A stretch of 47,324 nt of DNA. Origin: Lachnospiraceae bacterium (GTDB lineage: Bacteria; Bacillota; Clostridia; Lachnospirales; Lachnospiraceae). The stretch covers positions 1 through 47,324 of the forward strand of contig JALELZ010000019.1 in assembly GCA_022768465.1 (NCBI GenBank), given 5' to 3'. Below, one piece after another: positions 1 through 47,324 of this stretch. Position 1 is the first letter of the stretch, and each line of letters begins with the position of its first letter. Position numbers and translations under genes: made by a program. The notes below the pieces were generated by a model that did not search any database, was not told the DNA's origin, and saw only the letters and a list, made by a program, of their open reading frames with translations.

Positions 1-3
1 AAA

Positions 4-180
4 GGATACGTGTAGCAGCGAGGGAGTGCGAAGCACGAATCGCTGCGTGTATCATTATAAAAAAAGGATACGTGTAGCAGCGAGGGAGTGCGAAGCACGA
101 ATCGCTGCGTGTATCATTATAAAAAAAGGATACGTGCAGCAGCGAGGGAGTGCGAAGCACGAAGCGCTGCGTGTATCATG
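4..180. repeat. Three tandem 62-bp hairpin-forming repeats
   Basis: Three direct copies begin at 4, 66 and 128 with an exact 62-bp period; the third is cut short at about 180, just before uppS. Each unit holds an inverted repeat: GCAGCGA...TCGCTGC outside an inner GTGC-gaa-GCAC hairpin, flanked by GATAC...GTATC. Copies 1 and 2 are nearly identical. Copy 3 carries a few changes, including one that shortens the outer arm by a base pair. The array resembles a REP-type intergenic repeat that has expanded; the first copy may continue outside the window. The downstream gene is most likely frr's neighbour uppS, so the array sits in its leader. Confidence 0.85.
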
Positions 181-195
181 GAAAGAATTTTAAAT

Positions 196-945
196 ATGGA
201 AACAAATAATTTATACATCCCATCCTCCGTTGCCGTCATCATGGACGGAAACGGGCGATGGGCCAAAAAGCGTGGATTGCCGCGCACTATGGGGCATAAG
301 GCAGGCTGTACAGCTATCGAGGCACTCATACCTGAAGCGGGAAAGCTGGGGATCAAGTACTTCACTGTCTATGCTTTTTCGACAGAAAACTGGAAACGTT
401 CTAAGGATGAGGTGGATGGACTCATGCAGCTCTTCCGTTTCTATGCCATGAGACTTTTGAAGCAGGCGAAGGAACATAACGTCCGCATCAGGATGATCGG
501 TGACAGAAGAAGATTTCCGACAGATATCATCGACGCTATCAATAAGCTTGAGGATGAGACAAAGGATAATACCGGCATGACCTTCGTTGTAGCTGCTAAT
601 TACGGCGGAAGAGATGAGATCAGACGTGCTGCAATGAAGCTTGCAGAAGCTTATGTCAATGGAGAGGTTCCTGCCGGAGCATTTGCCGGAGCTGATGATA
701 AGGTTCCTGAGGGAGAGCTTACAGAGGACGGCTTTGCTATGTATCTTGATACTGCGGGCATACCTGACCCTGATCTTATCATAAGAACTTCAGGCGAGCT
801 GAGACTCAGTAATTTCCTTACCTGGCAGTCAGCCTATTCGGAAATAGTTGTTACTGATGTGCTTTGGCCGGATTTCAATAAGGACGAGCTTATTAAATGC
901 ATAGAAGAGTTTAATCACAGAAGCAGAAGATTCGGAGGAGTCTGA
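196..945 (+). CDS. uppS: Undecaprenyl diphosphate synthase (cis-prenyltransferase)
   Basis: Builds the C55 undecaprenyl-PP lipid carrier from FPP and IPP for peptidoglycan and surface polysaccharides. The N-terminus carries the family signature MDGNGRWAKKRG, with the catalytic Asp, followed by HKAG, a YAFSTENW motif, and near the C-terminus RTSGE-R-SNFL and a Y-SE motif. I chose ATG 196, giving 249 aa, the usual family length. An in-frame ATG at 178 lies inside the end of the upstream repeat and has no ribosome binding site; GAAAG precedes 196 at a weak but plausible distance. The frame is open further upstream only because it reads through the 62-bp repeats. cdsA starts 2 bp after the stop, so the genes are surely cotranscribed. 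Confidence 0.95.
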   Translation: METNNLYIPSSVAVIMDGNGRWAKKRGLPRTMGHKAGCTAIEALIPEAGKLGIKYFTVYAFSTENWKRSKDEVDGLMQLFRFYAMRLLKQAKEHNVRIRMIGDRRRFPTDIIDAINKLEDETKDNTGMTFVVAANYGGRDEIRRAAMKLAEAYVNGEVPAGAFAGADDKVPEGELTEDGFAMYLDTAGIPDPDLIIRTSGELRLSNFLTWQSAYSEIVVTDVLWPDFNKDELIKCIEEFNHRSRRFGGV

Positions 946-947
946 TT

Positions 948-1760
948 TTGTTTTGGAAAAGGCTTGCAAGCGGCGTTGTGTTACTGATAGCTGCCATTAT
1001 AGTGATGTATTTGGGCGATCTTCCGCTGCTTTTGTCTGTTGCCGTGCTTTCGCTTATCGGCCAGATGGAGCTTTACAGAGCTATAGGAATAGACCATAAG
1101 GCTATAGCTGTTATTGGATATGCCATGACGGCGGTTTACTATGTATTGCTATATATGCAGGGAAGAGCATATGTTGCAGCTATGATGGTCGGAGCACTGA
1201 TAGTGTTTATGACAGCCTATGTTATAACCTTCCCTGAATATAAAACCGAAGAAATAACAGGAGCATTTTTCGGCATGTGCTATGTGTCGGTGCTTATGAG
1301 CTATGTATACCTCACAAGAATGCTTCATGACGGTTTATTTACGGTGTGGCTTATTCTTTTATGCTCATGGGGCTGTGATACATTGGCATACTGCACCGGA
1401 ATGCTTATAGGCAGACATAAGATGGTGCCGAAGCTGAGTCCTAAGAAAACCTGGGAGGGAGCTGTAGGAGGCGTACTCGGAGCGGCATTGCTTGGATTCA
1501 TCTATGGAGTATTATTCAGAAATAAGATGACGTCTACGATCAGTCCTCTTATAAGCTGTTCTGTTGCCTGCGGAGTTGGAGCTGTTATTTCCATGATAGG
1601 AGACCTTGCGGCATCAGCGATAAAGAGAAATCATGATATTAAGGATTTCGGTCACTGCATACCGGGACACGGAGGCATTTTGGACAGATTTGATTCAGTA
1701 TTATTTACGGCACCGGCGATATATTATACGCTGACGCTTGTGGAGAAATTTATAAAGTAA
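948..1760 (+). CDS. cdsA: Phosphatidate cytidylyltransferase (CDP-diglyceride synthase)
   Basis: Integral membrane enzyme that makes CDP-diacylglycerol from phosphatidic acid and CTP, the branch point of phospholipid synthesis. The 270-aa protein is strongly hydrophobic with about eight membrane segments. Near the C-terminus it has the CdsA signature: SAIKRNHDIKDFGHCIPGHGG followed by LDRFDS, which includes the metal-binding Asp residues. The start is TTG 948, supported by GGAGG at 935-939 inside the uppS 3' end. Family, length and position between uppS and dxr agree with the standard Firmicutes cluster. Confidence 0.95.
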   Translation: MFWKRLASGVVLLIAAIIVMYLGDLPLLLSVAVLSLIGQMELYRAIGIDHKAIAVIGYAMTAVYYVLLYMQGRAYVAAMMVGALIVFMTAYVITFPEYKTEEITGAFFGMCYVSVLMSYVYLTRMLHDGLFTVWLILLCSWGCDTLAYCTGMLIGRHKMVPKLSPKKTWEGAVGGVLGAALLGFIYGVLFRNKMTSTISPLISCSVACGVGAVISMIGDLAASAIKRNHDIKDFGHCIPGHGGILDRFDSVLFTAPAIYYTLTLVEKFIK

Positions 1761-1768
1761 TATGTAAG

Positions 1769-1807
1769 GTCGGGCGAACGTGTTTTATTTACAGCAGTTC
1801 GTCCGGC
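1769..1807 (+). other. 11-bp hairpin between cdsA and dxr
   Basis: Arms 1769-1779 (GTCGGGCGAAC) and 1797-1807 (GTTCGTCCGGC) pair over 11 bp with two G-U wobbles and a 17-nt loop. The following bases (TGTTTGAGTTT) are only moderately T-rich. It could be a weak terminator or an mRNA processing or stability element that separates cdsA and dxr expression. It lies 26 bp before the dxr ATG. Confidence 0.5.
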
Positions 1808-1833
1808 TGTTTGAGTTTAAAACGGAGGCGGCA

Positions 1834-3000
1834 ATGAAGCTTTGTGTTCTTGGAAGTACGGGGTCTATCGGAAGGCAGACTCTTGATGTAGTGAGATCGG
1901 ACAAAGATATAACAGTAACAGCTTTAGCTGCGCTTAAAAATATTGATATGATAACGAAGCAGATCAGGGAGTTTCGTCCGCAGATCTGCTGTATTTATGA
2001 TGAGGAAAAGGCTGCAGAGCTTGTAAAAAGAATTGAAAACGGTCTGATTCCGGAAGCCGAAGACATGAAGGTAGTAAGCGGAATGGACGGACTTATCGAA
2101 TGTGCGGTATACCCGGAGACAGACACGGTGCTTGTCAGTGTTGTCGGAATGATAGGAATTAAGCCTACGATAGAGGCTATAAAGGCAGGCAAAAATATAT
2201 GCCAGGCCAATAAAGAGCCTATTGTATGTGCAGGGCATATAATAATGCCGCTTGCAAAAGAGCACGGAGTAAGGTTTACACCTGTAGATTCGGAGCATTC
2301 CGCTATATATCAGTGTCTTGCCGGTGAAAAGGGCAACAAGATAGATAAGATATATCTTACCTGCTCCGGCGGACCATTCAGAGGAAAGACTCTTGATGAG
2401 CTTAAAAATATCAAGCCTGAGGACGCACTCAAGCATCCGAGCTGGAATATGGGAGCAAAGATAACCATCGACTCATCGACTCTGGTTAATAAGGGTCTTG
2501 AGGTCATAGAGGCGCATTATCTGTTCGATGTGCCTGCAGATGATATTATCGTAGCGGTTCAGCCAGGTTCGATCGTTCATTCAATGGTTCAGTTTGAGGA
2601 CGGAGCTATAAAGGCCCAGCTTGGCGCTCCTGATATGAGAGTTCCTATAGCTTATGCTTTAAGAAACGAAAAGCGTGCGGAATTTAACGGTAAAAAGACA
2701 TTAAGCCTTAATGATATGGCAGAGATCCGTTTTATGGAGCCTGACACAGAAACCTTTAAGGGACTTAAATTAGGAATAGATGCCTGCAGGACAGAGGGCA
2801 GCGTTACCACTGTCTACAATGCTGCAAACGAGGAATGCGTAGCGGCATTTCTTTCCGGAAAGATCGGATACACAGATATTGCAGACGGCATAGAGGCCTG
2901 CATGAAGGCGCATAAAAATATTCCGTCGCCTTCACTTGAAGAAATATTTGAGGCTGAAAAAGAGGCAAGGGCATTTATAAGAAATAAATATAAGCTTTAA
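1834..3000 (+). CDS. dxr: 1-deoxy-D-xylulose 5-phosphate reductoisomerase
   Basis: Second committed step of the MEP isoprenoid pathway: DXP to MEP with NADPH. The protein opens with the NADPH-binding GSTGSIG loop (residues 7-13). It then shows the NKEPIVCAG segment, the DSEHSAIYQ metal and substrate motif, the SGGPFRG flexible-loop region, and HPSWNMG-KITIDSSTLVNKGLE. The start at ATG 1834 gives 388 aa, the normal length, and has GGAGG at 1824-1828. A GTG 18 codons upstream (1780) is in frame but lies in the intergenic hairpin. The pathway partner ispG lies two genes downstream, and uppS uses the pathway's products. Confidence 0.96.
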   Translation: MKLCVLGSTGSIGRQTLDVVRSDKDITVTALAALKNIDMITKQIREFRPQICCIYDEEKAAELVKRIENGLIPEAEDMKVVSGMDGLIECAVYPETDTVLVSVVGMIGIKPTIEAIKAGKNICQANKEPIVCAGHIIMPLAKEHGVRFTPVDSEHSAIYQCLAGEKGNKIDKIYLTCSGGPFRGKTLDELKNIKPEDALKHPSWNMGAKITIDSSTLVNKGLEVIEAHYLFDVPADDIIVAVQPGSIVHSMVQFEDGAIKAQLGAPDMRVPIAYALRNEKRAEFNGKKTLSLNDMAEIRFMEPDTETFKGLKLGIDACRTEGSVTTVYNAANEECVAAFLSGKIGYTDIADGIEACMKAHKNIPSPSLEEIFEAEKEARAFIRNKYKL

Positions 3001-3081
3001 CCAGGCTGCAGCACGGATATCGGACAGCAAGGAATAGAGCAGACACTGATAATACACATAAGAAGGATATAATATATAAGC

Positions 3082-3107
3082 TTTTAAAGTCTGAGCTGAC
3101 TTTAAAA
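3082..3107. promoter_or_regulatory. Perfect 10-bp inverted repeat upstream of rseP
   Basis: TTTTAAAGTC (3082-3091) and GACTTTAAAA (3098-3107) are exact inverted copies around a 6-nt TGAGCT core. The repeat lies in the 143-bp gap between dxr and rseP, 37 bp before the rseP ATG. The right arm runs into A-rich DNA on the plus strand, and the left arm is T-rich on the minus strand, so it could be a weak terminator hairpin or a dimeric-protein operator. I see no clear sigma-A promoter next to it. Confidence 0.5.
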
Positions 3108-3143
3108 TGATGAAAACAAAAATGTGTCAAGGAAAGTATTTTA

Positions 3144-4346
3144 ATGATAAGTATTATTATTTCTGTATTAGCATTGGGCTTTATCATAGCTATTCATGAA
3201 TTCGGGCATTTTATAGTGGCGAGAGCCTTCGGTGTCGGAGTTATTGAATTTTCTATAGGTATGGGGCCGAGACTTTGTTCAAAGGTTCGCGGCAACACCA
3301 GATATTCTTTGAGAGCACTTCCTCTTGGAGGCTCATGCATGATGCTCGGTGAGGAAATGGCAGAGGATGAGGACAGTGAGAGAAGCTCAGGTGCGATAAC
3401 CAACGGAACCTTAAATGCCGATGCACCAAGGATAGACGGCGAAAATATCATTATCGACGGACGTATCTATCACAAAAAGGATCAGTTCGTCGAGAAGAAG
3501 GCATGGCAGAGATTTCTTATTGTAGCCGCCGGACCGATATTTAATTTTATACTGGCGTTTATTTTCGCGCTTATAATAACCTCACACTACGGATATGACA
3601 GGGCAATTATTTCAGATACTACTGCAGGATTGCCGGCTTATGAGGCAGGCTTATCGGAAGGTGACAGGATAACGGGCCTTGCAGTTACAGGAGACCGTTC
3701 AAAGGGAGTCAGGCTGTCAAAGGTCGAAACAGCAAGAGATATTCAGCTTTTCATGGTCGTAAATGCTGCCGCAGTTCAGAATGCAGATGACATTGCGGTG
3801 AGGTACCTTGATGCGGATGACGGCATGAAGGAAAAGGATGTTATCCTTACTCCGCAGTATGATAAAGAGAATAAAACCTACAGACTCGGCTTCACCTACA
3901 GTGCAGCCTATGCCAGGGCAGACAGCTTGGGCGAGATCATTCATTACAGTCTTTATGACGTCGGCTACTGCATACGCTCATCGGTTTATTCGATTAAAAT
4001 GATGATAAGCGGAGCGGTCAGCAGAAAAGATGTCATGGGGCCTGTGAGAATGGTTGCGGTAATGGATAAGACAGTGGAAACCGCATCAGGTTACGGCATG
4101 ACAGCGGCAGCTATGACGCTTTTAAACATTATGATAATCATTTCAGGATCATTGGGAGCCATGAACCTTCTGCCGCTCCCGGCGCTTGACGGAGGAAGAC
4201 TTGTTTTTATAGCTATTGAGCTGCTGACGGGACATGCTGTTCCGAAGGAGCTTGAGGGAAGGATACACATGGCAGGAATGCTTCTGCTCCTTGCACTGAT
4301 GGTATTTATAATGTTTAATGATGTTTCGCTGTTGATATTCGGATAA
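3144..4346 (+). CDS. rseP: RseP/MmpA-type site-2 intramembrane zinc metalloprotease
   Basis: Membrane protease that cleaves transmembrane segments of anti-sigma factors or signal peptides (family knowledge). The first membrane segment carries the HEFGH zinc motif (residues 18-22). The last third has the second site NLLPLPALDGG (about residue 339), the S2P LDG motif. A PDZ-like domain lies between (PAYEAGLSEGDRI, about residue 170). About four membrane segments are visible. AAGGAAAG at 3129-3136 supports the ATG. The 400-aa length is normal. The acidic, insert-like stretch at about residues 70-100 (EDEDSERSSG) is not typical of the short homologues. Position between dxr and ispG is the common clostridial arrangement. 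Confidence 0.93.
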   Translation: MISIIISVLALGFIIAIHEFGHFIVARAFGVGVIEFSIGMGPRLCSKVRGNTRYSLRALPLGGSCMMLGEEMAEDEDSERSSGAITNGTLNADAPRIDGENIIIDGRIYHKKDQFVEKKAWQRFLIVAAGPIFNFILAFIFALIITSHYGYDRAIISDTTAGLPAYEAGLSEGDRITGLAVTGDRSKGVRLSKVETARDIQLFMVVNAAAVQNADDIAVRYLDADDGMKEKDVILTPQYDKENKTYRLGFTYSAAYARADSLGEIIHYSLYDVGYCIRSSVYSIKMMISGAVSRKDVMGPVRMVAVMDKTVETASGYGMTAAAMTLLNIMIIISGSLGAMNLLPLPALDGGRLVFIAIELLTGHAVPKELEGRIHMAGMLLLLALMVFIMFNDVSLLIFG

Positions 4347-4369
4347 CAGCTTCAAGAGGGATACAGCAA

Positions 4370-5449
4370 ATGAGAATGCATACACATGAGGTGAAAATAG
4401 GCAATAAAACTATAGGAGGCAATAATCCTATAGCTATACAGTCGATGTGCAACACAAAGACAGATGATGTTGAGGGTACTGTAAAGCAGATACTTTCGCT
4501 TGAAGCAGCAGGCTGCGACATTATCAGAGTTGCGGTGCCTGATATGAAGGCGGCAGAGGCATTATCAGAGATAAAGAGCCGTATACATATACCGCTTGTA
4601 GCAGACATACATTTTGATTACAGGCTTGCCATAGCAGCGATGGAAAACGGAGCAGATAAGATCAGGATCAATCCGGGAAATATCGGAGGAAGAGAAAATC
4701 TTGAGGCAGTCGTGCGTGTGGCAATGATAAATAATACTCCTATAAGAGTAGGCGTTAATTCAGGCTCTCTTGAAAAAGAGCTGATTGCAAAATACGGCGG
4801 TCATGTCACTGCCGAGGGACTTGTTGAGTCAGCGCTGGATAAGGCGGCAATGATAGAAGAGATGGGCTATGACAGGATAGTCATAAGCATTAAATCCTCA
4901 GATGTGCTTATGTGTGTAAAGGCACATGAGCTCATAAAGGGAAGAACAGAGCATCCGCTTCATGTGGGGATCACCGAGGCCGGCACCGTATGGGCCGGAA
5001 ATATTAAGTCCTCAGTGGGACTTGGTATTATCCTCTATGAAGGAATAGGAGATACCATAAGAGTAAGCCTTACCGGAGATCCTGTTGAGGAGATTAAGAC
5101 TGCAAAGCAGATACTTAAGACCCTCGGACTTAAAACAGGCGGCATAGAGGTAGTCAGCTGTCCTACCTGCGGAAGGACTCAGATAGATCTTGTCGGACTT
5201 GCGGAAAAAGTCAATGAACTTGTATTAAGACCTGAGTATAAGGAGCTTAATATTAAGGTTGCCTGCATGGGCTGTCCGGTAAACGGTCCGGGCGAAGCAA
5301 AGGAAGCGGAGCTTGGCATTTGCGGAGGAAAAGGACAGGGACTCATTATCAGAAAAGGCGAGATCATTAAAAAGGTCGACGAGGACAAGCTGATAGAGGC
5401 ATTTAAGGAAGAACTTGATAAAGAGATAACTGACAGCAAAAAGGTATGA
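4370..5449 (+). CDS. ispG: 4-hydroxy-3-methylbut-2-enyl diphosphate synthase (flavodoxin/ferredoxin)
   Basis: Penultimate MEP-pathway enzyme, a 4Fe-4S protein converting MEcPP to HMBPP. The N-terminal TIM-barrel part has VKIGNK, IQSMCNTKTDD and ADIHFDYRLA. The C-terminal domain holds the cluster cysteines in SCPTCGRTQ (about residue 262) and CMGCPVNGPGEA (about residue 300). The protein is 359 aa, the bacterial short form. AGAGGG upstream fits ATG 4370. Its stop overlaps the polC start in an ATGA arrangement, so translation of polC is probably coupled. Confidence 0.96.
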   Translation: MRMHTHEVKIGNKTIGGNNPIAIQSMCNTKTDDVEGTVKQILSLEAAGCDIIRVAVPDMKAAEALSEIKSRIHIPLVADIHFDYRLAIAAMENGADKIRINPGNIGGRENLEAVVRVAMINNTPIRVGVNSGSLEKELIAKYGGHVTAEGLVESALDKAAMIEEMGYDRIVISIKSSDVLMCVKAHELIKGRTEHPLHVGITEAGTVWAGNIKSSVGLGIILYEGIGDTIRVSLTGDPVEEIKTAKQILKTLGLKTGGIEVVSCPTCGRTQIDLVGLAEKVNELVLRPEYKELNIKVACMGCPVNGPGEAKEAELGICGGKGQGLIIRKGEIIKKVDEDKLIEAFKEELDKEITDSKKV

Positions 5450-8400
5450 AAGAAAGCTTTTCAAATGTATTTGTAAATCTTGATATGGATCTTACCGACA
5501 GGGAGCTCATGAAAAATGCCGAGGTCATAAAGATAAGTGTCTCGGCTGACAGGAGCTCTCTTACGGTATATCTTAGAAATAAAGAAGAAATACCGAGATC
5601 TACCATTCACTCTGCCGAAAAAGCCATCAGAGAAAAAATTTTCGACAATAAGAGCATTCAGATAGAAATACTGATGCTTGCGGCAGAAGGCGGCAGCAGC
5701 GTCGGCAGTCAGACTCATACAGACGGCGGCAGAGCGCAGGGACAGGGAAACGCTGTGTCGGCTCAGCAGCAAAACGGACGTTTTCCTAAAAAGCCGGGGC
5801 AGGACGGATATAAGCAGGCAGAGACTGCATGGACTCCGAAGACTGATAAAAAATCACAGAATCCGGACGTGATATTCGGCTATGATTTTAAGGGCGAGTC
5901 ATTAAAGATATCTACGCTTGAGGACGGAATGGGTGCCGTCATAGTCACCGGAAGGATATTCGGACCTGAGCTTATAAAGACAAGAAACGGTAAATTTATA
6001 TTTAAATTTAATATTACCGATAATACAGATTCTATCTCATGCAGACTTTTCTGCGATGAAAATGCTAAAAATGACTTAGAGGGTAAGCTTAAGGACGGCA
6101 AATATGTATCCATATCGGGAACAGTGGAGCCTCCGAATCAGTATACGCCTGAGCTTACGATAGGCAGGATCAAGAGCATTAAGAAGGCTGAGAATACAGA
6201 TGACAGCCGCATGGATGAGCATGAGGGTGAAAAGAGAGTAGAGTTTGATCTTCATACCAAGATGAGTGATATGGATGGTATAGGCGATGTTAAGACCTAT
6301 ATTAATCTTGCTGTCAAATGGGGATGGAAGGCGCTTTGTATTACTGATAACAATTCAGTTCAGGTATTTCCTACTGCGGCACATTCACTTCCGAAGGGTT
6401 CGGATCTTAAGCTCATCTACGGACTTACAGGAAGTCTTATTAATGATGATAAAAATGCTGTAAGAAAGCCAAAGGGACAGAGCCTTGACGGTGAATTTGT
6501 AGTTTTCGATATAGAGACTACCGGTTTTTCAATGAAGAGAGACCGCATTATAGAGATAGGTGCGGTAAAGGTTAAAAACGGAGTAATTACAGACAGATTC
6601 TCAGAGTTTATTGACCCTGAGAGACCTATCCCTCCGCATATCACTGAGCTTACCACCATCACTGACGATCAGGTAAGAGGCGCAGGAAATTATGAATACT
6701 GGATACCGAAATTTATTGAGTTTATAGGCGGAAACGATGTACCTGTAGTAGGCCACAACGCAATGTTCGATGTGGGCTTTGTAAAAAACTATGCAGGTCT
6801 TTTAGGTATTCATTTTGATCCGACTGTTGTGGATACTCTGGGGCTTTCTCACATGCTCCTTAAAAATCTGTTCAGAAATAAGCTTGATAACATTGCAAAG
6901 GAGCTCAATGTTGTACTTTCCACGCATCATAGAGCGGTAGCCGATGCCGAGGCTACAGCAGGAATATTCCTTGCATTTGTTAAAATGCTTAAGGAGCGAG
7001 ATATTAACGATCTTGATGCGCTTTATGCAGCTGACGAGATGGATGCGGCAACTATAAAAAAGCTTCATCCGAATGCATTTACACTTATAGCTAAAAATGA
7101 CTTCGGACGTACAAATATGTATCGTCTTGTTTCGACTGCGCATATAGATTACCTTCATAATAATGAGCCGAGGATGCCGAAATCCCTCGTCGACAAGGTG
7201 AGAGACGGATTGCTTATAGGAAGCGGCAGCGAGGACGGCGAAATCTATGATGAAGTATTCAGAGACGTAGGAGACGATGAGCTTATTAAGGATGCTTCCT
7301 TCTATGATTATTTTGAGGTCGTGCCGCCGTCAAATCTTGCTTATCTTATAAATGATAATAAGGTTCCGATTGACAGCATGCAGGATATCTATAATGCCAC
7401 TAAAAGGATCATTGACATAGCAGATAAATTGGGAAAGCCTGTTGTTGCTGCGGGAAATGTTCATTTTGCGGAAAAGGGCGAATCGATCTACAGAAAGATA
7501 ATCAAATATTTTGAGGCTTCTTCAAAGGGCAGAAGATTCAATGAGGGCAAATTCGGAACCGAGCTTTACTTAAGAACTACGGATGAAATGCTTGAGGAAT
7601 TTGCATTCTTGGGAGATGAGCTTGCAAGGAAGATAGTTATCGAAAATCCGTCAATGCTTGCTGATATGTGTGAAAGGATCGATCCTGTAAGACCGGATAA
7701 ATGTCCTCCGGTCATCGAGAATTCGGATAAGGAGCTTGAGGATGCCTGCTACGCCACAGCTAAAAGCCTCTACGGTGATGAGCTTCCGGATATAGTAAAG
7801 AGCCGACTTGATAAGGAGCTTAATTCTATCATATCGAACGGATATTCGGTCATGTATATTATAGCAAAGCGACTTGTGCAGGACAGCATGGAGCATGGTT
7901 ATCTGGTAGGCTCAAGAGGTTCTGTAGGTTCATCTCTTGCAGCAACCTTCGGAGGTATTTCCGAGGTCAATCCGCTGCCGCCGCATTACAGATGTCCGAA
8001 GTGCCATTATTCGGATTTTGATTCGGATATAGTTAAGGAATACAGTACCAGAGCCGGTTATGATATGCCGGACAGGGACTGCCCTGTCTGCGGAACCAGA
8101 CTTGTAAAGGACGGCTTCGACATACCGTTTGAGACCTTCCTCGGCTTTAAGGGAGATAAGGAGCCTGATATAGACCTTAACTTTGCAGGAGTTTATCAGC
8201 CGAATGCACATAGATATACAGAGGTGCTTTTCGGAAAGGGACAGACCTTCAAGGCAGGAACCGTAGGAACCGTGCAGGATAAAACTGCCTATGGCTATGT
8301 GCTCAGATATAATGAGGATCACAAAAAGGCTGTGCTTGCCAAAAATCCTGATGCACAGATAAAAAGGATGCGACGTGCGGAGATAGAGAGACTTGCTCAG

Positions 8401-9651
8401 GGCTGTACTGAGGTCAGACGTGCAACAGGTCAGCACCCCGGAGGAATAGTAGTACTTCCTCACGGTGAGGAAATGAGTACATTTACACCGATACAGTATC
8501 CGGCTAATGATACCAGTAATATGGTTACAACACATATGGATTACCATAGTATCGACCATAACCTGTTAAAGCTGGATATCCTCGGAAAGGATGACCCTTC
8601 AATGGTTCGTCAGCTGCAGGATCTCACAGGACTTGATCCTATGGATATTCCAATAGGAACACCTGAGATAATGTCACTTTTCATGAGCACGGAATCTCTC
8701 GGAATAACACCGGATGATATAGGAGGAACTCCTTGCGGAACTATGGGAGTGCCTGAGTTCGGAACAGACTTTGCCATGCAGATGCTTTTAGAGGCAAAGC
8801 CTCATTATGTGTCCGACCTTGTACGAATAGCCGGACTTGCACACGGAACAGACGTATGGCTCGGAAATGCGCAGAAGCTTATCAGCGAGGGAACCTGTAC
8901 CATCGACACAGCCATCTGTACCAGAGATGATATCATGATATATCTTATCAGTATGGGAGTTGATCCGGGCATGAGCTTTAAGATCATGGAGCTTGTGCGT
9001 AAGGGAAAATTCACTAAAAATCCGGATCATGAAATGTACTGCAATGTCATGAGAGAGCACGGAGTACCGGAGTGGTATATCTGGTCCTGCGACACTATAA
9101 AATACATGTTCCCTAAGGCACATGCTGCGGCATATGTAGTTATGTCATGGCGTATAGCTTATTATAAGGTGCATTATCCGCTTGCCTATTATGCCGCTTA
9201 TTATACTGTAAAGGGTAAAGGCTTTGACTACGAGAAGATGTGCGTAAGCCTGCCGAAGCTGAGGCAGAACCTTGCTGAGCTGAGAGAGCATATGAATAAT
9301 TCAAAGGACATAACGGCCAACGATAAGCTCTTATACAGAGATATGCGTATAGTTGAGGAAATGATGGCAAGAGGGTTTGAATTTGAGCCTATAGACATTT
9401 TCAAGGCAAAGGCAAGTGAATTCATACTTACAGAAAACGGAAAGATAATGCCGTCACTCGATTCTATAGCGGGACTCGGCACCAATGCTGCTTTATCCAT
9501 AGAGCAGGATGCCGTGAACGGGCCTTACCTAAGCGTTGAGGAATTTATTCAGCGCACAAAGGTCACTAAAACCAATGCAGAGCTTCTAAAGTCTCTCGGA
9601 CTTTTGGGCAGCATACCTGAATCAAATCAGCTGAGTCTTTTTGATCTGTAA
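5446..9651 (+). CDS. polC: DNA polymerase III alpha subunit, PolC type
   Basis: Leading replicative polymerase of Firmicutes with a built-in 3'-5' exonuclease; 1401 aa. In order: N-terminal domain (1-80), a Gln/Gly-rich linker (about 85-140), OB fold (about 145-250), split PHP domain, and DEDD exonuclease inserted at about 345-515 (D355 and E357 in FDIET, D442, D500). A zinc motif C850/C853/C879/C882 follows, then polymerase Asp residues D908 and D910 (PDIDLNF), and the C-terminal tau-binding tail. The exonuclease looks intact. The PHP half-sites do not: the expected HLH is DLH (D268), TDH is TDN (N302), and the GVE Glu is T328. The start overlaps ispG by 4 bp. Confidence 0.97.
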   Translation: MKESFSNVFVNLDMDLTDRELMKNAEVIKISVSADRSSLTVYLRNKEEIPRSTIHSAEKAIREKIFDNKSIQIEILMLAAEGGSSVGSQTHTDGGRAQGQGNAVSAQQQNGRFPKKPGQDGYKQAETAWTPKTDKKSQNPDVIFGYDFKGESLKISTLEDGMGAVIVTGRIFGPELIKTRNGKFIFKFNITDNTDSISCRLFCDENAKNDLEGKLKDGKYVSISGTVEPPNQYTPELTIGRIKSIKKAENTDDSRMDEHEGEKRVEFDLHTKMSDMDGIGDVKTYINLAVKWGWKALCITDNNSVQVFPTAAHSLPKGSDLKLIYGLTGSLINDDKNAVRKPKGQSLDGEFVVFDIETTGFSMKRDRIIEIGAVKVKNGVITDRFSEFIDPERPIPPHITELTTITDDQVRGAGNYEYWIPKFIEFIGGNDVPVVGHNAMFDVGFVKNYAGLLGIHFDPTVVDTLGLSHMLLKNLFRNKLDNIAKELNVVLSTHHRAVADAEATAGIFLAFVKMLKERDINDLDALYAADEMDAATIKKLHPNAFTLIAKNDFGRTNMYRLVSTAHIDYLHNNEPRMPKSLVDKVRDGLLIGSGSEDGEIYDEVFRDVGDDELIKDASFYDYFEVVPPSNLAYLINDNKVPIDSMQDIYNATKRIIDIADKLGKPVVAAGNVHFAEKGESIYRKIIKYFEASSKGRRFNEGKFGTELYLRTTDEMLEEFAFLGDELARKIVIENPSMLADMCERIDPVRPDKCPPVIENSDKELEDACYATAKSLYGDELPDIVKSRLDKELNSIISNGYSVMYIIAKRLVQDSMEHGYLVGSRGSVGSSLAATFGGISEVNPLPPHYRCPKCHYSDFDSDIVKEYSTRAGYDMPDRDCPVCGTRLVKDGFDIPFETFLGFKGDKEPDIDLNFAGVYQPNAHRYTEVLFGKGQTFKAGTVGTVQDKTAYGYVLRYNEDHKKAVLAKNPDAQIKRMRRAEIERLAQGCTEVRRATGQHPGGIVVLPHGEEMSTFTPIQYPANDTSNMVTTHMDYHSIDHNLLKLDILGKDDPSMVRQLQDLTGLDPMDIPIGTPEIMSLFMSTESLGITPDDIGGTPCGTMGVPEFGTDFAMQMLLEAKPHYVSDLVRIAGLAHGTDVWLGNAQKLISEGTCTIDTAICTRDDIMIYLISMGVDPGMSFKIMELVRKGKFTKNPDHEMYCNVMREHGVPEWYIWSCDTIKYMFPKAHAAAYVVMSWRIAYYKVHYPLAYYAAYYTVKGKGFDYEKMCVSLPKLRQNLAELREHMNNSKDITANDKLLYRDMRIVEEMMARGFEFEPIDIFKAKASEFILTENGKIMPSLDSIAGLGTNAALSIEQDAVNGPYLSVEEFIQRTKVTKTNAELLKSLGLLGSIPESNQLSLFDL

Positions 9652-9965
9652 ATAATACGATAGAGTTAATTGATTTCAGGTTGATTTTATAATATCAATT
9701 TCAAATGCTTTAACAGAATCAGGAACTTTGAACAAATTTTGCTGTTTTTATTACGAAATTTGAGTATATAATTTAAAAATTTCGTATGATAAAGTTTATT
9801 GAGATTAAGCGTGAAAAATCGTATCATAAAGTCAACAACCTTGATGTATGTGCCAAAGAACAATCTTTGCAAAAGCATGACGTTGGCTATAAGAAAAGAA
9901 AATCTTACACATTCCGTTTTACATAAAAGGCGGAGGTGCAGGCTTAAAAGAAAGGACAATTGCAA
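9652..9965 (+). other. Intergenic region with paired repeats upstream of the wall protein
   Basis: No gene seen in these 314 bp. Just after polC, AATTGAT (9668-9674) and ATCAATT (9694-9700) form a weak hairpin. TACGAAATTT (9752-9761) and AAATTTCGTA (9777-9786) form a perfect 10-bp inverted repeat with a 15-nt AT-rich spacer. TCGTATGATAAAGT (9782-9795) recurs with one mismatch at 9829-9842. The pattern suggests a regulatory region for the secreted protein that follows. AAAGGA at 9951-9956 is its ribosome binding site. I could not assign a -35/-10 pair with confidence. Confidence 0.5.
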
Positions 9966-11153
9966 ATGAAAAAGACACTTAGCAGAGCCGCATTTATGAC
10001 GGCACTGATGACCGCAGCTATATCATTTTCATCATTTGCCGCTACACAGATCACAAGTGTAAAGTTTACGGCTGATATTGATGAGAGTGAGACATGCTCA
10101 ACAGGAATCACTTCACCGGATTTCCAGTCTGACGATGAAGAGCAGTACAGCTTAAGCTATGAGGATACCTCAACAAGCTCAACAACTACAGCTACTGCAG
10201 CTAAGAATGCTAAGACCTATAAGCTTACCTTCAGTGCAAACGGAGACTATGAGTTCCCAAGCAATGCCAACAGCATTACAGTTCAGGGAACAGGCATCGA
10301 GTCTATCACATCTAAGAAGGTAACAGATGAGGGAGCCACTCTTGAGGTCAAGGTTAAGGCTTATCCTTATGTTAAGCTTGAGACACCTGATCTTAAGGAC
10401 AGCGATTTTACAAAGAATACAGTGAGCATCGATAAGAAGGGTGCCGGCACAGTAGAGTATGTAATCGTATATACAAACTATGACGGAGATACAAAAACTG
10501 CTCATGGTACTACAACAAGCTCAACAATAAAGATCTCATCCTACAATAAGGAATATAAAAATAAAGAAAAGAATCCTGATAAGGATGATATGAAGATTGA
10601 GGAAATTGCACTCAGAGCTACAAAGCTCAACAGCAGCTCTAACCCTAACATAGTTCCTAGTGACTGGTCTTCAGAGCCAAGTGATGCGGACTATGAATTC
10701 ACAAGCTATGAGACATGGGGTGACTGGACAGACGGAACTCCTAAGAATAGTTCATCAAGCAGCTCATCAAAGGGAAATGTTATCAACAATAGCACCTCAT
10801 CAAACGGCGGATGGACAGGCTCAGGCAACAACTGGTACTACAAGAACTCAGTAGGAGTTATCCAGAAGGGCTGGGTACAGGACGGAAACAACTGGTATTA
10901 CTGCGATCCTGCTAACTATGGCAGAATGAAGGCAGGCTGGATCAAGGACAGCGACGGAAACTGGTACTATCTCAATGAGCAGCATGACGGAACCTACGGA
11001 CGTATGCTCACAAGCTGGCAGAATATCAACGGAGTTACATATTACTTCAGACCTAACTCAGGTGGTCCTTTAGGATCAATGGTATGCAATGCTACAGTAA
11101 GCATCAACGGCGTACTTTATACCTTCAACGCAGACGGAGCAAGAGTAGGCTGA
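9966..11153 (+). CDS. Secreted protein with C-terminal choline-binding-type wall repeats
   Basis: Begins with a signal peptide: KKTLSR, a hydrophobic core and cleavage near SSFAAT. Residues about 25-245 form a Thr/Ser/Asp-rich region with beta-type strands that I do not recognise. A serine-rich linker follows (about 255-275). Residues about 281-395 hold four to five aromatic repeats of the choline/glucan-binding type (GNNWYYKN, KGWVQDGNNWYY, AGWIKDSDGNWYYL, TSWQNINGVTYYF). Family knowledge says such repeats anchor proteins non-covalently to wall polymers. ATG 9966 is preferred to TTG 9960 because of its 9-nt spacing from AAAGGA. Codon use is biased to ACA, TCA and AAG, consistent with high expression. 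It is monocistronic: own leader and strong terminator. No catalytic domain was recognised. Confidence 0.8.
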   Translation: MKKTLSRAAFMTALMTAAISFSSFAATQITSVKFTADIDESETCSTGITSPDFQSDDEEQYSLSYEDTSTSSTTTATAAKNAKTYKLTFSANGDYEFPSNANSITVQGTGIESITSKKVTDEGATLEVKVKAYPYVKLETPDLKDSDFTKNTVSIDKKGAGTVEYVIVYTNYDGDTKTAHGTTTSSTIKISSYNKEYKNKEKNPDKDDMKIEEIALRATKLNSSSNPNIVPSDWSSEPSDADYEFTSYETWGDWTDGTPKNSSSSSSSKGNVINNSTSSNGGWTGSGNNWYYKNSVGVIQKGWVQDGNNWYYCDPANYGRMKAGWIKDSDGNWYYLNEQHDGTYGRMLTSWQNINGVTYYFRPNSGGPLGSMVCNATVSINGVLYTFNADGARVG

Positions 11154-11185
11154 TAAACAATAAACCATAAAAGCTTTATTTCAAA

Positions 11186-11222
11186 AAAATGCGGTACATC
11201 GTAAATCGGTGTACCGCATTTT
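11186..11222. terminator. Strong bidirectional terminator
   Basis: A perfect 13-bp hairpin, AAAATGCGGTACA (11186-11198) and TGTACCGCATTTT (11210-11222), with an 11-nt loop. It has an A-tract on the left and a T-tract on the right. It sits between the convergent ends of the wall protein and mgtE and can terminate both. Confidence 0.88.
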
Positions 11223-11243
11223 CACACATATGGTTATAGGCGG

Positions 11244-11267
11244 ATATAGGGATATAGGACAAAAGTG
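11244..11267 (+). repeat. Dispersed TATAGG element, copy 1
   Basis: Tandem ATATAGGG-ATATAGGA units followed by CAAAAGTG. Near-identical segments occur at 35361-35385 and 35769-35792 in the same orientation. This copy lies 22 bp after the bidirectional terminator and just past the mgtE stop codon. Function unknown. Confidence 0.6.
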
Positions 11268-11283
11268 CCGGCATATAGTCTTC

Positions 11284-12678
11284 TCAGGCAAGATGCATGA
11301 CATCCAGCAGCAAAAACCATGCAAGGCCGTAGTAGGTAATAACAGCTACAAGGTCATTGACAGTTGTGATGAGCGGACCTGAGGCAACGGCCGGATCAAT
11401 ATGGATCTTATGAAATATTAAAGGTATCAGTGTTCCTACTGTGCTTGATATAGCCATAGCTGTCATAAGAGCAATGGCCACGCAGCCGGAAATCATGAAA
11501 GCATGGAGCATAGGTGTCTGCTTCATGGTGGCTACATAAAGTCCGATGAATATAAATGCAAGCATACCCAAGAGAAGTCCGTTGAGGAATCCGACTCTGG
11601 TTTCCTTCACAACCAGATGCAGTTTTTCCCTGCCGTTTAGTTCTTCATCAGTGAGGACACGGATGGTTACAGCCAGTGACTGAGTGCCGACATTACCGGC
11701 CATGTCAAGTATAAGAGACTGAAAGCACATGACTATAGGAAGTGCGGCAACTATTATCTCGAACATTCCTACTACAGAGGATACAACCATGCCGAGGAAC
11801 AAAAGAATAATAAGCCACGGCATACGTTTTTTGATGCTCTCAAAGGTTTTTTCGTTAAGATCCTCCTCAGCAGTAAGACCTCCGAGCTTTGCGTAGTCAT
11901 CGCCCATCTCATCATCTACAGCCTCGATGATATCCTGAGCTGTGATAACGCCTATCAGCTTTCTGTCTTCATTAAGTACAGGAAGGGAATCCTCAGCATA
12001 GTCCTTGATACGTTCGATGCAGTCGCTTATCTTTTCGTGATCTGTAAGGAACGGATATGAACGTGAGATTATGTCAAGAAGAGTATTATTTTCTCTGGCA
12101 ATGATAAGATCCTTGAGGGAAATTGCTCCGTAAAAGCAGCCGTCGGCATCCTTTGTATAGATGGTTGAAATATTGTCATTTTCGCCGGCTTCGTTAATTA
12201 CCTCTCTGGTTGCGGCTCTGATACTGAGCGTGTTGGGTATCTCAATAAAATTGGTGGTAATCATACTTCCGATCTCGTCATCGTCGTAGGACATGATGAG
12301 TCGAATGTCTCGGCTGGATTCTGAATCGAGCAGTGAGATGAGCTTCTGCGCTGCCTCCGGTTCCATACTGTCAATGATATCGGCAGCATCATCCGAATCC
12401 ATGAAGGATATAACGCGTGCAGCCTTTTCCGGAGTAAGCTCATTAAAATATTTAGCGGCATCGTCACTGTAGCTTATGATTTCAGCTATGTGCTCGGCTC
12501 CTATAATAGGATACAGATGCTTTCTTTCCTCAGGCTTAAGGAGCTCAAAGGCTTCGGCGATATCATTTTCATGATAATCGGAAAGCTTATCAATAAGCTC
12601 TGCCTTTTTCAAATGGCTGTGGAATACAGCAAGTAATTCTTTTACATAATCAGGTTTTTTTATAAGCTTGTTTGTCAT
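11284..12678 (-). CDS. mgtE: MgtE-family magnesium transporter
   Basis: Mg2+ channel/transporter whose cytosolic domains sense Mg2+. The N-terminal MgtE_N helical domain (about residues 20-125) includes DSDDAADIIDSMEPE. Tandem CBS domains follow (about 130-255). The C-terminal pore domain of five membrane segments (about 285-464) holds the family stretch FQSLILDMAGNVGTQSLAV with its conserved Asn and Gly. ATG 12678 is preceded by AAGGAGG (12690-12684, minus strand); an upstream GTG at 12696 overlaps no binding site and is unlikely. Length is 464 aa, normal. This is the only protein gene on the minus strand, divergent from mntR-ribU. Confidence 0.93.
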   Translation of the reverse strand: MTNKLIKKPDYVKELLAVFHSHLKKAELIDKLSDYHENDIAEAFELLKPEERKHLYPIIGAEHIAEIISYSDDAAKYFNELTPEKAARVISFMDSDDAADIIDSMEPEAAQKLISLLDSESSRDIRLIMSYDDDEIGSMITTNFIEIPNTLSIRAATREVINEAGENDNISTIYTKDADGCFYGAISLKDLIIARENNTLLDIISRSYPFLTDHEKISDCIERIKDYAEDSLPVLNEDRKLIGVITAQDIIEAVDDEMGDDYAKLGGLTAEEDLNEKTFESIKKRMPWLIILLFLGMVVSSVVGMFEIIVAALPIVMCFQSLILDMAGNVGTQSLAVTIRVLTDEELNGREKLHLVVKETRVGFLNGLLLGMLAFIFIGLYVATMKQTPMLHAFMISGCVAIALMTAMAISSTVGTLIPLIFHKIHIDPAVASGPLITTVNDLVAVITYYGLAWFLLLDVMHLA

Positions 12679-12690
12679 TAAAACCTCCTT

Positions 12691-12929
12691 ATTCACATAA
12701 ACTTAAGCCATATCCGTTATGAAAATGAACATAACAAATAAAGCTTGTACATTAAGCCTTTGCATGCAAAAAAAGCATGCTAAAAAGCGCGTAAAAGCCT
12801 ATATGCAGACAAAAATCTGTATATAAAGCCCTTTAAATATGTTTGTTGTGAAGTAAAGGAAATTATAAACAGCAGAAATGACGAAACATTTTCAGAACAT
12901 TTTATATTAAGAAAAATCGATCAGATAAA
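12691..12929 (-). other. mgtE upstream leader region
   Basis: No gene seen. Two short hairpins stand out: GCATGC-a7-GCATGC at about 12764-12782, and CAGA/TCTG flanked by ATAT at about 12810-12830. Neither has a clean T-tract in the mgtE direction. A consensus magnesium (M-box/ykoK) riboswitch was looked for and not recognised. The region upstream of it (12949-13267) carries the stronger structure. Confidence 0.4.
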
Positions 12930-12948
12930 TCAATCAGAAATCTTAAAT

Positions 12949-13071
12949 GAGGAGGTGCAAAATGAAAGCATTATCCTCTTATAAAAGGATCTGACGGAAG
13001 CTGGATCATGTCTGCCGTGTATAATACTTCGCCCTATACTGTCGCAACTGTCCATACAGCTTTCACCTCCT
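12949..13071. other. Structured element closed by mirrored ribosome-binding-site arms
   Basis: GGAGGTG (12951-12957) plus GAAAGC (12964-12969) are complementary to GCTTTC plus ACCTCC (13059-13070). This closes a domain of about 120 nt. Inside are further hairpins: ATCCT...AGGAT (12973-12990), ACGG...CCGT (about 12994-13019) and CTGT-CCAT-ACAG (13049-13060). On the plus strand GAGGAGG precedes a 10-codon ORF (12962-12994, MKALSSYKRI). On the minus strand AGGAGG precedes a 41-codon ORF (13055-12930). Strand of action is unclear. It could be a leader RNA of mgtE (minus) or an independent small RNA. Not matched to a known riboswitch class by eye. Confidence 0.45.
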
Positions 13072-13164
13072 GTAAATATTGAAATGAGAATGGGAACATA
13101 TCCCATAGCTCATTAAAGTCTAAATCACATAAATATCAAAGTCAAGTAAAATGTATATTAAGGC

Positions 13165-13267
13165 GCATAAGCCTCGATATGGTGCTTAAGAGTATGTACC
13201 GCACAGGTCTTTATATGAATCAGATGTACAGAGAGACCTCTGAGGGGGGGCTTGCGGCAACTTATGC
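13165..13267. other. Nested three-stem RNA-like structure, possible ncRNA or leader
   Basis: Three perfectly nested helices are visible: GCATAAG (13165-13171) with CTTATGC (13261-13267); CCGCA (13199-13203) with TGCGG (13253-13257); AGGTCT (13205-13210) with AGACCT (13234-13239). A local hairpin AGGC-GCATAA-GCCT (13161-13174) competes with the outer helix, as in a switch. A G7 run follows the inner helix. Just upstream, ATGGG...CCCAT within AATGAG...CTCATT forms another hairpin at about 13084-13115. The element ends 28 bp before the mntR promoter. I do not recognise the family. Confidence 0.45.
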
Positions 13268-13294
13268 AAGAAGGGCGGCTTTTTAGACGGTTTG

Positions 13295-13323
13295 TTGACA
13301 GTTTTGTTTTTGGTTGATAATAT
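13295..13323 (+). promoter_or_regulatory. Sigma-A promoter of mntR-ribU
   Basis: TTGACA at 13295-13300, a 17-bp spacer, and TAATAT at 13318-13323, in an AT-rich setting. It is 115 bp before the mntR start, so the transcript has a leader of about 105 nt. Confidence 0.75.
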
Positions 13324-13334
13324 TATAATATAAT

Positions 13335-13383
13335 AAAGAAAATATATGTGTGCTGCCAGAAACAGTGCATATATTTCTTTTTA
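13335..13383 (+). terminator. Terminator-like hairpin inside the mntR-ribU leader
   Basis: AAAGAAA-TATATG (13335-13348, one bulged A) pairs with CATATATTTCTTT (13368-13380), with an extra inner CTG/CAG pair. It is followed by TTTTTATTC. It lies after the promoter and before the mntR start, so it can act as a transcription attenuator. The leader is too short to hold a full FMN riboswitch. Confidence 0.6.
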
Positions 13384-13437
13384 TTCGTTTAATATAATAT
13401 GTTACGGCATTATTTATATGATGTAGGGGGGAGTATT

Positions 13438-13818
13438 ATGCAGGAAGAACACAGCGAGTCAAGAGAGGATTATCTTGAGTCTATAATAATGCTTAAGAGA
13501 GAAAAGGGTGCTGTCAGAAGCATTGACATTGCAGAGCATTTTAATTACTCAAGACCAAGCATAAGCCGTGCTATGAGTATTCTTCGAAGCGACGGCATGA
13601 TAACTATGGACAAAAACGGTTATATTGAGCTTACCAATGAGGGACAAAAGGTCGCAAATGCAGTATATGAGCGACACAATATCCTTATTTCATTCCTGAG
13701 CCTTTTGGGGATCAGTGATAAGACTGCAGAAGCCGATGCCTGCCGTATTGAGCATGTGCTCAGCCAGGAAAGCATTAACCGCATTGAGGAATTTGTAAAT
13801 AAGAATAAGGAGAAATAA
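13438..13818 (+). CDS. DtxR/MntR-family metal-dependent transcriptional regulator
   Basis: A 126-aa DNA-binding protein of the short (MntR/IdeR-like, no SH3) type. Residues about 5-70 form the winged helix: SREDYLESI, then RSIDIAEHFNYSRPSISRAM as the helix-turn-helix, then GYIELTNEGQKVA. The rest is the dimerisation and metal-binding region (ERHNILISFLSLLGI, ADACRIEHVLSQESINRIEEF) with His and Glu residues usable as metal ligands. ATG 13438 has AGGGGGGAG just upstream; an in-frame ATG at 13399 lacks one. The stop overlaps the ribU start (TAATG). Family members usually control Mn or Fe uptake; pairing with a vitamin transporter makes the ligand here uncertain. It may also act on the divergent mgtE region. 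Confidence 0.85.
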   Translation: MQEEHSESREDYLESIIMLKREKGAVRSIDIAEHFNYSRPSISRAMSILRSDGMITMDKNGYIELTNEGQKVANAVYERHNILISFLSLLGISDKTAEADACRIEHVLSQESINRIEEFVNKNKEK

Positions 13819-14507
13819 TGCAGGCAGAAAATACTATTAATGCCAATTGTTCAGAGGATGAAGCAGCCTCAAATAAGTCAAATGATACAAAAGCAGCAGT
13901 GCATGAAACCGGAAGACACAGCATGCACAATGCAGTTGTTGCGGGAATGCTTTCGGCAGTAGCTTTTATACTGATGTTTATTGAGGTACCGGTACCTATG
14001 CTGATACCTTCGTTTATAAAGCTTGACATTTCAGATCTTCCGGCACTCTTGGGATCCTTTGCCTTAGGCCCGATATACGGAGTCGTTATAAGCTTTCTTA
14101 AGAACCTGCTTATAATCCTTATTAAGGGAACAGGCAGTGCATATGTGGGCGAGCTCAGTAATTTTATTTTGGGAGCAGCATTTACATTTACAGCCGGCGT
14201 TATATATCATAAGCAGAAGAACTATAAAAGAGCAGTCAAGGGAGCTGTTATCGGTGCACTTATTATGGCACTTATCAGCGTAGTGACAAACTATTATGTT
14301 GTATATCCTGCCTATGAGAAGTTTTTCGGACTTCCTATGAATGTTATAGTAGGCATGTATCAGGCTATATTTCCGGCGGCAGACAGCCTTATAAAATGTC
14401 TCATTATTTTCAATGTGCCGTTTACATTTATAAAGGGAATGATCGATGTAGGGATCTGTTTCCTTATATATAAGCCGCTTTCACCGATACTTCACGGGAG
14501 AAAGTAA
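13818..14507 (+). CDS. ribU: ECF transporter substrate-binding subunit, probable riboflavin transporter RibU
   Basis: Membrane S component that captures the vitamin and works with an EcfA/EcfA'/EcfT module encoded elsewhere. About six membrane segments start near residue 37. The RibU hallmark region is EVPVPMLIPSFIKLDISDLPALLG, which includes the KLDxSDLPA pattern; GPIYGVVISFLKN follows. The first 35 residues are a polar Asn/Ser/Glu-rich extension that is longer than usual. Length 229 aa. Translation is coupled to the MntR-type gene by a 1-bp overlap. No FMN riboswitch is seen upstream. A strong terminator closes the unit. Confidence 0.82.
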   Translation: MQAENTINANCSEDEAASNKSNDTKAAVHETGRHSMHNAVVAGMLSAVAFILMFIEVPVPMLIPSFIKLDISDLPALLGSFALGPIYGVVISFLKNLLIILIKGTGSAYVGELSNFILGAAFTFTAGVIYHKQKNYKRAVKGAVIGALIMALISVVTNYYVVYPAYEKFFGLPMNVIVGMYQAIFPAADSLIKCLIIFNVPFTFIKGMIDVGICFLIYKPLSPILHGRK

Positions 14508-14551
14508 TATTAAAATTAATAAATCAAGGTCTCAAATCGGGACGAAATCAG

Positions 14552-14587
14552 GAGCCTTCTGCAGAAAAACTGCGGCAGGCTCTTTTT
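14552..14587 (+). terminator. Terminator of mntR-ribU
   Basis: GAGCC (14552-14556) with GGCTC (14578-14582), inner CTGCAG/CTGCGG pairing, an A-rich loop, then TTTTT. A classic intrinsic terminator 45 bp after ribU. Confidence 0.9.
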
Positions 14588-14696
14588 GTGGTAGATTTAC
14601 AATCTAAGTGCAAGAACTAAAAGAATTAATAATAGCAGCTTAAATGAAGAGCACAGGCTTTTAATGAAAAACAGAGAATTCTTTTCTAAAAGACTG

Positions 14697-14725
14697 TTGA
14701 CAAAACAGTAACGGGGGAGTATTAT
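14697..14725 (+). promoter_or_regulatory. Sigma-A promoter of cysK
   Basis: TTGACA at 14697-14702, a 17-bp spacer, TATTAT at 14720-14725. Transcription would start near 14732, giving a leader of about 235 nt before the cysK ATG. The -10 box abuts the dyad at 14728-14748. Confidence 0.8.
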
Positions 14726-14727
14726 CA

Positions 14728-14748
14728 TACCAATATGGTTGGTTGGTA
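14728..14748. promoter_or_regulatory. Dyad operator at the cysK promoter, probable Rrf2 site
   Basis: TACCAA (14728-14733) and TTGGTA (14743-14748) are exact inverted arms around a 9-bp spacer that contains further GGTTGG. It begins 3 bp after the -10 box, where a bound repressor would block initiation. A related TACC...GGTA dyad with CTACCAAC lies in the promoter of the adjacent Rrf2 regulator (15969-15985), which suggests that regulator binds both. Binding is inferred, not shown. Confidence 0.55.
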
Positions 14749-14766
14749 GTGCAAAAGGAGGAAGAA

Positions 14767-14802
14767 ATGCACAACTTTTTTAAACGATGTTGTCACAACT
14801 GA
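14767..14802 (+). CDS. Leader peptide with tandem cysteine codons (MHNFFKRCCHN)
   Basis: An 11-codon ORF preceded by AAAAGGAGG at a good distance, ending in TGA at 14800-14802. Codons 8 and 9 are TGT TGT, immediately before the stop. It lies in the 5' leader of cysK, 164 bp before the cysteine synthase start. TTGTC/GACAA (14790-14805) forms a hairpin over the end of the ORF. The layout is that of an amino-acid-sensing leader: ribosomes short of Cys-tRNA would pause on the Cys pair and alter folding of the RNA that follows. Cys-rich leader peptides of this kind are known before cysteine genes in actinobacteria; I know of none described for this gene in this group. The function is inferred from position and codons only. 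Confidence 0.6.
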   Translation: MHNFFKRCCHN

Positions 14803-14832
14803 CAATGATGATCGATAAAGACAGAAGTAGTT

Positions 14833-14894
14833 TTACAACTTGTAAGTATTAACATAGAATAGATACATAGGACTGCAAAAGGCAGTCAATGTTA
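14833..14894 (+). other. Secondary structures in the cysK leader
   Basis: TTACAACTTGTAA (14833-14845) is a perfect palindrome. TAACAT (14849-14854) with ATGTTA (14889-14894) encloses GACTGC (14871-14876) with GCAGTC (14882-14887), a stable two-part hairpin. No T-tract follows, so if it acts in attenuation it would not be a standard terminator; it could control translation or RNA stability. The rest of 14588-14966 holds no other gene that I can support. Confidence 0.45.
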
Positions 14895-14966
14895 TAAAAA
14901 GAACAAAGAGAGCAATAATAGTAAACTCAACAAAAAACTTAGATATAACAAAGGGAGATTTCAGTC

Positions 14967-15899
14967 ATGGCAAAGATTTATACAGCAGCAGATCAGTTAG
15001 TAGGACATACACCGCTTCTTGAGCTTACAAATACAGAAAAGAAATACGGGCTTAAGGCAAAGATACTTGCAAAGCTGGAATATCTTAATCCTGCAGGATC
15101 GGTTAAGGACAGAGTTGCAAAGGCTATACTTGACGATGCAGAGGCAAAGGGCATCCTTAAAGCTGATTCAGTAATAATAGAGCCTACCTCAGGCAATACA
15201 GGAATCGGACTTGCTTCTGTGGCAGCTGCAAGAGGATATCGCATTATCATAGTTATGCCTGAGACAATGTCTGTTGAACGCAGACAGCTTATAAAGGCAT
15301 ACGGCGCAGAGCTTGTTCTTTCAGACGGCGCAAAGGGAATGACCGGTGCTATCAAGAAGGCAGAAGAGCTTAATAAGGAAATTCCTAACAGCTTTATCGC
15401 AGGACAGTTTGTTAACCCTGCAAACCCTAAGGCTCATTATGAGACAACAGGACCTGAGATCTGGGAGGATACAGACGGAAAGGTTGACTATTTCGTTGCC
15501 GGAATCGGTACAGGCGGAACAATTACAGGTGTAAGCCATTATCTTAAGTCAAAGAATCCTGATATAAAGGTAGCAGGAATTGAGCCTGCAACTTCAGCTG
15601 TTCTTTCAACAGGAGTTGCCGGAGCGCATAAGATCCAGGGTATTGGTGCAGGATTTGTGCCTGAGGTCCTTGATACAAAGGCTTATGATGAGATAATTGC
15701 AGTTGGCAATGATGAGGCATTTGCAGCAGGCAAGGAATTCGGCAGAACAGAGGGCGTACTTGTTGGTATTTCATCAGGTGCTGCTTTATATGCCGCTATT
15801 GAGATCGCAAAGAGACCTGAAGCAGAAGGCAAGACTATTGTAGTGCTTCTTCCTGATACAGGAGACAGATACCTTTCAACACCACTTTTCGCAGACTGA
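14967..15899 (+). CDS. cysK: Cysteine synthase A (O-acetylserine sulfhydrylase)
   Basis: PLP enzyme that makes cysteine from O-acetylserine and sulfide. [11 protein letters not shown] carries the PLP lysine (about residue 44), [10 protein letters not shown] binds the substrate carboxylate, GTGGTITG is the phosphate loop and GISSGAA lies near the C-terminus. Length 310 aa, the CysK norm. AAAGGGAG precedes the ATG. It has its own promoter, operator and tandem-Cys leader, and its own terminator. In Bacillus subtilis CysK also binds CymR as a co-regulator; the Rrf2 gene next door makes that arrangement possible here. Confidence 0.95.
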
Positions 15900-15925
15900 T
15901 CAATACTTAAATATATAACTGTTAT

Positions 15926-15965
15926 AAGACCCGGGAATTATAGCCAGGGTCTTTCGTTTGTTTTA
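15926..15965 (+). terminator. Terminator of cysK
   Basis: AAGACCC (15926-15932) pairs with GGGTCTT (15947-15953), followed by the T-rich stretch TTTCGTTTGTTTT. It overlaps the start of the promoter of the next gene. Confidence 0.82.
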
Positions 15966-15991
15966 CTCTACCAACAAAGGGGGTATATACA
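15962..15991 (+). promoter_or_regulatory. Probable promoter and operator of the Rrf2 gene
   Basis: TTTACT (15962-15967) and TATACA (15986-15991), 18 bp apart, or TATATA (15984-15989) at 16 bp. The spacer holds TACC-N9-GGTA (15969-15985) and the octamer CTACCAAC, also found in reverse at the cysK operator. This suggests autoregulation by the Rrf2 protein. Confidence 0.45.
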
Positions 15992-16078
15992 ATAAATCGC
16001 TGTTGTGGTAAGCTACATAAGACAGAGCTAATAATAAAATTTGTAAATGACATTATAGATAGAACGGAGTAATTATAA

Positions 16079-16510
16079 ATGGCAATAGTATCAACAAAGG
16101 GCAGATATGCAATCAGAGTATTGCTTGATCTTGCAGAACACAGAAACGGCGCATACATTCCGATGAAGGAAGTAGCAGAAAGACAGGATATATCACTTAA
16201 ATATCTTGAGAAGATACTTCCGGTGCTTGCAAAAAATAACCTTATAAAGGGAGTACACGGAAAAGGCGGCGGCTATATGCTGACAAGAGAGCCTGAGGAT
16301 TACAAGATAGGAGAGATATTAAGACTTACAGAGGGAGATATTGCTCCGGTGGCATGCTTACAGCCGGGAGCGGAGCCTTGCGAAAAGGCGTCAGAATGCA
16401 GGACACTTCCTATGTGGAGCAAATTCAATGATATCATAAATGAGTATTTTGACGGCATTACATTAAGAGATCTCATGAAAACGAATGGCGGAAATGAGTA
16501 TATAATCTGA
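16079..16510 (+). CDS. Rrf2-family transcriptional regulator (CymR/IscR type)
   Basis: 143-aa winged-helix regulator. The N-terminus STKGRYAIRVLLDLAEH is the Rrf2 signature. The helix-turn-helix is about residues 25-50 (KEVAERQDISLKYLEKIL) and the wing is VHGKGGGYMLTRE. After the domain come three cysteines, C-x7-C-x5-C (CLQPGAEPCEKASEC). This resembles the Fe-S ligand triad of IscR, although the first spacing differs from the classic C-x5-C-x5-C. CymR of Bacillus lacks such a triad. The neighbour cysK and the shared operator half-sites argue for control of cysteine or Fe-S metabolism. ACGGAG upstream fits the ATG. Confidence 0.88.
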   Translation: MAIVSTKGRYAIRVLLDLAEHRNGAYIPMKEVAERQDISLKYLEKILPVLAKNNLIKGVHGKGGGYMLTREPEDYKIGEILRLTEGDIAPVACLQPGAEPCEKASECRTLPMWSKFNDIINEYFDGITLRDLMKTNGGNEYII

Positions 16511-16601
16511 AGATTCCTATAAATAAAGAAATCTTTGTATAAATTTAAGAAAAAAGTAGTGCAATTCTTTACGGTTCGGGTACAATGTAAGTTGGATTTT
16601 A

Positions 16602-16640
16602 ATGAAAAACTATATTGATCCGTTTATGGAGGAAATATGA
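16602..16640 (+). CDS. Possible 12-codon upstream ORF overlapping rfbA
   Basis: ATG 16602 opens a frame [12 protein letters not shown] whose TGA overlaps the rfbA start in an ATGA arrangement. Its own ribosome binding site is weak (TTGGA). It may couple translation to rfbA or be a chance frame. Low confidence. Confidence 0.2.
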
Positions 16641-17530
16641 AAGGTATTATTCTTGCCGGCGGCTCCGGCACCAGACTTTATCCGCTGACAAAGGTAACAA
16701 GTAAGCAGCTTTTGCCTATTTATGATAAACCGATGATCTATTATCCGCTGTCTGTACTTATGAATGCAGGCATACAGGATATACTTATTATATCTACACC
16801 TCAGGATACACCTCGCTTTTCAGACCTTTTGGGTGACGGAAGCCAGTTCGGTGTAAATCTTTCTTATGCTGTACAGCCGTCACCGGATGGACTTGCACAG
16901 GCATTTATCATAGGTGAGGATTTCATTAACGGAGATCATGCGGCTATGGTGCTCGGAGATAATATATTCCACGGACACGGCTTCAGACAGAGACTTCAGC
17001 GTGCGGCATCCAAGGATAGCGGCGCTACAGTATTCGGCTACTATGTAGATGATCCGGAGAGATTCGGAATCGTTGAGTTTGATAAGAGCGGCAAGGCTAT
17101 ATCTATTGAGGAAAAGCCGGAGCATCCGAAGTCAAACTACTGTGTAACAGGACTATATTTCTATGACAACAGAGTAGTTGACTATGCCAAGAACCTTAAG
17201 CCGTCAGCAAGAGGCGAGCTTGAAATAACAGATCTTAACCGTATTTATCTTGAAAACGGAGAGCTTGAGGTCGAGCTTTTAGGTCAGGGCTACACATGGC
17301 TTGATACAGGTACCCACGAGTCACTCATGGACGCAGGAAACTTTGTGCGTACAGTAGAGACTCATGAGCACAGAAAGATAGCCTGCCTCGAGGAGATAGC
17401 TTATCTCAACGGATGGATCACAAAGGACGAAGTAATGAAGTCCTACGAAGTGCTCAAGAAGAATCAGTACGGCAAATACCTTAAGGATGTACTTGACGGT
17501 AAATACGTTGATAAGATAGAGGGAAGATAA
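16637..17530 (+). CDS. rfbA: Glucose-1-phosphate thymidylyltransferase
   Basis: First step of dTDP-L-rhamnose synthesis: glucose-1-P plus dTTP to dTDP-glucose. The N-terminus has the nucleotidyltransferase loop [13 protein letters not shown], then [17 protein letters not shown], the RmlA motif [10 protein letters not shown] and [10 protein letters not shown]. Length 297 aa, as expected for RmlA. GGAGG is 5 bp before the ATG. rfbB follows after 12 bp with its own GGAG. Confidence 0.95.
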
Positions 17531-17542
17531 GGAGTAAGCATA

Positions 17543-18568
17543 ATGAGAATAATCGTAACTGGCGGCGCAGGCTTTATCGGCAGCGTAATGGTGCAGTATC
17601 TTGTAAATACATATCCGGAAGATACAATTATCAATTTAGATAAGCTGACCTACGCAGGAAATCTTGAAAACCTTAAGCCTATAGAGGACAAAGCTAATTA
17701 TAAATTTATCAGAGGTGATATCGCAGACAGAAAGTTTGTGTTTGATCTTTTTGAACAGGAAAATCCTGACTGCGTTATTAACTTTGCCGCAGAGACTCAT
17801 GTAGACCGTTCGGTAAAGAACCCTGAGGATTTTGTTCGTACCAATGTTATGGGTACAACTACTCTGCTTGATGCCTGCAAGGAATTCTCAACTCCGAGAT
17901 ATCATCAGGTATCTACAGATGAGGTTTACGGAGATCTTCCGCTTGACAGACCTGACCTTTTCTTTACAGAGAATACACCGCTTCATGCATCAAGCCCTTA
18001 TTCAGCATCAAAGGCATCAGCGGATATGTTCGTTCAGGCATATCACAGAACCTTCGGTCTTCCTGTAACTATCAGCCGTTGCTCAAATAACTACGGACAG
18101 TATCAGTTCCCTGAGAAGCTGATCCCGCTTATGATCAGCCGTGCACTTAACGATCAGGAGCTTCCGGTTTACGGAACAGGAACAAATGTACGTGACTGGC
18201 TCCATGTTGAGGATCACTGCAAGGCTATCGACCTTATCGTAAGAAACGGAAAGATCGGTGATGTATATAACATAGGCGGACATAACGAGAGAACTAACCT
18301 TGATGTTGTTAAAACTATACTTGAGACTCTCGGTAAGCCTGAAACACTTATAAAGTATGTTAAGGACAGACCCGGTCATGACCGCAGATACGCTATCGAT
18401 CCTGAGAAGCTCGAGAAGGAGCTCGGATGGGTACCTACCTACAATTTTGATACGGGTATCAGACAGACTATTCAGTGGTATCTCGATAATCAGGATTGGA
18501 TGCAGCACATCCTTTCAGGAGATTATCAGACATACTTCAAAGATATGTACAAGGACAGAGTGCAGTAA
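17543..18568 (+). CDS. rfbB: dTDP-glucose 4,6-dehydratase
   Basis: Second step: dTDP-glucose to dTDP-4-keto-6-deoxyglucose. SDR fold with the NAD loop TGGAGFIGS at residues 6-14. It has the ETHVDRS motif, the catalytic STDEVYGDL segment, the YSASKASADMF Tyr-x3-Lys site, and RCSNNYGQYQFPEKLIPL. Length 341 aa. The stop TAA shares its last base with the ATG of rfbD (TAATG). Confidence 0.95.
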   Translation: MRIIVTGGAGFIGSVMVQYLVNTYPEDTIINLDKLTYAGNLENLKPIEDKANYKFIRGDIADRKFVFDLFEQENPDCVINFAAETHVDRSVKNPEDFVRTNVMGTTTLLDACKEFSTPRYHQVSTDEVYGDLPLDRPDLFFTENTPLHASSPYSASKASADMFVQAYHRTFGLPVTISRCSNNYGQYQFPEKLIPLMISRALNDQELPVYGTGTNVRDWLHVEDHCKAIDLIVRNGKIGDVYNIGGHNERTNLDVVKTILETLGKPETLIKYVKDRPGHDRRYAIDPEKLEKELGWVPTYNFDTGIRQTIQWYLDNQDWMQHILSGDYQTYFKDMYKDRVQ

Positions 18569-19422
18569 TGAAGGTATTGGTAACAGGCATCAGAGGACAG
18601 CTTGGCTATGATGTCATGAAGGTGCTTAAGGCGCGCGGCATTGAAGGCATCGGAGTGAATTCCGATGATATGGATATAACAAGTGCCGCTGCTATAGATA
18701 AGGTCATTAACGAGACTCATCCGGATGCGGTGATTCACTGTGCTGCATGGACAGCAGTAGATGCAGCAGAGGACAATGTCGATGCGGCAAGAGCTGTTAA
18801 TGTTGACGGCACGGCAAATATCGCGAGAGCCTGCGCTCGTACAGGCGCAAAGCTTATGTATTTTTCAACGGATTATGTTTTTGACGGAGAGGGCGCTACG
18901 CCTTGGAAGCCTGAGGATAAAACAAATCCGGTAAGCGTTTACGGACAGTCAAAGCTGGATGGTGAAAATGCTGTAAGAGAGCTTATTCCTGACAGACATT
19001 TCATCATTAGACTTCAGTGGGTCTACGGAATAAACGGCAAGAACTTTGTTAAGACAATGCTGAAGCTTGCAGAGACACATGATCATCTTACAGTAGTATC
19101 GGATCAGGTCGGAGGACCTTCATATACGCCTGATATAGCAAGACTGGCAGTTGATATGATAGTTACCGATGAGTACGGAACCTATCATGCTGCAAACACA
19201 GGCTATTGTTCATGGTATGAATTTGCAAAGGCTATATTTAAAGAGGCCGGCAAAAATGTAGATGTTGAGCCTGTAAGCTCAGATCAGTATCCGGCAAAGG
19301 CTAAAAGACCGCATAATTCAAGACTGGATACTTCAAAGCTTACAGAGCATGGCTTTGAGCAGCTTCCGCCGTGGCAGGATGCACTTAGCAGATTTATAAA
19401 GGAATTGAACGAAAACAGCTGA
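18568..19422 (+). CDS. rfbD: dTDP-4-dehydrorhamnose reductase
   Basis: Final step, NAD(P)H reduction to dTDP-L-rhamnose. N-terminal TGIRGQLGYDV loop, AAWTAVDAAE, STDYVFDGEG and YGQSKLDGENAV with the Tyr-x3-Lys pair. Start ATG 18568, coupled to rfbB; 284 aa. No rfbC (3,5-epimerase) lies between rfbB and rfbD or anywhere in the window, so the substrate must come from an unlinked epimerase or the product differs. Confidence 0.93.
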   Translation: MKVLVTGIRGQLGYDVMKVLKARGIEGIGVNSDDMDITSAAAIDKVINETHPDAVIHCAAWTAVDAAEDNVDAARAVNVDGTANIARACARTGAKLMYFSTDYVFDGEGATPWKPEDKTNPVSVYGQSKLDGENAVRELIPDRHFIIRLQWVYGINGKNFVKTMLKLAETHDHLTVVSDQVGGPSYTPDIARLAVDMIVTDEYGTYHAANTGYCSWYEFAKAIFKEAGKNVDVEPVSSDQYPAKAKRPHNSRLDTSKLTEHGFEQLPPWQDALSRFIKELNENS

Positions 19423-19430
19423 ATTTTTAG

Positions 19431-19470
19431 ACCGGCATGCAAAGCATATAAGAACTTTGCATGTCGGTAT
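19431..19470 (+). terminator. Hairpin terminator after rfbD
   Basis: ACCGGCATGCAAAG (19431-19444) pairs with CTTTGCATGTCGGT (19455-19468), 14 bp with one G-U, followed by ATTGTGTT. The T-tract is weak, so partial read-through into glmM is possible. Confidence 0.7.
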
Positions 19471-19560
19471 TGTGTTAAAATCAGCATAGTTATGAATATA
19501 CTGAAATATCATCAGGAGCTTACAGATCCGTGATATTCAGACAGAGACGTAGGAGACGGC

Positions 19561-20985
19561 ATGGGACGTTTTTTCGGAACAGATGGCTTCAGAGGCGAGG
19601 CAGGAGTTAAGCTTACTGCAGAGCTTGCATACAAGACCGGCAGATTTTTAGGTTATTATTACAAGCAAAAGAAGGCGGCGGGAGAAAGATGCCGCATAGT
19701 TATAGGTGAAGATACGAGACTTTCGTGTTCTATGATAGAAAATGCACTTGCGGCAGGAATTACGGCATCGGGAGCAGATGTATACCTTATGCATGTAACC
19801 ACTACCCCTTCGGTTTCGTATGCAGCAAGAAATGACAACTTTGACTGCGGAGTAATGATATCTGCCTCACACAATCCTTACTATGATAACGGAATAAAGG
19901 TCATAAACGGTGACGGCTCGAAGCTTGGAGACAGCGAGATAGCTGAGGTTGAAAGCTATCTTGACGGCTCTATGGGAGAGATACCTTATGCGCTCAGAGC
20001 TGAGATAGGTACTGTAAATGACTATTCAGAGGGAAGAGAGCATTACCGAGATCACCTTATAGCCTCAGCGATCGCTGATGCTAAGAATGTAAAAAGCTTA
20101 GGAAATACCGAACTTTCAGCTGAAGACAGAGCTTATGCAAGGACTTTATTTGCAGGAAGAAAAATTGCACTTGACTGTGCCAACGGCTCCGCTTCATTCC
20201 TTGCAAAGGAGGTTTACGAAGCATTAGGAGCAGAGGTCATAGTAAAGGCCTATACTCCTGACGGCATTAACATTAACGACAAGGTCGGCTCAACTCACAT
20301 AGACTCTATCACAGCCTTTACCAAAGAGAATAACTGCGAGATCGGATTCGCATATGACGGAGACGCAGACCGTTGCCTTGCTTCCGATGAAAATGGTCAG
20401 GAGGTCAACGGAGACCAGCTTATATATGCCTGTGCATTAAATATGAGATCCAAGGGACTTCTCAAGGATGATACCGCGGTAGTTACCGTTATGAGCAATT
20501 TCGGTTTGTTCAGAGCTTTCGAAAGAGAAGGGATCCGATATGAAAAGACTGCTGTTGGTGACAGATTTGTATGGGAATGCATGTCTGAGCACGGATATAA
20601 GCTTGGCGGTGAGCAGTCGGGACACATCATCTTTGCTGATAATGCCACTACCGGAGACGGTATACTGACCTCATTAAAGGCAATGCGTGTGCTTATTGAA
20701 AACGAAAAGAAGGCATCAGAGCTTTTTGAAGGCTGCAAAATGTATCCTCAGTCACTTAAGAATGTCAGAGTCGGGGATAAAAAGGCGGCTGTTGAAAATA
20801 CAGAAGTAAGAAATGCTGTTCTTAAGGCAGAAAAAGCATTAGGCGATACCGGAAGAGTACTGCTCAGAGAATCCGGCACAGAGCCTGTCGTAAGAGTAAT
20901 GGCAGAGGCTCCGACAAAGGAAGAGTGCGAGAAGCATTGCGATGATATTATTGCGGCAATGAAGGCAGCAGGTGTAATAATATAA
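19561..20985 (+). CDS. glmM: Phosphoglucosamine mutase
   Basis: Interconverts glucosamine-6-P and glucosamine-1-P for UDP-GlcNAc and peptidoglycan. It starts GRFFGTDGFRGE, has the phosphoserine loop ISASHNPYYDNG (about residue 101), the metal loop DGDADR (about residue 265), the sugar loop GEQSGH and the phosphate loop RESGTEP near the C-terminus. Length 474 aa, about 25 more than usual; the extra residues lie around 170-200 (NVKSLGNTELSAED). TAGGAGACGG precedes the ATG. The usual cdaA-cdaR-glmM order is absent: here glmM sits between rhamnose genes and glycosyltransferases, and the next gene starts after 4 bp. Confidence 0.9.
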   Translation: MGRFFGTDGFRGEAGVKLTAELAYKTGRFLGYYYKQKKAAGERCRIVIGEDTRLSCSMIENALAAGITASGADVYLMHVTTTPSVSYAARNDNFDCGVMISASHNPYYDNGIKVINGDGSKLGDSEIAEVESYLDGSMGEIPYALRAEIGTVNDYSEGREHYRDHLIASAIADAKNVKSLGNTELSAEDRAYARTLFAGRKIALDCANGSASFLAKEVYEALGAEVIVKAYTPDGININDKVGSTHIDSITAFTKENNCEIGFAYDGDADRCLASDENGQEVNGDQLIYACALNMRSKGLLKDDTAVVTVMSNFGLFRAFEREGIRYEKTAVGDRFVWECMSEHGYKLGGEQSGHIIFADNATTGDGILTSLKAMRVLIENEKKASELFEGCKMYPQSLKNVRVGDKKAAVENTEVRNAVLKAEKALGDTGRVLLRESGTEPVVRVMAEAPTKEECEKHCDDIIAAMKAAGVII

Positions 20986-20989
20986 GAAT

Positions 20990-22039
20990 ATGGATATAGT
21001 TTATAACTGTGATGACAGCTATGCGGTGCATACGGCTGTAAGCATTACATCTATCTTTGAAAATAACAGACTTGAGGAAAGCATCAGGATATTTATTTTA
21101 GGAAACAGGATATCCGAGGAATCTAAGAAAAAGCTTTCTTCAATAGGAGATATATATTCTGTCACGGACAGAACTGCCATGCAGCAGGGCATGGGAGCGG
21201 TGCCGAACGGCTTTAAGCGTGAGGTCAGAGTGATCGATCTTGAGGATTTTGAAGGAAGACTTAAGCTTATATTCGGAGAAGGCCTCGATGCAGGAAAATT
21301 TACCGTGACTGCACTTGCAAGGATATTTGCTCCTCAGTATTTACCTGAGGATGTTGAAAGGTATCTTTATCTTGACTGCGATACGGTAGTGAAGAGACCT
21401 TTAAATATGCTTTTTCAGACAAAGCTTGAAGATAAGCCGGCAGGACTTGTTCCGGAGCCGACTATTTATCCTGAGGTCAGAGAGTATCTTGGCATGAGCG
21501 CGGATACGCCTTACTTTAACACCGGAGTCATGCTCGTAGACAGAAAAGAGTGGGAAAGGCAGCAGATAACCTCAAGGTGTATCGACTATTATAAGGAAAA
21601 GAACGGCAGACTGCCGTTTTCTGATCAGGACATCATTAACTATGTTCTAAAGGACAATGTCAGAGTGCTGTGGCAGGGCTATGACTTTTTCTCAAATTAT
21701 CATTATCGCAGCTATAAAAGCCTTTGCCGCATAGCGAAGTGGTATAAAAAGATAATGAGCGAAAAAGAATATGATGCCGCAAGAGCACTTCCGGCGGTTA
21801 TACATTATGCAGGAGACGAGAGGCCTTGGATAAAGGGAAGCTTTAATCCATATACTGCCGATTATGAGAAATATCTTGAGCTTTCTCCTTGGGCGGGGGC
21901 AGAAAAAAATCCGGGCAGACAAAAGGAAATGCTTATGTATCATCTTATGAATCTTGTCACGGCGATATGCCCGGCATTAAGAGACAGGATATCACACAGC
22001 TATTACGAAAAAACTGTAAAGAAGAAACAGAAAACATGA
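20990..22039 (+). CDS. Glycosyltransferase family 8
   Basis: 349-aa retaining, metal-dependent sugar transferase of the GT-A fold (LgtC/GspA-like). The N-terminus NCDDSYAVHTAVSITSIF binds the nucleotide. The DxD motif is in YLYLDCDTVV (about residue 127). FNTGVMLVD and SDQDIINYVL are family motifs, and VIHYAGDERPW near the end matches the H-x-x-G-x-x-x-PW site. Donor and acceptor cannot be told from sequence. No good ribosome binding site precedes the ATG, 4 bp after glmM, so it is probably translated by coupling. The end overlaps the next gene by 4 bp (ATGA). Confidence 0.88.
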   Translation: MDIVYNCDDSYAVHTAVSITSIFENNRLEESIRIFILGNRISEESKKKLSSIGDIYSVTDRTAMQQGMGAVPNGFKREVRVIDLEDFEGRLKLIFGEGLDAGKFTVTALARIFAPQYLPEDVERYLYLDCDTVVKRPLNMLFQTKLEDKPAGLVPEPTIYPEVREYLGMSADTPYFNTGVMLVDRKEWERQQITSRCIDYYKEKNGRLPFSDQDIINYVLKDNVRVLWQGYDFFSNYHYRSYKSLCRIAKWYKKIMSEKEYDAARALPAVIHYAGDERPWIKGSFNPYTADYEKYLELSPWAGAEKNPGRQKEMLMYHLMNLVTAICPALRDRISHSYYEKTVKKKQKT

Positions 22040-22929
22040 CGACAGCGGCGATATTACTTAATTATAATGATGCTGAGGCAACCATAGACGCTATGAAGCG
22101 CATAGAGCATTTCAAAGCAATTGACTGTATAGTTGTTATGGATAATGCTTCCGCAGACGACAGCCTGAAAAAGCTTGAGCCGGCGGCAAGGGAATGCGTA
22201 AAAAAGACGGTACTCATTAAAAATAAAAAAAACGGAGGCTACGGCTACGGCAATAACATAGGCGTGCGCTATGCATATGATGTGCTTAAAACCGAGCTTG
22301 CAGTCATAGCAAATCCGGATGCGGCATTTAGCGAGTCTCTCATAAAAAAAATGCAGGCTGTGTTTAAGGAGCATCAGGATACCGGAGTTGTCGGAGCTGT
22401 TATGAGTGATGCAAAGCAGCTTGAGAAAACTGCGCTTAAGAATTATGATGAATTAAAGAGATCCGGTTGGTGCAAAAGAGGATTTTTTGCAGAGCTTTCA
22501 GCGAGCGGACCGATCCTTAAAAGACTATTTTCCGATCGCATTAACTTTAGCAGAGATTATTATGAAAAGAATGCTCCGCTCATTCCGGTTTATGCGGTTC
22601 ACGGCTCTCTGCTCATGGTCGATACCAAGGCATTTACCGAATGCGGAGGCTATGATGAGGACATGTTCCTGTATATGGAGGAATATGCACTCGGAGCACG
22701 AATGGAAAGGCTTGGTAAAAAGACCTTTCTTCTTTCAGAATGCTACTGTCATGAGGGTTCACACAGTATAAGCGGAGCCGGAAACAGTGCGGTAAAAAGA
22801 CAGAGCTTTCGCCGTGATTCTGAAAGGATATATTTTAAAAAATATTTGGACGCAGGGGCTTTCAAAATGCTTTTACTGAAAGCCGTACAGAGTATAGTTA
22901 TGTTGGAGACAAGATTATTTGTGAGATGA
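22036..22929 (+). CDS. Glycosyltransferase family 2, rhamnosyltransferase-like
   Basis: Inverting GT-A transferase of 297 aa. AILLNYNDAEATIDAM at the N-terminus, MDNASADDSLKKL, NGGYGYGNNIG and VIANPDAAF (DxD-like) match the WbbL/rhamnosyl branch. VHGSLLMVDTKAFTECGGYDEDMFLYMEE is the acceptor-side motif of the same branch. ATG 22036 is chosen because homology begins there and it overlaps the previous stop as ATGA; the frame is open upstream without homology. Next to rfbABD it most likely adds rhamnose to a surface polymer (inference). Confidence 0.85.
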   Translation: MTTAAILLNYNDAEATIDAMKRIEHFKAIDCIVVMDNASADDSLKKLEPAARECVKKTVLIKNKKNGGYGYGNNIGVRYAYDVLKTELAVIANPDAAFSESLIKKMQAVFKEHQDTGVVGAVMSDAKQLEKTALKNYDELKRSGWCKRGFFAELSASGPILKRLFSDRINFSRDYYEKNAPLIPVYAVHGSLLMVDTKAFTECGGYDEDMFLYMEEYALGARMERLGKKTFLLSECYCHEGSHSISGAGNSAVKRQSFRRDSERIYFKKYLDAGAFKMLLLKAVQSIVMLETRLFVR

Positions 22930-22933
22930 GTGC

Positions 22934-24292
22934 ATGAACGAACAAGGCTATCCATTAATAAGTGTTATAATACCGGCATACAATTCGGGAGCCACAGTTA
23001 CAAGGGCTGTGGAGTCTGTGCTTTCTCAGAGCTATCCGGAGATCGAGGTGATAGTCATTGATGACGGCTCAAGCGATGACACCTCGGATAAGGTCAGGGT
23101 AATAGCTGAAAATGATAAAAGAGTCAGACTGATTATCAAACCGAACGGAGGGGTTTCGGCTGCAAGAAATGACGGTATAATGGCGGCTCAGGGAGACTGG
23201 TTTGTGACTCTTGATGCCGATGATTATATCGACAAAGAAATGCTTGAGGCACTTTATGAGGCGGCGGAACGTACTGAAGCTGATACGGTGATGTGCGGCT
23301 TTCGAATGGTGTTTGATGACGGTAAAAAAACCGTTTTCAAGGTTGAAGACGATTATACAGACGACAGCGACACGTTCCTCGACAATATGCTGACCGATCT
23401 TTATGATCTTCATATGATAAGTACTCATTCAAATCAGCTGTACAATACCGCCATAGTCAAGAAAAACAGGATCTTTTATAATGAAAAGCTCGCTGTAAAT
23501 GAAGACATAGACTATGTACTGAGATATTTAAAGTACTGCAAAACCATTGGTGTCATAAAGGGTGCATTTCTTAACTATGTTCAGCATGGCTATGGAGAAA
23601 GTCTGATAACCACCTTTCAGACCTATGGTGTCGCAAGCTCACTTTTAGTATTGAGAGACTGCAATGAACTGCTGTTGGGCATTAAGGCCTCAGATGAGAC
23701 CTTTGATGAAATGAACAACAGACTGTTTCTTCATATATGCTCGTTCCTGGGATTAATGTATTACAGGAGTGGCTACAGTGACGAAAGAAAGCTTGCCGAG
23801 ATAAAAGAGCTGTGCGAAAAGGAAGAGTTCGAAGATCTTTTGGAAGATCTAAGGCCGAAGGGTGTTAAGGCAGTCACTGCGGCATGGCTTCTTAAAAACG
23901 GAATGTATGAGTCGTATCATAAGCTCTGCATGAAGCTTTACAGCTCACAAAAAATGGTGGTGACCGGCGGCAATGAGATAGCTACGACCCCGGACGAGCC
24001 TTACAGGATGCTTGGGATATATTCAAATATCAATCCGGAGCATGAGGAAGCAAAAGCTGAGTATGTGAAAACTGAGAAATCCGAAAGAACAGAAGCTGAT
24101 ATGCCGAATGAGGCTATAGACACTGACTTTATCATGCAGGCACTTGAAAAAAGTGCGGATGAAAGCGCGGCACATTCAGGACATCAGGAAAAGAAGAGAC
24201 CAAAGGAGCCGAAAAAGGATCCGGGAAGCACTCAGGTAACACTTGAGGATATTCTTAAGGTCAGAGAAATTCTTAACGAAGAAAATCGTTAG
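22934..24292 (+). CDS. Glycosyltransferase family 2 with long charged C-terminal tail
   Basis: Residues 1-225 are a canonical GT2 domain: ISVIIPAYNSGATVTRAVESV, VIDDGSSDDT, NGGVSAARNDGI and TLDADDYID with the DxD. A helical region follows to about residue 335. The last 115 residues are rich in Glu and Lys, lack hydrophobic core residues and look disordered, ending in a short amphipathic helix (VTLEDILKVREIL). That tail is not part of the GT2 family and could be a protein-binding region. 452 aa in all. It begins 4 bp after the previous gene and closes the polysaccharide operon. Confidence 0.85.
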   Translation: MNEQGYPLISVIIPAYNSGATVTRAVESVLSQSYPEIEVIVIDDGSSDDTSDKVRVIAENDKRVRLIIKPNGGVSAARNDGIMAAQGDWFVTLDADDYIDKEMLEALYEAAERTEADTVMCGFRMVFDDGKKTVFKVEDDYTDDSDTFLDNMLTDLYDLHMISTHSNQLYNTAIVKKNRIFYNEKLAVNEDIDYVLRYLKYCKTIGVIKGAFLNYVQHGYGESLITTFQTYGVASSLLVLRDCNELLLGIKASDETFDEMNNRLFLHICSFLGLMYYRSGYSDERKLAEIKELCEKEEFEDLLEDLRPKGVKAVTAAWLLKNGMYESYHKLCMKLYSSQKMVVTGGNEIATTPDEPYRMLGIYSNINPEHEEAKAEYVKTEKSERTEADMPNEAIDTDFIMQALEKSADESAAHSGHQEKKRPKEPKKDPGSTQVTLEDILKVREILNEENR

Positions 24293-24432
24293 AATTTGGC
24301 GATAAAAACTTTAATTATGCTTAAGAGAATATTCAGACACTAATTTAAAGCATGTGATATAGTATGTAATGTCAAAAGAAATTAATTATGAATGACATTT
24401 ACATATGATTCGATAACATTAGGAGGTAACTT

Positions 24433-25446
24433 ATGAAGAAGAGTTTAAAGGCACTTGCACTTATCGCTGCTGCCGGTGCATTAACATTTGGAAGCGCTTT
24501 CACAGCATCAGCTGCATCTGTAGAAAACGGTCAGTGGTGTGATGAAGGAAGCAACGGCTGGTGGTACAAGCTTAATGCTGACGGCTCAAAGTTCCTTGCA
24601 AATACATGGTATTGGATAAAGGATGCCGACGGAGTAACAAGATGCTATTACTTCAACTATAACGGATGGCTTCAGACCAACACAACCATTGACGGCAACA
24701 AGATCGATGCCAACGGACGCTGGGTAGTTGACGGAAAGGTTCAGGAGGCTGATTCTTCAAAGGACTACGCTACCTGCGTTGATTTCGCAAAGATCGCAGC
24801 AGAGAAGGCTCAGAAGGCTGCAAACAACACAGCTCCTGCTAATAACACAGCACCGGCTGCTAATTCAACAGCTAACGCAACTGTATCAAAGAACAGCACA
24901 AAGAAGGCATATAAGTCAAAGGGAGGCGGAGATAACCCATCAGCAGGTACCTTTAATCAGGCTTACGGAAGCTCAAGCCTTTCAGGAAGCACAGCCGTTA
25001 ACTCATGGTCAAACTTCAAGATTACATTGACAGTAGCACCTACTATCCTCAATGACGGAGCAGGTACTGACTGGTATTATGAGTCTGAGTCAGGAAGCAT
25101 CAGCAGCTCATACAGAAGGATTGATGAATTCACTGCAGGCAACACAACACTTGAAGGCTTCATCAATGGTTATACCAACTCAGCAAAGGGCTTTGCAAAG
25201 TATAAGGTTACAAAGAAGGCAAAGGCAAGCGCAAGCAACAAATACAAGATCGAGAATCTTGGCGCAAAGACCTTCGGCAACATAACATTTACAGCACTCA
25301 GAAGAGAGCTTCCTGATCCAACAGGAACAAAGTATGACTATGCTTATCTTAGAGTCGTTGACGGAACAGGCTATGTTCAGGTTATTGAGATAACAGGCGG
25401 AGCTACATACGAGTCAGCACTTGCAACAATTTCAACAGCTAACTGA
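24433..25446 (+). CDS. Secreted protein with N-terminal choline-binding-type repeats
   Basis: Signal peptide (KKSLKALALIAAAGAL, cleavage near ASAAS). Residues about 30-105 hold aromatic wall-binding repeats (GWWYKLNADGSKF, CYYFNYNGWLQ, NGRWVVDGKVQ). An Ala/Asn/Thr linker follows (about 125-160). The last 170 residues form an unrecognised Gly/Thr/Ser-rich domain with many short strands and no cysteines or evident active site. AGGAGG lies 7 bp before the ATG. It has its own leader and a terminator. Codon use matches the other wall-repeat protein at 9966, i.e. a highly expressed pattern. Role unknown; surface display is likely. Confidence 0.78.
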   Translation: MKKSLKALALIAAAGALTFGSAFTASAASVENGQWCDEGSNGWWYKLNADGSKFLANTWYWIKDADGVTRCYYFNYNGWLQTNTTIDGNKIDANGRWVVDGKVQEADSSKDYATCVDFAKIAAEKAQKAANNTAPANNTAPAANSTANATVSKNSTKKAYKSKGGGDNPSAGTFNQAYGSSSLSGSTAVNSWSNFKITLTVAPTILNDGAGTDWYYESESGSISSSYRRIDEFTAGNTTLEGFINGYTNSAKGFAKYKVTKKAKASASNKYKIENLGAKTFGNITFTALRRELPDPTGTKYDYAYLRVVDGTGYVQVIEITGGATYESALATISTAN

Positions 25447-25497
25447 TAAATATCCATAAGGTTTCATACTTTCAAATATTATATTACATCTTTTTAG

Positions 25498-25536
25498 AAG
25501 GGACTGTCGTGAAAACGGCAGTTCTTTCTGTTTTTG
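25498..25536 (+). terminator. Terminator of the wall-repeat gene
   Basis: GGACTGTCG (25501-25509) pairs with CGGCAGTTC (25516-25524) around TGAAAA, extended by AAG/TTT pairs, then TTTCTGTTTTTG. Confidence 0.85.
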
Positions 25537-25587
25537 TGCAGGCATCGGGTTGATACACACAAAAATAAACACAATACAATATTTTTG

Positions 25588-25616
25588 TTGACGAATAGCG
25601 AATCTTCTTATATTAT
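25588..25616 (+). promoter_or_regulatory. Sigma-A promoter of the EamA transporter gene
   Basis: TTGACG at 25588-25593, a 17-bp spacer and TATTAT at 25611-25616, 43 bp before the start codon; AGGAAGG is the ribosome binding site. Confidence 0.75.
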
Positions 25617-25658
25617 TTTTAAGGCAAAAAAACCAAAAAATTAGGAAGGATCTACAAA

Positions 25659-26564
25659 ATGAACTGGTTTATTTTATCACTTATCGCTATTTTGTTCTGG
25701 TCAGGCTCTGACTTTTTCTCAAAGTTAGGTTCCCCTGCAGAGGATAAAAACAGCCACCTTAAGATGACTATTGTTGTCGGTGTTGTAATGGGTATCCATG
25801 CATTCTACATGATGACAGCAGGAGGCGTAAGTGTTACACTCAATGACATTATTCTGTATCTGCCTGCAAGTATCTGCTACATCGTATCTATGGCAGTAGG
25901 TTATGCCGGTCTCAGATATATAGAGCTTTCGATCTCATCACCTGTATGCAACTCCTCAGGTGCAGTTGCAGCTATCCTTTGTGCGATAGTATTAGGACAG
26001 AGAATGGATTCCATACAGCTTGTCGGAGTCGTTCTTGTAACACTCGGAGTAGTAGGACTTGAGGCTGTAGACATCAAGCTTGATAAAAGATTTGCTGAAA
26101 AAAATAACTATGTTAATTCAATGAAGGCTATCATTTATCCGCTTATCTACTGTGCAATCGACGGTCTCGGAACCTTTGCGGATGCATGGCTTTTGGGAAG
26201 CTACATAGAGGAAGATCCTGCAAATGTTGCATATGAGCTTACATTCCTCTTCACAGCAGTAATAGCACTTATATACCTTGTGAAGGTCAAGAAGGAATTT
26301 TTCTGGAAAGAATCTCCGAAGGAGCTTATGCACCTTGAGCTTCCGAAGCTCCTTGCAGCTGTAGTTGAGACTGCAGGACAGTATGCATATGTATTTGCTC
26401 TTTCAGCAAACGCTATACTTTCAGCACCACTTATTTCAGCATACTGCGTAGTATCAATGATATGGAGCCATATCTTCTTAAAGGAAAGACTTACTATAGG
26501 AAAATATATCATGATTGCTGTCACTGTTGCCGGAATCATAGTATTAGGCATGGGAGATGCCTGA
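25659..26564 (+). CDS. EamA/DMT-superfamily transporter
   Basis: 301-aa integral membrane protein with about ten membrane segments in two EamA halves (about 1-140 and 155-300). The first half ends LVGVVLVTLGVVGLEAVDIKL and the second ends TIGKYIMIAVTVAGIIVLGMGDA, the typical symmetric pattern. Substrate cannot be read from sequence; relatives export amino acids, sugars or metabolites. Monocistronic, with its own promoter and a downstream hairpin. Confidence 0.82.
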   Translation: MNWFILSLIAILFWSGSDFFSKLGSPAEDKNSHLKMTIVVGVVMGIHAFYMMTAGGVSVTLNDIILYLPASICYIVSMAVGYAGLRYIELSISSPVCNSSGAVAAILCAIVLGQRMDSIQLVGVVLVTLGVVGLEAVDIKLDKRFAEKNNYVNSMKAIIYPLIYCAIDGLGTFADAWLLGSYIEEDPANVAYELTFLFTAVIALIYLVKVKKEFFWKESPKELMHLELPKLLAAVVETAGQYAYVFALSANAILSAPLISAYCVVSMIWSHIFLKERLTIGKYIMIAVTVAGIIVLGMGDA

Positions 26565-26593
26565 TCGATCACGATATTAAAGTAAATCAAGAT

Positions 26594-26681
26594 ATAGCTA
26601 AGCACACCGCTTTAATATTTAATCGTTACATAATTAATCGTGACATAACTAAGCATGGCATAGATCAGCACATAGCTAAGC
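26594..26681. repeat. Degenerate short tandem repeats downstream of the EamA gene
   Basis: Variants of the decamer ATAGCTAAGC occur at 26594, 26630, 26645, 26660 and 26672 (ATAATTAATC, ATAACTAAGC, ATAGATCAGC and two exact copies). Three successive units have a 15-bp period. All lie in the same orientation in the 210-bp gap before secDF. A frame covering them (from 26462) is judged spurious. Confidence 0.5.
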
Positions 26682-26691
26682 CGTTGCAATC

Positions 26692-26732
26692 AATAGCACA
26701 TAACATTGAAATGCTCAGTGTTATGTGCTATT
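26692..26732. terminator. 14-bp perfect hairpin before secDF
   Basis: AATAGCACATAACA (26692-26705) and TGTTATGTGCTATT (26719-26732) are exact inverted arms with a 13-nt loop. The following ATTATTCGG is only moderately T-rich. Likely terminator of the EamA gene, possibly read both ways. Confidence 0.65.
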
Positions 26733-26774
26733 ATTATTCGGTTAAAGTCTATTTTTAGTAAGGCAGGTAATTAT

Positions 26775-29006
26775 ATGAAAGAACAGAGTAAGGGAGCTTC
26801 CGCTCTCAAGCTGATACTCATCCTGCTTGCAACTGTCGGATTCTGTTTCGGCGGCTACAAGTATGCGAAGGATATCAAACTGGGACTCGATCTTGCCGGT
26901 GGTGTCAGCATCACCTATGAGGCAAGCGAGGAGAATCCGTCAGATACAGATATGGCGGACACTATATACAAGCTTCAGAAGAGAGCTGAGGGCTATTCTT
27001 CAGAGGCAAGCGTATATCAGGAGGGCTCAAACCGTATCAATATCGATATTCCGGGCGTTTCTGATGCCAACGCAATTCTTGAAGAGCTCGGTAAGCCGGG
27101 ATCACTTTTATTCTGTACCTTTAATTACGGAGATGACGGCGTGCCTACAGGTATAGCTGAAACCGTAGTAGAAGGTAAGGATATCAAGTCAGCAGGCGTT
27201 GCACAGAGAAAGGGAGAGGCAGGTTCAGCCGACTCCTACGAGGTAAATGTCTCATTTACTGATGAGGGTGCAAAGAAGTTCGCTGATGCAACAGCTGCCA
27301 ATATCGGCAAGCAGATAGCTATCATCTATGACGGAGAGCTTATCTCTTACCCTACAGTTCAGCAGGCTATCACAGGCGGAAACTGCTCTATCAGCGGTAA
27401 TTTCAGTGTTGATGAAGCCAATAACCTTGCACAGACTATACGTCTCGGAGCACTTAAGCTTGAGCTTACAGAGATCCGTTCAAACGTAGTAGGTGCAAGA
27501 CTCGGACAGCAGGCAATATCTACATCTCTTAAGGCAGGTGCAGTAGGCTTTGGTATTGTTATCATTATCATGCTTGTACTGTACAGAGTTGCCGGACTTG
27601 CTGCATCGATCGCATTGGTTATGTATACAGGTCTTATCACGATACTGCTCAATGCATTCGAGATAACACTTACACTTCCGGGTATTGCCGGTATCATACT
27701 TTCAATAGGTATGGCCGTTGATGCCAATGTCATCATATTTACACGTATCAAGGAAGAGATCGGCGTTAAGCGTGATGTCGGAGAGTCCATACATGCAGGC
27801 TTCAACAAGGCACTTTCAGCTATCGTGGACGGCAACGTTACAACGGTAATTGCTGCAGTTGTACTTTACTATCTCGGTTCAGGTACTGTTAAGGGCTTTG
27901 CTCAGACACTTGCTCTCGGTATCATCTTATCGATGATCACAGCATTGTTCATTACAAGATGGCTTCTCAATGCATTCTATTTCCTCGGAGCAAATAAGGC
28001 GTCAATGTACGGCTCAAAGCCTCCTGTAGAAAAGTCAAAGTCTTTTGTAAAGAACAGCAAGTTCTGCTTCATACTTTCCATAGCAATCATAGTAGCAGGG
28101 TTTGCATTTATGGGCATTAATAAGTCAGGCACCGGAGATGCACTTAACTACGGACTTGATTTCAAGGGCGGTACATCTACCAATGTAACCTTCAACGAGG
28201 ATCTTTCACTTGATTACCTTTCATCTGACGTTGCCCCTGTCGTTACAAAGGCAACAGGAGATAATAACCCTCAGATTTCTAAGGTAGCCGGCACAAATGA
28301 AGTACTTATTCGTACTACAGAGCTTGATCTTGATCAGCGTGAGGCTATGAATGAGGCACTTAAGGACAGCTTCGGAGTGGATACAGAGAAGATCACGGCT
28401 GAGAATATCTCAGGAAGCGTATCCAATGAAATGAAGACAGATGCCATTAAGGCAGTGTGCATTGCAGCAGTTCTTATGCTTCTTTACATCTGGATCAGAT
28501 TCAAGAACATATACTTTGCATCCTCGGCAGTGCTTGCACTCTTACACGATGTTCTTGTAGTGCTTACATGCTATGCGGCATTTAAGTGGTCAGTAGGTTC
28601 GACCTTTATCGCCTGCATGCTGACTATCGTAGGTTATTCTATAAATGCTACCATAGTTATTTTCGACAGAATACGTGAAAATCTTAAGCTGAAGGACGGC
28701 ATGGCCGTAAGTGATATAGTGGATCTTTCTGTAACAGAGACACTTTCACGAAGCCTGTTCACATCACTTACAACCTTTGTAATGGTTCTTTGCCTCTACA
28801 TCATGGGTGTTTCATCCATCAGAGAGTTTGCACTTCCTCTTATGGTTGGTATCGTTTGCGGTGCTTATTCATCTGTATGTGTAACAGGTCCGCTCTGGAA
28901 CCTTATGAATGCACATAAGGATAAGAAGAAGGCTGATGCTATAGCCAAGGAAAAGGCAGAGGCATTAGAGAAAAAGAAGGCAAAAAGAGCCGCTAAGAAC
29001 AGCTGA
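26775..29006 (+). CDS. secDF: SecD-SecF fusion, protein translocase accessory subunit
   Basis: 743-aa membrane protein that uses ion flow to pull exported proteins through SecYEG. SecD half: first membrane segment at about 10-28, then KLGLDLAGGVSITYEA, a periplasmic-type P1 domain, and six-helix SecD region with GIAGIILSIGMAVDANVIIFTRI (about 320). SecF half: LNYGLDFKGGTSTNVTF (about residue 456) and a second set of helices with GYSINATIVIFDRIREN. The tail is Lys/Ala-rich. ATG 26775 is chosen because AAGG-AGGT precedes it and homology starts there. The fused form is usual in clostridia and bacilli. Its stop overlaps tgt (TGATG). Confidence 0.94.
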   Translation: MKEQSKGASALKLILILLATVGFCFGGYKYAKDIKLGLDLAGGVSITYEASEENPSDTDMADTIYKLQKRAEGYSSEASVYQEGSNRINIDIPGVSDANAILEELGKPGSLLFCTFNYGDDGVPTGIAETVVEGKDIKSAGVAQRKGEAGSADSYEVNVSFTDEGAKKFADATAANIGKQIAIIYDGELISYPTVQQAITGGNCSISGNFSVDEANNLAQTIRLGALKLELTEIRSNVVGARLGQQAISTSLKAGAVGFGIVIIIMLVLYRVAGLAASIALVMYTGLITILLNAFEITLTLPGIAGIILSIGMAVDANVIIFTRIKEEIGVKRDVGESIHAGFNKALSAIVDGNVTTVIAAVVLYYLGSGTVKGFAQTLALGIILSMITALFITRWLLNAFYFLGANKASMYGSKPPVEKSKSFVKNSKFCFILSIAIIVAGFAFMGINKSGTGDALNYGLDFKGGTSTNVTFNEDLSLDYLSSDVAPVVTKATGDNNPQISKVAGTNEVLIRTTELDLDQREAMNEALKDSFGVDTEKITAENISGSVSNEMKTDAIKAVCIAAVLMLLYIWIRFKNIYFASSAVLALLHDVLVVLTCYAAFKWSVGSTFIACMLTIVGYSINATIVIFDRIRENLKLKDGMAVSDIVDLSVTETLSRSLFTSLTTFVMVLCLYIMGVSSIREFALPLMVGIVCGAYSSVCVTGPLWNLMNAHKDKKKADAIAKEKAEALEKKKAKRAAKNS

Positions 29007-30142
29007 TGAAATACGAAATCGTTGCCGAAAACGGCAAAGCAAAATCCGCACATATGGAGACAGTGCACGGCACTATAGAGACACCGGTCTTTATGAATGT
29101 CGGCACTGTCGGTGCCATTAAAGGCGCCGTATCGACAGCAGACCTAAAGGAGATAGGCTGTCAGGTAGAGCTTTCCAACACCTATCATCTGCATGTGCGT
29201 ACCGGTGACAAGCTAATTAAGGAATTCGGCGGTTTAAGAGAATTTATGCACTGGGACAGACCTGTGCTTACAGACAGCGGCGGATTTCAGGTATTTTCAC
29301 TGGCATCGCTTCGTAAGATAAAGGAAGAGGGAGTAAGCTTTAATTCTCATATCGACGGACACCGAATATTTATGGGTCCGGAAGAGAGCATGCAGATACA
29401 GTCTAATCTTGGTTCTACCATAGCTATGGCTTTTGATGAATGTCCTCCGGCATTAGCTGACAGGAAATACATCGAAAAAAGTGTAGCAAGAACCGAAAGA
29501 TGGCTCATGCGCTGCAAGACAGAGATGACAAGACTCAACGAGCAGCCTGATACAGTTAATAAGGAACAGCTCCTTTTCGGAATCAACCAGGGCGGTATTC
29601 TTAATGATGTAAGAACAGCCAATGCCGACAGGATCTCAGAGCTTGACCTTGACGGTTATGCGGTAGGAGGACTTGCGGTAGGAGAGACACATGAGCAGAT
29701 GTACGATGTACTGGATGCTGTAGTGCCTCATCTTCCTAAGAATAAGCCGACATACCTCATGGGGGTCGGAACACCGCTCAATATCATTGAGGGCGTAGCA
29801 AGAGGTATAGACTTCTTCGACTGTGTATATCCGAGCAGAAACGGACGTCACGGTCATGTTTATACCAAGATGGGAAAGCTCAACATGTTCAACAAGAAGT
29901 ATGAGCTTGACCACAAGCCTATAGAGGAAGGGTGTCAGTGTCCTGCCTGCAGAGATTTCAGCAGAGCGTATATCAGACATCTTTTAAAGGCCGGCGAAAT
30001 GCTCGGCATGAGGCTCTGCACGCTTCACAATCTGTATTTCTATAATCATCTTATGGAAGATATCAGAGCATCAATAAGAGAAGGTCGTTTTGAACAGTTC
30101 AGAAAAGAAATGACAGAGTCCATGACACAGGGCTCAGTATAA
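29006..30142 (+). CDS. tgt: Queuine/preQ1 tRNA-ribosyltransferase
   Basis: Exchanges the wobble guanine of GUN-anticodon tRNAs for preQ1. 378 aa. LSNTYHLHVRTG, the catalytic DSGGFQVFSL (about residue 89) and GINQGGILNDVR are active-site motifs. The second Asp is in RGIDFFDCVYPSRNGRHG. The zinc site is CQCPACRDFSRAYIRHL with a downstream His (about 310-340). It is translationally coupled to secDF and followed after 14 bp by yajC. queA is not adjacent. Confidence 0.95.
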   Translation: MKYEIVAENGKAKSAHMETVHGTIETPVFMNVGTVGAIKGAVSTADLKEIGCQVELSNTYHLHVRTGDKLIKEFGGLREFMHWDRPVLTDSGGFQVFSLASLRKIKEEGVSFNSHIDGHRIFMGPEESMQIQSNLGSTIAMAFDECPPALADRKYIEKSVARTERWLMRCKTEMTRLNEQPDTVNKEQLLFGINQGGILNDVRTANADRISELDLDGYAVGGLAVGETHEQMYDVLDAVVPHLPKNKPTYLMGVGTPLNIIEGVARGIDFFDCVYPSRNGRHGHVYTKMGKLNMFNKKYELDHKPIEEGCQCPACRDFSRAYIRHLLKAGEMLGMRLCTLHNLYFYNHLMEDIRASIREGRFEQFRKEMTESMTQGSV

Positions 30143-30156
30143 TAAGGAGGAAAATA

Positions 30157-30483
30157 ATGCAGTCAAACACATTTTTATTTATTTACCTTGCAGTTATCGT
30201 AGTAGTTATGATACTTGTTACCGTAATTCCTGCAAAGAAGGAAAAGAAGAAGAGAGATGAGCTCATGTCAAGACTTGCGGTAGGCGATTACTGCTGCACA
30301 ACATCCGGCATGTACGGTAAGATCATCGATATTACAAGCGATATGGTAATCGTAGAGTTCGGCGGAAAGAACTGCCGTATTCCTATGCTTAAGGGTGCTA
30401 TTGCATCTGTTGAAAAAGCAAATGCCATCACATCAGGCGGCATCAGCGACGAGGCAAAGAGATCAGCCGAGGGAAATAAATAA
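30157..30483 (+). CDS. yajC: Preprotein translocase accessory subunit YajC
   Basis: 108 aa: one N-terminal membrane segment (about residues 5-24), then a basic KKEKKKRDELM helix and the beta-rich cytosolic domain with VGDYCCTTSGMYGKIIDI. YajC associates with SecDF and SecYEG (family knowledge), matching its operon. AAGGAGG lies 6 bp before the ATG. A terminator follows. Confidence 0.9.
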   Translation: MQSNTFLFIYLAVIVVVMILVTVIPAKKEKKKRDELMSRLAVGDYCCTTSGMYGKIIDITSDMVIVEFGGKNCRIPMLKGAIASVEKANAITSGGISDEAKRSAEGNK

Positions 30484-30494
30484 TAGATACAGTA

Positions 30495-30520
30495 AAGGGA
30501 GCCTCGTAAGAAGCTCCCTT
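30495..30520 (+). terminator. Terminator of secDF-tgt-yajC
   Basis: AAGGGAGC (30495-30502) pairs exactly with GCTCCCTT (30513-30520), loop CTCGTAAGAA; TATCTAT follows. Confidence 0.8.
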
Positions 30521-30656
30521 ATCTATAGTAGGATTTAAAAGGATAGTGCGAAATTTTCTTTCGTTGTCTTTACTATATCATTACCTATAGGAAAATGAAT
30601 GAAGAAAGATTGATTAAATTCTTATGAAATTCTTAAGTCCGAAGAAAGGAAATATT

Positions 30657-31733
30657 ATGGAAAAAAGAAACATCGCGGTAATATTCGGCGGACAGTCAAC
30701 AGAGCATGAGGTTTCATGCATGTCGGTCATAAATGTAGCTTCAAATATCGATACCGATGAGTGGAATGTTATCCTTATTGGTATTACCAAGGAAGGGCAC
30801 TGGGTGCTCGCAAATGATCTTGACAGCATAAAGGACGGAAGCTGGAGAGATTCTGAAACAACTGCTGAGATCAGTCCCGATGCGGTAAGAGGCTGTGTTA
30901 TGATCACGACTCCGGATGATAAGGTCATGGATGTTGAGCTTGATGTTATCTTCCCTGTGCTTCACGGAAAGTACGGAGAGGACGGAACCATTCAGGGACT
31001 TTTTGAGCTTGCAGGCATACCTTATGTAGGCTGCGGAGTTTTGTCATCGGCTGTGTGCATGGACAAATTCTATACCAAGATAATCGTTGAAAAGACGGGT
31101 ATCAGACAGGCTCGCTTTGCGGGAGTAAGACGTCAGGAATTAAAGACTGAGGCAGGTCTTAATGCAGCAATGGACAGAGTTGAGTCAGAAATAGCCTATC
31201 CGATATTCATAAAGCCAAGTCAGGCAGGTTCATCTGTAGGAGTTACCAAGGCAGAATCAAGGAAAGAGCTTGCAGAAGGTCTTAAAAAGGCTGCTGAGGT
31301 AGATTCAAAGATACTCTGCGAGGAATTTATAAAGGGCAGAGAGGTTGAGTGTGCCGTATTCGGTGGCGGAGATGATGAAATTGTGGCTGCAGGAGTAGGC
31401 GAGATACTGGCAGCTGCTGATTTCTATGACTATGATGCAAAATATAACAACCCTGATTCACAGACAGTGCTTGAGCCGGATCTTCCTGAGGAAACTATTG
31501 AGGCAATCAGAAGAGATGCAATAGAGATATTTAAGGCTGTGGACGGCTTCGGACTTTCAAGAGTGGATTTCTTTGTGGATGAAAACGGTCAGCCGGTATT
31601 TAATGAGATAAATACACTTCCAGGCTTTACAGCTATTTCCATGTATCCAATGCTTTGGGAAAAGCAGGGAATATCCAAAAAGGAGCTCGTTGCAAAGCTT
31701 ATAGAAAATGCATTAAAAAGAGAAGCGCACTGA
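30657..31733 (+). CDS. ddl: D-alanine--D-alanine ligase
   Basis: ATP-grasp ligase that makes the D-Ala-D-Ala end of the peptidoglycan stem. IAVIFGGQSTEHEVSCMSV at the N-terminus, KPSQAGSSVGVT (about residue 185), EEFIKGREVECAV, the omega-loop FYDYDAKY, and VDFFVDENGQPVFNEINTLPGFT. The Tyr in FYDYDAKY is the residue linked to D-Ala rather than D-Lac selectivity in this family (inference of vancomycin-susceptible precursors). ATG 30657 is preferred: AAGAAAGGA precedes it, while an ATG at 30624 has no homology. 358 aa, normal. Confidence 0.94.
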   Translation: MEKRNIAVIFGGQSTEHEVSCMSVINVASNIDTDEWNVILIGITKEGHWVLANDLDSIKDGSWRDSETTAEISPDAVRGCVMITTPDDKVMDVELDVIFPVLHGKYGEDGTIQGLFELAGIPYVGCGVLSSAVCMDKFYTKIIVEKTGIRQARFAGVRRQELKTEAGLNAAMDRVESEIAYPIFIKPSQAGSSVGVTKAESRKELAEGLKKAAEVDSKILCEEFIKGREVECAVFGGGDDEIVAAGVGEILAAADFYDYDAKYNNPDSQTVLEPDLPEETIEAIRRDAIEIFKAVDGFGLSRVDFFVDENGQPVFNEINTLPGFTAISMYPMLWEKQGISKKELVAKLIENALKREAH

Positions 31734-31828
31734 GCAAAAATTTTATAGGCAAAAGCATGTGCTCGGCTGTATAATTATCAGAACGAGCAATATATGTTTT
31801 TGATTGCGTAAATTCGGAGGTAACCAAC

Positions 31829-33544
31829 ATGGCATACAGACAGCTGGGTCAGATACTTGTTTCAGCAGGCGAGATCGATGAAGAGACACTTCAGGCTGCT
31901 CTTGAACAGGGAAAACGAGAAGGCAAGCGACTCGGAGAGGTTTTAAAGGATAACGGCACGCTGACAGAAAGACAGATAATCGACTGTCTTAAGCTTCAGC
32001 TTGGTGTTGACTTTGTTGACCTTACAAAAGTCAAGATACCTGTTGATCTCGCAGAGCTGGTGCCGAAAAATATAGCCAGAACATACAATGTGGTGCCGGT
32101 AAAGCTTAACGGCTCAACTCTGTTCCTGGCTATGGTGGATCCTCTTAACTTTAAAGCCATCGAGGCTGTAAGAAACAGCTCCAAGAAGCGTATCATTCCT
32201 ATGATAGCAACGACAACAGCAATGGAGATGGCTATATCTACGCTTTACGGAAACGAGAGTGTTAACAGGGCGATAGACGATCTTGAGCATGTTATCGGAA
32301 GCTCAGCCATAGTCGGACTGCAGAATGGCGGCAATGATACAATACTCGGAGACGGTGACGGCAATGATCAGGCTGCGCCTGCTATACGACTCGTTAATTC
32401 AATACTTGAAAGAGGAGCAGGAAACGGAAGCTCGGATATCCATATCGAGCCGAGAGCAGAGGGACTTGTTATCCGTATGAGAATAGACGGAGTGCTTCAC
32501 GATATACTTACAGTGCCTAAAAAGCTCCAGAACTCTGTCATTTCACGTATCAAGATAATGGTGGACATGGATATCGCCGAAAAGAGGATACCTCAGGACG
32601 GCCGAGCCAACGTAAGAGTTAAGGGAAGAGACTTTGATCTTCGAGTTTCCACACTTCCTACCAAATACGGTGAGAAGATAGTTATACGTTTCCTTGAAAA
32701 GTCCGCAGCACTTCTCACAAAGGAGGGCATAGGACTCACCGGTAAATATCTGGATGAATACAACAGACTTTTGAAGAACGCAAACGGCGTTATACTTCTT
32801 TGCGGACCTACGGGCTCAGGTAAATCGACTACCATGTATGCGATGATAAACGAGCTCAACAGGGAAGAGGTCAATGTGGTCACTCTGGAGGATCCGATAG
32901 AGTATGACATTAACGGTGTCAATCAGGTACAGGTCAATGAAAAGGTTGGTATGACCTTTGCCAACGGACTGCGTTCCATACTTCGTCAGGACCCTGATAT
33001 CATAGCGGTAGGAGAGATTCGTGACGGAGAGACTGCAGAGATAGCCATGAGATCTGCCATAACCGGACATCTTGTGCTGTCGACCATACATACCAACAGC
33101 GCCATAACCACTATAGACAGACTTATAGATCTGGGAGTGGAGCCTTATATCATAAACAGTGCTGTCAAGGGAATCATATCGCAGAGACTTGTAAGAAGGC
33201 TTTGTCCTTACTGTAAAAAGGAATATACGCCTACTGCAGAGGATTTGGATGTACTGGAAATGGATCCGCAGAAATACCAGCCTGAGAAAATGCGCTTTTA
33301 TAAGAGAGCTGGCTGTCCGGAGTGTATGAACACAGGCTATAAGGGAAGAATTGCGGTATTTGAGATACTGACTCTCACAGCAGACATTAAGGAAAAGCTG
33401 CGTGATAAGGTCAGCACCGGAGAATTAAGAAAAGCTATCATGGACTCAGGCTTTGAGCCTATGATGGTCAACTGCAGAAAGCTTGTAATGGACGGAGTGA
33501 CCACGGTCGACGAGGCATCAAGAGTATTAAGCACAACAGACTGA
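31829..33544 (+). CDS. Type IV pilus / type II secretion assembly ATPase (PilB/GspE family)
   Basis: 571-aa hexameric ATPase that drives pilin polymerisation. N-terminal MshEN-type domain (about 1-150, LGQILVSAGEIDEETLQAAL). Then DIHIEPRAEGLVIRMRIDG, Walker A GPTGSGKST (about residue 326), the Asp box TLEDPIEY, Walker B-like DPDIIAVGEIRD, the His box TGHLVLSTIHTNSA, and a four-Cys zinc site (CPYC and CPEC). All catalytic elements are present. AGGAGG-type site GGAGGT precedes the ATG. pilC and a pilin follow; no retraction ATPase or prepilin peptidase is present. Confidence 0.93.
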   Translation: MAYRQLGQILVSAGEIDEETLQAALEQGKREGKRLGEVLKDNGTLTERQIIDCLKLQLGVDFVDLTKVKIPVDLAELVPKNIARTYNVVPVKLNGSTLFLAMVDPLNFKAIEAVRNSSKKRIIPMIATTTAMEMAISTLYGNESVNRAIDDLEHVIGSSAIVGLQNGGNDTILGDGDGNDQAAPAIRLVNSILERGAGNGSSDIHIEPRAEGLVIRMRIDGVLHDILTVPKKLQNSVISRIKIMVDMDIAEKRIPQDGRANVRVKGRDFDLRVSTLPTKYGEKIVIRFLEKSAALLTKEGIGLTGKYLDEYNRLLKNANGVILLCGPTGSGKSTTMYAMINELNREEVNVVTLEDPIEYDINGVNQVQVNEKVGMTFANGLRSILRQDPDIIAVGEIRDGETAEIAMRSAITGHLVLSTIHTNSAITTIDRLIDLGVEPYIINSAVKGIISQRLVRRLCPYCKKEYTPTAEDLDVLEMDPQKYQPEKMRFYKRAGCPECMNTGYKGRIAVFEILTLTADIKEKLRDKVSTGELRKAIMDSGFEPMMVNCRKLVMDGVTTVDEASRVLSTTD

Positions 33545-33590
33545 TGTCGGATCGTTATGATTCATTAATGCAGCAGAGGGGAATGTTTAA

Positions 33591-34802
33591 ATGAGTACAT
33601 TTCGCTATGAAGCGATATCCAGAGACGGAGTTAACGTCAAGGGAGTCGTTAAAGCAAGAGATAAAAATGAAGCCGTAGCCCAGCTTAAGGAAGAAATGAG
33701 CGTAGTCACAGGCCTTAAGGAGACCTATGACTATGAAGGCCTAAAAGATAAGCTGACCAGCTCGCATGGCAAGATAAGTGCGCAGTCGATAGCATTAGTC
33801 TGCCAGCAGTTTGCCATAATGCTCGATTCCGGAATATCCATAAGCTATGCGGTCAAGCTCGTTGCAAAGCAGACCAAGGACAGAGCATTAAGAAAGATAC
33901 TTTCGGAGGTCGCAGACGATGTGTCGGCAGGCTACAGCATAGCTGACAGCTTCCAGATACACGGAGACAAGCTGCCGCCGACCTTTATAGAAACCATACG
34001 TTCGGGTGAGGAATCGGGATCCCTGGCCTCTGCCTTCAAGAGACTTTCGGATTTCTTTATGACCAGACATAAGCTCTACGCCAAAATAAAGGGAGCTATG
34101 ATCTATCCGGTATTCGTTATTATACTTGCGATAATTGTCATTTCGATAGTAATGATAAAGGCAATACCGACTATCGCAAATACTTTCCTTGATCAGGGAG
34201 AGGATCTGCCCGGTATAACTATGGCACTCATAAGGTGCTCTGATTTTTTCAGCAAATGGTTCTGGCTTATAGCTATAATCATAATGCTTATAGCTATGGC
34301 TGTTATCATCTATGCAAGGACCAGAGAGGGCGGTATGAAGCTTTCCAGGAAAATGCTTAATCTGCCGCTTATCGGAAATATAGAAAGACTAAACATTGCG
34401 AGCCAGTTTGCATCAACAATGGCAACAATGCTTATCGCAGGACTTCCGCTTGTAAGAGCTGTCCAGATAACGAGTAAGACAGTTACAAATAAATATGTCA
34501 GCGAGTCCATTGTGAACGTCATGAAAAACCTTGAACAGGGCTTCAGCCTCGGAGAATGCCTAAAGCGTGAAAATACGCTGGATGAACTTCTTATTGAGAT
34601 GTGTGCGATGGGAGAGCAGTCGGGAAGCTTAGAGGAAACACTCAGCTCAATAAGTAAATATTATGACTACGAAACTGAGAATGCAGCCTCAAGAGCACTC
34701 GCTGTATTAGAGCCTGCAATACTGATATTCCTGGGAGTTTTTGTCGGATTTATTGTGATTGCACTTTACCTGCCGATGTTCACAGTGTATAATGGAATGT
34801 AG
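33591..34802 (+). CDS. Type IV pilus / type II secretion platform protein (PilC/GspF family)
   Basis: 403-aa inner-membrane platform with two T2SSF repeats (about 70-195 and 275-395). First repeat: QQFAIMLDSGISISYAVKL and FIETIRSGEESGSLASAF. Second: SQFASTMATMLIAGLPLVRAVQ and MCAMGEQSGSLEETL. Three membrane segments at about 168-195, 220-242 and 370-395. It works with the ATPase just upstream (46-bp gap). Confidence 0.93.
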   Translation: MSTFRYEAISRDGVNVKGVVKARDKNEAVAQLKEEMSVVTGLKETYDYEGLKDKLTSSHGKISAQSIALVCQQFAIMLDSGISISYAVKLVAKQTKDRALRKILSEVADDVSAGYSIADSFQIHGDKLPPTFIETIRSGEESGSLASAFKRLSDFFMTRHKLYAKIKGAMIYPVFVIILAIIVISIVMIKAIPTIANTFLDQGEDLPGITMALIRCSDFFSKWFWLIAIIIMLIAMAVIIYARTREGGMKLSRKMLNLPLIGNIERLNIASQFASTMATMLIAGLPLVRAVQITSKTVTNKYVSESIVNVMKNLEQGFSLGECLKRENTLDELLIEMCAMGEQSGSLEETLSSISKYYDYETENAASRALAVLEPAILIFLGVFVGFIVIALYLPMFTVYNGM

Positions 34803-34885
34803 AATATAAGAGTAAAATCTGTCGTTTAAAAAACGGAGATATACCCTTATATAAATATAATAGGATTATTTAAAGGAGTGATAAG

Positions 34886-35278
34886 ATGAAAAACTTATTG
34901 AAGAAGATGAAGAACAGAGAAGGCTTCACACTTGCTGAGCTGCTTATCGTTGTTGCTATCATCGCAGTACTTGTTGCAATTTCTATTCCGATTTTCAGTA
35001 GTCAGATGGAAAAAGCAAGAGAAGCTGTTGATGCTGCAAATCTCAGAGCTGCATATGCAGAAGTAATGTCTGATGTTTTAACTGGTGATACTACAAAAGC
35101 AGAAACAGGTAAAGCTGTTGATCAGAAGCAGACGAAAAAGGGTTGGGAAACAAAAATAGATTGGCCAGAAGGATTTGCTGCAGCTGATATAACTGATCCA
35201 GTTGACGGTGCTTCAACAGGATATTGGACTGTAAAGTGGGATAGCGCTAACAATAAAGTGGTTGCTACACATTCATAA
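34886..35278 (+). CDS. Type IV pilin-like protein (prepilin)
   Basis: 130 aa. A short basic leader (KNLLKKMKNREG) ends in the prepilin peptidase site G-FTLAELL; Glu at +5 of the mature protein is present. A 20-residue hydrophobic helix follows, then a small polar domain with no cysteines. AAAGGAG precedes the ATG. The first 60 codons match the neighbours in style; the C-terminal part uses more AAA, GAT, ACT and CCA, a looser and more AT-rich pattern, suggesting faster evolution or replacement. Only one pilin is present and a terminator follows at once, so it is the major subunit of this small pilus system. Confidence 0.9.
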   Translation: MKNLLKKMKNREGFTLAELLIVVAIIAVLVAISIPIFSSQMEKAREAVDAANLRAAYAEVMSDVLTGDTTKAETGKAVDQKQTKKGWETKIDWPEGFAAADITDPVDGASTGYWTVKWDSANNKVVATHS

Positions 35279-35318
35279 TTCTAATAAATTTAGTCGAAAA
35301 TATATATTTAGAAAAGAC

Positions 35319-35349
35319 ACACCGGGTTGTTGTTCAGCCCGGTGTTTTT
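35319..35349 (+). terminator. Terminator of the pilus operon
   Basis: ACACCGGG (35319-35326) pairs with CCCGGTGT (35338-35345), then TTTTT. An outer TTTAGTC...GACTAAA pair (35290-35357) extends the stem. Confidence 0.9.
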
Positions 35350-35360
35350 AGACTAAATCA

Positions 35361-35385
35361 ATATAGGGTTATAGGACAAAAAGTG
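35361..35385 (+). repeat. Dispersed TATAGG element, copy 2
   Basis: ATATAGGG-TTATAGGA-CAAAAAGTG, nearly the same as 11244-11267, and again directly downstream of an intrinsic terminator. Confidence 0.6.
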
Positions 35386-35434
35386 TTGTTTTATATTGTG
35401 CGCTTCATTAGAATATTATTTAAAGACAGTTGAC

Positions 35435-35489
35435 TTAGCCGTACGGCAAATATTGTGAACTTTGAAACAGCATTATGCCGAACGGCTAA
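35435..35489. repeat. 14-bp inverted repeat with 27-nt spacer
   Basis: TTAGCCGTACGGCA (35435-35448) and TGCCGAACGGCTAA (35476-35489) are inverted copies with one mismatch. The left arm itself contains the palindrome GCCGTACGGC. The surrounding 35386-35530 is AT-rich and has no gene. It could be an operator, a cruciform or the scar of a small element; no target duplication is visible. Confidence 0.55.
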
Positions 35490-35532
35490 ATAAACGAATA
35501 AAGTAATGATGCTGCGATTAAATAAAAGAAAC

Positions 35533-35563
35533 AAAAAAGGCTATCACCGTAGTGATAGCCTTT
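35533..35563 (-). terminator. Terminator of tRNA-Leu unit 1
   Basis: AAAGGCTATCA (35536-35546) pairs with TGATAGCCTTT (35553-35563). In the minus direction it ends in a T6 tract, 2 bp after the tRNA. Confidence 0.9.
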
Positions 35564-35565
35564 AG

Positions 35566-35649
35566 TGCGGAGAAAGGGACTTGAACCCTCACGCCCTAAC
35601 GGGCACAAGATCCTTAGTCTTGCTCGTCTGCCAATTCCGACATCTCCGC
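35566..35649 (-). tRNA. tRNA-Leu (anticodon AAG), copy 1
   Basis: 84-nt type II tRNA. Acceptor GCGGAGA/TCTCCGC with discriminator A, D arm GGAATTGGCAGACGA, anticodon stem CAAGA/TCTTG with loop CTAAGGA (anticodon AAG), long variable arm TGCCCGTTAGGGCG, and T arm GAGGGTTCAAGTCCCTT. CCA is not encoded. It has its own promoter and terminator. It is near-identical to the gene at 35930-36013. Confidence 0.95.
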
Positions 35650-35659
35650 AACGAAGAAT

Positions 35660-35688
35660 ATACTAACATATTTATCATGAATGCGCAA
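35660..35688 (-). promoter_or_regulatory. Promoter of tRNA-Leu unit 1
   Basis: Minus strand: TTGCGC (35688-35683), 17-bp spacer, TAGTAT (35665-35660), 10 bp before the tRNA. The same TTGCG-type -35 precedes unit 2. Confidence 0.65.
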
Positions 35689-35768
35689 GCAAAAATTTAC
35701 AAATATTTGAAAAACTTTTCACACCAATGAAAATTCAATTAGTACTCATTAGGGACATAGATATAGGA

Positions 35769-35792
35769 ATATAGGGATACAGAACAAAAAAG
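35769..35792 (+). repeat. Dispersed TATAGG element, copy 3
   Basis: ATATAGGG-ATACAGAA-CAAAAAAG, preceded by another ATATAGGA unit (35761-35768). It runs into the terminator of tRNA-Leu unit 2. Confidence 0.55.
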
Positions 35793-35816
35793 ACCGGCGA
35801 TCACTCACCAGTCTTT
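35785..35816 (-). terminator. Terminator of tRNA-Leu unit 2
   Basis: AAAGACCGG (35789-35797) pairs with CCAGTCTTT (35808-35816), one mismatch. In the minus direction a T-tract follows. Confidence 0.8.
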
Positions 35817-35818
35817 GA

Positions 35819-35902
35819 TGCAGAGAAAGGGACTTGAACCCTCATGATATTGCTATCACACGGACCTGAACCGTGCGCGTCTGCCAATTCCGCCATCTCT
35901 GC
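35819..35902 (-). tRNA. tRNA-Leu (anticodon CAG)
   Basis: 84-nt type II tRNA. Acceptor GCAGAGA/TCTCTGC, anticodon stem CACGG/CCGTG with loop TTCAGGT (anticodon CAG, reads CUG). Its variable arm (TGATAGCAATATCATG) differs from that of its neighbours, while the D and T arms are the same. Cotranscribed with the copy at 35930 (27-bp gap). Confidence 0.95.
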
Positions 35903-35929
35903 GTATAAAATAATTACAGATACAATAAA

Positions 35930-36013
35930 TGCGGAGGAAGGGACTTGAACCCTCACGCCCTAACGGGCACAAGATCCTTAGTCTTGCTCGTCTGCCAATT
36001 CCGACACCTCCGC
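35930..36013 (-). tRNA. tRNA-Leu (anticodon AAG), copy 2
   Basis: Same as copy 1 except the last acceptor pair: A-T in copy 1 is G-C here (GCGGAGG/CCTCCGC), a compensatory double change. First gene of a two-tRNA unit that ends at 35816-35785. Confidence 0.95.
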
Positions 36014-36022
36014 AGCGAAATT

Positions 36023-36051
36023 ATATTAGCATAATTACAATGATTACGCAA
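36023..36051 (-). promoter_or_regulatory. Promoter of tRNA-Leu unit 2
   Basis: Minus strand: TTGCGT (36051-36046), 17-bp spacer, TAATAT (36028-36023), 9 bp before the tRNA. Confidence 0.68.
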
Positions 36052-36203
36052 GAACTTTTTTGCACTTTTAATATTGCTATAGGACTTTGCGGTAAGCATA
36101 AGTGTCGGTCTTAGAGGAAAATGTGTCCTGATATGATGCACGCTTAGAGCTGTATAACTGGCAGTATAAGGTCAGTATAACATTGGTGTATTGGGGCGTG
36201 TGC

Positions 36204-36232
36204 TTGTTTGCAGGCATCAAATGTGGTATTAT
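36204..36232 (+). promoter_or_regulatory. Probable promoter of murI-murB-hprK
   Basis: TTGTTT (36204-36209), 17-bp spacer, TATTAT (36227-36232). It would give a leader of about 60 nt before murI. The rest of the 284-bp gap (36014-36297) holds no gene. Confidence 0.5.
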
Positions 36233-36259
36233 ATACTGACTATATTTTTTGGAAGGTAT

Positions 36260-36291
36260 ACGGGATACTTTATTTTATCCCGTTTGTTTTT
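36260..36291 (+). terminator. Terminator-like hairpin in the murI leader
   Basis: ACGGGAT (36260-36266) pairs with ATCCCGT (36277-36283), followed by TTGTTTTT, ending 7 bp before the murI ATG. Either it stops transcripts coming from upstream or it attenuates murI. Confidence 0.55.
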
Positions 36292-36297
36292 GGGTTA

Positions 36298-37068
36298 ATG
36301 AGTAAAATTGCTGTATTCGATTCAGGTCTCGGAGGACTGACGGTCTTAAGCGCTCTCAGAAAGGAGCTTCCGGGTGAGGATTATATTTATTACGGAGACT
36401 CGGCAAATGCGCCTTACGGCGACAAGACGCCGGAGGAGCTTTTGAAGCTGAATACGCAAGTATGCACAAGACTTCTTAAAGAGGATGATATCAAGTGCTT
36501 TGTGATCGCCTGCAATACTACGACCTCAGAAACCTTGGATAAGCTTACCAAGGTATTTCCGGAGCATGACTTTATAGGCATAGAGCCTGCAGTGGCATGG
36601 GCAGTAAATGAGCATCCGGGTGAGCATATTCTTGTATTAGCCACTACCGCCACCATTAACGGCAAAAGACTCAAAAAGAGACTAAAAGAGCTTAAGGATA
36701 AAGCTGAGATCACAGCGTTAGCTGCGCCTGGTATAGTACCTTTTGTGGAAAATGAAAAGACCGGCAGTGAAGAATTTTTATCATATCTTAAAGAGCTTTT
36801 GGCACCATACAAAAAGGATACAGATGCGGTTGTGCTGGGCTGTACACATTTTCCTTTTGTAAAAGCACAGCTTAAGGAATGCTTTGATAAGGATATAAGC
36901 TTCTATGATGCCGCTTCACTTGTGGCAAAGGATACAAAGGAGCTGCTTAATAAAAACGGGAGACTTAATGCTGAAGCTAAAGACGGCACAACAGGCAGCG
37001 TGACATTTCTTAATTCTGACACATCAAAAATAGAGCTTGAGGAGAAGCTTCTTAATGAATATAAATAA
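36298..37068 (+). CDS. murI: Glutamate racemase
   Basis: Makes D-glutamate for peptidoglycan. FDSGLGGLTVL at residues 6-16, YYGDSANAPYG, the two catalytic Cys sites ACNTTTS (about 72) and LGCTHFP (about 180), and GIEPAVAWA. ATG 36298 gives 256 aa, typical; longer in-frame starts from 36208 have no homology and would include the leader hairpin. Only a weak TTGGG binding site precedes it, so expression may be low. murB overlaps its 3' end. Confidence 0.93.
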   Translation: MSKIAVFDSGLGGLTVLSALRKELPGEDYIYYGDSANAPYGDKTPEELLKLNTQVCTRLLKEDDIKCFVIACNTTTSETLDKLTKVFPEHDFIGIEPAVAWAVNEHPGEHILVLATTATINGKRLKKRLKELKDKAEITALAAPGIVPFVENEKTGSEEFLSYLKELLAPYKKDTDAVVLGCTHFPFVKAQLKECFDKDISFYDAASLVAKDTKELLNKNGRLNAEAKDGTTGSVTFLNSDTSKIELEEKLLNEYK

Positions 37069-37981
37069 CATAAGGAAAATAACAGGCGGCAGGATCCTTA
37101 AAAATGAGCCTATGGCAGGTCACACGACCTTTAGGACCGGAGGTATTGCCGATTATTATATAATTCCGAGAAATACCAAGGAGCTTGCAGGGCTTATCAG
37201 ATATTTCGCTCTTAACGGCATAGATTATTTTGTTATCGGAAACGGTTCCAATCTTCTTGTATCCGATGAAGGCTACAGAGGGGTCATCATTGACCTCGGC
37301 AGAAACGACGATACAGCATTTACCATGCTCGGCTATGAATGGCAGAATGACGAGCTTATCATGGATCTTGGGGCAGGCTGTCTGATGAGCGCAGTGGGAC
37401 GCTTTGCGGCAAAGTTCGGAGGCACGGGCTTTGAGGAGCTTTCGGGAATTCCCGGCTGTATAGGCGGTGCCTGCATTATGAATGCCGGAGCCTTTGACAG
37501 AGAGATGAAGGACGTCGTAAGAAGCGTTGAGGCGGTAGATAAAAAGGGCAATGTTATCAATTTAGCTGCTTCGGATATTGAATTCAGATACAGAGGCTCA
37601 AGCCTCATGGATGAGGGACTTATCGTAACGAGAGCTGAGATAGCTCTTCAAAAAGGCGAAACAGCAGATATAGAAAAAAAGAGCGAAGAGCTTCTTAAGA
37701 GACGTCAGGAAAAGCAGCCGCTTGAATACCCATCGGCAGGCTCGACATTTAAAAGACCGGAAGGATATTTTGCAGGCAAGCTTATAAGTGATGCGGGATT
37801 AAAGGGCTTTAGTGTGGGCGGAGCCTGTGTCAGCGAGAAGCATGCCGGATTTATTATCAATAAGGGCGGTGCGACCTCAACAGATATTTATGAGCTTATG
37901 AAAAAGGTAAGAGAAATCGTACTTGATAAATATGGTGTTACTCTTGAACCTGAGGTAAGACTTTTAGGACATTTTGATTAA
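37055..37981 (+). CDS. murB: UDP-N-acetylenolpyruvoylglucosamine reductase
   Basis: FAD enzyme that reduces UDP-GlcNAc-enolpyruvate to UDP-MurNAc. HTTFRTGGIADY at the N-terminus, the FAD loop GNGSNLLVSDEGYRG, GIPGCIGGACIMNAGAFDREM, the catalytic Ser in YPSAGSTFKRPEG, and SEKHAGFIINKGGAT near the end: a type II MurB. ATG 37055 follows GGAGAAG by 7 bp and overlaps murI by 14 bp. 308 aa. hprK follows. Confidence 0.95.
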   Translation: MNINNIRKITGGRILKNEPMAGHTTFRTGGIADYYIIPRNTKELAGLIRYFALNGIDYFVIGNGSNLLVSDEGYRGVIIDLGRNDDTAFTMLGYEWQNDELIMDLGAGCLMSAVGRFAAKFGGTGFEELSGIPGCIGGACIMNAGAFDREMKDVVRSVEAVDKKGNVINLAASDIEFRYRGSSLMDEGLIVTRAEIALQKGETADIEKKSEELLKRRQEKQPLEYPSAGSTFKRPEGYFAGKLISDAGLKGFSVGGACVSEKHAGFIINKGGATSTDIYELMKKVREIVLDKYGVTLEPEVRLLGHFD

Positions 37982-37999
37982 TGTTTGGAAAGGAGAGCT

Positions 38000-38953
38000 A
38001 TGGCTTACAGCAATATGTCGGAACAGGCGAATGTTAAAGCATTTGCAAAAAAAATGAATCTTGAGAACCTTACTCCGGAGATCGATATCACCGAGAGAAA
38101 GCTGACCACCTACAGTACACACAGGCCGGCTCTTCAGCTTACCGGTTTCTTTGAAGGCTTTGATCTTGGGCCTATGGAGCGTATTCAGGTAATCGGACGT
38201 CTTGAGCAGGCGTATATCAATTCACTTGAGGAAAGAGTTATCCACGGACGTTTTGAACAGATCGCGAGCTACAGAGTACCATGCTTTGTATTTACAAGAA
38301 ATTACAGACCGTGCCGCGGAGTTATGAGGGCTTGTCTTGAGTACGGAGTGCCTGTTTTCAGAACTGAAAGAAGCACTACAGATCTTATCTCTGAGACTAT
38401 GAGATGGCTCAAGGTAATCATGGCACCGAAGGAGACTCTTCACGGAGTACTTATCGATGTTTACGGTGAAGGAGTGCTTATTCAGGGAGACAGCGGTATT
38501 GGTAAATCAGAGGCTGCGCTTGAGCTTATAAAAAGGGGTCACAGACTTGTTTCTGACGATGCTGTTGAAATCAGAAAGGTTTCAGAAGATACACTTGTAG
38601 GCCTTGCTCCGGAGCTTACGAGAGATTTTATTGAGTTAAGAGGTATCGGTATTATCAATGTTCGTTCAATGTTTGGTTTCGAGGCGGTAAAGCAGACGCA
38701 GAATATCGACATGATCATCAAATTGGATGAATTTGATCCGGAGAAAAAATATGACCGCCTTGGCATGGAGGATAAATACACAGAAATCCTCGGAAATAAG
38801 GTCATTACTTATGAGATACCAATTAGACCGGGCAGAAACATTGCGGTAATAGTTGAATGTGCAGCTGTCAATAACCGTGCAAAGAAAATGGGCTATGACG
38901 CACCGAAGGAATTTTTCGACAGAGTTAATTCCGAGCTCAACAGCAAGATCTAA
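38000..38953 (+). CDS. hprK: HPr kinase/phosphorylase
   Basis: Senses glycolytic intermediates and phosphorylates Ser46 of HPr/Crh for carbon catabolite control. N-terminal domain 1-130; then Walker A GDSGIGKSEAAL (about residue 162), RLVSDDAVEI, and the HprK signature LRGIGIINVRSMFG. AAGGAGAG precedes ATG 38000; a TTG at 37985 is in frame but lies on that binding site. 317 aa. A Crh-like HPr lies two genes downstream, a likely substrate. Confidence 0.95.
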   Translation: MAYSNMSEQANVKAFAKKMNLENLTPEIDITERKLTTYSTHRPALQLTGFFEGFDLGPMERIQVIGRLEQAYINSLEERVIHGRFEQIASYRVPCFVFTRNYRPCRGVMRACLEYGVPVFRTERSTTDLISETMRWLKVIMAPKETLHGVLIDVYGEGVLIQGDSGIGKSEAALELIKRGHRLVSDDAVEIRKVSEDTLVGLAPELTRDFIELRGIGIINVRSMFGFEAVKQTQNIDMIIKLDEFDPEKKYDRLGMEDKYTEILGNKVITYEIPIRPGRNIAVIVECAAVNNRAKKMGYDAPKEFFDRVNSELNSKI

Positions 38954-39036
38954 AACTGCACTTTGTATTTTAATGAATGCAACTATGTTGTACTTATGCA
39001 TTTTGTACTAAAAAAAAATATTTTTAAATTAAACGT

Positions 39037-39702
39037 ATGTCATTTTCATCAGAGACGAAAAATGAGATAAAGAATAAGTGCTTTACAAGCAAAAAACGCC
39101 ATAGTAAAATTACCGAATATAGGGAAAAGTCACGGGACAGGGAATATCTCATGGAGCTGTTTTGCAATAAAGGAACCATGAGCGATCCCGAAAAGTTCTA
39201 TCATCTTGAGTTTGTTTGTGATTCTGAAGATGAGGCGCATTCGGTCAGAGATATTATAGGCGGCTTTGGTATAAGCTGCGGTTTGATGAAGCGCAAGGAA
39301 CATTTTGTGGTTTATCTGAAGGACAGCGAGGCTATATCGGATATGCTGACGCTTCTGGGAGCTCACAAGGCTCTTTTGGATTTTGAAAATATCAAGGTCC
39401 TTAAGGAGATGCGTGAGAGCGTTCAGCGCAGAGTTAACTGTGAGACTGCCAACATTTCCAAGACGGTATCGGCAGCGGTCAGGCAGGCTGATGACATAAG
39501 ATATATAGCTGACAGGAAGGGACTCGATTCTCTTTCGGACAGTTTGAGAGAGGCTGCCGAGCTGAGACTCAGATTCCCGGACGCAACCTTAAGTGAGCTT
39601 GCAGAGGAGATGCCCGGAGTAGGTAAATCAGGAATGAATCACAGATTCCGGAGGATCGCCAGGATCGCAGAAGAGCTGCGTGAATCGGATGTTAAGCTTT
39701 GA
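39037..39702 (+). CDS. whiA: Shortened WhiA-family DNA-binding protein
   Basis: 221 aa against about 310-325 for typical WhiA. The first 16 residues ([16 protein letters not shown]) match the normal WhiA start. After about 20 unmatched basic residues the sequence jumps to [25 protein letters not shown], i.e. the second LAGLIDADG-like half. It then continues normally through [25 protein letters not shown] and the C-terminal helix-turn-helix ([22 protein letters not shown]). About 85-90 residues, most of the WhiA_N domain, are missing. The frame is open throughout, so it is a clean in-frame loss. No Shine-Dalgarno precedes the ATG in the A/T-rich leader. It is followed by a Crh-like gene. Confidence 0.88.
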
Positions 39703-39731
39703 GTCCTGTTTATTTAAAGGAGAGGGGAATT

Positions 39732-39980
39732 ATGGTAAGTCGTGATGTAGTGGTTAATGTTGCTAACGATGCCGGACGAAAACTGGCTATGCTGGTGTCT
39801 GTTGCAGGAGAGTATTCATCAAGAATATATATTTCGTACAACGAAAAAAAGGTGAATGCGAAGAGCATCATGGGTGTTATGAACCTTGTTCCTTATAACG
39901 GAGATACTATTACAGTTACCGCAGAAGGAACTGATGAAGATAACGCCGCAGAAGCTATTGCGGAGTTCTTTTCAAAGTGA
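39732..39980 (+). CDS. Crh-like HPr paralogue lacking the phospho-histidine
   Basis: 82-aa HPr-fold protein. The HprK target region [12 protein letters not shown] (Ser45, equivalent to HPr Ser46) is fully conserved. The PTS site G-x-H-A-R-P is replaced by NDAGRKLAM, so there is no His at position 15 (Ala14/Gly15 instead). It therefore cannot take phosphate from enzyme I, but could be phosphorylated by HprK and serve as a CcpA cofactor, as Crh does in Bacillus, where Gln replaces His15. AAAGGAGAGGGG precedes ATG 39732; an upstream in-frame ATG at 39699 overlaps whiA and has no homology. Confidence 0.88.
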
Positions 39981-40029
39981 TCTTTGACTTCTGAGGATTT
40001 AATGATAAGAATCTATAGAACATTTATAT

Positions 40030-40056
40030 AAAGCGGCAGGCATTACCTGCTGCTTT
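40030..40056 (+). terminator. Hairpin after the Crh-like gene
   Basis: AAAGCGGCAGG (40030-40040) pairs with CCTGCTGCTTT (40046-40056), 11 bp with one G-U, loop CATTA, followed by AGTCG. The T-tract is part of the stem, so termination may be partial. Confidence 0.65.
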
Positions 40057-40095
40057 AGTCGTATATAATACTTTATTTTAGTAAGCAGGTCGGCT

Positions 40096-43000
40096 ATGGC
40101 ATTTACTCATCTTCATGTGCATACACAGTTTTCGCTGCTCGACGGTTCATCAAGGATCGGCGAGCTTATCGGTCGTGCAAAAGAACTTGGGATGGATTCA
40201 TTAGCCATAACAGACCACGGTGTTATGTACGGCGTTATAGACTTCTATAAGGAAGCGGTAAAGCAGGGGATTAAGCCGATAATAGGCTGTGAGGTGTATG
40301 TTGCGCCGGGTTCTCGTTTTGATAAGGATAAGTCAGACGAGAATAAATATTATCATCTGATACTTCTTGCTGAAAATAATACCGGCTACGAGAATCTGAT
40401 GAAGATAGTTTCCTCGGGCTTTACGGACGGCTTTTATTATAAGCCGAGAGTCGACTACGAGCTGCTTAAAACCTATCACGAGGGAATTATTGCGTCCTCT
40501 GCATGCCTTGCAGGAGAGGTGGCGAGAGCACTTGGACTGGGAATGTATGAGGAAGCCAAGAAAGCTGCACTTAGATACGAGGACATTTTCGGAAAGGGTA
40601 ATTTCTTCCTGGAGCTGCAGGATCACGGAATCGAACTGCAGAGAACTGTCAATGCAGGACTTCTGAGACTTTCCGAAGATACGGGAATTGAGCTTATCGC
40701 ATCTAATGACAGTCATTATACATTTAAAGAGGATGCTGAGCCGCATGATATTCTGCTTTGCATTCAGACCGGCAAAAAGGTCAGCGATACTGACAGGATG
40801 CGCTATGACGGAGGTCAGTATTATCTGAAGAGCGAAGCTGAAATGAGGGAGCTTTTTAAGTATGCTCCTCAGGCTATAGATAATACGCAAAAAATCGCTG
40901 ACAGATGTAATGTCAGCATTGAATTCGGAAATTATAAGCTGCCGAAATTTGCTGTACCGAAGGGAAAGACGGCTGATGAATATCTGAGAGAGCTTTGCTT
41001 TTCCGGGGTTGAAGAAAGGTATCCGAACTGCCTTAAAGCAGAGGACGGCGGAAAAAAGCTCTACGGAGAGGACATCAGATCCAGACTCGAGTATGAGCTT
41101 AATACCATAGAAACTATGGGCTTTGTGGATTATTTCCTCATAGTTTCGGATTTTATAGCCTATGCCAAAAGGCACGGGATCCCGGTAGGTCCGGGAAGAG
41201 GCTCGGCGGCAGGCTCTATAGTGGCTTATTCACTCGGAATAACCAATATCGACCCAATCAAGTTTTCACTTCTCTTTGAGCGATTTTTAAATCCTGAGCG
41301 AGTGACTATGCCGGATATAGACGTAGATTTCTGCTATGAGCGCAGGCAGGAGGTCATAGATTATGTTGTCGGCAAGTACGGTAAGGACAATGTTGCGCAG
41401 ATAGTTACCTTCGGAACCCTTGCTGCACGAGGTGTTATAAGGGACGTCGGACGTGTGCTGGATATGCCTTACGGTGCGGTGGATCAGATCGCCAGAATGA
41501 TACCGAACGAATTAGGCATTACCCTGCAAAAGGCGCTTAAAATGAGTCCTGACCTTAAAAATGCCTATCAGACGGACGAACAGGTCAAATATCTCATAGA
41601 TATGAGTATGAGGCTTGAAGGACTTCCGAGACATTCGAGCATGCATGCTGCCGGAGTGCTTATAGCCAGTGACAGAGTTGATCGTTTTGTGCCGCTTTCA
41701 AGAAATGCCGACGGTACGGTGGTCACTCAGTATACTATGACGACACTTGAGGAGCTGGGACTTCTCAAGATGGATTTCCTGGGCTTAAGGACACTTACTG
41801 TCATCAATAACTCAATAGAGCAGATATATAAGAATACCGGAAAGGTCATTGACATAGATAATGTTAATTATGACGATCCGGATGTTTATAAGATGATCTC
41901 AAAGGGCGATACCTCCGGAGTATTCCAGCTTGAATCTGCGGGAATGACTTCATTTATGAAGGAGCTTAAGCCTGAGAGTATCGACGATATCATTGCGGGA
42001 CTTGCCCTTTACAGACCGGGCCCTATGGATTTCATTCCGAAATATATTAAGGGCAAGGAAAATAAAGCCTCCGTAAGCTATGACTGCGAGGAGCTTAAGC
42101 CGATACTCGAATCGACCTACGGCTGCATAGTCTATCAGGAGCAGGTTATGCAGATAGTGCAGAGCCTTGCAGGATATACCTTAGGACGTGCCGATCTTGT
42201 GCGAAGAGCGATGTCCAAGAAAAAGCATGCTGTAATGCAGAAGGAACGCGAAAGCTTTGTCTACGGCAATGAGGAGGAGCATGTAAAGGGCTGCATTGCT
42301 AACGGAATATCAGAGTCTGTAGCTAATCATATCTATGATGAGATGATAGACTTTGCTTCCTATGCATTCAATAAATCTCACGCGGCGGCTTATGCTGTGG
42401 TTTCATATCAGACAGCATGGCTTAAGTATTATTATCCAGCAGAGTTTATGGCGGCGCTTATGACCTCTGTCATGGATAATAATGGCAAGATATCCGAATA
42501 CATTCAGCAGGTAAAGAGCATGGGTATCAAGCTTATGCCGCCTGATATTAATGCCGGTGATTACGGCTTTACGGCTTTGGATGAAAATACAGTGCTGTAC
42601 GGACTGACTGCCATCAAGGGAGTCGGAAGGACGGTTGTAGAGGATATAGTCAGAGAGCGCCGTGAAAGAGGTGCATTTAAGAACCTGGAGGATTTTGTAT
42701 CAAGACAGCCGGAATCTGTTAACAGAAAGGCTATCGACGGCTTTATAAAGGCAGGTGCATTTGATTCGATGCCGGGTACCAGAAAGCAGAAGCTTATCAT
42801 GGTTGAGGGACTGTTAAGCGATGCCTCGGCAAGAAAGCACAGTGAGATAGCCGGACAGATAACTCTGTTTGACATTGCAGAAAGCGAGGAAAATGACAGC
42901 TTTAAGCGTGCTATGCCGCCGGTGGGAGAATTCAGCCGCGAAGAGCTTCTTATGTATGAAAAGGAAGCTACAGGACTATACCTTAGCGGCCATCCGGTTG

Positions 43001-43599
43001 AGGAACATATCGACACTTTTAAACTAACAGTCACCGCCTTGTCAAAGGATTACTATGCCGATGAAAGCACCGGAGTCTGCCGTTTCAGGGATGGCACCGA
43101 GGTTATAAGCGGAGGCATTATAAGCGAGAAAAAATTAAAGATCACCAAGCAGCAGAGGCAGATGGCATTTTTAAAGGTCGAGGATCTGTACGGACAGTTT
43201 GAGGTCCTGATATTCCCTGACACCTTTGACAGATACCGCTCAAAGCTTGAGACGGACAGTAAGGTCTATCTGCACGGCCGCATAAGTATTGGAAGAGATG
43301 AAAATGCTTCGCTTATAGCAGATAAGATAATTGGCTTTGATGAGCTTAAAAAGGAAATATGGGTAGCCTTTGATGATAAGGCTGCTTATGATAAGGAAGC
43401 TTCAAGGCTTGAGGATATATGCTTTGAAAATCAGGGCAATGCCGAGCCTGTCGTCTATCTTAAAAAGGAAAAAAGCTATAAGAAGTTGGGCCGTTCACTG
43501 GCTGTGGATGCCTCTGAAGAGTTTATAGAGAGGCTCAAAGGCATCTATGGAGATGCTAATGTAAGGATCAGGGAGCTTACACCGAAATTTGAGCGATGA
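40096..43599 (+). CDS. dnaE: DNA polymerase III alpha subunit, DnaE type
   Basis: 1167-aa second replicative polymerase, without exonuclease. The N-terminal PHP domain has intact metal motifs (HLHVHTQFS, AITDHGVMYG, IIGCEVYVAPG), unlike PolC in this window. The polymerase Asp residues lie in MPDIDVDF (about residue 405). FFQ-type motif GPGRGSAAGSIVAYSLGI precedes it. The fingers and beta-binding region follow. A helix-hairpin-helix (LYGLTAIKGVGRTVVEDI) lies near 840, and an OB fold (VISGGIISEKKLK, FEVLIFPDTFDRY) near 1000-1060. The clostridial partner gene pfkA does not follow; a small unknown gene does. Confidence 0.96.
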   Translation: MAFTHLHVHTQFSLLDGSSRIGELIGRAKELGMDSLAITDHGVMYGVIDFYKEAVKQGIKPIIGCEVYVAPGSRFDKDKSDENKYYHLILLAENNTGYENLMKIVSSGFTDGFYYKPRVDYELLKTYHEGIIASSACLAGEVARALGLGMYEEAKKAALRYEDIFGKGNFFLELQDHGIELQRTVNAGLLRLSEDTGIELIASNDSHYTFKEDAEPHDILLCIQTGKKVSDTDRMRYDGGQYYLKSEAEMRELFKYAPQAIDNTQKIADRCNVSIEFGNYKLPKFAVPKGKTADEYLRELCFSGVEERYPNCLKAEDGGKKLYGEDIRSRLEYELNTIETMGFVDYFLIVSDFIAYAKRHGIPVGPGRGSAAGSIVAYSLGITNIDPIKFSLLFERFLNPERVTMPDIDVDFCYERRQEVIDYVVGKYGKDNVAQIVTFGTLAARGVIRDVGRVLDMPYGAVDQIARMIPNELGITLQKALKMSPDLKNAYQTDEQVKYLIDMSMRLEGLPRHSSMHAAGVLIASDRVDRFVPLSRNADGTVVTQYTMTTLEELGLLKMDFLGLRTLTVINNSIEQIYKNTGKVIDIDNVNYDDPDVYKMISKGDTSGVFQLESAGMTSFMKELKPESIDDIIAGLALYRPGPMDFIPKYIKGKENKASVSYDCEELKPILESTYGCIVYQEQVMQIVQSLAGYTLGRADLVRRAMSKKKHAVMQKERESFVYGNEEEHVKGCIANGISESVANHIYDEMIDFASYAFNKSHAAAYAVVSYQTAWLKYYYPAEFMAALMTSVMDNNGKISEYIQQVKSMGIKLMPPDINAGDYGFTALDENTVLYGLTAIKGVGRTVVEDIVRERRERGAFKNLEDFVSRQPESVNRKAIDGFIKAGAFDSMPGTRKQKLIMVEGLLSDASARKHSEIAGQITLFDIAESEENDSFKRAMPPVGEFSREELLMYEKEATGLYLSGHPVEEHIDTFKLTVTALSKDYYADESTGVCRFRDGTEVISGGIISEKKLKITKQQRQMAFLKVEDLYGQFEVLIFPDTFDRYRSKLETDSKVYLHGRISIGRDENASLIADKIIGFDELKKEIWVAFDDKAAYDKEASRLEDICFENQGNAEPVVYLKKEKSYKKLGRSLAVDASEEFIERLKGIYGDANVRIRELTPKFER

Positions 43600-43614
43600 C
43601 ATATAGGAGGATTT

Positions 43615-43935
43615 ATGGAAGACAGTATCCTTTGCTGTGCCAATGCGCAGAGCATGAAGTTTTATTTTAATGAAGATGAATACGGTATTCTGCCTGAGGA
43701 TATAAAAAAGGCGCTCAAGGTCGCTGCAGTTACATATTGCTCAGATGCAGGCGGAACGCTTGTTTTCTCCTTTGATGCACAGCATAAGCTTCATCTTCAG
43801 GCAATTGATCCGATTGATGAGATAGGCTCGGATCTGCTGATAAGACGCATGCAGCGCAACATGGGAGAGCTTTTTGAACAGCTTGAGACATTTGCAGCGG
43901 AATATGCAAAGCTGAAAACAGAACAGAAGAAATAA
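43615..43935 (+). CDS. Conserved-looking small protein of unknown function
   Basis: 106 aa with AGGAGG 5 bp before the ATG, 15 bp after dnaE and 20 bp before dusB, so clearly a real operon member. Residues 1-20 include CCANAQ and a Tyr/Phe-rich strand (KFYFNEDEYGILPEDI). The middle alternates strands (GTLVFSFDAQHKLHLQAI), and the end is a charged helix of about 40 residues (LLIRRMQRNMGELFEQLETF). No signal peptide or membrane segment. I do not recognise the family; it may be a Lachnospiraceae-specific DUF. Confidence 0.85.
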   Translation: MEDSILCCANAQSMKFYFNEDEYGILPEDIKKALKVAAVTYCSDAGGTLVFSFDAQHKLHLQAIDPIDEIGSDLLIRRMQRNMGELFEQLETFAAEYAKLKTEQKK

Positions 43936-43955
43936 TCGGGAATATATTATAGTTT

Positions 43956-44906
43956 ATGAAAATAGGAAATGTTGAGCTTAAGTCCAACGTTATCATGGCA
44001 CCTATGGCGGGAATCACAGACACTGCCTACAGAGTGTTGCTTGAGGAGCAGGGCGCAGGACTTGTAAGCACGGAAATGGTCTCCGCAAAGGGGATATTTT
44101 ATAAGAATAAAAATAATGAAATAATACTTAAAACGGCAGAAGACGAGCATCCGATTGCTGTTCAGCTCTTTGGCTCAGATCCGATGATAATGACCAGCAT
44201 GGCAGAAAAGATATCGGAGGATTTTGACATAATTGATGTCAATATGGGCTGTCCTGTGCCGAAGATCGTAAATAACGGCGAAGGCTCGGCTCTTATGAAA
44301 AAGCCTGAGCTTGCATTCAGTATTCTTGAGACTATGAGCAGAGTACTTAAAAAGCCGGTTACCGTTAAGTTCAGAAAGGGCTTTGACGATAAGCATGTAA
44401 ATGCTGTTGAGTTTGCAAAAATGGCAGAGCAGGCAGGCGTCAGCGCCATCACAGTGCACGGAAGAACAAGGGCACAGATGTATGCGGGAAATGCCGACTG
44501 GGACATTATCAGAAAGGTTAAAGAAGCGGTGAGCATTCCGGTTTTCGGAAACGGAGACATTTTCACACCGGAGGATGCAAAGCGAATGATAGATGAGACC
44601 GGAGTTGACGGAGTTGCAATAGCAAGAGGTGCCAAGGGAAATCCGTGGCTTATCGGAAGAACTGTGCACTATCTTGAGACAGGAGAGCTTTTGCCTGAGC
44701 CTGATATGGAAGAAAGAAAGAGAATGATACTCCGCCATGCTGAGCTTATGGTTAAATATAAGAGTGAATATATTGCGATACCTGAGATGCGAAAGCATTT
44801 GGCATGGTATACGGCAGGAATACCGGGTTCAGCCAGGCTTCGTGCAGGAATGAACAGTCTTAAAACGCTTGATGAGCTCAAGAGCTTTGTCAATGAGGCG
44901 CTTTAA
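43956..44906 (+). CDS. dusB: tRNA-dihydrouridine synthase
   Basis: FMN enzyme that reduces uridines in the tRNA D loop. 316 aa: APMAGITDTAYR near the N-terminus, catalytic Cys in NMGCPVPKIVNNGEGSAL (about residue 98), VKFRKGFD, ITVHGRTRAQMYAGNADW, and the phosphate site GNGDIFTPEDAKRMI / GVAIARGAKGNPWL. These are DusB features. The binding site before the ATG is weak. The order dusB-greA-lysS is common in clostridia. Confidence 0.92.
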   Translation: MKIGNVELKSNVIMAPMAGITDTAYRVLLEEQGAGLVSTEMVSAKGIFYKNKNNEIILKTAEDEHPIAVQLFGSDPMIMTSMAEKISEDFDIIDVNMGCPVPKIVNNGEGSALMKKPELAFSILETMSRVLKKPVTVKFRKGFDDKHVNAVEFAKMAEQAGVSAITVHGRTRAQMYAGNADWDIIRKVKEAVSIPVFGNGDIFTPEDAKRMIDETGVDGVAIARGAKGNPWLIGRTVHYLETGELLPEPDMEERKRMILRHAELMVKYKSEYIAIPEMRKHLAWYTAGIPGSARLRAGMNSLKTLDELKSFVNEAL

Positions 44907-44921
44907 GGCTCTCCAATCATA

Positions 44922-44935
44922 GACATTTAAATGTC
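44922..44935. repeat. 14-bp perfect palindrome between dusB and greA
   Basis: GACATTTAAATGTC is self-complementary. Beyond it, ATATCTGTGC occurs twice in tandem (about 44947-44967). Both lie just upstream of the greA promoter and could bind a regulator. Confidence 0.5.
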
Positions 44936-44982
44936 AATAATGTTCATATATCTGTGCATATCTGTGCGTAAGGCACTTGTGA

Positions 44983-45011
44983 TTGACAGAGACATTGCCA
45001 AAAGTTATAAT
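44983..45011 (+). promoter_or_regulatory. Full-consensus sigma-A promoter of greA-lysS
   Basis: TTGACA (44983-44988), exactly 17 bp, TATAAT (45006-45011). Both hexamers match consensus perfectly, the best promoter in the window. It is 50 bp before the greA start. Confidence 0.9.
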
Positions 45012-45060
45012 AACACGATTGAGGAATTAACACTAATTAGAAACAGGAGTATAGATAAAA

Positions 45061-45552
45061 GTGAGCAACGAAACACCAAAGACAATGATCACTTATGCAG
45101 GTCTCAAGAAATATGAGGATGAGCTGCATGAGCTTAAGGCTGTTAAAAGACAGGAAGTAGCACAGAAGATCAAGGTTGCAAGAGAGCAGGGAGATCTTTC
45201 GGAGAATGCCGATTATGATGCTGCAAAGGAAGAGCAGACAGAAATCGAGAAGCGTATCCTTGAGCTTGAAAACATTCTCAGAAATGCTGAAGTAGTAGTT
45301 GATGAAGAGTTCGATCACGGCAAGATCAATGTCGGCTGTGAGGTTAAGCTTTATGACCTTGAGTTTGATGAAGAGGTTACATATTTCATCGTTGGTTCAT
45401 CTGAGGCAAACAGCCTTGCAGGAAAGATCAGTAATGAATCACCTGTAGGAGCCGGACTTATGGGACACCATGTTGGTGATATCGTTGACATTAAGCTTCC
45501 GGACGGCGGAGTGATTCAGTATAAGGTATTGGAAATTAAGAAGGCTGAATAA
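45061..45552 (+). CDS. greA: Transcription elongation factor GreA
   Basis: 163 aa. N-terminal coiled coil (about 10-80) with the acidic tip GDLSENADYDAAKEEQ that reaches the RNA polymerase active site, and a C-terminal FKBP-like domain (ESPVGAGLMGHHVGDIVDI). Rescues backtracked polymerase. GTG 45061 is taken as the start because AGGAG lies about 10 bp upstream; an ATG at 45085 is possible but has no binding site. Confidence 0.94.
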   Translation: MSNETPKTMITYAGLKKYEDELHELKAVKRQEVAQKIKVAREQGDLSENADYDAAKEEQTEIEKRILELENILRNAEVVVDEEFDHGKINVGCEVKLYDLEFDEEVTYFIVGSSEANSLAGKISNESPVGAGLMGHHVGDIVDIKLPDGGVIQYKVLEIKKAE

Positions 45553-45624
45553 TTCGTGCAGCATATAAGCTGCGGCTTTAATATAGTTTAGCGGACATTA
45601 TCCGGTCTGCAAAAGGAGTTGTAA

Positions 45625-47324
45625 ATGGCAGAAAATCTTGAGAACAGAGAAAAGAACATGAACGCGGGAGCAAACGGAGCAAAGGCAGCACAGCCTGAGG
45701 ACATTAACCGTCTTCTTAAGGTGCGCCGTGATAAGCTTTCAGAGCTTCAGGCAGCAGGTAAGGACCCATTTGTTATTACCAAATATGATCAGACACATCA
45801 CAGCAAGGAAATCATTGATAACTTTGATGAGCTTGAGAATAAACAGGTATCTATTGCGGGACGAATCATGCTCAAGCGTGTCATGGGTAAGGCATCCTTC
45901 TGCCATATTCAGGACAGAGACGGACAGATCCAGGTCTATGTTGCAAGAGATGCTGTCGGAGAAGAGCCTTATGCAGATTTCAAGAAGTTTGATATCGGTG
46001 ATATTGTAGGCGTTAAGGGTTTTGTTTTTAAGACAAAGACAGGAGAGGTTTCTGTACACGCAGAGGAAATCACTCTTCTTACTAAGTCGCTGCAGATCCT
46101 TCCTGAGAAATTCCACGGTATTACCAATGTCGATGCCAGATATCGTCAGAGATATGTAGACCTCATTATGAATCCTGAAGTTAAGGATACATTCCGCAAG
46201 CGTTCTCTCATCCTTAAGGAGATAAGAAATTTCCTTGACGGCAGAGACTTTATCGAGGTTGAGACTCCTATGCTTGTTTCCAATGCAGGAGGCGCTGCGG
46301 CAAGACCGTTCGAGACACATTTCAATGCGCTTAATGAGGATCTCAGACTTCGTATTTCTCTTGAGCTTTATCTTAAGAGACTTATAGTCGGCGGACTCGA
46401 GAGAGTTTACGAGATCGGCCGTGTATTCAGAAATGAAGGAATCGATACAAGACACAATCCTGAGTTTACACTTATGGAGCTTTATCAGGCGTATACGGAC
46501 TTTGAAGGCATGATGGAGCTTACAGAGAGCATGTTCAGATACCTTGCAAACAAGGTATGCGGAAGTGCTGTTATTAACTATAACGGCACTGTTATAGATA
46601 TGGAGAAGCCTTTCGCAAGACTCAGCATGACTGAGGCTGTCAAGAATTATTCAGGCGTTGACTTTGATGAGGTCAAGGATGATGCAGAGGCTAAGGCTAT
46701 CGCCAGGGAAAAGGGCATTGAGTATGAGGAAAGACATAAGAAGGGAGACATTTTAAATCTCTTCTTTGAAGAATTCTGTGAGGATAAGATGATACAGCCT
46801 ACATTCATCACAGATCATCCGATCGAGATAAGCCCGCTCACAAAGAAGAATCCTGAAAGACCGGATCATGTTGAGCGATTCGAGCTCTACATATATGGCC
46901 GTGAGATGTGTAATGCATACTCAGAGCTTAATGATCCTATCGATCAGAGAGAGCGTTTTAAGGCACAGGATGCACTTGCTGCAGCAGGTGATGAAGAGGC
47001 TAACCATACAGATGAGGACTTCCTCAATGCACTTGAGATAGGTATGCCTCCTACAGGCGGTATCGGATACGGAATCGACAGACTTGTTATGCTTCTTACA
47101 GATTCAGAGGCAATAAGAGACGTTTTACTGTTCCCGACAATGAAACCTTTGGACTCTGACAAGAAGGTTGAGAAGGCTGCTGCGACTCCTGTTGAAGCTG
47201 CTCCGGTTGTTGAAGAAAAGATTGATTTCAGCAACGTAGTAATCGAACCTCTCTTTGAAGATTTCGTCGATTTCGAGACATTTTCTAAGTCCGATTTCCG
47301 CGCTGTAAAGGTTCTTGAATGTGA
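45625..47324 (+). CDS. lysS: Lysyl-tRNA synthetase, class II, fused to a tRNA-binding domain; cut by the window end
   Basis: At least 566 codons, open to the last base. N-terminal OB-fold anticodon domain (about 70-170: ISIAGR-type, HIQDRDGQIQVYV). Catalytic core with motif 1 (RQRYVDLIMN), motif 2 (GRVFRNEGIDTRHNPEFTLME) and motif 3 (GGIGYGIDRLVMLLTDS), ending at LLFPTMKPL, where standard LysRS ends. A Val/Ala/Glu linker (about 510-530) then leads into FVDFETFSKSDFRAVKVLEC, which matches the start of EMAP/Trbp111-type tRNA-binding domains (DFxKxDLRVxKVLE). AAAAGGAG precedes ATG 45625. Cotranscribed with greA. Confidence 0.93.
   Translation, partial: MAENLENREKNMNAGANGAKAAQPEDINRLLKVRRDKLSELQAAGKDPFVITKYDQTHHSKEIIDNFDELENKQVSIAGRIMLKRVMGKASFCHIQDRDGQIQVYVARDAVGEEPYADFKKFDIGDIVGVKGFVFKTKTGEVSVHAEEITLLTKSLQILPEKFHGITNVDARYRQRYVDLIMNPEVKDTFRKRSLILKEIRNFLDGRDFIEVETPMLVSNAGGAAARPFETHFNALNEDLRLRISLELYLKRLIVGGLERVYEIGRVFRNEGIDTRHNPEFTLMELYQAYTDFEGMMELTESMFRYLANKVCGSAVINYNGTVIDMEKPFARLSMTEAVKNYSGVDFDEVKDDAEAKAIAREKGIEYEERHKKGDILNLFFEEFCEDKMIQPTFITDHPIEISPLTKKNPERPDHVERFELYIYGREMCNAYSELNDPIDQRERFKAQDALAAAGDEEANHTDEDFLNALEIGMPPTGGIGYGIDRLVMLLTDSEAIRDVLLFPTMKPLDSDKKVEKAAATPVEAAPVVEEKIDFSNVVIEPLFEDFVDFETFSKSDFRAVKVLEC

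Follow-up and report, generated by a model that had tools for sequence, protein, structure and literature searches.

The cysK gene of a Lachnospiraceae bacterium is preceded by an open reading frame of only 11 codons that contains two adjacent cysteine codons, and this raises the question of whether the frame is a leader peptide through which cysK responds to the supply of cysteine and, if so, which of its codons are decisive. We addressed this question in a stretch of 47,324 nucleotides, referred to below as the window, and in the cysK loci of other Clostridia. The initial annotation of this DNA had reported a strong promoter and, behind it, a short frame with an excellent ribosome binding site and the adjacent codons TGT TGT. 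All of this was confirmed (Table 1). The frame, read as ATG CAC AAC TTT TTT AAA CGA TGT TGT CAC AAC TGA, lies with its ribosome-binding site between the promoter and cysK, the position expected of a leader-peptide attenuator. Directly 5′ of the cysK leader, at 13399-14507, the window encodes an MntR-like regulator and a protein resembling the S component of an ECF transporter, both scoring below curated cut-offs.

Table 1. Features of the cysK locus (positions are those of the window)
Feature	Position	Strand	Remarks
Sigma-70-type promoter TTGACA-17 nt-TATTAT	14697..14725	+	11 of 12 consensus positions
Dyad TACCAA-N9-TTGGTA	14728..14748	+	Found by eye; spans the presumed transcription start
Shine-Dalgarno sequence AGGAGG of the leader ORF	14756..14761	+	Five bases 5′ of the ATG
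Leader ORF MHNFFKRCCHN, 11 codons	ATG 14767 to TGA 14802	+	Belongs to the CGA-TGT leader class
Core codon pair CGA-TGT (Arg-Cys)	14785..14790	+	Recurring unit; CGA at 14785-14787
Second Cys codon TGT	14791..14793	+	Tandem TGT TGT at 14788-14793
Predicted hairpin over the Cys codons (CGAUGUUGUC...GACAAUGAUGAUCG)	14785..14814	+	Motif pairing probability 0.94
Predicted 6-bp hairpin GACTGC-AAAAG-GCAGTC	14871..14887	+	Without T tract
cysK, cysteine synthase A	14967..15899	+	Presumed target; TIGR01139, above cut-off
Rrf2-family regulator, IscR/CymR-like	16079..16510	+	Below both equivalog cut-offs

A search with the leader DNA in the 25 genomes of the genus, the host included, returned nothing outside the host but short chance-like stretches, the best of them at E 0.011, and the cysK leaders of the same genus differ from that of the window. 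Among nine same-genus cysK loci, a Shine-Dalgarno-led ORF with CGA-TGT was present in one (L015), where the ORF is longer and holds four consecutive Cys codons in addition to the CGA-TGT pair. Long Cys runs were also noticed in the leader ORFs of L285, L321 and L015 (CCCCC before a MetY-like gene; RCCCRCLYCC and MCCCC before cysK). The comparison was extended to Clostridia beyond the genus by taking the best 80 of at least 577 cysK loci, further loci and 140 fetched stretches, which together gave 303 unique leaders. Left out of the counts were loci L031-L050, which were the matches of the DNA search, duplicates, recognised from their final 120 nt (60 nt in the case of metY), and loci without an identified start, such as L228, L232 and L257. 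The Shine-Dalgarno pattern and the limits on ORF length vary slightly between the counts given below, and each count stands for its own analysis.

An in-frame CGA-Cys pair within a Shine-Dalgarno-led short ORF was found in 35 of the 303 cysK leaders, far above the mean of 1.45 and the maximum of 4 obtained in 40 shuffles. The other arginine codons preceded Cys in fewer of these leaders (CGC 11, AGG 4, AGA 3, CGT 2 and CGG 1), and CGA-Cys is present in 35 of the 49 leaders having an Arg-Cys short ORF; CGA-Trp did not occur and CGA-Met occurred in four leaders. CGA is rare among Arg codons (loci 6.4%, window 5.2%), and TGT accounts for 28% of Cys codons in the loci and 37% in the window. In the first 232 leaders there were 34 Shine-Dalgarno-led ORFs with Arg-Cys, where shuffles gave 3.3 on average, and 28 with CGATGT, where they gave 0.35 (20 shuffles). 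Leaders fetched after the motif had been discovered gave 4 positives out of 34, all of them CGATGT, and another later set contained Arg-Cys or Cys-Cys ORFs in 5 of 37 leaders, three with CGATGT. The frame is conserved together with the codons: 35 of the 40 CGATGT words within 200 nt of cysK are in frame with a Shine-Dalgarno-led ORF. When both strands of the collected loci (2,007,902 bases, the two strands taken together) were scanned for Shine-Dalgarno-led short ORFs with in-frame CGATGT(T/C)G, there were 34 matches, of which 29 lie before cysK (the window locus being counted three times), three before metY and two without an assigned gene.

The peptides of this class include MRNFKAFFRCC, MRNAKTFFRC, MFLLKERC, MILLQERC, MLYAVRC, MIIVKHERC and MKYPLPLRCRRC. 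Most of the 35 leaders continue after CGA-TGT with TGA, TGC, TGT, TGG or CGN, and often the class has a single Cys codon followed by TGA. The initial annotation had taken the tandem Cys pair as the key unit. Cys-Cys does occur in short ORFs of 18 of the 303 leaders (shuffle mean 2.27), but the recurring unit is CGA-TGT, so the proposal of a Cys-codon leader peptide controlling cysK gained support from the comparative excess while its emphasis on tandem Cys did not. The refuting condition set by the initial annotation, that homologous leaders keep dyad and promoter but not the ORF or its Cys codons, tells in part against the proposal: most cysK leaders are without the motif, CGA-Cys being present in 35 of the 303 and in one of the nine same-genus loci. 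Among the 171 leaders with no long ORF immediately 5′ there are 26 carriers, and among the 128 others nine. In a quickly built tree of 175 CysK proteins, 28 of them from carriers, the trait changes at least 19 times, the carriers being partly related and the counts therefore representing non-independent events. One CGA-TGT leader stands in a record titled Fibrobacter sp. (L106), before a cysK 78% identical to that of the window; this locus may reflect a transfer or a mis-binned contig.

Similar results were obtained for metY, which encodes O-acetylhomoserine sulfhydrylase (TIGR01326) and is followed by cysK in many loci. Among 79 metY leaders, eight of which belong to MetY-like proteins of less than 60% identity (three of these from the host), CGA-Met was present in 34 and CGA-Cys in 9, with a shuffle mean of 0.38 in either case, and 34 of the 42 CGAATG words near metY are in frame with a Shine-Dalgarno-led ORF. 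Ten leaders contain both CGA-Met and CGA-Cys, as in CGA ATG TGT CGA TGT TGA of L060. Seven of them (L059, L060, L120, L134, L271, L284 and L292) head metY and then cysK on the same strand; as for the remaining three, metY and cysK are on opposite strands in L124, L360 has no cysK in the piece collected and L221 is a cysK leader. The nearest CysK relatives of the window on the quick tree are those of L271 and L059, in which cysK lies 3′ of metY and the leader holds CGA-TGT as well as CGA-ATG. The host is without a close metY (best match 40% identity), and the window leader has CGA-TGT but no CGA-ATG. Across the intergenic short ORFs of the collected loci, the codon after CGA was Met in 33 and Cys in 31 of 108 cases; the other Arg codons were without a comparable bias in the same scan (AGA-Met 1 of 142, CGC-Cys 8 of 71).

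The intergenic scan also returned two CGA-TGG ORFs, one of which, MFILSKRWWRLNSQDCII, is directly 5′ of trpB (L132), the other (L087) being cut by the contig end. Of 20 lower-scoring trpB paralogues that were fetched, the two closest to the L132 protein carry CGA-TGG in their leaders (L456, MFILDKRW.., and L457, MFLLTRRW..), as does one of the other 18 (L454). By eye, the CGA-TGG leaders of L132, L087, L456 and L457 were seen to lie 3′ of a T-box-like word (GGTGGCACCGCGG) and a terminator-like hairpin; Rfam gave no T-box match before the trpB leaders in the five trpB loci searched. Predictions for trp, his and ilv genes were written down before searching. CGA-His was absent from 30 hisG loci and CGA-Trp from the 30 top-scoring trpB loci, and in 30 ilvB loci an Ile or Val codon came next in 5 of 24 cases of CGA, counted without regard to leader status, which is no excess, so that the predictions gained no support from these sets; the regions scanned were entire loci with about 1.5 kb of flanking DNA, in which the operon head is often missing. 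At the level of sequence, the codon presumed to be sensed thus depends on the gene that follows, being a Cys codon before cysK, a Met codon before metY and a Trp codon before one kind of trpB. We suggest, tentatively, that CGA-X may be a modular amino-acid sensor in which an inosine-read CGA in the P site serves to make the decoding of X hypersensitive to its charged tRNA. Evolution would swap X between Cys, Met and Trp to suit the gene behind the leader, and metY-cysK pairs would even have CGA-Met and CGA-Cys stacked before them.

The metY leaders bear on a first alternative, in which the nascent peptide stalls the ribosome on a small molecule (cysteine, methionine or S-adenosylmethionine) and codon choice is secondary. 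Many of these leaders (L060, L347, L368, L371 and others) share the long peptide ..L(V/L)RxN(F/W/Y)R(F/N)GRM.., with synonymous variation at the other codons, and subfamilies of the cysK peptides share the ends FFRC, ERC or LRCRRC, which speaks for this alternative. However, in the leaders whose peptide contains GRM, mostly as ..(F/W)R(F/N)GRM.., the Arg before Met is encoded by CGA in 22 of 22 cases while the earlier Arg codons are variable, and a pure peptide effect would need neither this nor the preference for CGA among the Arg-Cys cysK leaders. The cysK peptides, moreover, share little besides Arg-Cys. We consider arrest by the nascent peptide unlikely.

A less probable alternative is that CGAUGU(YG) or CGAAUG is recognised as RNA, by pairing or by a protein, and that the ORF merely contains this word. 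Conservation in the 35 cysK leaders does continue past the Cys codon, with YG following it (G at +7 in 33 of 35), C at +9 in 24 and C at +11 in 21, even beyond the stop, and the 11 stops that come immediately after CGA-TGT are all TGA. Codon sensing does not account for the conserved YG or for C at +9 and +11, and since AUG, UGU and UGG all contain UG, a shared RNA word could underlie the Cys, Met and Trp versions. When a ribosome footprint was placed over the motif in the folded leaders of the relatives, 10 of 35 loci had their cysK ribosome-binding site freed by more than 0.1, compared with 3 of 34 for control windows (Wilcoxon P 0.025), and this result counts for an RNA word. Against it stand the frame of the CGATGT words described above, 35 of 40 of which are read as codons of a Shine-Dalgarno-led ORF, and the change of the codon after CGA with the target gene, and we regard recognition of the word as RNA as improbable. 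An interpretation of CGATGTYG as an RNA-polymerase pause site was dropped, as the G at -10 was by eye not conserved.

The initial annotation had placed RNA structures before cysK and expected stalling on the Cys codons to change the downstream fold. Two hairpins were predicted in the window leader (Table 1), but the leader as a whole folds no better than its shuffles (z -0.64; 51 of 200 equally good), and blocking by the footprint leaves the cysK ribosome-binding site of the window unchanged, at 0.61 before and after. The annotated lack of a T-tract terminator was reproduced by a terminator scan of 14300-16300, which found none in the leader; the sole terminator-like site was inside cysK on the opposite strand. 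Hairpin-based attenuation in the window was rejected because of the shuffle-level folding and the missing terminator. For base pairing between the motif and the cysK ribosome-binding site, P was 0.0001 in a permutation over 27 loci, a value confounded by base composition; with composition controls the same pairing of the Cys-codon segment gave combined Z values of -1.9 and -1.0 in 39 leaders. Since it is weak under these controls, universal pairing of this segment with the cysK ribosome-binding site is not claimed, and strong direct pairing of the motif with the site was seen in a few loci, namely L103, L127 and L083. With shuffle-level folding, overall weakness of this pairing and no footprint effect in the window, no supporting RNA structure was found for the proposed change of fold on stalling. 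Rfam gave no match above the gathering score at the window leader and no leader family at 20 cysK, 14 metY or other and 5 trpB loci; its matches elsewhere in the loci searched were tRNAs and one glycine riboswitch. In L063, L083 and L114 we observed, by eye, a longer Cys-rich first ORF (e.g. MQKIFYIGMICCDARCENRVNCVIPI), a terminator-like hairpin and, 3′ of both, the CGA-TGT ORF, an arrangement that may represent two successive cysteine sensors.

The dyad 3′ of the window promoter could be the operator of the Rrf2/CymR-like regulator (gene at 16079), and CCTA...TAGG-like dyads were seen by eye 3′ of the promoter in several relatives. That the ORF of the window alone is a relic or an accident, with cysK under promoter control by this downstream-encoded regulator, would fit the dyad over the start site and the Rrf2 gene, the absence of leader-like DNA in the genus search and the several relatives that by eye keep promoter and dyad without the ORF, but it is very unlikely, because the window matches the class in the exact codon pair, Shine-Dalgarno sequence, frame and position, the two controls can coexist, and other relatives (L056 and L094, by eye) have promoter, dyad and ORF together.

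The reading that we prefer is that the ORF is probably a translated leader peptide reporting cysteine supply to cysK, with CGA-TGT as its core and CGA as a sensitiser. The tRNA genes of the host bear on the role of CGA. The 46 that were found (assembly 96% complete) include tRNA-Arg with the anticodons ACG, CCG, CCU and UCU and tRNA-Cys with GCA only. No tRNA-Arg with UCG is among them, which presumably leaves the inosine form of the ACG tRNA to read CGA. By the usual decoding rules, TGT would be read by tRNA-Cys GCA through a G-U wobble pair. Three of the tRNA genes of the window are consecutive tRNA-Leu genes on the minus strand (35566-36013; anticodons AAG, CAG and AAG), and the anticodon AAG is unusual in bacteria.

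In the Salmonella his leader, the accessible text of one study reports, CGA is poorly decoded and boosts de-attenuation when paired with other Arg codons (PMC4046918), and in another, likewise as far as its accessible text goes, CGA-CGA is a slow codon pair (PMC11805395). We infer that the clostridial ORFs are translated and that CGA, being read poorly by the inosine tRNA-Arg, acts on the codon that follows it. While the inosine tRNA occupies the P site, the TGT that follows would depend strongly on charged tRNA-Cys for its decoding, so that one Cys codon would be enough. In a cysteine shortage the ribosome would wait at TGT and cysK expression would rise. The output might then run through a freed cysK ribosome-binding site, through RNA stability or through Rho.

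Cys leader peptides are already known, and the present class shares features with several of them. In Actinobacteria, polycysteine leader ORFs precede cys operons, according to the part of PMC1262725 that was accessible, and the experimental work on them by Canestrari 2020 (cited in PMC13236596) describes them in its title as leaderless. As far as these sources go, they and the clostridial leaders have in common a short ORF before cysteine genes, Cys codons near the stop and no obvious terminator. The window leader, with its two adjacent Cys codons near the stop, resembles the polycysteine ORFs even in a part that does not recur in the CGA class. Unlike the actinobacterial ORFs as described there, with their Cys runs and, by that title, no leader, the clostridial ones are Shine-Dalgarno-led, often have one Cys codon behind CGA and exist in Met and Trp versions. 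The uORFC-8-2 motif before cysS of Rhodobacterales (PMC8632094, in its accessible part) also places tandem Cys codons in the leader ORF of a cysteine-related gene, but it has a terminator stem, its Cys codons are usually codons 14-15, and it belongs to alphaproteobacteria and to a different gene.

Classical his and trp leader-peptide attenuators sense charged tRNA through runs of end-product codons and depend on a terminator. The clostridial leaders resemble them in the sensing of charged tRNA by end-product codons, but in them one codon can be enough if it stands behind CGA, and the window yielded no terminator. Charging of the cognate tRNA is also sensed, in Bacillota leaders, by T-box riboswitches; these need no ORF, and Rfam gave no T-box match in the window or in any of the searched loci. 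A 2010 survey, in the portion accessible, knew of almost no leader-peptide control in Bacillota beyond its own his finding (PMC2965389), and our literature search, which covered few subscription papers, found nothing on a CGA-primed leader or on clostridial cysK or metY leaders. Within that coverage the CGA-primed form in Clostridia, with its Met and Trp versions, appears to be new.

The placing of CGA before the sensed codon occurs in many gut and rumen bacteria and looks like a simple amino-acid gauge. If this is true, cells use defects in the decoding of codon pairs as sensors, and one codon behind a fixed rare codon would serve to sense Cys, Met or Trp. The CGA pair would then be a sequence signature for finding further cases, and in gut and rumen Clostridia it would connect inosine decoding with tRNA charging and sulfur metabolism in a way that can be tested directly.
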